Assembly (NCBI RefSeq): GCF_000226095.1
Contig: NC_016477.1
Span: 2,418,001 to 2,482,000, forward strand
DNA: 64,000 nt
Source: Thermothelomyces thermophilus ATCC 42464
Taxonomy: Eukaryota; Ascomycota; Sordariomycetes; Sordariales; Chaetomiaceae
Direction of reading: 5' to 3'
Program-made: the position numbers and the translations under genes
The notes under the pieces: generated by a model
What the model saw: the letters and a program-made list of their open reading frames with translations, nothing else
Told to the model about the DNA's origin: nothing
Databases searched by the model: none
In this document: piece by piece, positions 1-64,000 of the stretch
How positions within the stretch are numbered: the stretch's first letter is position 1
How the letters are laid out: every line of letters begins with the position of its first letter

Positions 1-1222
1 GTTAGGTTCCGAGGTTTGTTGTCTTGATCGCCCAGCGGCGACTTGAAAGTTGTTTTGGCGGTAGAGAAGCGAGTCGGGTGAAGAGGGTTCTGAAAAAGAA
101 TTCTCTTGAACCTCAGGCCGCGACGCTTAGCGTATGAGCCGCAGGGCTGGATAGGAAAGAAGCCCTGAAGGTGCGGCTTGAGGACCCGCTGCCGGTGAAG
201 ATATGCGGCTTCCCATCAAGAGCCGCATCTCGAGCCGTACCTCGAGCGAGCGGCCCCTGAGAGGTGGTGGACGGGGCCGTGAAAGACACTGCCGGTTGTT
301 GTCATTGGCCGCTATTCGGCGTTCACAATGATACTCTGTCTGGGCAATCAGAAGAGCTAATTATGTCCATGACACCCGGCACTTCTGTCACCACGAAATG
401 TGCTAATTAAGGGAACGCAGAAAATCTGATATCCCACCAAAATAGGGCATAAGCTTTAACAGATATCTGGCGATATTCAAAGCCTAATTAGAAGCCCATT
501 GACAGACTGTAAAGCGGAAGCGTCGAAGTTGCCTTGTGTCTTCACAGTTCGAACACGATTACCACGGGATGCAGTTCAGACGCTATACATAGGCAATCGG
601 GTCTCGCAAGTTTCGCTCGTGTCTTTTGTAGCTAAGAGATTTCACAACCTAAGGTAATAATCAATAACACATTCCCGAACCAGAACAAGGTAAGGTACCT
701 ATGGGTTGGCAGCGTTGTGGAAGAACCATCCAAGGCCTGTGACTTTTCAGCTGGTGAACGTGACATGATATAATTGAATCTTTAGCATCACACCCAGCAC
801 CCAGCACCTCTCCGTGCCAATTTATTTGGCTTGATAATTCGTGAATTACTATGATTAACTACCTGAATGACTACTAAGGTAGACAGCTTGAGACAATCAG
901 GGGACCCCCACACCCCGAAGACCTCAACTATTATTTTACCTAAGACAACAACAATAACACCTTCCGGAAACCGGAAATTACCTAATTATCCAGTGATTGT
1001 TTGAACTTAGAGTTCAAACAAGTGTATCGTCAACATAGCGCCGTTATCATCGTCCTTACACACAGCTAACGTCGAGCGCGACCGGGCGTCTCTCCTCCCA
1101 CTCAACGACCAGGCGATACTGGAAAAAAAAAAAAAAAAAAAGGAAACCACAAAATGCGCCGCCACCAGGGCGACCGCATGACAAAGTCGACCTCGAACCC
1201 GAATGGACCCCCTCTCGAACTG
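1..1222. other. Intergenic, no gene recognised
   Basis: I see no supported coding region here. The only notable structure is a run of 19 A at 1123-1141, just beyond the 3' end of the minus-strand F-box gene. The left part (1-330) is GC-rich and could be the edge of a gene outside the window, but no convincing reading frame supports this. Confidence 0.5.
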
Positions 1223-2013
1223 TCAAAACACCATGACCCCGACCATCCACACCCAGCCGATCAGGAGTGGTATCAACCACACCAGGAACATGGCCCACCG
1301 CGTCTGATCTACAGCATGGAGCCGCATCCACTTCTTGGCCCGCGTCTTGAGCTTCCTAGCCTGCGGACACGTGCTGGTGCCGTAGATCAGGCAGCCCAGC
1401 CCAGGCCGCGACTCGCACTCGATATGCTCTCTCCTCCGTTCCATAAGCAACCTGGTCGTCGAGCGTTAGCTTGTTTGGATCAAGGGAACAGGGAAAGCAG
1501 CTTTGAGGGCGTGTGTAGGATCCCAAAAGGGGGAAGGGCGGGGAAGAAAAGAAAGATAACATACTTGACGCTCCCCCGGCAGAACCTCAGGTCACTGCCC
1601 AGGTCACAGCGATGGTGGCTCGGGCATTCCAGGTGAAGCATCCGCCGCTCCATCAACCATTCGACTTTTAACTCCACCCCTGTGTCGACGAGCTGGTAAA
1701 AGTAGCGGTTGGTGTGCTTGAGCGAGAGAGCATCCGGGTAAATGAGCTGCTCCGCAATGAGAAGATGGATCTCTGGCGGGAGGGTTGTGAAGGTTGGGCG
1801 GCGGCGTCTCCGCTCTGAACCGGAAGGAGACGGCGATCCGTTGTCGACGATGGTGGCATCACCTCCATCTTCGGGCGAAACACCGTCATCCTTGGCCGCA
1901 GCGATCCGCTTTTTGGATTCGGGATGTGGCATTTCATTTTCGCATCCGGCCCGGCCCGGTCGCCAGACGAGGCGGATGAGGGATGCCATATCGCTTGTCG
2001 TTGGCTCACTCAA
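1223..2013 (-). CDS. F-box domain protein with C-terminal membrane segment
   Basis: Two exons, 2013..1565 and 1451..1223, give 225 residues. The intron has a GTATGT donor, a GCTAAC branch site and a CCAG acceptor, and phases agree. An F-box-like stretch (TLPPEIHLLIAEQL, then SLKHTNRYFYQLVD) lies at about residues 75-115. F-box proteins bind SKP1 and select substrates for SCF ubiquitin ligases. The second exon holds a basic Cys-containing segment (GCLIYGTSTCPQARKLKTRA) and ends in one hydrophobic helix, FLVWLIPLLIGWVWMVGVMVF without its last residues, suggesting a tail-anchored protein. F-box plus terminal membrane anchor is a small architecture seen in filamentous fungi (recollection). The start is the first ATG of the open frame; an in-frame ATG nine codons later is an alternative. 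Substrate and membrane are unknown. Confidence 0.72.
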
Positions 2014-3298
2014 AGTCGAGCCAACCCGGAAAATGCGGGGCGGGTTGTTGGCTCGTCAGCCGATCAAAGGGCAGAGACCAGCCGACTCCTGCAGGGCGCG
2101 GATGCGGCGACGCGCTGCGCCCAGGCGGCGGAGGTATGTCTATGAAAGAGGAATGGGGGGGAGGGACGGGTTGCGCCGATGAACAGAGAGAGCTTCGTCT
2201 GCGGCCGAAGGTTTTGATGATAGGATTAGATGGGCGGATGGCCGGCGAGACGATCGAGAGATTTTGTTTCGTTTCTGCGACTTCGGAGAGAAGACAGCAT
2301 CTCGAAACATGGCCACGTTTCCGCGTGGCCTTGTTGGCCTCCCACACACTAAAGGCGCCGCCAGTCAGTCCCAGAATTGGGAAGTTGAATGCCCCGGCCG
2401 CTGGTCGGGCCAGGCTCTCTCGGTCCCTGCTAGTGTACTACTATGTAGGGCGCAGGCAGGTGCCTGGCTAAGCCTAATCCAGGAGTCCGACTGGGGTCGG
2501 TTGCGTCATCTGAATTGACGGTTTTGTCGCAGCCTGCAGCAAGACCACTCGATACGAAAGTGAGTTGCCTTCGGGATTTGCCTTTGCCGATGGTTCGTCG
2601 AGCATTAGTGCAGTGCCGAGCCACAACCTCCAGTGTACGCAGCAGTCTACTGTACAGTTTGTATATAGTACGTTCTTACGCGTCCATACCGCAGCGGAAC
2701 TCTTCGAGCCTGCTCGGCATTCTAGTCGGGGAGTCCCACCATCAAAAACCACTCGACTTGCAGTCGGCGTGGTTTAAAGGTCGGGCCTGAGACGACACCT
2801 GGCTGAGTGCCGCTTCTTTGGTGACGGCCAAGGGTTCTGATGATCAGCCAGGCTTGGCGCATTCGCCCACTCACACGCCACAGCGATGAGGCCCCACAGC
2901 AAGACATTGCTATTCACGCAGAGCACCGGACTCCATGCGATCGTAGTGTACTGTACAGTACATACATAGCTAGTAGGTGTACACAGCCCTTGTAGCTTCC
3001 ATTTTATTACCAACATGACCCCCTTCGCAACAGAGGAGATTAGTGACAGTATGAGTCCGTACAGGGTAAATAGTTTCCGCTCGATCAATGTCTTCCTTTC
3101 TCCTCTGTTCTTTTTCTTTGCCCCACGTGAGCGCGCGTGCCTGCTGCAGGAGATGGCAGGCTTCCATTTCTGAGAACGTTAAAAACGAATGAGGGGCAAG
3201 CTTGAGCAGAGCCTCGCCTTCCTTTGCCAGACAAAAGAGCCCTTAACTTTGCATCGCCTATAGCGCGTCAAACGCGATAATGGCCCATATTTGCTAGC
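2014..3298. other. Divergent intergenic region
   Basis: This is the shared upstream region of the minus-strand F-box gene and the plus-strand EXO5 gene. Both strands contain short open frames at 2.0-2.8 kb, but none shows a recognisable domain or splice pattern. I treat it as promoter and 5' UTR sequence without being able to point to elements. Confidence 0.4.
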
Positions 3299-5636
3299 AT
3301 GGCGGGCTTTGTGTCAGACAGCGGCAGCGAGTATGGCTATGATTTGACTGCGTCAGACGAGGAGCGACTGTTTGCTATTGCCGACCGTCTCTCTGGGCTC
3401 TCGCCACAGTTGCGGCCCGCTCCAGCAGGCCCGGCGCCTCAGGTAAACCACGCTTCAACAACCCCTGCAAGAAACGCGATCGCGTCCGGTCAATGTCAAT
3501 CGGCCCCCGAGCCTGACCCCGACATCTCATTTGCAATTGAGGAAACCATTGCCGCCATCACCGATGACGATCTGAGCTTCGACATTTCCGAGCTCCAGGA
3601 TGACGTTGACGCTGGGCGCGGCCAGGGCTCCGCGCATGTGCAGGGCCGCCGCCGCCGTTCGCGCGACAGCACGCCCGAGAGCTCTCACTGGAAGCTCGCG
3701 CCTTCGGTCTCAGACGGCCATGGCCACCTCGCTTCTTTCATTTCCGGGACGAAGCCCCGGTCCATGCCGACGCTGCTACCCGATCCGGAAGTTCGCTACC
3801 CAGATTGTGAGATTCCTGTGGTTACCAACCCGCGCAGGTCTGTCTAACTGACCCAAGCGATTAGTGAGCCGTGCTCTGTCGGAGGTCCAGGATGCTCCGC
3901 CACTGGAACAGGCGAAAGACGAGGAGTCGAAAGACGAGGAGTCGGTCGAGGACAACCGGTCGCCGCTCCTCCGCTTCCGCACCTTTCCGATGAAGCCCTT
4001 CTCCGTTTCAGACTTAGCTGCCGGCTCGTGGTGTGAGCTTCAGTACTTTTACACCCTGACCAGGCTGCCCGGCGGCAAGAAAACACGCACTACGGCCATG
4101 AAACGAGGAACCAAGGTTCACGAGAAGCTCGAGCGCGAGCTCTTTCAGCCGGTGAAGGTAGAGATAACCAAGAAGGAAGACAACTTCGGCCTGAAGATCT
4201 GGAACATGATCCAAGGGCTGCGCGTGCTCCGGGACCAGGGCTATACTCGAGAGTTTGAGGTATGGGGGATGGTCGAGGGCCACCTTGTCTGCGGCGTGAT
4301 TGACAGTCTGGGCTACGAAAACCCCGATGAGGAGCTCCAAGACGAGGTCATCAGCAGCCGCGGCAGCAGCCAGACCATGAGAAACTCGCAGCCCTATGAA
4401 CTGAGCACTCCGGGCGATCACGAGATCTTCATCACCGATGTCAAGACTCGGAACAGCGTCACGCCCCCTCCACAATCGCAGGTCCGGGTGTCGCTCATCC
4501 AGCTCTTCCTCTACCACCGCTTCATGTCCGACATGGCCTCCGACAGGCTGGACTACATGCGCGTCTTTGCGCGCTTCGGCCTCAATCCAGACGAGCCGTT
4601 CTCGGACTCCTTCATGGCGCAGATCGGCGCGATACACGACGAGGTCTTCGCCGAAGAGGAATCGGATGTGGAGTCCGCGTCCAACCTCGGCCACGACACA
4701 GACACTATCGACGGCGGTGACGACAGGGGCTCCAATTCGGATTTTGTCTCGGCCTCCTCCAATCCTTCGCAGCACTCCTCCGCCGAGCCTACCACGCAAC
4801 CAACCCTCAAGTACCGCACCCTCAGCACCCTCTTGCCCCTCCTCAAGCGCGAGCTAGCGCTTACCTTCCCCCGCGGCGCGTCGGACCTCGGCAAGATAGT
4901 AGCAGTCGAGTACCGCTACCGCGGGCGCGACTCCGTCCCTCGGAACCAAACCGTCATCCCCACCACCGCCACCGTCGACCTGGACGGCCTGGACCCGGAC
5001 GAAACCGACCCCTTCCCTCCCGATGCCGACGCCGACGCCGACGCCGCCGCCGACGCCGAGACGTCACGTCAACAGCAGCAGCAGCAGCAACAACAACAAG
5101 ACCAACAACAGCAACGGCACCGCCGCCAACAGCAGGTCCCGGAACCCGAGCGGGGCTCCGTCATCTGCACGCACACCTTCTTCGTCGAGCCCGAGACGCT
5201 CGACCTGTTCCTGGCCGAGACCATGCGCTGGTGGAAGGGCGAACGCCCCCCGCGCGGCGTGCCCCTCGAAGAGGCCGGCTTCAAGTGCCGGTCGTGCGAA
5301 TTCGTGGACGACTGCGAGTGGCGGCGGGACCTGGACCGGGAGGCGCGCCGGCGGGCCGCCAAGCGGAGGAGCGAGCGGGAGGCCGCGGCGCGGGCGGTTG
5401 GCGAGGTGGGGCCGGGAGGAGGAAAGGAAGAGGTGAAGGCTGAGATGGCGAGTGGGATCGACGCGGGGCTGGACGGGGGAGATGTCGAAGATGGCGGTGG
5501 TGCGGCGGTGACGGGGAGAGAGGAGAGGAGACGACGGAGAGGGAGACCGAGGAAGACAGAAAGGAGAAAGGTAGAGGACGAGAATACGCAAGGGATGAAA
5601 GGGGGTGGGAGGCCAGCGAGGCTTAGCACGGCATAG
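3299..5636 (+). CDS. EXO5: Exonuclease V, mitochondrial type (EXO5/DEM1)
   Basis: Exons 3299..3806 and 3865..5636 encode 759 residues. The 58-bp intron runs from GTGAGA to TTAG with a CTAAC branch site, and restores the conserved junction YPDLSRAL. Exo5 is a PD-(D/E)XK-fold 5'-3' single-strand exonuclease with an iron-sulfur cluster, needed for mitochondrial DNA maintenance in yeast. The four cluster cysteines are visible: C226 (SWCELQYF) and C644, C647, C653 (CRSCEFVDDC). The nuclease core shows RGTKVHEKLE and FITDVKTR (about residue 360). Odd features are a low-complexity glutamine tract near 570-595, an acidic Ser-rich insert before it, and a basic tail containing RGRPRK, which resembles an AT-hook. 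The protein is longer than yeast Exo5 (about 585 aa). The N-terminal 170 residues are acidic and disordered-looking rather than a clear presequence, so localisation is open. Confidence 0.88.
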
Positions 5637-6058
5637 GGGTGGCAGCTTCGTAAGCAGCTAAAGCGGCAACAGCTCATGTTCCACGATGGTATCCAGTATC
5701 CGTTCGCGCAGCGTGGCTGGCAGAAGTCGGTGGTGGGAACCCGACTTTGATCTCGGAGGTTACAGGCGGACCGGTCGAGAGTTGTTAAAAAAAAGACCTC
5801 TCTGAAAACATGATGGGATCGAATCACGAGTACCAGCAATCACCTATCAGAGAGGTGTCTATACACAACAAGCATGAAGCTATTGATCAAAGGCATTCCG
5901 CCGTCCGTCGCGCCCGGGGGTAACCGCCAGTCAGTCATGGAATGATCCCATCCCGAATGAGGAACCGCACTCGGCTCCGCTGCAGATGACAAGAGAGTTG
6001 GGGTGCTTTCAGTAGTAGTTCGTTCTTCTTTTTTTACTTTTTAACAATTCCTAGATGC
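5637..6058. other. Tail-to-tail intergenic spacer
   Basis: Spacer between the stop codons of EXO5 (plus) and prolyl-tRNA synthetase (minus). It presumably carries both 3' UTRs. I see no gene or repeat in it. Confidence 0.5.
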
Positions 6059-7850
6059 CTAGTAGCTCCGCCCGAACATGCACCACTGCTCAGCCAGCCT
6101 GCCGCACTCCGGGTTCAAGCACTTGGTCTCGCCCTTGACCAGGCCCTCGGGCTGCTCAAACGGAATGCACAGCGACTTCATCCCCATCGAGGGAGCTTTC
6201 TGGCCTTCGGGGACGTTCTCGGCCGCGTCATCCGACCGACCGGCCGTCAGCTCCTTGATCTTTTCCTCACACTCGGGAACCAGGCAGTGAGGGATGATAA
6301 CGACGTTCTTGGCGTCGAGCGCGGGAACGACTTCCTCCCACTTTGTGATCTTCAGCCGGTGCTCGCGGTACGCTGCCTCCGCCCTGTTGTACATATCCTG
6401 CTGGATCGTCTCGAGCATCTCGGGAACCTTGGTCGTGAGCTCGGCGATCGGGATGGTGCCCTTCTCGCCCGTATCGCGGCGCGCGTAGCTGACAACATCC
6501 TTGGCCGCGTCCTTGGGGCCGAATTCGATACGCAGCGGCACACCCTTGAGTTCCCAGTCGTTGAACTTCCAGGCAGGGGTGTAGCCATCGCGGAGGTCGA
6601 CCTCGGCGCGGACGCCCGCCTTCTTAAGGGTCTGATAGATCTCATCGAGGTGCTTGAGGTGCTTCTCTTTGTCCTCGGCAGACATCTTAGCCGTGAGGCC
6701 CACAGGGATGAGGATGGACTGGATCTTGGCAATGCGAGGGGGGAGGACGAGGCCCTTGTCGTCGCCGTGGATCATGACCATCACACCGATGACGCGGGTC
6801 GAGAGACCCCACGAGTTCTGCCAGACGTGGATATGTTTGCCCTTCTCGTTAGGATCCTCGACCGTGATGTCGAACATCTTGGAGAAGTTCTGTCCGAGAC
6901 AGTGGGACGTCGCGCCCTGGATGCCCCGCCCGTTGGACGGGATATAGCCCTCCACCGTCGTCGTGTAATAACCGCCGGCAAACTTCTCGGCTTCCGTCTT
7001 CCTCCCGCGCACGACCGGAACGGCGAGCAGCTGTTCGTAAATTCCGGCATACAGCTCGAGGATCTGAAGAACCTCCTCTCCGGCTTGCTTCTCGGTGAGG
7101 TGGGCGGTGTGGCCTTCTTGCCAGAGGAACTCCCTGGCTCGGAGGAATGGAGTGGTCTGCTTGGCTTCCCAACGGACGACCGAGTTCCACTGGTTGAGGC
7201 GGAACGGAAGGTCACGATGGCTGCGAATCCACTTGGAGTAGTCTGGTTCCGTCAGAAGGGCCGCGGTCGCGCCTCAGAATCCAGGGTCACTCACAAGGGT
7301 ACATGACGGCTTCAGAAGTCGGGCGAACCGCGACAGGGACATCAAGGTCCTTATCACCACTATACACTGTCAGTATGTATGCTCTGATGCTGCAGTTATG
7401 CAACCACACAGCGCGCCGCCTGACTCACGCCTTTGTCACCCATGCGAGCTCCGGAGCGAAGCCCTCGACGTGATCCTTCTCCTTCTCGAGCGACTTTTGC
7501 GACAGGAACATCGGGAAGCTGGTCTCGTCGACACCCATCGCCTCGATCCGCTCCTGGAACCACTTCCGGATCGTGTTCCAGATGTACATGGTGGCCGGGC
7601 GCATGATGAAGAAACCCGAGATCTCAGTGTAGTACTCGATCATTTCGGCCTTGAGCACGACCTCCTGGTACCATTGCGGGAAGTTCTCCGCCTTGGAGAC
7701 CGTGATGCCAATGATCTCGTCCGACTTCTTTCCGCCGACAACAGGAAGCGACGCCTGCTTCGCGGCCTTCTCTGCCTTCGCAGCAGCTGCCTTGGCCTGC
7801 TTCTCGGCCTTCTTCTGCGCGCTCTTGGACTGTTCCTTTGCGTCCTCCAT
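6059..7850 (-). CDS. Prolyl-tRNA synthetase, eukaryotic/archaeal type
   Basis: Exons 7850..7429, 7359..7295 and 7242..6059 encode 556 residues. Both introns have GTGAGT donors and joined phases are correct. The enzyme charges tRNA-Pro with proline. Visible landmarks are class II catalytic motifs (RPTSEAVMYPYYSKWI, REFLWQEGHTAH, GATSHCLGQNF, GVVMVIHGDD-like GVMVMIHGDD), an anticodon-binding domain, and the type III C-terminal zinc domain with four cysteines (CLVPEC and CLNPEC...WC). The protein ends in Tyr, as type III ProRS do. The N-terminal 35 residues are a Lys/Ala-rich coiled-coil-like leader. The YbaK-like editing domain at the N terminus of yeast cytosolic ProRS is absent. The frame stays open for 79 codons upstream to an ATG at 8087, giving a basic leader that could be a mitochondrial signal or just 5' UTR. 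It is head to head with CCT1. Confidence 0.93.
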
Positions 7851-8311
7851 GGTCGTGGTTGTCTGGGAAGGTGTAGATTCGAAGGATGGGGGCCAAGTCG
7901 ACCGAGGGTTCTGTCGTGAACGGCAGTTCCTAGCTCCCGATAACAAGTGAGTCAAAATTTCAGAGATAGAGGACAGCCACGCCGGCTGCTTTTTTGATGC
8001 CCCGCACTTGCGACCGCTATCAGTTCTCAAGACGAGGGGCATATTGGGCTGGGCTGGGATCGATTGCCAGGGGGGCCTGCGGGGCATCAGCCAATGGGAG
8101 CCGCGGACTCTAGGCTGAGAGCCGGCGTGGGATTATCTCGCCCTCCGGGAAAAAGTTCCTGGAGACTGGAGCTGCCTGACATCCAGTAGTCGTCAAGCTT
8201 CGAAATTGCTGGAGCCTGTCAACAGAGACCCGACTTTCATATCGGCATTTACCCTTTCCTCGTTTCGCGCATCGGCCACGGGTTAGCTTTCAACGCCGAA
8301 ATACTCTCAAG
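7851..8311. promoter_or_regulatory. Shared 5' region of ProRS and CCT1
   Basis: The 461 bp between the two start codons must hold both promoters and 5' UTRs. Pyrimidine-rich stretches such as TTTACCCTTTCCTCG lie just upstream of CCT1, typical of fungal housekeeping promoters. No TATA box is obvious on either side. Pairing a translation gene with a chaperonin gene suggests coordinated expression, which is inference only. Confidence 0.4.
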
Positions 8312-10145
8312 ATGGCCTCTATGTTTGCGCAGTCGGGCAACGGCACGCTGTTTCTCGGCGGGCAAAAGGTCTCGGGCGCTGACATTCGAGACCAAAATGG
8401 TCGGTTACCGCTTCCCCCCCGTCCGCTCGAGATGAACTAGCTCCGGATTGGAGAAATCTGGCTGACCTCACGTGCAGTCATGGCCACACAGATGATTGCG
8501 AATGTCGTCAAGAGCTCGTTTGGCCCTAGTGGCTTGGACAAGATGATGGTCGACGATATCGGCGTATGTCCCCGCCGTCCCGTGCTACCCCGCCAAGCAA
8601 TGCCCTAACATGGAGCAGGATGTCACGGTCACCAACGACGGCGCTACCATTCTCAGCCTACTCGACGTCGAGCACCCCGCTGGGAAGATCCTCGTCGACC
8701 TTGCGCAGCAACAAGACAAGGAGGTTGGCGATGGCACGACATCGGTGGTCCTGATCGCCGCCGAGCTGCTCAGGAGAGGAAACGAGCTCATGAAGAACCG
8801 GATACACCCAACGACGATCATCACTGGCTACCGCCTGGCTCTCCGCGAGGCGGTCAAGTACATGAACGAGCACGTCAGCATCAAGGTGGAGAACCTGGGC
8901 CGGGAGTCGCTGTTGAACATCGCCAAGACGTCCATGTCGAGCAAGATCATTGGCGCCGACTCGGACTTCTTTGCGAACATGGTCGTCGATGCCATGCAAG
9001 CCGTTCGGACAACAAACAACAAGAACGAAGTCAAGTACCCTGTGAAGGCGGTCAACATCCTCAAGGCCCATGGCAAGGGGGCCGCTGAATCGATCCTCGT
9101 CAAGGGCTACGCGCTCAACTGCACCGTTGCCTCGCAGGCGATGCCGACACGGATACAGGATGCCAAGATTGCCTGTTTGGATATGAACCTTCAAAAGGAG
9201 CGGATGAAGCTGGGTGTTCAGATCACAGTTGACGACCCGGACCAACTCGAGCAGATCCGGGCACGGGAGGCGGGCATGGTCATTGAGCGGATAGAGATGA
9301 TCCTCAAGGCTGGGGCGAATGTTATCCTCACGACCAAGGGCATCGACGACCTCTGCTTGAAGCTGTTCGTCGAGAGGGGTGCCATGGCAGTGCGCCGCTG
9401 CAAGAAGGAGGATCTCCGGCGTATCGCCAAGGCCACTGGAGCCACCCTACTGAGCACTCTTTCCGATCTCAACGGCGACGAGAAGTTCGAGCCGTCGTAT
9501 CTCGGCCATGCCGAAGAGGTGGTGCAGGAGCGCATCTCGGACGACGAGTGCATCCTGGTCAAGGGCACCAAGGCGCATTCGTCAGCCTCCATCATCCTTC
9601 GCGGCCCCAACGACTTCCAGCTTGACGAAATGGAGCGGTCGGTGCACGACAGCCTGTGCGCCGTAAAGAGAACACTTGAGAGCGGCAGCATCGTGCCGGG
9701 TGGCGGTGCGGTCGAGACCGCCCTCCACATCTACTTGGAGGAGTTCGCGGGCACGGTCGGCTCGCGCGAGCAGCTTGCCATTGGCGAGTTCGCCCAGTCA
9801 CTACTGGTCATTCCCAAGACGCTGGCGGTCAACGCCGCCAAGGACGCCTCCGAGCTGGTCGCGCAGTTGCGATCAAGGCACGCCCTTTCGCAGCGCATCC
9901 AGGAGGGCGAAGCAAACGAGGACGAGAAGACGGTAGCGCGCAAGAAGGCGTACAAGAACTACGGTCTCGACTTGGTGAAGGGCAAGGTGGTGGACGAGAT
10001 CAAGGCGGGTGTGGTGGAGCCCAGCATCAGCAAGATCAGGCAGCTGAAGAGCGCGGTGGAGGCGTGTATCAGCATCATGCGCATCGATACCCTGATCAAG
10101 CTGGACCCCGAGCCGCAGCCTGAGGATGACGGCCACGACCACTAG
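8312..10145 (+). CDS. CCT1: T-complex protein 1 subunit alpha (CCT1/TCP1)
   Basis: Exons 8312..8399, 8478..8563 and 8619..10145 encode 566 residues, close to the usual 555-560. The subunit belongs to the eight-member cytosolic chaperonin ring that folds actin, tubulin and WD40 proteins using ATP. Group II chaperonin signatures are present: [14 protein letters not shown], the ATP-site GDGTTSVV (about residues 95-102) and PGGGAVE in the third domain. The alpha-specific stretch [19 protein letters not shown] and the apical segment [15 protein letters not shown] assign it to subunit 1. The first intron uses an unusual GTCGGT donor but CGTGCAG acceptor and phase fit; the second uses GTATGT. The tail ends DDGHDH. 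Confidence 0.95.
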
Positions 10146-11235
10146 AAAAAAAAATGTCAGTATAGTAATGAATACACCGAAGAGTTTGAATTATTCCCAA
10201 GGGCTATTCAGACGTGCGAATATGAGAACAGCCAGTGCCCAACAGCATTCCCAGCAGCGCGGACCCGGCAGTGCTGAAAAACGTGCATTACCCAGATCAA
10301 CTTTAGCTAAGTTCCGCTTTTGCACACAAGGTTACGGTAAGAATCCCACAATCTTTTGTTCCCGCATCCCTCGCGTGTCCTGTGACCCATTGCCGGCCCG
10401 AGCATCACTCGTTCGGACCCGCATATCGTCGGCTTAGCTCGCTCTGCCGCCGTTCTCCGCTGTTGCACTGCTGAATGCGCGGTCCCGGCGCCGACCAATG
10501 CAGCAACCTGAGCGATTACGCCGCCGGCCGTTCCGCCGGGACCCGGTCTCAACTTGGCTCTAGTGACGTAAAATAGCGAGCACTGGAGCGGCGCCGAGTG
10601 TCCTTATCCTTGCCAATCCCCGTTGTTGCAGTGGGCATCTGACCTGACTGTCCAGAATCCTAGCCAATGGGATTAAGGGAATTGATGGTTTCAATTGCTC
10701 CGCATCGTCGCCTATTCCTGGTGAGCAAGCATCGTTTCAAATGGCCGCCCACTGTGAGCTCTCACCATGCAATTGCTTATCGTGCTTGCTTAACGTTTCA
10801 GGTAGGTAACTACCTAGGTAGCGAGACTAAGGCAAGTGACGACTGGCGTGAGCGGTGCAGGTGCCAAATACGGACATGCCCTTGCAGGTCCAGCTCGGGC
10901 AGGTTGGAATCAGTTAGAATCCACACTTCGTACATGCATATATTTACGTATTCTAGCCGATGACTTAAAAAGGTTTCCACTCAGGCAACAGGTGTTATAA
11001 TGAATCCGAGGCGACCTGTGCTGCTCTGTTCCACTTCGAACTACTCTTCCTTACTCCATTGAGCTCCAACCCCCAGATCTTCATCTCCTGCCCGACTTAC
11101 ACCACTACCAGCAACACAGTATTAACAGAGTTCAACCTCAACATATAATACCACCCTCAATTCATTGCAAGGAAGTTTTCCACTCGGACGGCATCAGTCG
11201 CAACAAAGGTGAAAAAAAAAGAGTTTCTCCTCAAC
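10146..11235. other. Intergenic region, no gene
   Basis: No supported gene. Near 10802-10820 there is a small inverted motif of AGGTA/TACCT units (GGTAACTACCTAGGTAG), a pattern I recall as common in Sordariomycete intergenic DNA. The stretch 11000-11200 is rich in CAAC, TCC and TTCC and is probably the 5' UTR of the acetyltransferase gene. Confidence 0.4.
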
Positions 11236-12405
11236 ATGGGCTCCAACGATCTCACCCCTCCGCCCTCCTTCCCCCTTGACTCCCTCCCGGACGCCGACTC
11301 ACCACTCCTGGTCCTCACTCACCCAACCCGCGCCGAGCGCGTGGCCACCATCAAGCACACCTACAGGAACTGGGGCTATGCGTTGACGGAGGCGGACTAC
11401 ATCGCACGTGAGGAGTACCTGACGACGGTACCGCTGGCCCGCAACGGCGGCATCACGCACTGGATCCTGACGGTGGCCTCGCTGCCGCCGGACGGGCGGC
11501 CGATCCTGTCGTCGTGCGAGAGTCTGCGGAAGCGGGCCGTCTGCTCCCGCGACGGCGAGCCGCCAACGGAGGGCGTCGCGCACGGAATCGCGAGCGTCTT
11601 CACCGAACCGGCCTACCGTGGCCGGGGGTACGCCAGCCGCATGATGAGGGAGGTGGGCGAGAAGCTGCGCGGGTGGCAGGCACCGGTGCCGCCGGGGCGC
11701 TCGCTGTTTTCGGTCCTCTACAGCGACATCGGCAAGTCGTTCTACGCCCGCCACGGGTGGCCCGCCTTTGAGAGCTCGCACGTCTCGTTCCGGCCGGTCG
11801 CGGGAGCGGCGGGGGAGACGGAGCAGGTCGCGACGGCGATCGGGTATCACGAGCTGGCAGAGCTGTGCGCGGCAGATGAGAAGCTGCTGAGGGCGGACCT
11901 GACGCGGCGCCGGGACGGCAAGACGCACGTGGCGATCCTGCCGGAGCTGGATGCCATGCTCTGGCATCTGATGCGCGAGGACTTCATGACCAAGAGCATC
12001 TTTGGAAAGACGCCGGCCGTCAGGGGCGCAGTGACCGGGAAGCCGGGACAGAGGATCTGGGCGGTCTGGATGAGGGGATACTATGGCGGGTTGAAGAGGA
12101 AGGAGGGCAATGTTCTCCATGTGTTGAGGGTGGTGGTAGAGGACCCGGATCAGCCAGACGAAGAGCTGGTGGGCGGCTTCCGATCGATTGTGCAGATTGC
12201 GCAGCACGAGGCGGCCGAGTGGCAGACGCAGGATGTCCAGATCTGGAACCCAACTCCCAAGCTCAAAGGCCTCGTTGAGAAGTGTGGCATCGAGTCCGAG
12301 TTTGTGGTCCGCGAGAAGCACAGCATTGCCAGCCTAAGGTGGTATGGCGATGAGCCCGTTTCCGAGGTGGACTGGGTCGCCAACGAGAAGTATGCTTGGT
12401 GCTGA
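11236..12405 (+). CDS. LYC1: LYC1-like lysine N6-acetyltransferase
   Basis: Single exon, 389 residues. The ATG at 11236 is chosen because upstream in-frame codons are only a poly-A-like leader without ATG. Yeast-type Lyc1 acetylates the epsilon-amino group of free lysine, the first step of lysine catabolism in some yeasts. A GNAT core is visible at about residues 112-180, with acetyl-CoA-binding motif A (EPAYRGRGYASRMM) and the following LFSVLYSDIGKSFYARHGW, a strong LYC1 hallmark. The C-terminal half contains a second GNAT-like region (RIWAVWMRGYYGG ... VLRVVVEDP). No signal peptide is seen. The gene stands alone and is followed by a T32 run at 12447. The exact acceptor substrate in this fungus is inferred from family only. 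Confidence 0.82.
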   Translation: MGSNDLTPPPSFPLDSLPDADSPLLVLTHPTRAERVATIKHTYRNWGYALTEADYIAREEYLTTVPLARNGGITHWILTVASLPPDGRPILSSCESLRKRAVCSRDGEPPTEGVAHGIASVFTEPAYRGRGYASRMMREVGEKLRGWQAPVPPGRSLFSVLYSDIGKSFYARHGWPAFESSHVSFRPVAGAAGETEQVATAIGYHELAELCAADEKLLRADLTRRRDGKTHVAILPELDAMLWHLMREDFMTKSIFGKTPAVRGAVTGKPGQRIWAVWMRGYYGGLKRKEGNVLHVLRVVVEDPDQPDEELVGGFRSIVQIAQHEAAEWQTQDVQIWNPTPKLKGLVEKCGIESEFVVREKHSIASLRWYGDEPVSEVDWVANEKYAWC

Positions 12406-12445
12406 GGAACACTGAAGAAATGCGCATAGCATTGAAGCAGGATGT

Positions 12446-12479
<34 letters not shown>

Positions 12480-14082
12480 GTCTGAATATTGTCATCAATT
12501 TTGGTCTAATTATTCACAAAACCAGCAAAGGCACCCATAGCAGTTGTCGTGCTATCATGAGGCGAGAGGCATTGAAAATAAAAAAGGCAGTATTTGTGAC
12601 ACACCTAATAGGATAAACGATGTTTTATAGACATGGTTTAGCCGCTCAAGATTTCTACGTGAGCTTGCCCCTGCATCGCTTGGACATTCGAGATTATAAC
12701 CAACCCTCGGGAAATCAATGTGCCAATGGATCTCACCGAAGATACCTCGCCAAACTAGGTTCTTTTAGGACACGACACCGACCTGTTGTCTCTGACATAT
12801 CTCCCTAGGGGAAACGTAAAACCTCAGGTGAGAAGAGCTACGTGAGATTCAATCCGTTGCTAATTATCGTGCCCTTGGCCTTGTAGCCTTCACGGGTGCG
12901 AATATGGCACGCCTCTCCTTTAGGTTTCACGATCCAGCTTCTAACAATATAGGACCTGAGTGCATCATACATAACCAGTAACTATATCTTCTATACACAC
13001 CAATCAGCCCCTCGCCATATGCCCACCGGTGTGAAGAATCTTCACATGGCGAGACTGATGCTCGGGATGATATATAGGAGAATAAACAGCTACCCGCCAA
13101 TTTGCGAGGGTGCAAGATTTTCTTAGCGATCTAACAAGCGTGGTATTGACTTCCGGTATTGGTATCCACTGTACCCATGAGCCATGAAATTCGTCAGGAG
13201 GTTGACTGCCCAGGAGGCGATTAACACGCGTATGCAGAAGCTAGTCTTTCGTTCACCATCGACTATTGCTAAACGATGTTCAAACGGGGAAAGAAAAATC
13301 AAGTTGGCTAAAGAGGAAGATCACCTCTGTCGAAATAGCGCCGAGGTGTTATCATTGAAGTGCTGCCATACTATTATACTTGGCCGCTTTGCCCTTGTAT
13401 AGTAAGCGAATCCGCTCCTGCCTCACGCAACTGACGTGGTAACTAATGGGCACGTAGCGAAGCAGGTTATTGCCCTTGCACCTTTTTCGCCTTAGGGATA
13501 CGCTACGTACTACTCTGTGCTACCGTTTCTGCCGCAAAGCCAAGGCACAACGGGTGACGGGCTTGTTCGTGCAATCGTGGGATGAGAATCGGATGAAGAT
13601 GTCATTCTAGCGGAAGAGTGTACGATCAAACCGGACCCTGAAATGGATGCCGCGCCAAGAGTGTCAAGGGCTGGCATCATCCCGTCAGGTGCCCCGCAAT
13701 TGCTGGTCCATGGCAAAAAGCCGCGGCATGTGGAACCGGTAAAACCCGTCCACTCGCCTCCCTGTTCATCTTTCCGAACGCCGCAACGCCGAACTCGAGC
13801 CAACCCGCAATCAATAATCCGGACATTGCTCTCCATATCTGTGTCGAGAGCACGGCCGGGAACCGAGGCGTGTGTTGAGAGCTAGATCAGAAGTTCTTTT
13901 CTGCAAGTACTTATAACTCGTATTTCTTGTTGTTTCCCTCTTTTACTGGGGTTGCTTCTCGATTCGGCTCTCTGTTGGCCGCAACATTTGCGCAGGTCTT
14001 GTCCCGCGCCCTACGATGTATCCTTCGCAATAGCGCCAGAAGACGCCTTATTCTGCCGACGCCTCCGATATCAAAAGTTGAA
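12406..14082. other. Intergenic region with T32 tract
   Basis: About 1.7 kb without a supported gene. A run of 32 T lies at 12447-12478. A possible 80-residue frame at 13643-13885 has no recognisable features and I do not call it. The last 150 bp are open in the frame of the AFG1 gene and may be leader or an extended N terminus. Confidence 0.4.
12447..12478. repeat. Poly-T tract (32 nt)
   Basis: Uninterrupted T32 about 40 bp after the LYC1-like stop codon. Similar tracts occur at 1123-1141 (A19), 26098-26123 (A26) and 32605-32645 (T41), all intergenic. Confidence 0.95.
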
Positions 14083-15911
14083 ATGCCCGCGCACATGCGC
14101 CGCCTTCCGCGCGCCCGCTTGATCGGGACATCCCCACGAGCTCTCCGAGACACCCCGAGCTGTATCCCCCAGCACGCGTTAAGCACAACCTGTCCAAGGC
14201 CTGTTGGCTTTGGGCGAAGGGCAGGCGCATCGTCCGCGTCTGGCAGCTGCTTGCGTACTTCATCTCATATCGTGCTTCCTGCCGTCTTCACTGCGGGACA
14301 GAGGAGAAGTGCCTCTTCGGCCGTGGCAGCAGCAGCAATCGAGAACAGTTCGTGGGACCGTGGAGTTCGCAGAAAGCCGGTGGAAAGTGTAATGTAACTG
14401 ACCTCGAGACAGACAACGTAGAGGACATTGGCCCAATCCAAGAGTACGACCGGCGAGTTGCGAGCGGCGTGCTCCGAAATGACGAACACCAGAGGGGTGA
14501 GTAAAACACGCAATGGGTCGGGAAGGCGGGCACCGCAACCGCTGACTCGATGACGCCAGGGATAATTCAGAGCCTACAGCATTTGCACGAGGAGCTGCGG
14601 CACTATCGGGCGCCGGCCGTGGTTCACCCGACAGTGGAATCCGTAAAGCCGAACAAGTCCCTTTTCTCATGGTTCGGCAGCAGCAAGAAGAAGACGCCGA
14701 TCGGCGCGATCCCTGACAACCTCCCGCGGGGACTCTACTTATACGGCGACGTGGGCTGCGGCAAGACGATGTTGATGGATCTCTTCTACGACACCCTTCC
14801 GCAAACCGTCCGCTCCAAGACGCGCATCCACTTCCACAACTTCATGCAGGGCGTGCACCAGCGGCTCCACAAGATGAAGCTCCAGTACGGCACCGACGTA
14901 GACTGCGTGCCCTTCGTGGCGGCCGAGATCGCCGAGCAGGGCAACGTGCTCTGCTTCGACGAGTTCCAGTGCACCGACGTGGCCGACGCCATGATCCTGC
15001 GGCGGCTGCTCGAGTCGCTCATGTCGCACGGCGTCGTGCTCGTCACCACGTCGAACCGCCACCCGGACGAGCTCTACAAGAACGGCATCCAGCGCGAGTC
15101 CTTCATCCCGGCCATCCAGCTCCTCAAGAACCGCCTGCACGTCATCAACCTCAACTCCAACACGGACTACCGCAAGATCCCGCGCCCGCCGTCGGGCGTC
15201 TACCACACGCCGCTCGACGCGCACGCCGCCTCGCACGCCGAGAAGTGGTTCCGCTTCCTCGGCGACCCGGACTCGCCCGACCCGCACCCGGAGACGCAGC
15301 GGGTCTGGGGCCGCGACATTGTGGTGCCCCGCGTGAGCGGCCGCTGCGCCTGGTTCACCTTTGACGAGCTGATTGGCCGCCCGACGAGCGCGGCCGACTA
15401 TCTCGAGCTGATGCGATCGTACGACGCCTTCATCGTGACCGAAGTGCCCGGCATGACCTTCCGGCAGCGCGACCTGGCCCGCCGCTTCATCACCTTTGTC
15501 GACGCCGTGTACGAGTCCCACGCCAAGCTGGTGCTGACCACGGCCGTGCCGCTGCAGGAGCTGTTCGTCTCGCGGGCCGAGATGCGCGAGTCGCTCCTGG
15601 CCAGGCGGAGGGAGAGGGAGAGGCAGGGCGGCGACGGTAAGGCGGACGAAGAGCTGGACGAGGCCGCGGTGGAGGACGCGATGAGCCACATGATGGACGA
15701 CCTCGAGTCCAACGTGGAGCAGCTGGCCAAGTCGAACCTGTTTAGCGGCGACGAGGAGGCGTTTGCGTTTGCGCGTGCCCTGTCGAGGCTGAGCCAGATG
15801 GGGAGCAAGGAGTGGGTCGAGAGGGGTATGGGCCTGGAAAGCAAGGGCGGCAAAGAGGAGCATGACAGCTGGGCCAAGACTAGGAGCCGGCAGATGGAGG
15901 ACAGCATGTGA
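14083..15911 (+). CDS. AFG1: AFG1/LACE1-family mitochondrial AAA-type ATPase
   Basis: Three exons: 14083..~14359, 14413..14496 and 14560..15911, giving about 570 residues. The ATPase is imported into mitochondria, where the yeast protein helps degrade or assemble inner-membrane respiratory subunits. Walker A GDVGCGKT and Walker B LCFDEFQC are clear, followed by sensor-like TTSNRHPDELYKNG and RESFIPAI. The N terminus is Arg/Ser/Ala-rich with almost no acids, fitting a presequence. The first intron is uncertain: acceptor GAGACAG (ends 14412) after a TAACTGAC branch site is good, but the donor could be GTGGAG at 14360 or GTTCGT at 14348, both in phase. The second intron (14497-14559) is standard. 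The frame is open back to an ATG at 13927, so the start could be further upstream. The C terminus carries a charged, coiled-coil-like tail. Confidence 0.88.
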
Positions 15912-16260
15912 GGAACGAGGTTGGTGAGAGAAGAGAGAGGGGAGCAGCGTGATACCCCTTGTTACCCCTGTTTGAACGTGGGTTGGGTATGGGCATAGAC
16001 GACGGCGCCAGCGAAGGAGTATCGATAGTATATAGAGGATAGGGGTCACGGCATAGCCATGATTGCAGCGTCTTGAAATAGAAGATATTGGGACATGGAT
16101 CCGTGAGAGAGTTGAGCGACATCCGTACTTTGCCGACTCCAGCGGCTCAAAAATGATACCCCTCAATGACTAACCCACCCTGCTGAATGCTATTTCGCAT
16201 AGTGTAATATCTGTGACCTCCAGTACTCATAACCCATCATTGAGACCAAGACAAGACTCC

Positions 16261-17713
16261 TTACAGCGCATCCGAGTGGTCCGGCCCTTCTAGGGAGTCA
16301 AAGTCGGTGAATGCCAGTTCGTAGGCGAACGCCAGCGTCATGCGTGCGTGCTGCAACATATGGTCGAACGACAGGTACTTGATCAGGTCTTCAGTAGAGT
16401 GGATGTGGTTGTCCGAGTACTCGAACGCCGACTCGATGACAAAGGCCGAGGGATACCCGGCCTTGGACGCCGAGGCGTGGTCGGAGCATGCGTATCCGCA
16501 CTCGGTCTCGACGTAAGGGATGTCACAGTACTGCGGGGAGAGGGAATGTCAGAAAGAGGTCCATGAGGGAGGAAAAGAAGGCAACAAAATAAAAAAGTAT
16601 GATTAGAGCATAAGTGAGCGAGCGAGCGTACCTCATCAATAATGACCTTGATGAACTGCGTCAGGTCCGGGTCCACGTAGTCGACAATGACGCCCACGCT
16701 TTCGGGCTTGCCGGCGTCCAGGGTGCGGGCGACGAAGCCGGTCATGTCCTGCTGCAGCATGGCCTTGACGTCGCGGCCCTCCTTCTCGTACGCGGAGAAG
16801 ATGGCCTGGCTACCGAGCAGGCCGCCCTCCTCGGCGCTGTACCAGTGGAACTCGAGGGTGTTCTGGTGGTTGCCCTTGACAACGTCCTCGGACTGCAAGA
16901 GGACGCGGAAGGCTTCGAGGATGGTGACGGTGCCGCTGCCGTCGTCGTCGGCACCGGGCGCGGCCAGAATGCTCGGCAGCCAGAGATTGATCGAGTCCTG
17001 GTGCGCGCCGATGACGACGGTGGAGTTGGTCTTGCCGGGAATGGTGGCGATGATGCTGTGCTGGCCCCATGGGTGCTTGAAATGCTCGGCGTGAACGTAG
17101 TCCTCCGCGCCGGCCTCTTTGATGGTCTGGCGCACCTGGCCGAGGAGCCACTCGCTTGATTGCCGGCCGTAGTCGGACTGTCATGCATCGGTTAGCGCGG
17201 GGCAAAGCGGTTAAGCACACGGGGTGTTCTTTACCTTGTAGTAGCGGGTATGGAACGAAGTGAAGGTGGTCAAGTGGTCCTTCATCTCGGTCTTGGACAG
17301 GTTCGCCAAGAGAGGGTTTACCTCGTCTTGTAGTTTGGGAGCCTTGGGGAAGACGCTCCTCTTCTTGAATGTGTCTCGCGCGCGGAGGGTTCCGAGCCCG
17401 GGATGGTCGGTGATATCGAAGAACCGCCTGCCTTGCTGCGTGGGATTGTCAGCATGATGGGCACCGAGAATTGGGAATCGGGAGCGGGCAGACTGGGAAG
17501 GAGACGTACCCGACGCAATTCCCACTTCTCCTCTTCGGTCACCCATCTTGTCTCTCCCGGGGCCAGCTCTATGTGGTACTTCTCGCTGCTTTCGGAGGGC
17601 TGAGGAACGCCGTCGGGATAAAGCAATACGCGATCCGGCTCGCCAGGCTCAACGAAGCGGCCGCTTACTGCCGGCAGCAGCAGCGCAAGAAGAGAGGCGC
17701 CGGATATCTTCAT
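16261..17713 (-). CDS. LAP1: Secreted leucine aminopeptidase 1 (M28 family)
   Basis: Exons 17713..17510, 17435..17235, 17177..16632 and 16530..16261 encode 406 residues; all four junctions keep phase. The product is an extracellular di-zinc exopeptidase that removes hydrophobic N-terminal residues. A signal peptide ([18 protein letters not shown]) is followed by an inhibitory-type propeptide to about residue 95. Metal and catalytic residues are in order: H194 and D196 (GAHQDS), D213 (GADDDG), Glu pair in SAEEGG, Asp in VDYVDPD, and the last His in IHSTED. Two cysteines in CGYACSDH probably form the conserved disulfide. The ATG at 17713 is preferred over one 16 codons upstream because it directly starts the signal peptide. 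No neighbour suggests a cluster. Confidence 0.93.
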
Positions 17714-18032
17714 GGTGGGCCGGCGGTATGTTACTTCGTTGCTGATGGAGCGAACTATCACGGGTGTAGATGGAGGAGGGAGGCGTTTGTTGTTTAGTAG
17801 AAGCTCGCTTGGGACAAGAGGTGAGATCGGACGGAGGCAGGGAAGGCGTGCTCAGATAAGGGTCGGGGTGTGTTGTGGTGCTACTAACAACCCCTGTCCA
17901 AGCTGCAAGGCCAAGTGGAGCACTGCCTGGTGATCAAGCTGGGGTCCGGTGGCCTCGGGCCGCCCTACCAGCGATTGGCCTAACCGAGCCTGGAAACTGA
18001 GCCCCTCGGCCTAGTGTATTCTACAGTTATTA

Positions 18033-18651
18033 GGTGGCCTGACCAAACCCCCTGTACTTGGGCTGACCAAACCCCCTGCTAAGCAAGCTTAAGCGAGCTC
18101 GCTTAAGCTAACCTGACCAATGCTCCAAAAAATAAAGAATTAGTTCTAAATCAATTCTAAATCAGTTTTACTATTAGTTATATAATCTTACCTAGTTATA
18201 TAGTCTTACTAGATTTTAGAGCCCTCTCTTAGAATTAATTCTAATTACTATCTAAACTAGTTTTAAAATAATTCTAATTATCTTTTAAACTAGTTCTAAA
18301 CTAGTTCTAAGCTAATTCTAAAAGGCTTACTATCTCCTCTATATTTAATAAGCTAGGTTAACCTCTTATTATAACCTTATTACTAGCTTATAGTTAACTT
18401 CTTTAAAGATTTTAATTTTAAAGATATTAAAGTCTAATAACTAATCTTTATAATTTAGCTAAATCGTTTTAGAATTTATTACAAAGTGTTTATATTATAT
18501 ATTTAAAAATTGTAGGGAGGGACGAAGTTGACCTGACCAGTCTAAAAATTTAAGCTTGTTAGGTAGTTTTGGTCTAGTCAGGTCAGCTTAAGCGAGCTCG
18601 CTTAGCAGGGGGTTTGGTCAGCCCAAGTACAGGGGGTTTGGTCAGGCCACC
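18033..18651. mobile_element. TA-flanked MITE with long terminal inverted repeats
   Basis: A 619-bp non-coding element flanked by TA on both sides (18031-18032 and 18652-18653), the target duplication of Tc1/mariner-type transposons. The ends are inverted copies: GGTGGCCTGACCAAACCCCC reads inward from both sides. Each terminal repeat holds two direct copies of CTGACCAAACCCCCTG about 10 bp apart, then the palindrome AAGCGAGCTCGCTT. The left repeat carries about 8 extra bases (AAGCTTAA-like) relative to the right. The interior is extremely AT-rich, with many TTCTAA/AGTTCTAA variants, consistent with RIP or drift. No transposase frame is present, so it would need an autonomous relative. It lies 0.6 kb upstream of the PLD-like gene. 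Confidence 0.82.
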
Positions 18652-18653
18652 TA

Positions 18654-19225
18654 TATACACTGTATTCTAGTATGTGCAAATAGGTTATAGTGGCATCCGC
18701 GCGTTTGACGTCATCTTTATCGCTTACACTGAACATCGCTTTCGCAACGACTCCTTGAGGGCTCGCCATGCGACTACCAAGCAGGTGATAGTAAAAGCAG
18801 CTACTATTATCCATATTACCGTAGTTGCTCTAGGTTTTACGGAGCAAGAAAATTATGAGAAGCGGCTTGATTTTCCGAGATCTGAACGGATAATTACTGG
18901 ACACCATATCTGTCGATATAATAGCGCGATTATTCACAGGACCCTGAGCCCCTTCCCTAACCTGTTTCATTCTTGCGAATATTTCTGGGAAGGTGACGAC
19001 AGCCAACCCTCGGACAATATAGCTTGATCCTCGAATAATCAACACCTTGACTTTTATCGTCTCGCCCCCGGGTTACTATGCGTGGCCATGCAGTCACCCA
19101 GTCAGAGTAGTAATGAAATAATTAAATTTTAGTCCGGTCGACTGCAATCACACTATCATTATTATATTGTTTATCAGCGAGCTAATTATAACCTTACACC
19201 CGCCGCACGAACCTGCATATCCAGA
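18654..19225. other. Upstream region of the PLD-like gene
   Basis: No supported gene. A possible frame at 18674-19027 has no domain and starts next to the MITE end. Confidence 0.4.
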
Positions 19226-21563
19226 ATGACGAAACATCAGCAAGCCATTCAACCTCAAATCAGCGAGCAGATCGTTCGTTTGTGTACGTCGAGCGAGAGC
19301 GTCTCATCGCTTCTGGCTCGCGATGCGACACTATCTCCCGGCGACGCCTGGGAGAAGCTTTACGGTCACCGCGCTACTAGGTCGGCTGCAAAGAGCAAGC
19401 AAGAGGTCGGCGATGGGAATGACAAGAGCAGTTGGGAGCTCACTGAGCACGATAGACTGAAGAGGGCGGCCGAATGTGGGAAATGGGGACCAACCAGACC
19501 CAGCGACTTGTTCCTTGCGGTGAGTGCAGCCCCATGAAGCGCTAATTAGACCAGCCCTAAGACACCAACAGCTCACAGGAGCTGCAGATATACCACGATG
19601 CGCTGTCTACCCTTAACGAAGACCCTCGCCGAGCCATGGTCAGCCCTTCCTTGATGGGAAGTTATGGAACAGTGCCTCTTACCATCATCTCTGTGTACGT
19701 CCTTACCAGCATTGCCGCGTCTATGCATAATAGGCAAACATGCTAACCCTGGCGCAAAGCTTGCCGGATATTGTCCGCCATATGTCCAATGTCATTGTTC
19801 AAGCGCAGAAGGAAGTATACCTGGCAACCAACTATTGGCAAAACAGCGTGGCCTCCAGGTACATTACGAATGCAATCAGGGAACTCGATTGCCGAGCCGG
19901 TGCGAGGGGTGCAAAAATCGTTTTCAAGATCCTCTACGATCGGGGAAGCCCCAGACAGCTCTACAAGCCTCACTACATCGTTTGTGAGAGAGAGGCTACC
20001 AGCCAAAATGTCAACTTGCCGCATCCGGATGAGATCCCGAACATCGACATGGAGATTATGAATTTCCACACCCCACTGATGGGGACCTTTCATGCCAAGT
20101 ATATGTTGGTTGATCGAAGGATTGCCCTTCTGCAGAGCAACAATATCCAGGATAACGACAACCTCGAGATGATGGTGCGCTTGGAAGGGCCCATCGTCGA
20201 TTCGCTCTACGACATGGTTTTGATATCCTGGAACAAAAGGTTGAATCCACCATTACCTTGCCAAAGCGGCCCGGCTGAGGCAACTGGTCATGGAGGGTTG
20301 AAGGTATGGCCTGCGGGAGGGGCTGGGGAGCCTGCGACTGGAGCGGGCGCTGGCGAGAGTGCGGTACACTTTGTTGAGGAGGGTGTGAATCTCAATGGTA
20401 CGGCCGGACACCAGAGTAAATCCAGTCCTCAGATGTCGACTCCCGAACGAGATGGGATTGGCGAAGCTGGCCGAACAGTCAGCACTTTTCCCACCCAAAG
20501 CGTGGGACACGAACCATCCGCCCTCCCAGCGCACACCGCCGACGATCCGCACTACGATGACGATATCACAGGGGAGGTAGCCCGTGCCCAATCGTTTTTG
20601 GCTCCCAAACCAAGGAGAACACACATGCAAGCTGTTACCGAGCTGCTCAACCACACCGTCAACCAAGGTCTGCCCGGAGACCCCAACGCACCGGGCTGCG
20701 CCCCGGAGAACTTCATGACACCGTATATTCCGCACCAAACCCACATTCCTTATCCGATGGCTCTCGTCAACCGCGCGCCTTACGGTCCGCCAACCCATTC
20801 ATCCGTCTCCACTCCTCAGAACGCCGCCTGGCTATCCGCTCTGCGCTACGCCAGAGATAGTGTCTACATCATCTCCCCAACCCTCAACGCCTCCCCCCTC
20901 ATTCCGGCCATCATCGAAGCCTGCGAGCGAGGTGTCGATGTGTACTGCTACGTCTGTCTCAGCTACAACGACGCAGTAAGTCCCCTTTGACTCTTTGTCC
21001 AGGTTGCTGCTTGGCCGTTCTATTATTGTTTCCCATCTCCTTTCCCTCACTAATCGAGTTTCCCTTTTCTTCATAACTAGGGCGAGCTCCTCCCCCGCCA
21101 AGGCGGCCACAACGAGAAGGTCGCTGCGGCCCTTCACGCCTCTCCGTCCCTGTCCCCCGCCGGTCGCCGACACCTGCACTACCACTGGTACGTGGCCAAG
21201 GACCGAACGGCGCCTGTGTCGCAGGCCCGCCGGCAGCGCAGCAGCCATGTCAAGCTGCTGATCGCCGACGGCCGCGTCGCCATCCAGGGCAACGGCAACC
21301 AGGACACCCAAAGTTGGTTCCACAGCGAGGAGGTCAACGTGCTGATCGACAGCCCCGCGCTGTGCGCAAGCTGGCTTGACGCGCTGCAGCGGAACCAGAA
21401 CACCGCGCTTTTTGGCGCCGTCAACCGCAAGGACGGCGTCTGGAGGGACGCGGAGGGGCGGCAAGCCGACGGGGCGATAGGACCCGACGCCGGCGGCGTG
21501 TTCGGGTGGGTGAAGGGCGTCAAGGGCGCTGTTGAGAGGCTCAGGGGAACGGGTGGATTTTGA
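19226..21563 (+). CDS. Phospholipase D-like protein with two HKD motifs
   Basis: Exons 19226..19519, 19579..19694, 19760..20975 and 21081..21563 encode 702 residues. Donors are GTGAGT, GTACGT and GTAAGT, and phases agree throughout. PLD-superfamily enzymes cleave or transfer phosphodiester groups through two HxK(x)4D motifs. The first is FHAKYMLVD (His about 248), followed by NNIQDND; the second is SHVKLLIAD (His about 598), followed by GNGNQDTQSW. About 340 residues, mostly a Pro/Gly/Ser-rich linker, separate the halves. No signal peptide, PX or PH domain is visible, so this is the short fungal PLDc_2 type rather than classical Spo14. It may act on phospholipid or nucleic acid; the sequence does not decide. 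The MITE 0.6 kb upstream may influence its promoter. Confidence 0.85.
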
Positions 21564-22387
21564 GAAGGACATTTCAATAATTACTGATGATCAATGCTCT
21601 GCCCGTTTTACTGATTCGTTTCTTAGTTGCTGTTACCTGACCGCTAGGTTTGCGATTGGGTTCTTTTTTTTTTTTTTTTTTTTTTTTCATTGTCAGGTGG
21701 CCTTCTGGACATCTACCAACGCGCGTGTGGTGTTCCCTCCAGTTGTTTAATTGGGAGGGTTCGAGTCGAACTGCAAATGGTTTGTATAGATGTTGAAAAA
21801 GGACATCAAAGAACAAATGCTTCTTGAGATCTGGAATAATACCCATCCAGTTCACGACTTGCTGCGCCTCCTCGTTGCCGCGGGGCCATGCTAAGGGGCC
21901 GGCCTCTGGCCTCTCGACCTTGGGGGCATCTCTCTTCTCTTTATTTAGGCGCCATTCGTCTGGCCGTTAATAGTGGCAAGAGATTGAATCCGTTGGCCGC
22001 CCTGGCCTCGGGCGGCCATCAATTGGCCCACTAAAGTTCAGCGATTGACAAGCTGATTGTGCATTATTATCGCGTCGCTTGAATGATCCGCAGCCTGCGC
22101 CTTGTCGAAAGCTCCTTGCCACAGCGCAGACCATCCTCTCTCGCAAGCTGATGCCAAACCACCCTCCCTTTTTCCCCGTGGCCACTGAACTAGAATATAA
22201 TTATCCTCTCCCTGAGGAGCCCACGGAGCAGAGTCGAGATGTCAACCCAGCGGAGACCTCTCTGGCTCTTTCCCACTGTCACTGTCACCGGATTGCCAAA
22301 CAACAAGACACGGAAAGTTTGTTGTGAAGCCTCCTCTTAAGCCCAACGGGACACACACACACACAACGAACGTGGAGAGCCACCGCC
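21564..22387. other. Intergenic region with poly-T tract
   Basis: No supported gene. A T-run of about 25 lies at 21663-21687. The segment just before 22388 contains an ACACACAC tract in the leader of the next gene. Confidence 0.4.
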
Positions 22388-23164
22388 ATGTCCTTTCCTG
22401 ACGAGCCCGCCAAGCACTCCGCCTGGGAAGGTCGCGACACCAGCTATTACGCAGCCCCGGCGGCGCCGTGTGTCGGGCGCGGCAGTGACGAGCGCCCCCT
22501 TGTGCCCACGTCACCCGCTGCTCCCGTATTAGCCTCGGACTACGCCTACGTCCCAGCTGTTCGAAGTACCAAACGGCTTCCCCCACGCCCGGCCCAGGAC
22601 TGTTTCAAAGAGAGCGAAGACGACGGCGGCGGCCGCACGGAGGCGACGCCCCTTTCCTGCACTCCCGCCCCTCACTCGGAGCGCGGCAATCGGCGGCCAC
22701 CCCCGGACCGCTACCGCTATTATTACCACACTTTCCCCGATCCCGCCGCCGCCAACAACAGCTGCAAGGACAGCACGGAGGGCGCCGCGCCTGGCCAGGG
22801 ACCATGCTACTTTGAGACGCTTCTCGACCTGTCCGACTATTATCTGGACTCGGACTCCTACCCGGAACCGACCAAGCACGAGCGAGAGCTCGAAACCCTT
22901 GCTACTGAGTCGGGGCTGGCGGACAGGAAGCGGAGGCGCGGCTGGTGGTGGAGAGTGCACCAGGCGGGTGTCGTGGTCTCGTGGGTGTTGCTGGTGGTGG
23001 TTTGGATGTCGGTTGCTATTGCGGTAAGCTGGCGAGTGAAGGGCGGCAGCGAGCTCGTCTCCGGTGGTTGGGACGGGAATAACAGGGATGGGGTTGGAGA
23101 GTGGGCTCCGTGCACGGCCGCGCGGCCACGGTTCTGCCGCCTAGTCGTCGGCGCGGAAACGTAA
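22388..23164 (+). CDS. Hypothetical single-span membrane protein
   Basis: Single exon, 258 residues, not recognised. The first ~185 residues are Pro/Ser/Asp-rich and look disordered. A basic aromatic patch (RKRRRGWWWRVH) precedes one hydrophobic helix, VVVSWVLLVVVWMSVAIAV, at about residues 197-216. About 40 residues follow the helix. The positive-inside rule suggests a cytosolic N terminus and a short lumenal or external C terminus. There is no signal peptide. Codon use is GC-rich like its neighbours, and the frame is long and clean, which supports a real gene, but I see no family landmark. Confidence 0.55.
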   Translation: MSFPDEPAKHSAWEGRDTSYYAAPAAPCVGRGSDERPLVPTSPAAPVLASDYAYVPAVRSTKRLPPRPAQDCFKESEDDGGGRTEATPLSCTPAPHSERGNRRPPPDRYRYYYHTFPDPAAANNSCKDSTEGAAPGQGPCYFETLLDLSDYYLDSDSYPEPTKHERELETLATESGLADRKRRRGWWWRVHQAGVVVSWVLLVVVWMSVAIAVSWRVKGGSELVSGGWDGNNRDGVGEWAPCTAARPRFCRLVVGAET

Positions 23165-23279
23165 ATAATTGCATGCTGTGCTGGGGATGAGGATTATAAC
23201 ATAGGTTGCGCGGGGTGGTGGATTGCGTTTGTTTGATTTTAGGCGTAATTAAGCTGTCAAAACTCTCTGTAAGTACTTA

Positions 23280-25409
23280 CTACCTCTTGGCCTTGACCTT
23301 TTTCTTCACGGATTCCACCAGCGTGCTGAGCTCCTGGTCTCCGTCCGCCTTGGCCTTCTTGGAATCTCGCTGATCCCGCTTGCCGTTCGGTGAGTCCTCG
23401 GGCCCGGCCTTGCGCTTTTTCCTGCCCTCTTCCAACAACTTCTTCATTCCCTGCGTCGCCTTGAATTTGGGGTTCGACGGGTCGATGGCAAACTCGTGGT
23501 TTTCAAACACGGCCTTGAACCGAGAATCCTCGACATCCATCTTGAAATCCTCTTGCAGGCCCCCGTTGTTCTCAGCGACCTTCTTGCCCTTCTTCTTCTT
23601 CTTTCCCTTTAGCTTCTCCGCCCGCGCGATCTCCTTCATATCGAAGTGGTCAAGGTGGGCGCCGCCGCCGTTCTCATCCGCCATCAGCAGTTCTAGCTGC
23701 GCCTTTTGTGCAGCATTCTCCGCCTCCTCCTTCTCCCTGGCGGCACGCTTCTTCAGCCGTTCCTCCTTGCGGAGAGCTGATTTGGAAGGTTTGACTGGCT
23801 CGGCTGTGAAGAACGGGTCGTCGAAACCTAGATCTTCTTCGCCTCCTTCCGCCTGCGGTTTCTGAACCGCATTCGGATCGATGCCTTCCCTCTTGGCAAG
23901 GGCCATGGCTCTCTTCCTCTCCTTTCGCTCCCTCTCCTTGCGCTTGTACTTCTCAATGGTTGTTTCTTCAGCTTCGTCCTTCTTCGGCTTCTCGGACAGG
24001 GCAGGGGTGAAGGTGATCTGCATCTCTCCAACGGGCCCGGAATTTGAAGATTTTGGAGCAGGTTCGTCGCTGAGACCCAGCGCTGCGCGCATCTTGCGTC
24101 TCGCGATCTCCTTTTTGCTGAGCGGTGCCCCGTCCTCACCCCGTTCCTCCGCAGGAACATCGTCACCTTCCCCGTCATCGCTCTCGCTATCACTTGCCAA
24201 GTACGCCCTCAAGTCGTTCTCAGCGATGTCCGCGCGGCTCCCACTGAATGCCTTCTTGATGGACTCTTTTCTAGACGCCTCTTCTGGGTGCATATCCCAG
24301 GTCAGCTTCACCTTGGAGTGTTGTAGGGCGTCCGTGGTGAACTCGACGGGCTGATACCCAGCGGGGACACTGTCGCACTCGTCCCTGGGCTCGTCGTCAA
24401 ACGTCACATCGTCCGGAACAAAGCGGAGGTCGAGGAAATTGGAAGACGATAGATATTCACTACCGTCGGTTGCTTCGTAAATTTTGTGCGCCGTATTCTT
24501 GTCCGAACACACTACCACTGCGTAGTAGTATCGCAGCCTCTCGAGCTGATAGGTCCGGAGCGCGTCGCTGTCGAAATCTTGATCGTCGCCCTCTTTCAGC
24601 AGCTCTTTCTTGACCTCCTCGTCCGAATCGCCCGTGCCATCATCATCGTCGTCGCTCTCACTGTCAGATGCCGAGTCGTCTTCATCGTCATCCTCATCGT
24701 CCGATTCCTTGCTCTTCTTAAAGATCTCCTTGGGAGGGCCTTCCAACTCCTCACGCTGCATTCGCTCTTTTCCGAACTCGCTAGGGTAGATGGACACTTT
24801 CTCGATGCGACCACCAGGCGGGACGAAGCTGGAAAACAGCGCCAGGAGGTCTACGGACTTGACATGGTCCCAGTCCATGTTGACAACGGCAAACCGGTTT
24901 GTTACCTCGCCCTCCTCGACCTGCTGCTTCTCTCGGCGGAGATGAATGCCAGGCCGCGTCTCCTCCTCTTCGTCCTCGGCTTCCGGTTCCGCTTCGGATT
25001 CTGAATCCTCGTCCGAATCCGAGTCCGACTCGGAAGAGGAGAAACCGCCGCCACGAGCCGGATCGTATTTCGCGTCGGCCTTCTCTAATTCGCGGCGAAC
25101 AATGTCATCGTCCTCGACCTGCGCATCCTCCCCTGGGTCATGCTCGTCCTCCTCCTCTTCTTCATAGAGTCGCTGCAGCGCCTTCTTCTTGGTGTCTGTC
25201 TTCAGCTTCCGGCCATAGCGATCGACCTTTGCGGTGGCGACGAAATCGGCATCCTTGAGCACGCGCGAGAAACGCTTGTCGATCTTGGTCTTGAGGGTCT
25301 TTTTCGACGGCAGCTTATACCTTGGGTCCGTTTCGAAATTTGCGAAACGGGGGTCGGTAATCTTGGTGACCGGTGCGCTTTCGCGCTTTGTTGTTTTATT
25401 CTTGGCCAT
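23280..25409 (-). CDS. ESF1: Pre-rRNA-processing protein ESF1
   Basis: Single exon, 709 residues, close to the yeast and Pezizomycotina length. Esf1 is a nucleolar component of the small-subunit processome, needed for early 35S pre-rRNA cleavages and 18S formation. Recognisable blocks are the N-terminal DPRFANFETDPRYKLPSKK, the central VVNMDWDHVKSVDLLALF with FVPPGGRIEKVSIYPSEFG, and the C-terminal NUC153 motif (DSRFKAVFENHEFAIDPSNP, about residues 635-655). Long acidic Glu/Asp/Ser tracts (about 90-165 and 230-280) alternate with Lys-rich stretches, and the protein ends VKKKVKAKR, typical of nucleolar factors. No intron is needed. Confidence 0.95.
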   Translation of the reverse strand: MAKNKTTKRESAPVTKITDPRFANFETDPRYKLPSKKTLKTKIDKRFSRVLKDADFVATAKVDRYGRKLKTDTKKKALQRLYEEEEEDEHDPGEDAQVEDDDIVRRELEKADAKYDPARGGGFSSSESDSDSDEDSESEAEPEAEDEEEETRPGIHLRREKQQVEEGEVTNRFAVVNMDWDHVKSVDLLALFSSFVPPGGRIEKVSIYPSEFGKERMQREELEGPPKEIFKKSKESDDEDDDEDDSASDSESDDDDDGTGDSDEEVKKELLKEGDDQDFDSDALRTYQLERLRYYYAVVVCSDKNTAHKIYEATDGSEYLSSSNFLDLRFVPDDVTFDDEPRDECDSVPAGYQPVEFTTDALQHSKVKLTWDMHPEEASRKESIKKAFSGSRADIAENDLRAYLASDSESDDGEGDDVPAEERGEDGAPLSKKEIARRKMRAALGLSDEPAPKSSNSGPVGEMQITFTPALSEKPKKDEAEETTIEKYKRKERERKERKRAMALAKREGIDPNAVQKPQAEGGEEDLGFDDPFFTAEPVKPSKSALRKEERLKKRAAREKEEAENAAQKAQLELLMADENGGGAHLDHFDMKEIARAEKLKGKKKKKGKKVAENNGGLQEDFKMDVEDSRFKAVFENHEFAIDPSNPKFKATQGMKKLLEEGRKKRKAGPEDSPNGKRDQRDSKKAKADGDQELSTLVESVKKKVKAKR

Positions 25410-27962
25410 CTTGGATTAGGACCTGGGAAAATGGGGAGGGTAAAGGAATCGCGAGCCCACAATCGCAGCATCGCAAATCAGGATGTTCTCGAGGAATTTT
25501 TAGTGGGGCTTGGGAATTCTGCCAGGGCGGTGTGCGTTGGTCGTGGGTGCGAAAGCGAGCTCCTTGAAGAACAACACCCCTCCACAGAGGCTGCTGCTAC
25601 CTTGGCTCGTCCCCATCCCACTAGTCCGTATTTACCTATCCCCATCGCCCCGCTACTAAACACAGTACGGGCATGTACGGATTACGGATTACTTTACGCA
25701 GTATCCTCCTCGTTTCAACTCTGCAGCACTTCGATGTCGCCGTTAACGCCAGGACCTTCAACACGCATTCCAATTTCATTCACAAAACGGCAATCGAGTT
25801 GGTATCTGATCTTACCTTGTAAGCCTGAACTAACGCAACCGATTCTTGGACGAGAAAGGGTATTTACCTCCTGCCGTCATGGCCGAAACCAATTCCATAA
25901 GAGCCACGACCCCAGAGCAGCCATCGCTAGTAGGACCATCGATCCCGCTAGCGCTGTTCTGCTTTGTCCCTCGTCCTCTCCTCTCCCGTGCTTTTCATCG
26001 TCAAAGTATGGGTTGAGTCGGACGTAACTTTTCAAGTTCATGGCTATGGCGCAGCAATCAGTGTTGCAGGGCGATTAAGCGTGCAGTGCAAGTCCGCAAA
26101 AAAAAAAAAAAAAAAAAAAAAAACCTGTCGCTGTTAATTGGAAGTTTCTCTTATAATTAACGGCTCAGCAAACATGGAATCACGACTTCTTCATGAGACA
26201 AAGAATGTGCCAGACCGTCACGTCGCAAAGGTCACCTGCCATATTCCAACCCGCCAACTTCCGCTTCCGGCCACCTACGAGCTAGACCAGGCCAATAGGC
26301 GGCGACTGTCTCAAAGGGACTTGCTAGTATGTATGTATAACAGTACTCTACATGGACTACAACCAGACGCGTCGTTGATGATTGCAGTCCCACATATATG
26401 AGGGTATGTATGTATGTATATATTACATACAATATATATTATGTATGGACCAAGGCTGTAACGACCTTTTTTTTCTCTTTCATAGTGGAAGGCCCCGAAT
26501 CCTTGTGCACTTGGCGACTCCAGGGACACGCCTCACACATCCAGCTTCAAGCGCCCTGCATGATGCATCAGATGTTCCTGACTCGGTCAAACACGCTTGG
26601 CAGGGTCAGGAGACTGGGGCGCTGTCCCGTGCGGCCAGAATTAGAAGGGCTCTCCTCCAGCGCAGAACGTTTACGCGCAGAGCCAACGTCGCCCAGGCTT
26701 CATCCTGATTCTCTTCAATCAGCCCCGGCCTCTTTCCCGAGAGACGACCAAAACACAGACAAAAGATCGGGTAGCTCAACGCCACCAGGATCGTCCCAAA
26801 CATAAGGTAGTCAAGGACGCCACAATAGGTGCCGTATAAGCCTGTATGGAAATTCAACTACCCTGTTTTTTTTTATTGCATCTAGGCTCATCGGAAGTAA
26901 TATTCAGTCCTACTATACATTACAGCCCCCCCCCATTCCCCCTCCCCCCTAAAAAAAAAGAAAAACAAAAGACAAATTTTACTTCACTCATTCGTCTTGG
27001 TCTCCCACTACGGGCTTTCCGCCCTGAAGATACTTCTGGTCACCCCATATTCGTCATGATCAGAACATGGCAGGGACCCAATACTGAGCCAGACCAGGGT
27101 TTTGAAATCGCCCCGTTCCCTCTCCGTGCTTCCGCTGGGGGGAGATGCCTCTGTGACAGGAAAGCCCTTCTTCCTTGCAGGTGCGATGCAACGATCACCG
27201 GGAACGCAGTGCAGCCAAGAACTCGGCATCAAATCGATTGTCCCGAGTTACGTTTTGAAACTGTCGAGTTCCAATAGAAAGGTCGAAAAACAACACAGGA
27301 CTCGGAGGAGGACTCGGTTCTTATGTAAGTGAAATCCGCAGTTCTCGCTTGGCATTGGGTCCCTCTTGGCATTTGAATTGTATACTCGGTACGGAGTACA
27401 GGCCGATGGCGTGTTAATAAGAACGAAATGTTTCAGAAGAACGATCAGCTCGTCTTCCTAGTTCTTCTTCCTTTATAGTGGTTTTTTTTTGTGTCTTGTT
27501 AGACTTCGGCCGACTCGACGATCACCCGTTTATTAGGTACCCATCCTCCCCAGTTCCCGTCCGCAGCCCCATTACGGATCTAGGAAGAGCCCTTGCCTCT
27601 CCTACACATACATCATCATCCTCCAGGTCTGATGGGCCAAGTCCAATACGAACCTCAATCTTGACCCAGGGCCAAATCTAACCCAGAACTCCTGACTCCT
27701 GGGTAACCGGTATTTGGGGGAAATGATCATAGGCCGTGCTGTGGGGACGTGGAAGTTCGCTGCCAGGGTATAATTAATATAGGACAGACTCGGAGGGCTA
27801 TTCAATGACTCGGACAACAGAGCATTACACGGCGTATTTATTCGTTTGATATCCCTCACCAAAGGAAAAAGAAGAAAGAAGACTCATTCTGTGAAGGGAG
27901 TCAGAGCAAGAGGGCGAGAGCCAGCCACTGGACCAACCACTCGACCAATCACTCAACGAACC
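25410..27962. other. Large intergenic region with simple repeats
   Basis: About 2.5 kb between the ESF1 start and the TTL-like start. It holds A26 (26098-26123), a TATGTA/TATATA-rich stretch (26403-26452) and a C/A-rich stretch (26927-26970). One minus-strand frame, 26857-26606 (83 residues), has a plausible membrane helix (YLMFGTILVALSYPIFCLCF) followed by a charged tail, but no start context, splice partner or family supports it. The last 140 bp are probably TTL 5' UTR. Confidence 0.4.
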
Positions 27963-29501
27963 ATGCACGCCTTCATCAACCCGTCGGCTCCTTGGCTGAA
28001 AGAGCACATCAAGGCGTTTGTCCGGCAGCACGTGCCAGACGTCGTCTTGGTGGACGATGTGGGAGACCTGCCCGAGGGCGGCGTGGACGCGCTCTTCCAG
28101 TTTTGCGACGGCTGCTCTCTGACGGGGCACTTTGCCGCCGCCAACGCGGCGAAGCGCTCGCTCATCAACGCGTACCCCAACAGCGACGCCCTCGCGCGCA
28201 AGGACCACCTGGCCGCCCTCGTCGGGTACTGGACGGCCAAGCGGCCCGAGAGCATCCTCCGGAAGCACTACCCGCACACGGTGCCGCTGACGCTCGACTA
28301 TGCCGAGTACGTCGACGACGCCCTGATGGCGGCCGACGACCTCTCCCTGCTGTCCTCGCTGGAGCAGAACGAGGCCCGGGAGCCCAAGGACCGCGAGTGG
28401 TGGATCCTCAAGCCCGCGCTGGTCGACTCGGGAATGGGGATCCGGCTGTTCAGCACCGTCCAGGAGCTGGCAAGCCACCTGGAACTGGTCGAGAACGAGA
28501 CTGACGATGAAGAAGAAGAAGATGATGATGATGATGATGACGATGATAACGACGAAGAGGATGAGGAGGAGGCGGAGGCGGAGAAGGATGGGGACGAGCA
28601 AGTAGGGACGACGAAAGCGGACATGACCGAGGAACAGTCCCCGACCCTGACCAGCCCGGGTCTCCAATCCCTCGACGCCCTCTTCACCGTCACCAGCCCG
28701 ACCGCGCCCCCGCCGCCCCTCGTTGTCGACAAGAGCAAGAACAAGAACAAGAGCAAGAGCAAGAGGCCGCGATACGTCTTCAAGGAAGGGGGCCGGATCC
28801 CGTCGGCGCAGATGCGGGCCTTCGCCGCGCAGCGGTACCTGGCTGCGGTGCCGACGCTGGGGGGCGGGCGCAAGTGGCACATCCGCGCGTACGCGCTGGC
28901 CGTGGGGCGGCTCCGGGTGTACGTGGCGCGCGAGATGCTGGTGCTGCTGGCCGCCGAGCCGTACGTGGGCCCCTGGGTCGGGGAGCGGCCCAACATGCGG
29001 GCGGCGCTGACCAACTCGGCCATGAGGGACGAGGACGACCTCGCGGCCGGCCGGACGATGCGGGCTTTCTGGGACCTGGGGGAGGAAGAGGAGGAGGAGG
29101 AGGAGGAGGCGCGGCGGGCGGACTGGAAGACGGACGTGTTCGAGCAGGTCTGCGGCATCACGGCCGAGCTGTTCCGGGCGGCGGCGCACACGATGGCGGA
29201 CAAGTTCGTCACGGTGGACAAGGCCTTCGAGGTGTTCGGGCTCGACTTCCTGCTCGACACGAGCGGGAACGCCTGGCTGCTCGAGGTGAACGAGACGCCC
29301 GCCTTCTACGACAATCCCGTGGCCGGGCCGGTCGCGCTGAGGGTCCTCGAGGCCGTCGTCTACACCGCCATGGAGCACATGGGCCGGGCCCGCGTCGGAG
29401 ATGACCCGAGGCACGCCGAGGTAAAGGGCCGGCTGGTGGAGGTGCTGGATGAGACGGCGAAGCTGGGCAAGAGCAACATCACCGAGATCATTCCCGAGTG
29501 A
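27963..29501 (+). CDS. Tubulin-tyrosine-ligase-like ATP-grasp protein (PBY1-type)
   Basis: Single exon, 512 residues, starting at MHAFINPSAPWL; upstream in-frame codons are Arg/Lys-rich leader. TTL-family enzymes ligate an amino acid to a carboxylate using ATP; the yeast relative Pby1 is linked to P-bodies rather than tubulin. ATP-grasp landmarks are WWILKPALVDSGMGIRLF (about residue 145), KWHIRAYALAV, and the C-terminal FGLDFLLD...LLEVNETPAF, with the Mg-binding Glu/Asn pair. Two acidic inserts interrupt the fold: an Asp/Glu run at about 178-212 and a Glu run near 373. They look like disordered loops. Tubulin specificity is not shown by the sequence. Confidence 0.85.
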   Translation: MHAFINPSAPWLKEHIKAFVRQHVPDVVLVDDVGDLPEGGVDALFQFCDGCSLTGHFAAANAAKRSLINAYPNSDALARKDHLAALVGYWTAKRPESILRKHYPHTVPLTLDYAEYVDDALMAADDLSLLSSLEQNEAREPKDREWWILKPALVDSGMGIRLFSTVQELASHLELVENETDDEEEEDDDDDDDDDNDEEDEEEAEAEKDGDEQVGTTKADMTEEQSPTLTSPGLQSLDALFTVTSPTAPPPPLVVDKSKNKNKSKSKRPRYVFKEGGRIPSAQMRAFAAQRYLAAVPTLGGGRKWHIRAYALAVGRLRVYVAREMLVLLAAEPYVGPWVGERPNMRAALTNSAMRDEDDLAAGRTMRAFWDLGEEEEEEEEEARRADWKTDVFEQVCGITAELFRAAAHTMADKFVTVDKAFEVFGLDFLLDTSGNAWLLEVNETPAFYDNPVAGPVALRVLEAVVYTAMEHMGRARVGDDPRHAEVKGRLVEVLDETAKLGKSNITEIIPE

Positions 29502-30018
29502 GAAGAGTGAGAGTGCCCCTTACCGGCCGTTAGCCAAGGGGCGCCCCCCCCCCCCCCCAAAAAAAAAAAAAAAAGATGTCAGCAATTGGCGATTGAAGGA
29601 ATAGAGCGGAATAGAGCGAATAGAGCGAATAGAGCGAAGAAGGGTGGGAGGAGGGCGAAAGAGAGCGGAATAGAGGGGAATAGAGCGGAATAATAGAGAA
29701 TCTTCAATCCTATTGTTTTGCTGTCTTCAATGCCTAATAAATGTATTAATTAGTTGAGTACTTCCTGCTTGTTCCTCGCCGAGTAATTACATACATAATT
29801 ACATGTGATATCTGATGGGCACACGGGGCACATAACACATAACGAGGATGATAGATGATGGCGTGTAATAAGTAGTGCAAAGGTAGGTATGTATAATATT
29901 TTCCTGCTAAATATACCTACGTATGCATACATCTGAACTCAGCAGTAAAAAAGGGAACCCGCAGCTTCAAGGCCGCTCTCACCCACTTTTACTTACTTAT
30001 TAATTATTCCGTCGCTTG
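29502..30018. other. Intergenic spacer with C/A runs
   Basis: Tail-to-tail spacer between the TTL-like gene and GH62. It holds a C14 run followed by A15 (about 29546-29574), the AATAGAGCG minisatellite and an AT-rich remainder. No gene is seen. Confidence 0.5.
29601..29700. repeat. GAATAGAGCG minisatellite
   Basis: Imperfect tandem units of GGAATAGAGC / GAATAGAGC (about 9-10 bp) are repeated through 29601-29645 and recur at 29663-29695 after a GGGAGGAGGGCGAAAG-type interruption. It lies 100 bp after the TTL-like stop. Confidence 0.8.
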
Positions 30019-31251
30019 TCAGAGGCATTGGGAGTACCCTTTCAAGAATTGTCAATTAGTAAATTGATTCAGACTGGCTACTACCCACAGGATTCACAAG
30101 AGAGGGAAGAAAAGAAAAAACCAGAGTTAAATAAGACATCACTTACAATCATTCTGGTACTTGCACGTGTATGGGCTCTCGCACGTTGTCGGCCCCGTGT
30201 AGCCCTGGCCACCGCACTGGCCGTACCGGGGGACGGTTACGCCGCCGCCGCCGCCGCCGTTGTCGCCGCCGCCGGAAGAAGCGCCCTGCAGGGTGAGCAG
30301 GCCCGGGCGGTAGGGGAGGGAGTTGTAGTCGGCGCTGTCGCCGGAGCGGCCCTGGTAGAGCAGCTGGAGGCGGCAGGGGTCGACGGGCATGGTGTGGTTG
30401 GCGTCGATGCGGATGAGGTCGCCGTGGCTGATGTCGCTGGTCCAGGAGGCGCCGCTGTTGGCCGCGCCGGCGAACGGCTGGCTCTCGCTGGCCGCCTGGG
30501 CCGTCCAGGCGCCGTCGAGCCGGCTGGCCGTGTAGGAGCGGAAGTAGCGCCCGCGCGCGCCGATGGACTCGACGATCATCAGATAGGTCGGCGAGCTCTG
30601 GCCGACGACCGTGTATACCTGCACGGCCTCGAACAGGTCGTAGCGGGCGCCGCTCAGGACGACGGTGGCGGCCGAGCCAAAGTTGCCCGGGAAGTTGCCG
30701 AGCGGCATGCTGGCGCGGTAGATCTTGCCGTTGTCGCCGGCGAAGAACAGGTACATGTTCTTGTCGTCGCCGATCAGGGTCTGGTCGATGGGGCCCGTGT
30801 CCGAGTCGGAGATGGAGCCCGAGAAGAGCGGCTGGGGAGCGGACCAGCCGTTGGGGTTGGTCGGATCGGTCGAGGTGCGGTAGGAGAAAGGGGTGGCACC
30901 CCACTGGTAGGCCAGGACCCAGATGTTCTTTGGGGAGAAGTAGAAGAGCGTGGGCGCGACCGCGGCCTGGCTCATCTGGTTCTGGCTGGCCGAGCCCATC
31001 TCGCTCCAGTCCGAGAAGAGGCCGAAGTTCATTGAGCCGTAGGCGTTAGAGTAGTAGCTCCCGTACACAAGGTGCTTGCCGTTGTAAGGCACGTGGGTGA
31101 AGTCCTTGAGGTTAGCCCACCCCGATTTGGGCTGAGCCAACGCGCCCGTCGACGTCCACCGGTAGGACGAGGGGAGGCTGCACGCCGCCTGGGTTGCGGG
31201 TAGGGCCGACGCGAGCAGCGCGACGCTGAGGTCCGTCTTGGTGAGACGCAT
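30019..31251 (-). CDS. Secreted GH62 alpha-L-arabinofuranosidase with CBM1
   Basis: Exons 31251..30147 and 30038..30019 encode 374 residues. The enzyme releases arabinose side chains from arabinoxylan and acts outside the cell. A signal peptide (about 1-22, [20 protein letters not shown]) precedes the five-bladed-propeller domain (about 24-325). Catalytic landmarks are the Asp of [18 protein letters not shown] and the Glu of [20 protein letters not shown] is also conserved. A Gly-rich linker leads to a family 1 cellulose-binding module beginning [15 protein letters not shown]. The first exon runs out at ...YQND; a GTAAGT donor, TACTAAT branch site and TTGAAAG acceptor lead to a 20-bp last exon supplying WYSQCL and stop, which completes the CBM1 fold. 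Without that exon the module would lack its last disulfide cysteine. Confidence 0.94.
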
Positions 31252-32600
31252 GATGGCGGTGTCCTCCTTTTCTCTGCTTCACACGGAGCAGGCACAATCA
31301 GTTGGGTCCGCGCAATGACTATTAATTACTTCGTACTTCGGCGGTGGGAACAGGGGGAGCAGCCGGCCAAGCGCGAGGCGAAATAACTGAAGATCCGTGC
31401 CGGAAGCAGATATGCAGCGAGGACTGGTTCCCCCGATGGGGTTATCCTTTATATAACTATGTGTAACTCACGCCCACGACCCTAGACGTCCTGACCATCG
31501 TGAGAGCTTTGGTGTACATACATACCGGGCACTTGCCATACTAGGCACGGAAGCCATACTATCCGCGCTCCACCGCGTTCTGGACCCAGCTGTGCAGATC
31601 ACAAGATTTCAGGGGCTCGCCTCGGACCTCTGCACTCCAAGTACACGCCAGCACGGGAATGGCTCTTTTATTCCTCCATCAATCACGAAGAGGAGCATCA
31701 GCCACTCTGCAACTACCGATGCTCAGCCATTACATTAGCATCCTGCCAGATGGTCCGTACTTGCGGCAAGTTGAACGCCGGCCTCCGCTCTTTCTTGAAA
31801 GGGGGGAAGGGGTGTATTAGTTCGGGCAACGGAACGGTATCCACAAGGCAAGAGCCTCCTCGGTGTGGGCGCGTTTCCACTGGTGCAGGTCCATGCCAGT
31901 CGCAGAAAAGCGGCCCTTTAGGTTGCCCGAGGTTGCACCACAGCAGAGCCAGCGAGAGCGAGAAGGCGGAACACGCTCGGGCGCTCCGTTGCTTGGCAAG
32001 CTCAAGTGGGCGACACTAGGCGCCCACAGACAGTAGCAACGGCTTACTCTGGCAGGGTTAACAACGGCTAAACCGGGTCGCCGGGACGGGCGTCTCCCGC
32101 TAAGGCGGCTTGGCGTGCCGGGCCAGGCGGAATCTGGGGAAGTATTCGCAAGCGGAACGCTGCAATCACACGCTGTGTGCAAGTTCTCCGACACGGACAT
32201 TTGTATGTAGATGCGCTCCAATGAGAGTACGGCTGCGGCGAGTTCCCGGCTGTGGTGGCGGCTGTTGACTCGGAACTTTTGCAGGTTTCCCCTGTTTGTT
32301 AATAGTCTCTGGTTATTCAACTTGAACTTAGCCTCCGCGGGGAGGGGGTTGAGAACGATGGGCTCCAGGATGAGCCTGCTGAGTTCGTTGACACAGGAAA
32401 GCATTTCGAACTCGTCGCCCATTTTTTGTTTGATGCGCGAGTCTGGGTAATGCCCAATACTGCTGGGCGATTTAGCCTTAAGCCTTCAAGTTGTCTGTTG
32501 CAGAACGAATGTCAGCCTCGAGCAAGTTCTATTACTGGTTTCTCTTCAAGCGTGCAACTTGTGTAGGTATTTGCCTAGCCAACATGCCCTGCACCGCCAG

Positions 32601-32647
<47 letters not shown>

Positions 32648-33598
32648 CACAATGCGGGTGGGTCAAAGGCAACTTTATAAGTCATGCTCTTTCGGAACGG
32701 AGGTCGACGGAGCTCCAAAAAAATCTCCAGGTCAGACGCACTTGATTAAGCGGTACATTGTTCAGCGTGTAATTAAAGCTTATCTCAACTCGAAGAGGAC
32801 TGCTCGGCGGATGAGGAGGCACGGGAAAGAGCACACAATTAATTAGCCCCAAGGAGTGTGAGCTGAGGAATCGGGATTGGGCGCTCGGCAACGCGAGCAA
32901 CAAATTTAATACAGCTGAAGTTGCAGGGTAGGCTCTACCCTGCAACTAGGGGCGTGCACTATAAGTGACGCGCTCCAAAACCTTCAATCCAACACTAAAG
33001 GTTGTTTCAAAGGTCAAGTCAAGAACACCGGCCATGGCTGACCGTCCTGTATACGTATGCGCGAGAAAAGCAATGAGGGACTCATCTCCATCTCTAAATG
33101 TGACTACTGCGAGGATGTGAATGGCTAAGCCAAGTGCCGAGCCCATTTGAAGTCCCTTCGTCGTCAGCATATCCGCAGTTGCTTACGCTGATTACTACCA
33201 TTTCGGTATCACGAATGTAACTTTGGAGTCGTCCGTTGATAAATCTATGCCTGGTGCTTTTCGTCGCCACGTGTTGACCTGCAACTACTTTACCATCTCT
33301 TGACTGACACGTAATCAGACATCTGGTCAGCCATAATTACTCATCACCCACCTGACGGCCTCTTCCAACCGTCAATATGACCAAGCAATCCTTGGTCCCC
33401 AGCCCTTAGTTCTCCTCGATAAACTTATACTCCAAAGAGCACCTACCCCGAGATGAATTATCGAACGGCTCGAACCATCAACTGTTAATTATGGTTGCAG
33501 AGTATCATCAGCATCCTAGAAGCCATCCACGAGTGGAACCTAGCAATAGTCTTACCGGAAGTACGGATACCCATGATCTTACGTACCTTCTGGTTCCC
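31252..33598. other. Intergenic region, two doubtful frames
   Basis: About 2.3 kb. A T41 tract is at 32605-32645. Two minus-strand frames are noted but not called: 32422-31817 (201 residues) and 33170-32946 (74 residues, protein-like composition with TFRDGDESLIAFLAHTYTGR). Neither has a recognised domain or signal peptide. The second could be the tail of a lost or spliced gene. Confidence 0.35.
32605..32645. repeat. Poly-T tract (41 nt)
   Basis: Uninterrupted T41, the longest homopolymer in the window. It is intergenic and may be subject to length error. Confidence 0.95.
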
Positions 33599-33879
33599 CT
33601 AGCAACTGGCGCACCAAGCCTGTCCGTTGCTCTGCTTGCAGCAGCCGTACTTCTCGGTACAGAAAGCCGACAACTCCCAGTTGCCGCCGGCATTGCAGAC
33701 CCGAATGCCACTCATGCCAATGGGAGTCCGTCAGGCCCAAAAAAGTCCAGACACGAGTATGTCCCCGGTCTGCAATTTCCCCTTTTGGCGTGATCTTCTG
33801 GTGTCCGATTGTCGTTCCGAGGCGCGACCCCGGCTTGAGAGAGCGTGGCAGTGAGGCCGAGGAGAGCAAAGAGACGCAT
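33599..33879 (-). CDS. Small secreted Cys-rich peptide, structure uncertain
   Basis: From the ATG at 33879 a signal peptide (MRLFALLGLTATLSQAG) and short propeptide end in AKR, a Kex2-type site, followed by GNCRPGTYSC. The rest of the Cys pattern (VCNAGG, AFC, GCC, WC) lies in another frame and stops at 33599. Either a very short intron lies between (a GTGTCT to TGAG option of 44 bp is in phase but would remove one cysteine), or the gene is no longer intact. The CxPGTYSC...VCN...GNW layout resembles a widespread family of secreted fungal peptides of unknown role. I do not assign a function. Confidence 0.5.
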
Positions 33880-35277
33880 GGTAAGATGAATTTGTTTCTT
33901 ATTTTTTTTGTTTCTTTTGTCTTTCACGAGCCGGCGAAGTGGGTTCTGGCAAAGACACAATGCTGAGAGCTGCGAAGAGAGAGGTGCAGAGTTCGAGTTG
34001 CTACCGACGGCAGTGGGAGCTCCTCATTAACAGATATCCAAATTTGAGCTGCCTCTGGACATGTTGGTTCTCCTGAAGACCGGGCACCTTATTAGCCATT
34101 TCATCTGATGGATCTGACCCTTGCTCGGACAAGGGAAAGCATTGGCATGCCCGCCCTCTGGCGCGAAGTCTGGTGTCTAACTGATCCTGTCGTTGGGGCC
34201 AGCAGGAGCACCGAGAACACCCAAGTCACGCTCAAAGTAACCAAAAATAAATTATGTATCTGTAGACGGTTCAGGAGCGGCAAGCGCATGGTAAAATTGC
34301 GGACCGCTACGCCTTTTCTCAATCAACAAGGGACTGGGAGGTTGGGGGGGGAAGTGTTAACGTAATATTATATTTCCGACTCCCTTTATGAACATGACAA
34401 CCAACCGTCATTCCCTGTTCTTCACAAGAACAGAGTACAGAAGACTTGCGAAATCCAGCTGTTGGTGGTTTTGAGCTGTCAACCTCGAAGTTGAGCTCGA
34501 GGCGGCCATTGGCAGGCGGCCGCAAGCGCTGTCTTTCCTGACCTAAATAATTGAATCGTATTTTCCTTTCAGTTTTTTTTCTTCTCTTTTTCAAGGAAAG
34601 ACAATCCCGAAAGAGTTGTTGGCGTTAGATGGCTATCTCGATCATTGTTGGAGCAGCAACGTTGGATCTCCCTGAAATTCTGGGCATCGGTTGATCGTTC
34701 CGTAATGACATCTCCATGCAGGTTCATTTCCACAGGCGCAAGCGGGGTTCCTCTCATTGTATGTACATACGTCCGTAATCCGCAAAAGGTTAATGATTGG
34801 GCGTTCAATGCTGATCTGTTCCGGTCATGCTGACCTCGCCTTTCGATCCATTGGAGGTCGGATACTTTTCGGAAAGTAACCCCATGCCTTACTTGATGTC
34901 CGCAAGAACCTGAGCTACGCGACAGGACATACGACACTCGAACGCGAGGTTGGCTGTTTGATTGGTCGGTTAATTAACCTCCAGTGTTGTCCAGGCTTCT
35001 ACGTAATTATTGTCTAGATCCAAGAGTGCGAGCTCAAGATTGAACGTTGTATCACGGTGACTTTTCTCACTGCTGCAACGGAAACATCTCGGAGACATGA
35101 TGATATGTGGTCGATCAAGTTAGTTCTTGAGCGCGTTGGTTATTATTTAAGATGGTGTTTTGCTTAATGTTAGCACCGTAGCAAGTGGACCGCATTCCAG
35201 TTTTCATTCAGACTTGGAGTCGACTTTTTCCAGATTCGATATTACGATTAATTAGTTGCTTTGCTATCCCGTTCAAC
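33880..35277. other. Intergenic region, no gene
   Basis: About 1.4 kb between divergent genes, AT-richer than the flanking genes. Several short frames exist but none carries a domain. I see no repeat. Confidence 0.4.
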
Positions 35278-36311
35278 ATGGCTGCACGCACGAAAGAGTT
35301 GCACAAGTTCTTCAACGAAATCAAGAGCCATGGCACTACGGAACTATTCCTCGACAATGCCCGCCGTGTGAGCGCCCCCCTTGCCGCCCGGCTGCTGAAG
35401 CAAATGGGCCTCGGCGAGCATACCAGCACACCCTTTAAGCTCTTCGAGAACGCCTGTGGGGTGGGCGTTGTCGCGCCCCTTTTGCAGCAACTTATCAAGC
35501 CCGACGTACTGAAGTCGAGCAGTATCCTGTGCGGAGACTTCTCGGAGCAGGTGGTCGAAGTGGCACGCCAAAGGAACGAGAGCGAGGGCTGGGTGAATAC
35601 CGAGGTTAGGAAGATTGACGGCCAGGTACGGAGTATTATTCAGGCGTCCTGAAGACGACTTCGACTCTGCTGGATGACGGGGAGCTGATTAACCGCAAAC
35701 CAGAGAACTGGGCTGGATGATGGCGCCTTCACCCATGTCGCGACCAGCATCGGCTTCCACGTCATTCCCGACTCTGAGGCTGCTTTGAACGGTAAGACCG
35801 ACTGCCACTCCGGATGAGGGGACCGTCGATCAGAAGGGCTGATCAACGAGCCACACTCACAGAGGCAATCCGCATCCTCCAGCCGGGCGGTATCCTCGGC
35901 CTCACCACCTGGCACAGGGAGGCCGGCTGGGTGACCGAAATCAAAGAGGCCGTCAAGGAGTTCCCTTTTGAGGCTCCGATCGACGTGCCGATGCAAACCA
36001 CCGCCTGGGGCAACTGGTCGGATGTGAACTGGCTCCGTAAGACGCTCGAAGAGAAGGGTTTACAGGATGTGAAAGTGGACGTCTACGCTTTCCTTAGCCG
36101 CTGCGACGGCCCGGATCATTTCATTCAGCAGTTCGGATCGTTGCTGGATGCGCTCTTGATGGGCTCTTGGCCCGAGGAAGTACGCCAGGCGCACCCGAAG
36201 GAGGAAGTGCTCCAGCTGATCAAGGAGCACGTCACAAAAAAGTACGGAGGTCAGGGGTGGGACCTGAGCTGGGTTGCTGCGGTTGCAACCGGCAGGGTAC
36301 CGTATCCATAA
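35278..36311 (+). CDS. SAM-dependent methyltransferase (class I)
   Basis: Exons 35278..35625, 35704..35791 and 35863..36311 encode 294 residues with matching phases (donors GTACGG and GTAAGA). The fold is a class I Rossmann methyltransferase of the UbiE/COQ5-like type. The glycine-rich motif I is ENACGVGVVAP (about 57-67), an acidic motif II follows near LCGDFSEQ, and the post-core LQPGGILGLTTW is typical of motif III. The C-terminal helices (QFGSLLDALLMG, HVTKKYGGQGWDLSW) resemble fungal small-molecule methyltransferases found in or near secondary-metabolite loci. The start at 35278 follows a long leader without competing features. The substrate is unknown and no biosynthetic gene is adjacent. 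Confidence 0.83.
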
Positions 36312-36808
36312 TAATGGTGTGAGGGTCATGGGTGAGCCGTTTATTAGTATGTACAACCTTAGAGGCAAGCAGGGTGAGGTGTGTGGATGAAATTCCAGTT
36401 CAGGTTTGCCAGGGAAGTCGAGCTGCAACTGCCTGCCCATGAGATGCAACCCGCGTTAGGCGCCCAGATTTGCATACTCTGTTCCCGCAGCTCCCTTCTA
36501 AATTCGTGCAGAACACGTGACGGGATTCTCACGTTCAGCCCTGTCGGGCAGGCACGCTCAAGGTCAAGAAACGCGACATTTGCGAGCGTCGCTCGATACT
36601 GTCCATCTCGTTTTGTGATTTCTCTACATCGGCGTCGTGTCGCATCTGCCGCACGAGCGGTGTCCCCGAGGACCCAACGAAGGCACAGAAACAACTTTTG
36701 CAACTTTGAGACAGCAGCGCGCAAAACAAGCCGAAACACAGTGCGCGCGCCAGCGCCGCACACCTCTCGGCGCTCTCTGCCCACTCTGGTCTGCCCAATT
36801 CTTTTGAG

Positions 36809-37083
36809 ATGGCGGAACTCGGGCTCCCGCAAAATCAGCTAAACACCATTCTCAACGCGCTCGCCTCGATCGATCGCCGCCTTTGCCGCATCGAGACGGC
36901 CCTGAAAATACCCAGCTTCAGCAACGCCAACCTCGCTGGCTCTACTTCAGCTTCTCCCTCGAACCCCGCGGCGACGACCCAGGCGGGGCACATCTCCCAA
37001 GCCCCACCACCACCACCACCACCCCTAACCCCCGGACCAGCAACTGGAGGAGGATCACGAGTACTGCAACAACAACAGCAGCA

Positions 37084-37115
<32 letters not shown>

Positions 37116-37813
37116 AACAGCAACATCCTGCAGGTATCCTCACCAGCCATGCTAACCCCAGCCTCTCAACCGTCAGCATCAGCCCGAGCAATAATAGTAA
37201 CCCCACAGCGACCACGCACCCGACCTTCACCCCGCTGGAGCCGCCGCCGCAGGGCTACACCATCTCGTCGCGGGCCACGATGCAGGACGAGCTGGACGCC
37301 TGGACGCTCCCGCGCGGCTACAGCATGCGGATCGCGGGCGCCAAGGTGACGGGCAAGCGCAAGGTGCGGTGGGTGTGCTTCCGGGGCGGCGAGGCGCGTC
37401 ACCACCGCCGCCCGCCCGTGGACGAGGCGGTGCTGCGGCAGGCCAAGGCCGAGGGCCGGCGCAAGCCGACGACGGACCGCGCCAGCAAGAAGTGCGGCTG
37501 CCTCTTCAAGTTCGAGGTCGTCGAGACGGCCAGGGACAGCGACGTCTGGGTCCTGCACTACCCCAACGAGGAGCACAAGGTGCACAACCACGGGCCCTCG
37601 GACACCACCAGCGACCCCCGCGCCCGGAAGCTGCCCGGCTTCATGGCCGCCGAGGTCGACCGCTGGCTGAGGGAGGGCTGGCTGGTGAGCAAGATCCAGG
37701 AAGAGCTCCGCAGCAGGGGGTTCACCAACGTGCTCAACACCGATCTGTACAATCGGAAACGGCTCTTGAAGAAGGATGGCGGCCGGGAGGGGGGGAATAG
37801 GGGTGGGGGTTGA
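36809..37813 (+). CDS. FAR1/WRKY-GCM1-like zinc-finger protein
   Basis: Single exon, 334 residues. The N-terminal 35 residues form a short helix (LNTILNALASIDRRLCRIET). Then come a Pro run, an unbroken glutamine tract of about 20 residues (near 88-108), and a Ser/Thr/Pro-rich linker. The folded part is about residues 150-320. It has a C-x(~38)-C-G-C-x(~27)-H-x-H arrangement: Cys in VRWVCFRGG (about 190), CGC (about 229-231) and HKVHNHG (about 259-261). That is the FAR1/FLYWCH/WRKY-GCM1 zinc-finger plan used by Mutator-like transposases and host factors derived from them. The tail (DRWLREGWLVSKIQEELRS) resembles a helix-turn-helix. No transposase core follows. A nuclear DNA-binding role is inference. 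Confidence 0.65.
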
Positions 37814-38304
37814 GGGGGCTTCATCTGATTAATTATTAATCACAGCGTTTGACTCTTGGGTAGGTACTTTGCTTCGTTTGATATTATTAACACTGATACC
37901 CTTGCCTATTAACCTATTATCCAAGAGACAAGCATGATCCCAAGTAGGGTAATTCAATGGATTGTTATAATTCGTTCGAAACGAAGAATGTTAGATAACG
38001 ATGATTCAAAGAATTAGAGAACGTTTTGTGGCTAGTCAAATGGCCATGGATCATTTCCGCATCCGATTCCTCAGAAACTGTTTCCCCCTATTATCCCCCT
38101 CTTCCGCCTCCACTCTGCTTCAGGCAGGACCCTTCGACATGTCTAGATAGAGACTATTCTCATTATTGAGCGACGGCTTCTTTAAGGAAAAAAAGGGAAT
38201 TGTTCTCAACCTGTCATAACAGGTGATTGATCTAAAACAAGTCGGCGCCGGTAGCTTACCTATTAGGTCAAACATAACGCGATCGAGATAATAGCATCCT
38301 CTCA
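37814..38304. other. Tail-to-tail spacer, no gene
   Basis: A 490-bp AT-rich spacer between two 3' ends. I see nothing coding or repeated. Confidence 0.5.
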
Positions 38305-41300
38305 TCACCCAGTTCTGAACCGCTTCGGCTTGCTGATGATCTCCGAGTTGCTGTTATCAACAGCACCGACTCGCCTCTTTGAGCCTGCAACGTCTCGGCG
38401 TCCGTGTCCTTGTTTGCGCCCGTGTTTTTCACTTTGGACCTGCCCTTCCCGGGCTACTTCAATACGCGATAATTAGGAGCAGTTAGTCGGTGATACGCAT
38501 GACCTTGATCGAAACCCCTATGCTCGGCCAGCTGGGACCCAACTCACCAGACGCCTTCCCGGATCGGCCTCCACTTCCATGAAGCTCGCCAATGATGAAG
38601 CTTTGGTGTCGGGTGCGCAGCATCTCGGCTAGCTCCGTGTCACGAACCTCTTTACCTAGCCAAGCCCGGAGTTTCCGCTCCAGGTCGGGACCTCCAAACA
38701 TGACCATGACTGGGTACGGGCTCAGGTTAGCGTGGGACGCAGGATTCAAATTAGGCAGGGACACCATTGCGGAACCTACAAGTGACGTCGTAGACCATAT
38801 GCTTTTCCGATCCATCCACCTCGGGGACGGCTACCCAAACCCGCCAGTCCGTATCACAGTCTCTGGGTTCCCGCCGTCGCTCATCTGCACTAGGTATGCG
38901 ACAATGTCTGCGTAGCTCAGGAGGTGCGATAGGTTTCTTTGTCCCTCGAACAATCTTGGCACAAACGAGGTCGTCTCTGCTAAAAAGCCGGACAAGAGCA
39001 TGGGGGGCTTTCGCGGCTTTCAGAGCGTCGGTAGAATCGGCGCCCGCATACGGCGCCAAATCGCTGTAGAAGTCTGGATCCTCGGAGCGAAGCTCTGTTT
39101 TCGTATTGATAATTGATAGTCAGCATTCCGAAAGCGAAGCAACGATGGGAGGGAAACACTAAACTGGAAATGTCAAACACCCGGTTGAGCAAGACAATCT
39201 TATTCTCTTCTATGCCCCTGTTTTGTGGGATCTCGCCAATCACGCGCCCAACCTTGAGGGCTTCGTGGTTCATCAGCGTCTGTTGCCAATGAAGATGGGC
39301 GTGCTTGAACTCGTCGGTCGCGTCACGGCCAGCGTATTGGTACAGCATCTGAGCGCCGCCCGGGTGGGAGTGGAGGTAGCCTGATGAAGTCGATCAGCCC
39401 GTTCCGGTCAAGCCGAGGAACTGGAAGAAGAAGGATGGTCAATGGGTTGTACTTACGCCCAAGATCATACACATAGCCATCGATGGCACAATACATGCCG
39501 GTTTGAGGATAGATGTATCTTCCAAGCTCGCGAAGAGTGAACGTTCGATGGGTCGACGCGGTAATAGCCGCCTTGGTCTGCCTAAGAAAGCCGCACTTGT
39601 ACGGACTCAAACGCGAAAGGAGGCTTGACACATCTTGCCCATCCAGTGCTTCTCTCGGGGACTTCTTCCCTCTCGCAAGCGCAACAAGTGCTTCTTTCTC
39701 TGCCTCGGAGTTAAAGGGAAAAGCTGCTAAACAATCAACGGACGAGTTCGACTGCGCTCAACGGCAACCGGGAAGGACAGACCTGTGATGTCGTAGACAA
39801 AATTTCCAATAACGCACCACAATGCTCGGCCCTCTCGTCCGTCGTGTTCAAACACCTCTTGGGGGTGTTTACAAGTTAAGAGCTTCCCGAGCGGTTTGCG
39901 ACGGTCGACTTGGAGCGCCTTCGCGAGCTTCCGGGAGACTATGACACGGCCCAGCTCCGTCGACTCGAAGACCGGCTCAGTGTCAACCCTGGCCTTGAAA
40001 CCTGGGAGGGCTGGTTTGGTTAGCTAGCAGGCCCGGAGGACTGAAAACGTGAGTAAACTCACCGCCGACGTCGACCACATCATAGCCTCCCATATCGTCA
40101 GGTAGCAAAGCTAGACTTGTCCCTGTCGGATCATTCAAGGTGGCATCCCCTACTTCCGATACGGTAAAGTATCTCGTTGGCGCCGGCGCATGGAGAGATC
40201 CAAGACCATGCTTCTTTCGCCCTCCAACTTGTGCAGCCATCGCGTGTGCTTGCCTCTGGCTTGGGTGCTCTGACGGCCCGAAAGCCGGCCCAGGCGCTCC
40301 CTGCTGCACCGTTGGATACCCTGTCCAGGGAACATACACCGCATACTCGTTCTTCTTCATCAGGTTCCCGGTATACTCGGGAAACTTGAAGCTCCAATCC
40401 AACCACTCCTCATCCATCTTTTCGGACGCGTCCTGCTGAAACAGCGACTGCAGCTCCCGCTCCAGCTCCATCGAGAGAGGCATCGGCAGCGGCTCAACAG
40501 CCTCCCGCTCCTGCATGATCTCGAGCGCACTCTCCAGCAGCCACAGTCGGTTGCTCTGATACCTTACAACCTCCCCGTTCTCATCCTTCTCCGTGTGGCC
40601 CTCCAGATGCCTGTCGGGCAAGTGGTACAGCCTCCCGAGCTCCCTCCAAACCGTCCGCGTCGGCGCGAACCGCCACGCGCCCTCCCCGCCCGCGAGCGCC
40701 GTCTGGCTGGGAAACCAGGCGTTTGCAACCTCGCGCGAGTCATGTTCGTAGCCGGCGCCGCGGCGCGCTGGCAGCGCGGCCTGCATCATGAGCGCCAGCA
40801 CAGCAAACAACCAGTCGCGGCGCGGGAGACGCGCGTCGATCCCATCGCGGGCCAGGTGACAGTTGAGCCAGCAATCCATGCCGCTGACCGCGACGTGAGC
40901 CTCTCGCTCCGCGGCCAGCTCGTCTGCGTCGGTGAGCCGGCGGAGTGGCTGCGCGGCGGCGGCAAAGCGCGCGACCACGGCGCGCGCCGCCACGTTGGAA
41001 TAGGGCGTCAGCTTCCACAAGCGGTGCTCGTGGTTGTACCAGGGGCGGAGGCGGTTCCAGGCGAGCCGACGGGCTTGGAGATCGGCGAGGGTTGCGTGAA
41101 TGGACGGCATGAGGTGTGCGTGCTCGGCGGAGGTCGCATTGGCGAGGGGTTCTGCACGGTGGGCTTCGAGGTAGAAGCCGCGGAAGATGATGGGGGCGGA
41201 GAAGAGGCGGGGTGCTTGGAAGGCAGCAAGGCCATACTTTTGGACGACCGTCGTGTAGAAGGACTCGAGGAGGTGAGAGGAGTACCATGCGGCTGGCAGA

Positions 41301-43045
41301 GGTGAGGCATCGGTGACGCGGCCGATCGCGTCGAGGGGCATATTGTTGACAGATGCTACCGGGTTGATAGCAGGGAGCGAGGGGAACTCTTTCACGGTCA
41401 TGCCGTATTTGTAGCCGCTTTTGCCAGCGGTGTCAATCATGGGGGCTTCTAGAATATCGCCCCCGAAAAAGCTCTTGATTGCAGAAACACCTAGCTCACG
41501 GTCCCTAATACGCATATGTCAGAGCTGGAAATCCTCTTATAGGTCCTTACTAGCGCTGGTCCACGGTATTCGGACCGAAGACACTCCCAATGTTTCCGAG
41601 GAGGTCATCAAGAACGCGCCACGGGGTGAGGATCTAGGAAGCCGCCGAGACACTCACCACTCCTGGTCATAGCACTATTTATGTGAACAATTTTGCGTTA
41701 GCTTCTCGCCGGGGACCAGGCCACCAACGTGAACATGCATCCAGTTAAACGAGACGGATCCTCGAAACTCACTGGTTCGTCTGGAGGATAGATTTGATCG
41801 AGATGCCGAGCCATGTTGATAGCATGCTGGTGTCCATGTAAATAGTCATTGGTTAGCCCGCCAGCTTGAACCTTGCTTCCTCCTTCTGCTGGCTGAACGA
41901 GCCACTTGCCATTAGTTCATGCAGCATCTAAGCAATGGAATCAGCTACGCTTCTGCCGCTGGTATAGCAAGAAAGAGACAACCTACTGTCATCGCTAACG
42001 ACCATCTCGCATGGGATCGTTCCGCCAAGGTCGACTTCGGATCCAGCAGAACTCGCAGGGATGCCACATGAATGTATATCGTGATGAATGGCGGTTTTCT
42101 CTGAGCGGCCGGGGTATCCTCATCGGGCGCCTCCCCATCGTTCCAATGCTTGATTGTGCGCCCGAAGTAGTCGCCGTTGTCCGCAGCATCGTGGGGATGG
42201 TACCCGTCATCCATAAAGGTCCAAACAAGTTTCGGCGCGAGCTGCTTCGCGATGATCTTGAGCGTCTTCTCCGCATCATAGTTCCTGCTCCGAGCGGGAA
42301 TCCTCCACGGCTTTCGATTCGGCCCCAGCTGACAGGTTGGATCCCCTAGCTCAGCCCCAGACGGCTCTGCCTCGAACCACTCGACCCGTTCTTCGTGGAC
42401 CATATGATTCAACCATGGGCCATCTGCCATACAGAGCAGCCAGCGGTTGGTGAGTTCCAGCGCCACGCGAAGCTCGGTCCAAATCTTGGGCACGTCGACG
42501 CTCCAGACATCCGATACGTTGATACCGGGTAGAGCTTCGCGGACCAACTTCCCGTCTACGATTGGAAGGCGGAAGTCATACCATTTGCTCTTTGCAAAGA
42601 CCGGATGCCAACCCCCCTCATCAACTCTCACTCCGGGTCCGGCGTCCAGATAGTATGGCGTAACCGGATCCATTTGCCGATGGCCCCCCGGTCGTCCGCC
42701 CGCCAAATGCTCACGGAGGACACCCATCTCCCATGTCGTCAGCCCCCCGTTTAACATTATCTGAGATGCCTCGGTGGAAAACAGCATGTCGAGCTCATGG
42801 CCTGGGGGAATTGGATACGGCGGCAATTGCTCGAAGACCGTGCTCTCCTCGGCGAAGTAGGTTGGATGGAGCGAGGGAAAGAGAGGGGCGAATCCAGAAT
42901 GAGCGACGGTATCTCCCGTAATGTTGAGCACATTGCGCATCTCGCCGCCATATTTGCGGAGCCATGGTGACCGCGGTGGCTGTGACGTCTGGGACGCAGT
43001 TGAGAAGATTTGGCTAGTCATTGTTTGACGGGGAAGATGTTCCAA
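38305..43045 (-). CDS. Multidomain protein: zincin-like HExxH plus cytochrome-b5-like modules
   Basis: Eleven exons fit in phase: 43045..41987, 41927..41910, 41826..41773, 41674..41658, 41504..40063, 40001..39783, 39723..39457, 39380..39165, 39094..38780, 38709..38548, 38456..38305; 1306 residues. At 356-367 the small exons assemble HELMHAINMARH after a hydrophobic strand (WSLAMTML), a zincin-like metal site; EWDRELG (from about 382) could supply a third ligand. The C-terminal third has cytochrome-b5-like modules. The clearest (about 1005-1075) has YCAIDGYVYDLG, HPGG (1031-1034), YAGRDATDEF and a later His. Others are LWCVIGNFVYDITAF, RVFDISKLRSEDPDFYSDL and a last one with MVYDVT and GGPDLERKLRAWLG; these lack HPGG. 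A basic tail ends KPKRFRTG. One intron is GC-AG (GCAAGT, 41909-41827), with exons of 17 and 18 bp. The exon 8/9 border is less sure. Start could be 43021. Function unknown. Confidence 0.72.
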
Positions 43046-43535
43046 AGCTCAAACGGTGTTGATGGTACTGGAAATGGGTTAATGGCGATGGTGAGATTCA
43101 AATGCGAGAGCTTGGAGAGCTCGATCTTGAAGGCGTTGACGAGGACAAAGCTGCGACACCAAATACCAGCTACAGGCATGTGGCAAACAACAACGAGAAA
43201 GGTCTGAATGCCCCCATTCGAACTCTCTTTGTTGCTTTCCGGAAAGGGATGCGCAGTCGTTCGACTCTACGCGCTATTACCCACCTCGGCACATCCTCAA
43301 GGGGCAACTAGGCTGTAAAGAAGAACTGTAAAAAAGCAAAAAATGGAAAAGAAAAAGAAGAAGAGAAAGAAAGTAAAGAAAAAGAGAGAAAATAACACCT
43401 ACCAAATGTACCTATTCATTTGCAGCGATCCTATGACTTGCCGCGTTCATGACCGCCTCGTTTGACGCCTATTCCTTGTGCAAGACTACGGGGTTCAATT
43501 AATACCGGATTCTGAACTTCCATCGCGAAAAGTTC
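43046..43535. other. Intergenic, purine-rich
   Basis: A 490-bp spacer upstream of the b5/HExxH gene. A strongly A/G-rich stretch (43325-43400, AAGAAGAAGAG-like) is the only structure. No gene is seen. Confidence 0.45.
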
Positions 43536-44321
43536 TCAGGCCGAGCTGGGTTCGGGGGGCTTCTGAGCGAACCAGAAATAGTAGTAAAAGTATCGATGAA
43601 CCTTCATATCATCCAGCGCTTTCCTCGCCTCAGCCAGAGTCACCTGGCTTTCTACCTGTGACATTCCTAAAGCAGTGAATGGCCTGGGGGACAGGGCGGG
43701 CATCAGCTCCAGCACCGCCGTCTTCTGGTAGAGGCCAACGAGGCGCAGGGTCTCGTTTCGAACCCAGCTGCGATTGGTTTACTTATCGGTGCCCGTCCCA
43801 ACATCGAGAATCTTGTGCACGTTGTCGCCAATGGGTGTATAGAATAACGCGCCGTCGCACAGCTCAAGCATCATGGCATGCTTCATGTCCTCGCGATTGA
43901 GCTCTTCCTCGTTGTTGGGAATTGGATAGCAGCCATTCCTGAAGTGCTGATATCGGCGGCCGTTCTCAATGGTGTGAGCGTAGACGGACGACGTGACGCT
44001 GATCGGCCTAGCCGACGTCGTCTCGAAGTCGTCGGCAGGGACAGACTCGCTTTTATCGTGGACGTCGTCAGGCTCCCCAGAAGGGGCCATCATGCTGCTG
44101 GGGTTGCCGAGGTTCTGCTGATGGTGATCATCGACGTCGCGGAGTACAGCATTGGGATGGGGTTTACGATCGGAACCTGGTGCGGACTGCACCGGCGAAG
44201 AGCTCTTGTAGCGGCACGTGCTCACGCTTGCGCGGGGCGTCTCGATGGTTGTGTCGGCGGCAGCGTTCTCGTTCAATCTTTTGCTTTCAAAATCCGGCGG
44301 CGGGCTCCCGCTCTCGCTCAT
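43536..44321 (-). pseudogene. LaeA-like methyltransferase lacking its central core
   Basis: The N-terminal part starts at ATG 44321 with a Ser/Pro-rich acidic leader. It then reads SSVYAHTIENGRRYQHF, NREDMKHAMMLELCDGALF and motif I, HKILDVGTGT. This is the pattern of fungal LaeA-like (TAM-type) methyltransferases, several of which regulate or build secondary metabolites. Four codons later there is a stop. In the same frame immediately after it comes the family's C-terminal end: ETLRLVGLYQKTAVLELMPA, then HRYFYYYFWFAQKP, stop at 43536. About 190-200 residues that normally carry motifs II and III and the rest of the SAM fold are absent. This looks like an internal deletion with a stop at the join, so methyltransferase activity is not expected. 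A splice that would rescue it is not visible. Confidence 0.75.
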
Positions 44322-44822
44322 GGCCGACCATGCAACAGAGGTGTCGCGAGACGGTATATGCTTGACAGAACGGATCTGTCTGAAAGCATATAATGGTAAG
44401 TTGAAACATGAATGGTTCCTTCCCCCCAGTGTCAAATAAACGACCGACCCAATCGAGATGGAGAGTCCGTACATGCACTGCAATATTGTTGTGTAAGCAG
44501 CATGCCTTCCCGTCCCGTGTCGGGCTAAACCCGCATCAGGGAACACTTTCCTCTCAACCACGCACGTAGTTCCCAATTTTGGGAAAAATGTACGCCTGCG
44601 AACAGCAGCTTTGTGCCAGTTCCGCAAGCCCATCCACATGCGCCACCTTCCAATGCCACCTCGGGTACCTAGAAGCACAATGGAGTGCACCGAGGGCCCA
44701 GTGGGTGAGAGAACAAATGGAACCCTGCAACCACAGGATGGAGTCGATTCCGACCAACCTAGGCGAAGTGCTAATCTTGTGCTTCCTGTTCGTCGAAGAC
44801 GAGCGCCGCCGACCCGACCTGA

Positions 44823-45308
44823 TTACCTGACGTGCCCTTGCCTCTCCATCAGCATCTGGCTCACAGGCCTCAGGTCTTAATCGATGACTGGATCTCTTGG
44901 AGCGACTCCTGCAACTGCCTTTGCCTTGGAGCCCCGTTAGATCATGTCGGCATCGTATGCCGAGACGACCTGCTCTCTTGTGCTTACGTCCTCGATGCGC
45001 CTTGTTGATTATGTTGAGACACTCGTTCACACCAAAGATGGAATGCGCTGCGTCGCCCACCAGGGTGATGCGCGCGCCACGATTGTCAAACGGCTGCGGA
45101 ACCCAGTATTTGACCTTGCATCTTCAAGACCGCCTCCTCCACCCTTGGCCGCGTTGCCGTATAGCACGACGACGATGGTCACGTACCTCGCCGCTCGCAC
45201 CCGCGCGTGTTCGTCACCACTGAACAGCAGCTCGTGCACTTTTGACCACGAGCCACCCACGCCGAGAACGTTATCCGCGCTGTATGTACCGTCTTCGATA
45301 TTGCTCAC
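44823..45308 (-). pseudogene. Decayed FAD-dependent monooxygenase (C-terminal half)
   Basis: On the minus strand the C-terminal half of a class A flavin monooxygenase (salicylate-hydroxylase-like) can be read in pieces. LLFSGDEHARVR comes first, then WVPQPFDNRGARITLVGDAAH, cut here to its key motif RITLVGDAAH (the GD motif that binds the FAD ribityl chain), then EQVVSAYDADMI and RGSKA, and finally QMLMERQGHVR. The pieces are in different frames and include internal stops. The N-terminal Rossmann half (GxGxxG) is not found in the flanks. It lies 500 bp upstream of the core-less LaeA-like gene on the same strand, so the two may be remains of one accessory locus. Confidence 0.65.
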
Positions 45309-46102
45309 CAGTTTTTTCCGATATTAATTAACAATCAAACTTCATTCCGTTTCCTCTGACTCACTGTTTCCTATGTGGTGGTGCATCGCGCTAGCGGCGC
45401 CTAAGCAGTGCATGACCTGCCGGGTACGTTTATTGGTTTTTGTCTGTGCTGTACATACATACATACGGACTGCATAGTACAAACAACATGTAACTATGGG
45501 ATTTATTATGTTTCCATATTCCCAGGATAATTACAGAGTGCCTCAGGTGAGTGAACACTTGGTGAAAGTACGCCTTGGGTACCCGAGGTACTGAATTATA
45601 CCATCCGCAAGACTCTCGTGGTGTACATAGGGTAATCCAACTGATACGCTAATTATGGCGAATTCTTTGCCGACTTGTATGTACGGATTACAGACTCGGA
45701 GGTTCGGGAGATGCCAAGCGACTCATCGGTCCCACAAATTAAGGTATGCTTCGGCATGCGCCGATCCTGGTGTGCGATGTGGGGCACCTCTACACTACAG
45801 AACATAAGCTTTCTGCGACATCAAGGCCAATACCCTCTGTACCTGAAGTTTGCTGCCATCACCGCGTTCAGCCGCCCCCTCTTGCCGCATCGCTTCCCTC
45901 GCGGACTTCCGTCTACAGCAAACTGTCGAATGAATAGCACCTGTGTATGGCGCATACTCGCATTCCCTCCACGTTACGTTCCTCGATCGAAGGTCATTGC
46001 CTCCGACCCTTTCGCACCACCAAGACTTCGAGGACCTTTGTCCGGACCTCATACGACGCACAATAATAATAATTAAGCGACAACCCCCGTCCCGAGTCCC
46101 CG
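45309..46102. other. Intergenic region with TACA repeats
   Basis: No gene recognised. It includes a short (TACA)n run at about 45450-45466. The last ~150 bp are likely CTK2 5' UTR, including an AATAATAATTAA stretch just before the start codon. Confidence 0.4.
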
Positions 46103-47594
46103 ATGGCACCACATGCGGCAGACCCCCCGACTCCTGCGGGACAGGAGACGGGGCCAAGCGACAGCAATCCGATCGGACCCCCGTCTGGTCTTTCCGCAAT
46201 ACCTTCGCGGTACAATTCTGAACAGGGTCTCCGGCAGAGCATGAAGCAGATCGGTTACGACGAGGCGCGCGAAGACGGCTACCGCTTGAAGGGCGTCCAG
46301 CTGATTGACAGCGTTCGCCAAAGCCTGCAATTGTTTGTGCTGCTTTCACAGTCACCCCCCCCCCCCTTTTTTTTGGGTATGATTAGGCAGAGAGTCCGAC
46401 TAACTTGAACCTCCTGCAGGCCTGTCAAGACATTCGACACGGCTGCGACATATTACCACAAATTCCGTGTGCGGTTCCCGAGTAACGAGTACAACTACGA
46501 GGACGTTGCTTTGGCATCCCTATTCGTGGCTTGCAAGGCCGAGGATACCATCAAGAAGTCGAAAGAGATCCTCTGCGCGGCGCACAATCTTCGGCAACCT
46601 CATGACCACAAGACGCCAGATGACAAGGTAGGCCATGATTCTTTTTGGGGAGCCCCATCTCAAACCTCTGGCCGTTCACATAGGCTGACTCCTCTCCAAG
46701 ATCTTTGAAGCCCCGTCTCGCTTTACAGTCGGCCTAGAGCGGCACATCCTCGAAACCGTCGGCTTCGACTTTCGGGTTCAGTACCCGCAGAAGTTACTCA
46801 TCAAGATGGTCAGGAAGATGTTTCCGCGAGAAGAACAAGGAACCATGGAGGAGGGCAAGAGATTTCTTCGAGTTGCCTACAACATGTCGATCGACTTGTA
46901 CAAAACGTTCGCGCCGATCAAGCAGGCCACTTTCACCTTGGTGCTCGCCATTCTTGAGCTGACCGCTCTTCTCTTGGACACCAACCCAGCAAATACACGA
47001 GAGTTTCGGGATGCTTCGGCGTGGCATTCCCACAGACCTTGCGTGCTGGAAACCATTCTTGACCTGTTGGACTTATACACGCAGTTCCCCAAGTCCACCA
47101 AGATCGGAACGCAGTTCGCCCTTCAGAAACTGATGGATGTCAAGATCGACATCAACAATCTGATAGCGAGAGAGAAATACCAACGCTACCACGAATGGTG
47201 TGATCGGTGCGCTCCGGATGTGCTAGACACGCGGTCCGTCACGCCGGGCTCAGCCACGTCACCGGCAACGAATCCTTCGCTATCCGGAAACAGCTCGAAA
47301 CGCAAGAGGGCACCCAATGAAGGGACGCAGCGGTTTGTTTTTGATGCCGACGAGGCGAGGAAGGAGAAGGAGGTTGTCTCACGATACTTCAACGACGAAT
47401 ACGAGGAGCATGAGGTGGAGGTGGAGGAACCGATTAGGGAGTCGGAGCCGCGCCATCCAGGGCGGACGAACCATTCGTATCGCAGCCACGGCCACAGCCA
47501 AGGAGATTATGGCTGGCCAGGTCATCACCATCGGAGCAACAGACACGGACATCCCAGTGACCGGCATAGAAGTCGACGGGGCCATGGCTATTGA
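46103..47594 (+). CDS. CTK2: CTD kinase cyclin subunit CTK2 (cyclin K/T-like)
   Basis: Exons 46103..46332, 46420..46627 and 46701..47594 encode 443 residues. Ctk2 is the cyclin partner of the CDK Ctk1; the complex phosphorylates Ser2 of the RNA polymerase II C-terminal domain. The first cyclin box spans about 60-150: YDEAREDGYRLKGVQLI, LPVKTFDTAATYYHKFR, ALASLFVACKAEDTIKKSKE. The second (about 165-285) contains FEAPSRFTVGLERHILETVGF and LALAILELTALLL-like TFTLVLAILELTALLLDT. A basic nuclear signal SSKRKRAPNEG and a His/Arg/Ser-rich tail follow. The first intron carries a C11-T8 tract; its GTTTGT donor at 46333 is chosen because it gives the expected SLQLPVKTF junction. A later GTATGA donor would insert a Pro/Phe stretch. 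The second intron has GTAGGC and CCAAG borders. Confidence 0.9.
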
Positions 47595-48486
47595 GGGAAT
47601 GCGGGCAAGTCACCGAATCTGGCAAGTGTCTGGAACTTTTCTCTTTTTTAGTACGTCGTTATGATACCCATCATCGATGCCGACGGCCCGTAAGCGATTC
47701 AACACGAGGTTTGTAGTGCCTACCGTCCTGGATATTGCGCGTCATATCTTGGCCAGAATCCCCTCATTCAAGATGAGGATTGATCACGGAGAACTCTCAA
47801 ACGTGGCGGACGCCTCTAGACCTCCACCATGCCTCAGGTATGCCGAGATCGAGCGTCCTTCTGACCAGCCTTATCCCATTCTGCGCCACGTCTTGCGGCG
47901 AATGGGAGCGGTCCTTGGGGGTTGTTCAAGTGTTAGGTACCCAGGGTCTGTGCTCTCATCTTGAGCCAGCTTGCAATGGACTGAGCCAGCAACATCATTT
48001 GGAAATTCCGAGTTCAATCCCTAGCCGGCCGGATGTAACCATGCCTACGTTCATCGTTCAATGTGTCTTACGCGGGTTATGCGGCTAGAAGGAGGCTGGA
48101 CTCCTTGAGGAAATGGCGGTTCTAGCTCTGTACAACTCATCGACAGTGGGAGAACAGATCGGAGCGGATATTAAGCTCCCATAGGAGGAGGTGTCGTTGA
48201 ACGGGCGGAAAATACCAAGATGCGTTAGGCCCAACAATCTGACAAGAGATACGTGGAGGTCTGAAGAACCACCGACTAAGTCGACCCTCCTCCCTGTCTT
48301 ATGAATTTGACGAGGACGGCAGTAGCCTCGGTGAATGGGCGATCCAGGAGAAATAGTGCTCTTTTTCCTGGGAATGCCTGACAACCTCCATCTCGCCGTC
48401 CTCGGGGGGGAGCAGTCATGGATCAGTCGCAATCACAACGGTCCGCCTCCCACATCATCCACCAGCAACCGCCCTCCTCCCGGGGA
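47595..48486. other. Tail-to-tail intergenic region
   Basis: About 0.9 kb between convergent genes with no supported gene or repeat. A plus-strand frame at 48418-48660 is the complement of the HAD-like gene's acidic tail. Confidence 0.45.
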
Positions 48487-49699
48487 TCAACAATCCCCCA
48501 TCATCTCATCTTTCTCCTGCTCCCTCACATCCTCAACATCCTCCTCTTCCTTCTTCTGATTCTTCTCCCTCTCCTCCTCCTCCTTGCAACGCGTCGCCGG
48601 ACCGCTGCTACTGTGATCGCCACCCCTACCGTCAACCTCGCCGAACAGATGAGCGCGTAGCTCGTCCAGCCCGCCAATGACGAGATCAAACGATCCCGAG
48701 GCACTTCCCGTGACAAGCGGGTCAGCAGCGTCGATTCGGCGGAACCAGCAGGTCTGGATGCCGCTGCTCGCCTTGGCGGCGCTCAGGTCCGCCAGCACGG
48801 ACGAGACGAGCAGGGCGCGCTCGGGGACGAGGTTTCTGGCCTCCGCTCTGCTGCCGGCTTCATCGCTGGCATCATTGTTCGTGTTGTCGCTTGGGATGGG
48901 AGTGTCGGTCATGGGGGTGGTAGTGCTGCCGTTAGCGGCCGCTCCGGCAGCATCGGCCCCCGGTTTTTGGTCAGTCTCTCCAGAAGCTTTGTCGCAGTAC
49001 GCGGTAAACCAGGGCATCACGAATTGGCCCCAATGGCTCCAGAAGGCTCGGGGGTCTGGATTCTCGCTTGCGTACGTCTCAGCCGGAAGCGCCGGGAGAA
49101 TCTGTTCGTGGTAATTAAATAATTAAATCAGAAGTTGGCGCAGATCGATCAATCAGGCTTCTTGGCCTCGCGTTAATATCACTCACGGTATCAACAAGGT
49201 GACCGACGCCGGCGTCCGCAAGCACCTTCGCGGCCTCGGCGGTGTTATGGGCTACGACGGCGAGCGCGATCTGGCCATGGCGCTTGGTAGCGTCCAGGAG
49301 CTCGCCGGCGCCGGGCGCCAGGGTGATCAGGGGCGCACCCAGGCCATAGAAGATGCGCCAGTAGACTTGCTGAAGACGGACTGACTCGTCGTACGACAAC
49401 GGACGGACGCCGAGCTCTTGCAGGATGTGCTGCAGAATGGGAGACTTGGAGAAGGCACGGAGGGCGTCCTCGTCCGTGAAGCTGGGGATGTCGTTGGCGG
49501 GCAGGATGTCCGCGAGGATCGCAGGTATCACGCGGATCATGGCGTCGTTGCAGGAAAGAAGAGCGCTCAGGTGCACGAGAAGCACGCGTGGCGCGTTACG
49601 AGTGGTCTCTCTGGCAGCCGACGTCGCTTCCTGCAGATTGGACTCGGAGTCCGCAGCAGAACGGCTCCTCTTATGGCCAATGGTCGGAACGGTTTCCAT
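48487..49699 (-). CDS. HAD-superfamily-like protein without catalytic aspartates
   Basis: Exons 49699..49187 and 49101..48487 encode 375 residues; the intron has GTGAGT and AACAG borders. The order of segments fits a type II haloacid-dehalogenase fold: a first strand (VLLVHLSALLS), a helical cap (SYDESVRLQQVYWRIFYGLG), a second strand followed by a helix (QIALAVVAHNTAEAAKVLAD), LPAETYASENPDPRAFW, then ALLVSSVLADLSAAKASSG and CWFRRID. At the usual catalytic places the nucleophile DxD is HLS, motif II Ser/Thr is replaced by His/Asn, and the late GDxxxD is SSVLAD. So it is probably a non-catalytic relative. A long Ala/Asn/Ser insert (about 225-275) and a Lys/Glu-rich tail are extra. The role is unknown. 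Confidence 0.68.
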
Positions 49700-50430
49700 T
49701 GATGCTTTGAGGAGTGTGGGTGAACTAAGTTAGCAACAGTGAGCATGCGAGGCTCCAGAAGATTTCAAAGCTCTTTAACAGAAACGCGCAGAGATGGATG
49801 CCATACCGGAGATATTCTGGAACCAAGTAGATGGTAGCAATACGTGCTGGTCGCGATCAGCGGCTCCTATTGGGAAATTCGAGTTTATTCTGCAGAATGG
49901 GCCTTCAACACGAAGCTGCGGGCTCTTATGAGGAAAAGGAGAAACAGGAGGGAAGACGGGAGGATTGTGAAAGTTTTCTGAGGATTATGATACGCCGCAC
50001 ACAAAAGGGATTCTGCCAGTTGGCAATTGAATACAGGAATCATGGTGGAAGCATTGTAGAGTCTATTCACCGTGGTACTAACCTCTACATTTACATTCAA
50101 CTTGGTGAGCCTTGCACTCTTTTGTCCGATGATCTTGTCACTTGTGACCTGTCCTGCGGTGGAGCGTGTTGAATGGAGCATCTGAAAGATGGTTTGCGGT
50201 TGCGATGACTTTAAACGTGCTTGAGTTGAATGTATAAGAGAATGTGATGGCGGCCCTTGTTGGGAGCAAGAGAACACGTATTAGTCACCGAGAAGGGGGG
50301 ATGGCCAGCAAGAGCGGTACAGCAAGAACAACCAGAATGTTTCATTAGCCTTCATGACTCTCGACTCATAGTGTTAGGAGCTCGTCTCGTTCGCAACTTC
50401 TTTTCGACTCGTTCGCCGGCCCCGGCAGTT
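49700..50430. other. Intergenic region, no gene
   Basis: About 0.7 kb between two minus-strand genes. Short frames on both strands have no features. I see no repeat. Confidence 0.45.
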
Positions 50431-52372
50431 TTACTGCAGCTTGAAGTCGGCGTTCGTCTTCTCCCAGCCTCCTGTCCGGTCTCCCACGGCAGCAACCTTC
50501 TCCGCCAACCTCGCCTTGAGAGCCCGTGACCTATCGGTGCACAGCTCGTACATGGTCGACAAGTTAAACAGCAGCGTATGCGAGGACCGGCCGGAGTCCA
50601 CAAGCTGCTCCAGCAATTCCCTACCCTGCTCGGCGTCAGCGGACCTTATTCATTCATTCCTCGTCATGGTTTTGATTTTGCAGCGCGGCGCAGGAAAGGG
50701 GAAGATGAAGAGGGGAAAGAACAAAAATCAAAGAGACCGGGCCTAATAATTAATACCTCCTGCATCTTGCCCACATACAGCAGGCAAACTGCCAGATTCA
50801 CCCCGACCATCTCGTCGTCCACCTGCTCCCTCAAGGCCCTCCACTTTTCCACCGCCGCCTCGTACTCCCCGTCCGCCACGTCGCACAGCGCGCTCACCAC
50901 CCTCTCCTCGACGCCATCGCCATCGCCATCGCCGCCGCCATCCGCGTTGGCACCGACGCACGCCCTCGCGGCGTCCACGTCCCCGAGCTGCAACCAGAGC
51001 AGCGCCATCCTGACCGCCACCATTCCCTTCTTGAGATTGCCGCCGCCGCCGCCGCCTCCGCGGCGGGGCGCCAGCGTGCCGAGGTGCACGAGCGCGCCGG
51101 CGAGGTCGTCCATCTCGACCAGGGCGCCGGCGACGCGCACGCCCAGGTCGGCCAGGCGCTCGCGCCAGACCTCCGAGGCCGAGTGGTCGTGCCGGGCCCG
51201 GGCCGCGCCCAGCCGCGCGCGCGCCTCGCGCGCCAGCTCGTAGTACGACATGACGGCGCGCCGCGGGTCGCCAAAGCCGAGGGCCTGCAGGCGGACGGCC
51301 AGCAGGCGCAGGGGCCAGGGAACGACGTGCTCTGGAGGGGAGGAGGAAGAAGGAGGAGGAGGAGGAGCCGAGGCGGCCGTGGTTCCGGGGGTGGTTTCTC
51401 CGCCCGTAATGCTGCTGTTTCCGCCGCCCCCGCCATCCTTGGATTGCGTGGCGGGAGAGGAGCAGTAGTAAAAGGCCGAGTGCAGGTCGCCCAGGGCTTT
51501 GACCTCCTGGGCGGCGAGTGGGGTGGCGTCGACCAGGGTCAGGCAGGCGAGTCGGATGTAGAACAGGTCGAAGATGCGGGCATGGTCGGTCGGGTCCAGC
51601 GCGCCGCTTGTGAGGGTCTGGGCCGCAGCGATGGCGGCGGCGCGGAAGTAGCCCTGGGCGAGCAGGTCCGGGATCGGGGTGTCGGCCTCCGGGGGGTTGC
51701 GCGGGTTGCGAAAGGGAGGAGGCACTGCGAGCGGGGTGAGCGGGTGGTAGATCTCGGGTCGGAGGAGGTAGGAGAAGTCCTTGGGCCCCTGTCGGGGAGA
51801 GGGCGCGCCGGATATTATCCGCTTCCCGGTCGGGGCTGGCGACTGTGCTGGGGAACGCGGCATCATGGGCGAGCCGGGGCCGGAGCTGCGGGGATGGCTT
51901 CGGATGGACAGGGTTCGTTGGACCCGATCCGGGGACAGCGGCGATGCAAGAGGGCCACTGGCCAGAAGGTAAGGAAATCGCAGTTAATAGGGTTTGCGGA
52001 ATAGCGCGGTAACAGGGTGGAAAGTGGAAGGCGCGGACACTCACTCGTCATCGAGAGGGTCTTTGGTGGATGAGCGGGGTCGGGTGACTGCAAAGAGAGA
52101 GCATCAGCTGTATTCTTGTTTCAATAGAAATCAAAGACTCGCTGTCATTCATCATAGGTGGGTGCGCTAGATGCGTGGCAGTGAATTTGACGGGTAGTTA
52201 TGGGTTGCTAGTAGATTGCTGTAAAGCGACCTCTCAACCCGTAGAACTGCGTAGTTACACACACTAGTGACCCGGCAGAGCATTCATTGTCAGTTCAACG
52301 GGTTCACTTGCCTTTGACCCCCGATCTTGTCCTAGCGTGCACTTGAGCCGCTTGATCCTGCGATCTATCCAT
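50431..52372 (-). CDS. TPR protein, probable TRAPP subunit 12 (TRAPPC12-like)
   Basis: Proposed exons 52372..52312, 52087..52045, 51957..50757 and 50625..50431 encode 499 residues. TRAPPC12 is a TPR subunit of TRAPP III-type vesicle tethers between ER, Golgi and autophagosomes. The N terminus is disordered and Ser/Arg/Pro-rich (RPRSSTKDPLDDDGPL). LRPEIYHPLTPLAVPPPFRN marks the start of the folded part, followed by helical repeats (ALGDLHSAFYYCSS, PWPLRLLAVRLQALGFGD, KKGMVAVRMALLWLQLGDVD, EYEAAVEKWRALREQ, LLFNLSTMYELCTDRS). Two Gly/Pro/Ser-rich inserts interrupt the repeats. The first intron needs a GC donor (GGCAAGT) to join in phase; if wrong, translation could start at ATG 51866. The last intron (50756-50626) is longer than average. 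Confidence 0.75.
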
Positions 52373-52982
52373 TGCCTCGGCCGAGGTTTGGGTCACGGCT
52401 GCGATGAGACTGAGCCGAGTGGTGAGATGAAACGACCGGGTTCTCGCAGCTGCCGATTGAGTGAGGTCAAGAAGAGGTGGGTCCTGTCAGGGTCTCCGTA
52501 GTTGAGCGCGCTAACCAACGCCGCCGTTCACTGCCAGGCAGCTGTGGAAGGTGCCTGATCAAACCCTAACCCTTTGTAGAATTCGCCTTGCTAGGCACGG
52601 ACCTGGTCTGGCTCCTCTACCGTAACTGAAAAGTAGGGCCACCGCATCATTAGTTATCCGCCACTGAATGATTTAGTTACTAAATCACTGGAGCACGTGG
52701 CATACCGATATAATTACACCTATGCATGTATACACGGTATGGAGCAATTCTTTGTGCGCTACAAGCTCAGTAATTATGGCTTCAAATTTTATTATCGTTG
52801 AGTCGATCGCGTCATTGGACTACTCCCCCCCGGCTTCCCGCTGTCTATCCGTCCCTCTTTGTGCACGCTCCCGCCTCGCGATCCCCTCTCCTCGACCTGC
52901 TATGACTGTCCTCGTTTCCCCCCGTCACCCTGGGTCCCCGAGGTTGATGCTCCCGAGTCGTTAGCCCCTAGGTTTGGATTGT
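52373..52982. other. Intergenic region
   Basis: Upstream of the TRAPPC12-like gene; no gene recognised. 52640-52800 is AT-rich. The C-rich stretch 52810-52960 could be 3' sequence of the membrane-protein gene. Confidence 0.4.
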
Positions 52983-53979
52983 TCAATATATCCATATTGA
53001 GTTCGTGCCTCTGGCCCCCACCAGCACTCCCGCCTTCGCCGCTACCGCCTGCTCCTCCTCCTGGGGACATGATGCTGTCTTTTGCGCTGCCCACCCATTC
53101 GCGGTCGAACACCCCACGGTCCGTGCCGGGATACGGTTGCCAGACGTCGGGAGAGGGGTGTTCCGCTTGGTCGACTGCTTGACCACCTTGCCCAGCATTT
53201 CTACCATGTTCATTTCGATGTTGAGCTTGGCGAGGAATGTCGGGGGGGTGGGCCTGAACGTAGCTGAATGCGTGTCAGCAGCTCCACTGGTTTTTTTCAA
53301 AAAAAAAAAAAAAATACAGAAAGGGAGAATAGGACAGGCCTACACCGCATCGTCTGGCAGAGACATGAGACCAATCACTAGGATCTAGTAGGGGCCCGGG
53401 TTACAGGAAAGTTGTCAGTCAGCCTTAGTGAAGAGAAAGAATTCAGTCATGGGGGGAAGGGGATGGGGCGGGAATGGATGCTCACATCGAGTGAGATGGA
53501 TATAAAAACCATGAATACATTGTATTTCCACACAATGCCGTACTGCTTCAGCCCACTCGCGACCAACTTGGACTTGATAAAATACACGTTCAAGGACATG
53601 TCGATGACAGCAAAGATAGCCTTTTCCATCCTGTCCCAGGTGTTGTTGATCCGAATAAAGGTCTGGCTGATTTGCAACCGGGTGGGGACCCAGATACAGA
53701 AAACGCTGACGTTGATGATGCCAATAGCGACGAGCAAGCCCACTTTGAGCAACCGTTCTTTTTGGGGGTTGTACATGGTAAGAGATAGGCGGTTGGCCAG
53801 AATCTGCGTCAAGCACTGAACCTAATAAATATTGACTTATTAGTCGACGCCGTGCGGATCGCGGTCTACAGGTGGAGGGGACAGCAAACCTCGATAGTCC
53901 ACGTACAAACTCCTAAGACATTTAAAATGTTAGCCAACGTCCAGGGATGAACAGCCGATGGAGGAGTGCCAACACGCAT
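52983..53979 (-). CDS. Multipass membrane protein, possibly degraded
   Basis: Exons 53979..53890, 53821..53486 and 53346..53384 join in phase and give about 155 residues: HPWTLANILNVLGVCTWTIE, then helices LLKVGLLVAIGIINVSVFCI and KAIFAVIDMSLNVYFI, and VFMVFISISLD joined to ILVIGLMSLP. This fits a widespread multipass fungal membrane family of unknown function (recollection). The usual next block, a pre-terminal AKLNIEMNMVEMLGKVV, is present at 53240-53180. However, it cannot be reached in frame through the nearest splice sites; a run of seven C at about 53242-53248 separates the frames. The N-terminal helices expected before residue 1 are also not found. It may be a real gene with an unrecognised exon, a homopolymer error, or a gene in decay. 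The downstream frame stops at 52983. Confidence 0.5.
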
Positions 53980-54779
53980 CTATGCTCAGGAAGTACCATA
54001 TGCTGTTAGAGCAGACCTCGGTTAGCTATAATTGGTGCGTTTCCAGAATGAGAAGACCACGGAAAAAAAAAAGAGAGAGAGAGAGAGAGATGGAGATGAC
54101 GGCCGATTGCATAGCCACGTAATTAAGTCACGACCTTACGGTTCCGGCGCTAGGAACGATACGTATGGCGGACGGCCTTGGTGGGATCAAACACGGCTAC
54201 GGCTGTCGAGGACCCGAGCACGCCGCCTTGGCTTGTCAGTCTCTCTCGGTACCAGGGCGCAACTAGCGTCCCCATCGAGATAATTAGGGGTGGGTGCCTG
54301 GAAAGTCCCAAGGAACTAGAAGATAATAGTGAAAGAATTGAAATGAATGCGGCATGTAGCGCGCTCATTCTTTTTTATCATCTTTTTCCCGTTTCGTTTT
54401 CTTTGCTGTTCAAGGTTCCATGTGGGAAAGGATGTGAAGCTGTTCAGCGCCAGGGTAAAGACGAAGAGGAAACTGAACCCGTGGTCACCTGGAAAGTTAT
54501 CTGCTCAATGCTGTCATCTAGCAATTGGGCTACGAGATCCAAGGTGGTGCTGATCTTGGATGGAATAAAATGATTAGGACCCCGCACACATATTATCCCT
54601 AGCCCCGGGGGGAAGGAACACCAGCACCGGAAGCACAAGTGGGCAAGAGTGGCTGAGTGGGCAAGATCAGGGCTACAGTAGGCGAATAACGTAGGCTGTC
54701 ACGTGTGCTTATTGGTAGTTAGTGCACAAGCTACAGAGAATGGCTGTTACAGTATATGACTGCCAGTAGGTCAGATCTG
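53980..54779. other. Border between genes and repeat island
   Basis: No gene recognised. An (AG)n run lies at 54071-54089. Normal base composition ends near 54.78 kb, after which TA-rich sequence dominates. Confidence 0.5.
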
Positions 54780-57186
54780 ACTGACCCACTAACAGGGATA
54801 ACGAGCCAGGGTTAACATATATTTAGACAGCTTCTCTAAGTGCCTCTGGCACTTAGAATAATTGACACTTTTATTACCTACTTCTATAGACCGTAATAGT
54901 TAGTCTAGAAGTACCGCCTATAGCGTAAATACTACTATAGTATTATACCTATTTATAGCCTTCTAGAGCTATACTAATTATAGCTATTAAGCTATAGTAA
55001 ATAGTACTTACTACTAGTTTAAATCTATAGTCTTATTACTAATCGCGAGCATTCGAACGCTATAGGAGACCATTTACCTAGATAAGTAACTATATCTATC
55101 TACTTAAGTAGATACCTAAATAGTTAGATATAATAGTAATAATAACTCTATTAAGATCTAATAAATAAGCTTAAACTATAATAAGTATATTAGACCTATT
55201 ACTTTATCGTTAGAAATGCCTACTAGCATTAGGTTTAAAGGCTTACTTTAATAGAACTTTAAATCCTTAAGCTAGTAACATCCCTTTATCACGAATATAA
55301 GCCGACCTACGCCTACGGCCAGGCCACGGCAGCCAGAGGGCCTATACCTAGGCACTAATAGGTATAACCCTACTATAATAGGCACGATCAGGGCACAGCC
55401 AGGAAAAGGGGATAGCCAATCCGTAGTATAAGATATACCTATTAGCCTATAGATTCGAAAGGGAGGTTTTCCTCCCTAAGGATCAGTCTTTAGAACTACG
55501 AATCAAAAGGGATACGAATAGGCAGCCTGCCGGCCCTAGAATAATTGACTCCCCCTGCCTTGCAATTAATACAAACCTGCTTAGAAAAGCCTTTATAATA
55601 GTATTACCTCCCTTGATAACTAGCCTAGTAGTAGGCTGCCTTGATAGTTTCTAATCCTTCTAACCCTTTATTAATCGAGATAGTACTATCATTTAGCCGT
55701 TTAATGCCTGTAGGACTAGAGGAAGAACCTTTAAGCTAAAGTAAGACTCTTTTGGCCTAGTATTGGCCGTAAAACCATTCTAAACCCCCTCTTTACGTCC
55801 TAATACCCTCTAATTTAGAGCCCTTAATATAAGGCCCTGATTATAAAGAGCTTATCTGGAATTTGAAAGGCTAGGTTAAGGAGCTAGAAAGGCTATAGTA
55901 ATTATAAGACTAGGAAAAGTTCTTATTAGAGAAGCTAAGACTATTAGACCGTATAAAGGGCTTGAAATAACCTTAATTACCTATTAAATCCTCTAATTCT
56001 AATGATTTAGGATATTACTTTAAGGTTATTAAGGTTACTAATCTAATTCGATTTACTAATATAATAACCTATTAGCAGTAGTAAGAGTAGCTCTAGGATT
56101 TATAATATACTTTTTAGGGAGACTTTAAGCGGTTTAAAATATTATAGAATTATATCCTATTTATATTTAATTATATGGATAAATAACCTTAGAACTACTA
56201 GTATAGTTATTATTAGAATATATTACCTAAGGAATATAATTAGCTAGAAGGTAATTAGACTTTATTCAAAGAGTAGATAAATGCTTATATAATTAACCTT
56301 ATAGATTAGGTATCTTAAGTAGCTAAGGCTTTAAATTTAGCTTGCTAGTAAAATAGCTAGTCCCTATAGGATCTTTACTATTACCTTAAATCCCTTAAAG
56401 CTTAGTTTTTCTACTAGGATAAGAAAAGCCAAGCTTTAAGCTTCTATAATAAGCTATTACCTTTCCTTATTCAATATATTGACCGTTACTATACTTATTA
56501 TCTAGAGATATAAAAAGGAATAGTATAGTTAGTATTATGAATCTAGTATAGCTTCTAACGACCGAATTATAGTTAGACTACCCCCTTTTTACTACTAACT
56601 TAAGATTAATCACGTTATATATCTAATATATTACGTTTCCATACGTTATTGTCCTACTATTAAACCAGACCTATAATGAAACTATAATCGACCTTATAAG
56701 GCGCTTTAAACCTTACGTTAACCCTTACTCCTAAGATATAGAGTAGTGGCTTATATTTCTAATATAGAAAGGAAAGACATTTTACAAGAGATTATATAGA
56801 AATAGTATAGGTTACCTCTTACTAATAAGGCTAATACCTTAGCTACTAGGGTTTAGGTCATTTTTACTAGAGAAATAGAAGTTACTTATAATAGACCCTA
56901 ATATTATAGGAATAGCTATAAAGGATAACCTAAAAAGGGAGGATATATATAGCTATTATAATAAACGTATATAAAGGTATTTTAACGATAATAGACTTAG
57001 ATTCCTATATAGAAGTAAATATTATAGACTTCGACCTTATTTAGAAATATTAACTAAAACGACTTACTTATATTCTGTCTATAATCTAATAGTTTAATAA
57101 AACGGTTATAGTATCCTATAAGGTATATCAAATACCAATCATACTAATCGATAAGTATAGAACTATACGTTAATATAATTACTCTT
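54780..57186. mobile_element. RIP-like degraded repeat, gag-like trace, family unsure
   Basis: This 2.4-kb block is extremely rich in TA/TAATA with stops in all frames, as expected after RIP. A less altered GC-richer patch at about 55275-55570 (ACGGCCAGGCCACGGCAGCC) may be part of a terminal repeat or leader. The section 55850-56950 keeps traces of a coding frame that look like a retroelement capsid region, but I cannot assign a family. It is a broken fossil with very many breaks. Confidence 0.4.
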
Positions 57187-57644
57187 TGTCACGAGCCAAC
57201 CATATACCGCGACCTAGTAGGGCATAGAAGGCTGAATGAGCCACCAATCAAGAAGGGCACGAAGCGAGGCTGACATAGGATCGCTAGGGAGCGCGGGCTA
57301 CCACGGGCGAACGATTGCCAAAAGAGAAAGATAGCGGAGGATAGCTAGCTACCAAAGGCGATCCAAGGACAGGATAGAAGGGGACTATAAGCGATCGGCA
57401 GAAGTATATATATATATAAATAGCCATTCGTTATAGTAGACTCTAAGAGTTTACTAGTGATAGTAACCTAACTTACAATTACTAGTATTTATACTAAGTA
57501 TTACTAACCATTGTAGGAGATAACTCTAGTGTTGTTATAAACCTTTTGGCTTCACCAAATCCCTTAGATAACCTATACACTTGTCCCACTTAATTTACCT
57601 CTGTCTAAACCCTTTTAGAAGAAGTCTGAGTTAGGTTCGTCACA
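57187..57644 (+). repeat. LTR of the plus-oriented Gypsy-type element
   Basis: 458 bp beginning TGTCACGAGCC and ending GGTTCGTCACA. It matches, in inverse orientation, the LTR at 60434-60854: shared blocks include AACTCTAGTGTTGTTAT, GGCTTCACC and AGAAGAAGTCTGAGTTAGGT. The copy is TA-shifted relative to the other. Confidence 0.82.
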
Positions 57645-60433
57645 CGTTGCTATTATTCCCTTTGTTCTATTATAGCTCAGAACAGAGGTGATTTCGACCT
57701 CGACATCGACATAGCTACTAATGTTACAGCCGAATAGCTGCTTACCTAGCTTGGTCAACTCTAGTAGCGGATTTAGGAGTTAGACTAGAGAGACAAGATT
57801 GCTTAAGCTCGGATCAAGGAACTCGAAAACGGTAAAAAGCACTTGTAGAAGCTGGTTAACGAGGCCTACGCCAAAATCAAGGTACTCGAGGGCGCCAAAG
57901 CGAGCCATATCAAGATCGAACTACCTAGTAAATATAGAGGAACTAAGGAAGATCTTGTAAGATTCCTAACGAACCTCTGATCCTACTTCCGGCTTAATAA
58001 TAATAAGTTTCTAGATGACAAAGCTAAAGTCCTCTTTGTAGCTATAAGACTAGAGGGCAAGGTACTTAGATAGTTTAAGCTTATATAGAATAACTATCTT
58101 ATTAAGGAAGATAAAGACGACTAAGACGCGTTTATATAGGCAGTCTTCTAATCCTATAACTGGTTTGAAGAAGAGCTTTGGAAGGTTTTTAGTGACAAAG
58201 ACAAGAAGATTTATATATAAGAAAGACTTACTAATCTCCGACAGACTAAGTTAGTAGCTTCCTATGCTATATAGTTTAGATAGGACATACTTAAGTCTTA
58301 GCTTAACGATAAGGTATTAATATAACTATTTTATAATGGCTTAAAGAAAAAGGTTAAAGACAAGCTATATAAGTACGACCGGCCTAAGACTCTAGACAAA
58401 TATATCGTATAAGCCATTTAAATTGATAATTAACTCTATATACAAGAGTAGTAGAAACAAGGTTAGACAAACGGAACTATGGTCAAGGCTAATGATAAGA
58501 AAAAACGGGCATATGTTAGCACATCGCATAGGATATATCCTAGAGCTATAGATATAAATATAGTATAGAAGCAAGATAAGAAAAAGACGGCTAAAGACAA
58601 GTCTAACGTTACCTACTATAACTATAGAAAGAAAGGGCATTACAAATAAGAATATTAAAGCCCGAAGAAAGATTAGAAACTAGTCCCTAGAAAGGAAATT
58701 ATAGCTATTAACGAAACCGCCAGGGATGTTATCGAAGTAGCGGCTATAAGCTACAAAGACAGAGATAATAATACAGATAGTCTCGGATATAATAGCAATG
58801 GTAAAGATAAACAAGCACCATACTCCGAACTGGTTACTATAGACCTAGAAACAGGTCTTGCCAAATAGGATACGGCGGGAGAGTATACATTACCAATTTC
58901 GATTTTCCTAGCCTTGAGGTAGTAGGGTTTTATAGTTACCTAGAGGTAAGATAGATCGTAGACGACCGACACCTAAGGAATCGAAAGACCTAGACCTAAT
59001 GTTCTATTCCTCTAGGAATGAATTAAATGGTACCGTAACGAAGTTTTCCGGCTTAACACAGAACTACGCGAACAGGATAAACGCTTGATTTGACTTACCT
59101 AGTAGAGCGATAGAATAAGGGACAAGATAAGGGAACTCTGACGTATTATGGAAACTATTAAAGGGGAATAGCCTATGATGTATAATAGGCCTAATAGCTA
59201 CACTAAGCATTTTGACGATTAGTAACTTAGCTATGACGTACGGAACCCCGAGTACTAGTTTATACACGCGAACTACGGAAAAGATAAGCGTACGTAGGAA
59301 AACTATTGGAAGAAATACTCCTACCTTAGCATTAGAGTACCTACGGCCTATGTATAGTGGGAAGGATTTGGAAAAGAGTTCTAATACCTTCTAGGCAACG
59401 CTACGTAACTATACCTATAATACGAGGCATATATACAAGTGCCCTAGTTCTAATATATATTATACGAATGCCAATACTACTTTTACGACAAATTTAAAAA
59501 CAATTACTAGCTGACCTAATAAGGAAATGAGGACAGAAGCCTCTGCCCTATAGAATAGGTCTATAATATAGGAAATAGAGCAGCCGAATTGCTCTAGAAA
59601 ATCGAAGCCTGTGATCTAGAAGGCATTACAGTAGTACCAAAACGAGCCTAGCCTAGGCACTGTAGAATAGGACGAGATATATAGGACTCGTGCTAGAGTA
59701 ACGACTACCTTTACCACATAGACAAAAAGAAATCGCGGATCTAGGAGCTTTAGATAAAGCTATAGTACGTACGACGGAAAGTAGAACGGACCTAATGGTA
59801 GGAAGTTATAAGTACTTAATAGCTTAAAGAAATAAGCACGATTGACGAAGCCACTATTAGCTAAATAACCAAGGAGGTTAGCACTGACCTAGGAAACGGG
59901 TTAGGGCCCTTCAAGGGGCCTGAAAACCATTAACGCCCGTATAGCGGCAAGTAGTAGCGTAGTATAGGAGGAACTGGTGTAAGAGACTACTATATCGAGA
60001 CCTCCCGGCAGAAACATGGGAAATCACCGTAATCTTTAGACGATAGCGGCAAGACAAGCAATTATAGATAATAGCATAATAGAAATAGCACGAAATGCTT
60101 GTACTAGTAGATAGTAGAGTAGAGATAAACCTGATTTCGCTAACACTTGTAAATTAGCTATAGATACCTTAGAGAATAAAGTAGAAGCATAGTATAGTTA
60201 AAGGGCTATTTCCGATATAATAGGTATATAGGGAAACCGAACCGATTAACATTACTATAGTAGAGAAAACTATAGTAGTTATATTTAGCATCGTAGATAT
60301 AGGCGATGACAAAGATATAATATTAGGATTACTATAGTATGAAGATTATAACCTAGACATTAGCTAGAAGAATAGTAGCTACCTACGACCCTAAATAGAG
60401 TCATATTCGACTAGTAAGATAGAAAGTATATAA
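57187..60433 (+). mobile_element. Fossil LTR/Gypsy-type element, 5' part, plus orientation
   Basis: The element starts with an LTR (57187-57644). A capsid-like (gag) region follows at about 57.7-58.6 kb and a zinc-knuckle-like remnant near 58.6 kb. A retropepsin-like region lies at about 60.08-60.42 kb. At 60434 it is cut by the LTR of a second, oppositely oriented element. No reverse transcriptase of this copy is in the window. It is broken, with dozens of breaks in keeping with RIP, so it predates the insertion that splits it. Confidence 0.72.
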
Positions 60434-60854
60434 TGTGACAAACCTAACTCAGACTTCTTCTAAAAGGGTCCAGACGGAGGTAGGTTGAGCGTAACGAGTA
60501 GGCAGGTCGTCTAAGGGATTCGGTGAAGCCAAAGGGTTCATAACAACACTAGAGTTGTCTCTCACAGTAATCAGCAATGCTTAGTATAAGTACTATGATT
60601 GTGATTGTTACCACTAGTGAACTCCCAGAGTCCACCATAACGAGTGACTATCTACATATATATATAATCCTGAGATCACTCTTTACCTAATGATCCTTTG
60701 CCGTCTAGATTACGGCTACGGTAGTGATCCTATAGTGTATAGATCACTTTGCCAAGCGTGATCCTTTCCTGATTGGTCCATTCGTACCTACTATCCTATT
60801 GGCCTGTCAGGGGAGGCGGTTCAGGCGGCGTCCTATATATATATTTCCGTGACA
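60434..60854 (-). repeat. 3' LTR of the minus-oriented Gypsy-type element
   Basis: 421 bp; on the minus strand it begins TGTCACGGAAAT and ends GGTTTGTCACA. It belongs to the same family as 57187-57644 but is clearly diverged, and less TA-rich, so the two are not the paired LTRs of one insertion. Confidence 0.85.
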
Positions 60855-60976
60855 CGATACCCTTCCTTTAAGGCTTTCGACCCGAAAGCCCATCTTAGGC
60901 CATTTCAAATAGCACTAATAACCCTTAGTAAGTTATCTCCTATATTTCCCTCTTTCCTCTATATACTGCTAATAAT

Positions 60977-61234
60977 ATGTCTTGTATAGCAAAGCGTTTA
61001 ATAAAAAGATCTGTAAAGACTAAAGAGCGCATTGCCCTAGCTACTGCTATCAATAAGCTAGGGTTTAAAGTGATGCCTTGTTCTTATTGTTTTTCTCGTG
61101 GCCTCTACTGCCGTATAATAGAGAGTACTTCTCGTTACGGCGAGTATATTTGTCGTAGGAGGTCATACGACAGTTCTAGGGTTCTAGTCTCGTCTTGTCT
61201 ATGTTCCCTTGCTAGTGTATTTTTTCTATACTAA
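60977..61234 (+). other. Small Cys-rich frame inside the LTR element, antisense to pol
   Basis: An 85-residue open frame lies between the 3' LTR and the integrase region, on the strand opposite to pol. It starts MSCIAKRLIKRSVKTKERIA, basic, then carries a CSYCFSRGLYC cluster. A coiled-coil-like stretch is traceable downstream on the same strand to about 61.5 kb. I recall similar small basic Cys-cluster proteins as repeated hypothetical genes in fungal genomes, often near retroelements. This copy belongs to a broken element, so I treat it as a remnant of an accessory part. Confidence 0.45.
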
Positions 61235-64000
61235 CTTCTGCAGTGTCCCGTATTATAGATAAATCAAAACACCTCGACCGGTTAGAACAAGATGCTAAGG
61301 AGGCTCTCTGTGCTGACCGCAATTTATTGGTAAAAGCGTAGCGTCGTCTAGACAAATCTCTAGCTCGTTTAGACCGTATTCGTCATCAAAAGCGATCGTT
61401 ATTGTCTCGAGGGTCGGAGATAGTTCACCGGGGTCTTGCGTCTTTGGATAAATTGGAAGAGGTAGGACAGCAGGAATCAGGGGCGGTTCTAGGTGTGTAG
61501 CTCAATGGTGGCGTTAACGTTGTTAACTAGGGCGCTGTCTTTAATTCTGTCCTGGTTTTGCCTTTAGTCGATCTAGGTTCTACCGGTAGAACTGTTCCAG
61601 TTTCTTAGGGCAGTTTAAATTCTTGACTAGTTCCTATAAGTTATCTTCTAGTCTAAAATCAAGCCATTTGACTAGGTACTACAGTTCTCTGTTAATAATA
61701 TATAAATCTAGAATTTCTTCGATATCCTATTCTTCTTCCTCGTCTTTTGCTTCGATGTACGTAGCAACCTTGGCGTTTTTTAATGCTGGTTTAAGGAGTG
61801 AAATATGAAAAACATCTGTCTGTAGTTATATAGATAATGGTAACGATAGTTAGTAGTTAGATGTCGAAATTTGTTCTTTGATAACGAAGGGTCTGACCTT
61901 CTTAAAGTCTAGCTTCGTGCTTAGTCGTTTGGTTCGCAGGTTTTATATAATTAGGTAGACTTTGTCTCCCCTCTCTAGGCAAGGTCCCTTGAGCCTATAT
62001 TTATCGTAGTGGTTCTTTATTCTGGTCCTAACAAACTCGAGTTCCTTTTTAAGCTTCTTATATAGTACGTATATCTATTCTACTTTGACTACTGCTCTCG
62101 GCACTGTGACCTCTAGTCCTTGCCTAAGGTCTACTTTATATCTATAGTTCACGAAGAACGGTATAACTTTGGTCGTTTCTATCGGCGTCGTATTATAGGC
62201 AAGTTATACTATTAGTAATAGTATAACCTAGTCATCTTGCTAATAATTGACGTAAGAGCGGAGGTATTGCTTAATAACTTGGTTTAGTTGCTCCGTTTGT
62301 CCGTCGGTCTGCGGGTGATATGCTATTGACAGCTTGCTATTGACGCCTAATCGTTACATTAACGCTTGCTAGAACTTCGATACGAACTTGGTATCTCTGT
62401 CGGTGATCTATTCTTGCGGCTAAGCATATACTGATGTAACTTGCCGATAGATTATATCTACTAGCTATTTAGCTATCTAGGACTCCTTGTAGGGAAAGAA
62501 GTATGCCTATTTAGTTAGGCAATCTACTATAGTAAGAATACTATCGTAGATTACTCCTGTGGCCGTATCCTTAGATTCTAGTAGCTTTATAATAAAGTCT
62601 ATCGTGATTAAACTCTATAGTTTGTTAGCTATTGGCAGTGGCTAAAGTAGCCTATATAGCTTATATCATGCTATTTTGCTTCGATTATAGATGTTATAGC
62701 TCTATATAACTTCCTTAACTCATGCCATTAACTATAGAAAGTCGTAGTGTTTCTTGACTTATGCGATAGTCTTCGTAACTCCTTTATATCCTCCGAGTTT
62801 CGACTCGTGGAGTTTTTGAATCATCTGTAGCTGTTAATCTTTGTTATAGATATACGCTTTGCCTCGGTACCAGAGTTTTCTATCTCTTTCTTCCACTCCG
62901 TTAGGTACTACTAGTCCGGGTGCTACTTGATACTATGCCTCGTTAATCCTTTCTTCTTAAAAGATTATATAGCATTCTAGGAACGAGTCGAGTAGATCAT
63001 CTCCTACGGGTATCTGCGTTTCGTAATACAGCGTTCCGTCTATTCGTTCCTTGAATAGCAGTGGTGTTATTTCTATTTGTCCTTCTATATGATCCGTTTG
63101 TCGGCTTAAGATGTCCGCTTGTACGTTCTCTTTGCCCTTCTTATAGCGGACCTCGAAGTTAAATTCCACAAGGAATTCTGCCTATCGTATTTGTTATCTA
63201 TTAAGTTCCTTTATCGTTGTAAAGTATTGTAGGTTCTTGTAATCTATATATACTTATACTAGTTTAATCGTACCACTGAGGTATAGTTACTATTCCTTAA
63301 AAGCTTTAATAGTTATAAGTAGTTCCTTGTCGTAAATCGGATAATTAAGATATAGTCTATCGAGCTTCTTTAAAAAGAAGGCTATAGGATATAGCTTCCC
63401 TTGTTCGTCTCGTTATCCTAATTGTCTTCCGATGGTATAGTCTAAAGCGTCCGTTTCTACCTCGAATAGCTTCTTAGGGTCTGGTAGTACTAGTACTAGA
63501 TCTTTAGTAATGGCGTTATAGATCTATATAAATGCTTACTTGTATCGCTCTTTCCATTGGAATTTAGCGTTCTTCTCGGTAAGTTCGTATAAAGGTCGTA
63601 CGATCGCTCTAAAGTTCCTGATGAACATTTGGTAGAAGTTCGTAAATCCGATGAAGCTTCGTACTTCTGTAACTAACGTTAGTTGTGGCTAATTCTTGAT
63701 AGCTTTAATCTTTGAAGGTTCTATCCGGATTTGTCCTAGGGATATTTCGTATCCTAAAAAGACTGTCTTCCTAATATGGAATTCGCTCTTTTCCTTGTTG
63801 ACTAATAGCTTGTATACGTATAGCGTATCTAGTACTACTTTTATATACTTCCGGTGTTTGTCTATTATCTTAAAGAAGATAAGTATATCATCAAGATAAT
63901 ATACTATAAATTTGTTAAGAAAGGGTCGGATAGCTTGATTAATTAGGGCTTGGAACGTTGCTAGCGTGTTTGTAAGTCTAAATGGTATAACGAGGTACTT

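Follow-up and report, generated by a model that had tools for sequence, protein, structure and literature searches.

An HExxH-containing orphan region joined to serial cytochrome-b5-like modules in a spliced reading frame of Thermothelomyces thermophilus

Cytochrome-b5 domains that are fused to other protein domains usually feed electrons to their partners, as in nitrate reductase, flavocytochrome b2, desaturases and fatty acid 2-hydroxylase. In gluzincins, the HExxH motif is followed, after about 18–20 residues, by a Glu and then by an acidic residue four positions further on. Here, we analyzed a locus of Thermothelomyces thermophilus ATCC 42464 in a window of 64,000 nucleotides (the whole stretch of DNA that was analyzed), where a region carrying an HExxH motif appears to be joined to several modules of the cytochrome-b5 type. 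Our preferred reading, to which we assign a probability of roughly 0.4, is that a zincin-like metal hydrolase and a haem-capable b5 array with a regulatory role are combined in a single intracellular protein.

The computed splice model yields a reading frame of 1298 amino acids in 11 exons on the minus strand (43021-38305), which is stop-free once spliced and which starts at the first ATG of the open frame of exon 1. This bears out the fused, in-phase 11-exon gene of the original prediction, and the sequence likewise agrees with the proposal that an N-terminal part of ~860 residues is joined to b5-like modules. The stretch 43021-38305 probably represents a genuine gene, whose layout is distinctive, and the model comprises the following elements.

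38305..43021, minus strand: whole gene, spliced frame from the ATG at 43021 to the stop codon at 38307-38305
41987..43021, minus strand: exon 1, 1035 nt, open frame; residues 1-345, orphan N-terminal part
41910..41927, minus strand: exon 2, 18 nt, encoding MLHELM; followed by a GC donor (GCAAGT)
41773..41826, minus strand: exon 3, 54 nt, encoding HAINMARHLDQIYPPDEP; its first codon is the second His of HExxH
41658..41674, minus strand: exon 4, 17 nt, encoding CYDQE(W); E374 is a candidate third metal ligand
40063..41504, minus strand: exon 5, 1442 nt; residues 375-855 (DRELG...FFGG), comprising an orphan region and the linker that leads to the b5 array
39783-40001, minus strand: exon 6 of the splice model
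39457-39723, minus strand: exon 7 of the splice model
39165-39380, minus strand: exon 8 of the splice model
38780-39094, minus strand: exon 9 of the splice model
38548-38709, minus strand: exon 10 of the splice model
38305..38456, minus strand: exon 11, basic tail

The long exons 1 (1035 nt) and 5 (1442 nt), in which the third-position GC content was 0.66 and 0.74, respectively, thus supply nearly all of the N-terminal part, and the three small exons between them (18, 54 and 17 nt) assemble TMLHELMHAINMARHLDQIYPPDEPCYDQEWDRELG.

Within the C-terminal part, four stretches were delimited, the last of them by eye.

39551..39879, minus strand: b5-like module 1, about residues 897-986, split by intron 6; without HPGG
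39241..39529, minus strand: b5 module 2, residues 994-1064, split by intron 7; HPGG at H1023, and H1046
38958..39207, minus strand: b5-like module 3, about residues 1076-1135, split by intron 8; without HPGG
38585..38852, minus strand: possible b5-like module 4, about residues 1171-1236, split by intron 9

A Pfam search with the full protein found Cyt-b5 at three stretches. Module 2 matched the family (PF00173) with an E-value of 2.5e-16 and 59.9 bits against a curated cut-off of 23.7; the matches of module 1 (E 0.0015, 18.9 bits, profile positions 2-29 of 74) and module 3 (E 0.0063, 16.9 bits) lay below that cut-off, and module 4 had no Pfam match. We also scored modules 1, 3 and 4 with a profile built from seven of the eight b5 loci fetched from the same genome (L004, which has an internal stop, was excluded, and module 2 was not included), and obtained 14.0, 10.9 and 2.1 bits, respectively. 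These scores were reached by 0/200 shuffled sequences for module 1, 0/200 for module 3 and 3/200 for module 4, and the matches extended over ~20 residues in module 1 and nine in module 4. From the Pfam scores, the shuffle counts and the short match of module 4, we conclude that three b5 modules are supported and that the fourth is only suggestive, so that the several b5-like modules originally claimed hold for modules 1–3. The additional claim that a single module keeps HPGG proved right: the tetrapeptide occurs once in the whole protein, at H1023 in module 2, and is absent from modules 1, 3 and 4. In the alignment, the second His of module 2 (H1046, 23 residues after H1023) occupies the axial-ligand position of the family. 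Judged by these residues, module 2 alone looks able to hold haem.

When the C-terminal part was compared with the genome, at least 13 matches were obtained, five of which were the gene itself and at least eight of which lay elsewhere. All of the latter aligned with the module 2 stretch only, and the comparison consequently revealed no further copy of the array in the genome. One of these other b5 genes, that of locus L008, also gave a weak match to module 1 (E 0.093), which was recorded at locus L025 (G000:C5:3104263-3104397). Beyond the modules, the protein ends in a basic tail, with 15 Lys or Arg versus five Asp or Glu among the last 58 residues.

The splice signals that underlie the model are of uneven quality. 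Nine of the 10 introns have GT-AG ends, and intron 2 has GC-AG ends with an otherwise strong donor; a branch-like CTRAY site is present in nine of the 10 introns, intron 6 being the one without it. Weak donors occur in intron 6 (GTCTGT) and intron 8 (GTTTAG). For intron 8, eight donor/acceptor pairs keep the frame open and shift the start of module 3 by at most about 15 residues, and for intron 9 an open frame was obtained with 5/18 pairs. Among six acceptors tried for intron 10, three keep the C-terminal basic tail and three replace it, which makes this tail the least certain part of the protein.

Two adjacent genes, or a mistaken splice model, would abolish the fusion. If intron 5, which joins the N-terminal part to the b5 array, were not spliced, the frame of exon 5 would reach a stop codon just past 39983, and the weak donors of introns 6 and 8 and the open alternatives for introns 8, 9 and 10 leave room for errors in the model. 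However, intron 5 carries the signals GTGAGT, CTAAC and CAG, and the spliced protein contains no in-frame Met between residues 846 and 1005 with which a b5 gene could start; a separate b5 gene would therefore have to begin within exon 5, in the middle of module 2 or in an unseen upstream exon. Because of this absence of Met, the sequence favours one gene rather than two, and we regard the absence of a fusion as very improbable.

The surroundings of the gene resemble an ordinary fungal chromosome. A Pfam search with eight other long frames of the window found clear domains in three, weak matches only in one and none in four. The clear cases are a protein of the GH62 arabinofuranosidase family that carries a CBM1 at its C-terminus (30139-31278, minus strand), a tubulin-tyrosine ligase domain (27783-29501) and an ESF1 domain (23280-25415). 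A frame with a long poly-Q run (36710-37813, plus strand) gave Pfam matches below the cut-off to TFIIA (0.0023) and EPL1 (0.04), and its C-terminal part, judged by eye, presumably resembles a DNA-binding domain of the FAR1/MULE type. Directly upstream of the gene lies a frame that ends in ...ILDVGTGTDK (43779-44822, minus strand); this piece alone had no Pfam match, and from its appearance we take it to resemble the beginning of a gene for a LaeA-like methyltransferase.

We then consider the N-terminal part, for which the searches returned no family. Cyt-b5 was the sole Pfam family found in the full protein, and the N-terminal part had no match in Pfam or PADLOC; residues 1-780 matched nothing in NCBIfam, and exon 1 had no match in Pfam, PADLOC or PHROGs. 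Around the motif, two PHROG families of unknown function were matched with E-values of 0.022 and 0.47. Among the sequences of the PDB, the full protein was matched in its b5 part only (E up to 1), the motif stretch and exon 5 (residues 376-855) matched nothing (E up to 10), and exon 1 had a single match at chance level (E 0.94). A zincin family match was thus found neither in Pfam, nor in NCBIfam (residues 1-780), nor among the PDB sequences. In the same genome, queries of 856 and 94 amino acids (E up to 10) recovered only the gene itself as a relative of the N-terminal part. In viral and prokaryotic collections, short patterns, which reach close relatives only, gave 0, 5, 18 and 162 matches and no confirmed relatives, as is expected for a fungal gene. 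AlphaFold predictions of single exons that do not contain the motif had mean pLDDT values of 33.9 (exon 5, residues 376-855) and 33.4 (exon 1). The maximum mean hydropathy over 19 residues in the whole protein was 1.17, which indicates no obvious membrane span.

The motif itself depends on the choice of splice sites. Its region contains five strong donors, of which the favoured chain uses four to make TMLHELMHAINMARH. When strong donors only were allowed, 17 splice chains remained open, and HExxH was present in 3/17 and absent from 14/17; skipping of exon 2 keeps the frame and removes His348 and Glu349, so that the motif is lost. The chance that a six-codon exon would place a His and a Glu at the two places ahead of the first His of exon 3 is ~0.0026 (calculated from composition and uncorrected for the number of chains), and this value favours the inclusion of exon 2. 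The assembly of the motif from tiny exons, as had been proposed, stands for the favoured chain, in which the exons of 18 and 54 nt supply HELMH.

In this chain, HELMH spans residues 348-352, is preceded by the hydrophobic FITIYIHV of exon 1 and is followed downstream by E374 and E378 within CYDQEWDRELG; the HExxH in a hydrophobic context with a downstream EWDRELG described in the original prediction was accordingly recovered. H352 is separated from E368, E374 and E378 by 15, 21 and 25 residues, respectively, and E374 and E378 have three residues between them, an arrangement close to the gluzincin spacing given above; by this analogy, they would be reasonable candidates for the third ligand. 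It is plausible that HExxH forms a metal site, in either a hydrolase or a pseudo-protease, and the N-terminal part is possibly a new zincin-like family.

A metzincin reading (HExxHxxGxxH) was also considered. The stretch HELMHAINMARH lacks the Gly, and its third His (H359) lies one place late; metzincin identity was rejected on these grounds.

The chief rival to a zincin-like hydrolase is that HELMH arose by chance or has decayed, that the N-terminal part is non-catalytic and that the protein works through its b5 array, which would bind haem or another ligand or serve as a scaffold. When the protein was shuffled 10,000 times, a bare HExxH arose in 11.6% of the sequences, and HExxH by itself is thus not above chance. 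A published survey of TrEMBL likewise reports no excess of HExxH outside Pfam domains, the observed number being slightly below the expected one (43395 versus 49242; PMC3650047). The absence of a zincin family match in Pfam and NCBIfam points in the same direction. On the other hand, the motif flanked by hydrophobic residues and followed by a small one was found in 0.18% of shuffles, a rarer event for a pattern that was picked after the motif had been seen, and the six-codon exon supplies its His and Glu at exactly the required distance from the His that begins exon 3. We judge an inert motif to be a serious possibility at distinctly less than even odds.

In third place is a reading in which module 2 passes electrons to the N-terminal domain, which would act as a non-haem metal oxidoreductase or oxygenase. 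Both haem-ligand positions are kept in module 2, and the N-terminal part contains two ExxH motifs (E349LMH352 and E502HAH505), which may be due to chance, since a third ExxH (E334) is also present there. However, no oxidoreductase family was matched in Pfam or NCBIfam, and only one module looks electron-carrying; we therefore consider an electron-fed metal enzyme unlikely.

For the preferred reading, a zincin-like hydrolase with a regulatory b5 array, we infer the N-terminal fold, the metal, the activity, the cell location and the regulation as follows. The large N-terminal domain would belong to a family that is undescribed and probably zincin-like. Its putative metal ligands would be H348, H352 and one downstream Glu, either E374 or E378, with E349 as the putative general base. 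In module 2, H1023 and H1046 would bind haem; haem binding would have been lost in the other modules, which may have a structural or binding role. The array would most likely sense haem, redox state, a bound ligand or a partner and position or regulate the hydrolase accordingly. The protein may be cytosolic or nuclear, and the basic tail would suit a nuclear location, depending on the last acceptor. A more specific version appears doubtful to us: here, the intracellular enzyme would be a metallohydrolase from a new zincin family outside Pfam, fused to a b5 array with one haem module, and haem or redox state would gate proteolysis.

Finally, we compared the locus with known systems. Module 2 resembles PF00173 in its score above the curated cut-off, its HPGG and its second His, and modules 1 and 3 resemble it weakly; the locus differs from this family in that the modules form a serial array and HPGG is kept in one of them only. 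With zincins of the gluzincin type (Pfam clan Peptidase_MA), the protein shares an HExxH among hydrophobic residues and, downstream of it, acidic residues whose spacing is plausible, whereas its N-terminal part has no family match. In the open-access literature, as far as titles and the openings of abstracts go, the fusion appears in none of the matches listed, which fits the claim that no enzyme with such a layout has been described. The b5 modules are of a known kind, no family for the N-terminal part is present in the libraries searched, and the combination of an orphan domain with a b5 array is unusual. Even with an inert motif, an orphan domain of ~860 residues followed by serial b5 modules, of which one looks live, would be an unexplained layout. 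If the metal site is real, the locus would encode a metallopeptidase family that none of the curated libraries we searched contains, and it would be an uncommon example of a hydrolase linked to a haem module; to our knowledge, the known b5 fusions feed redox enzymes.
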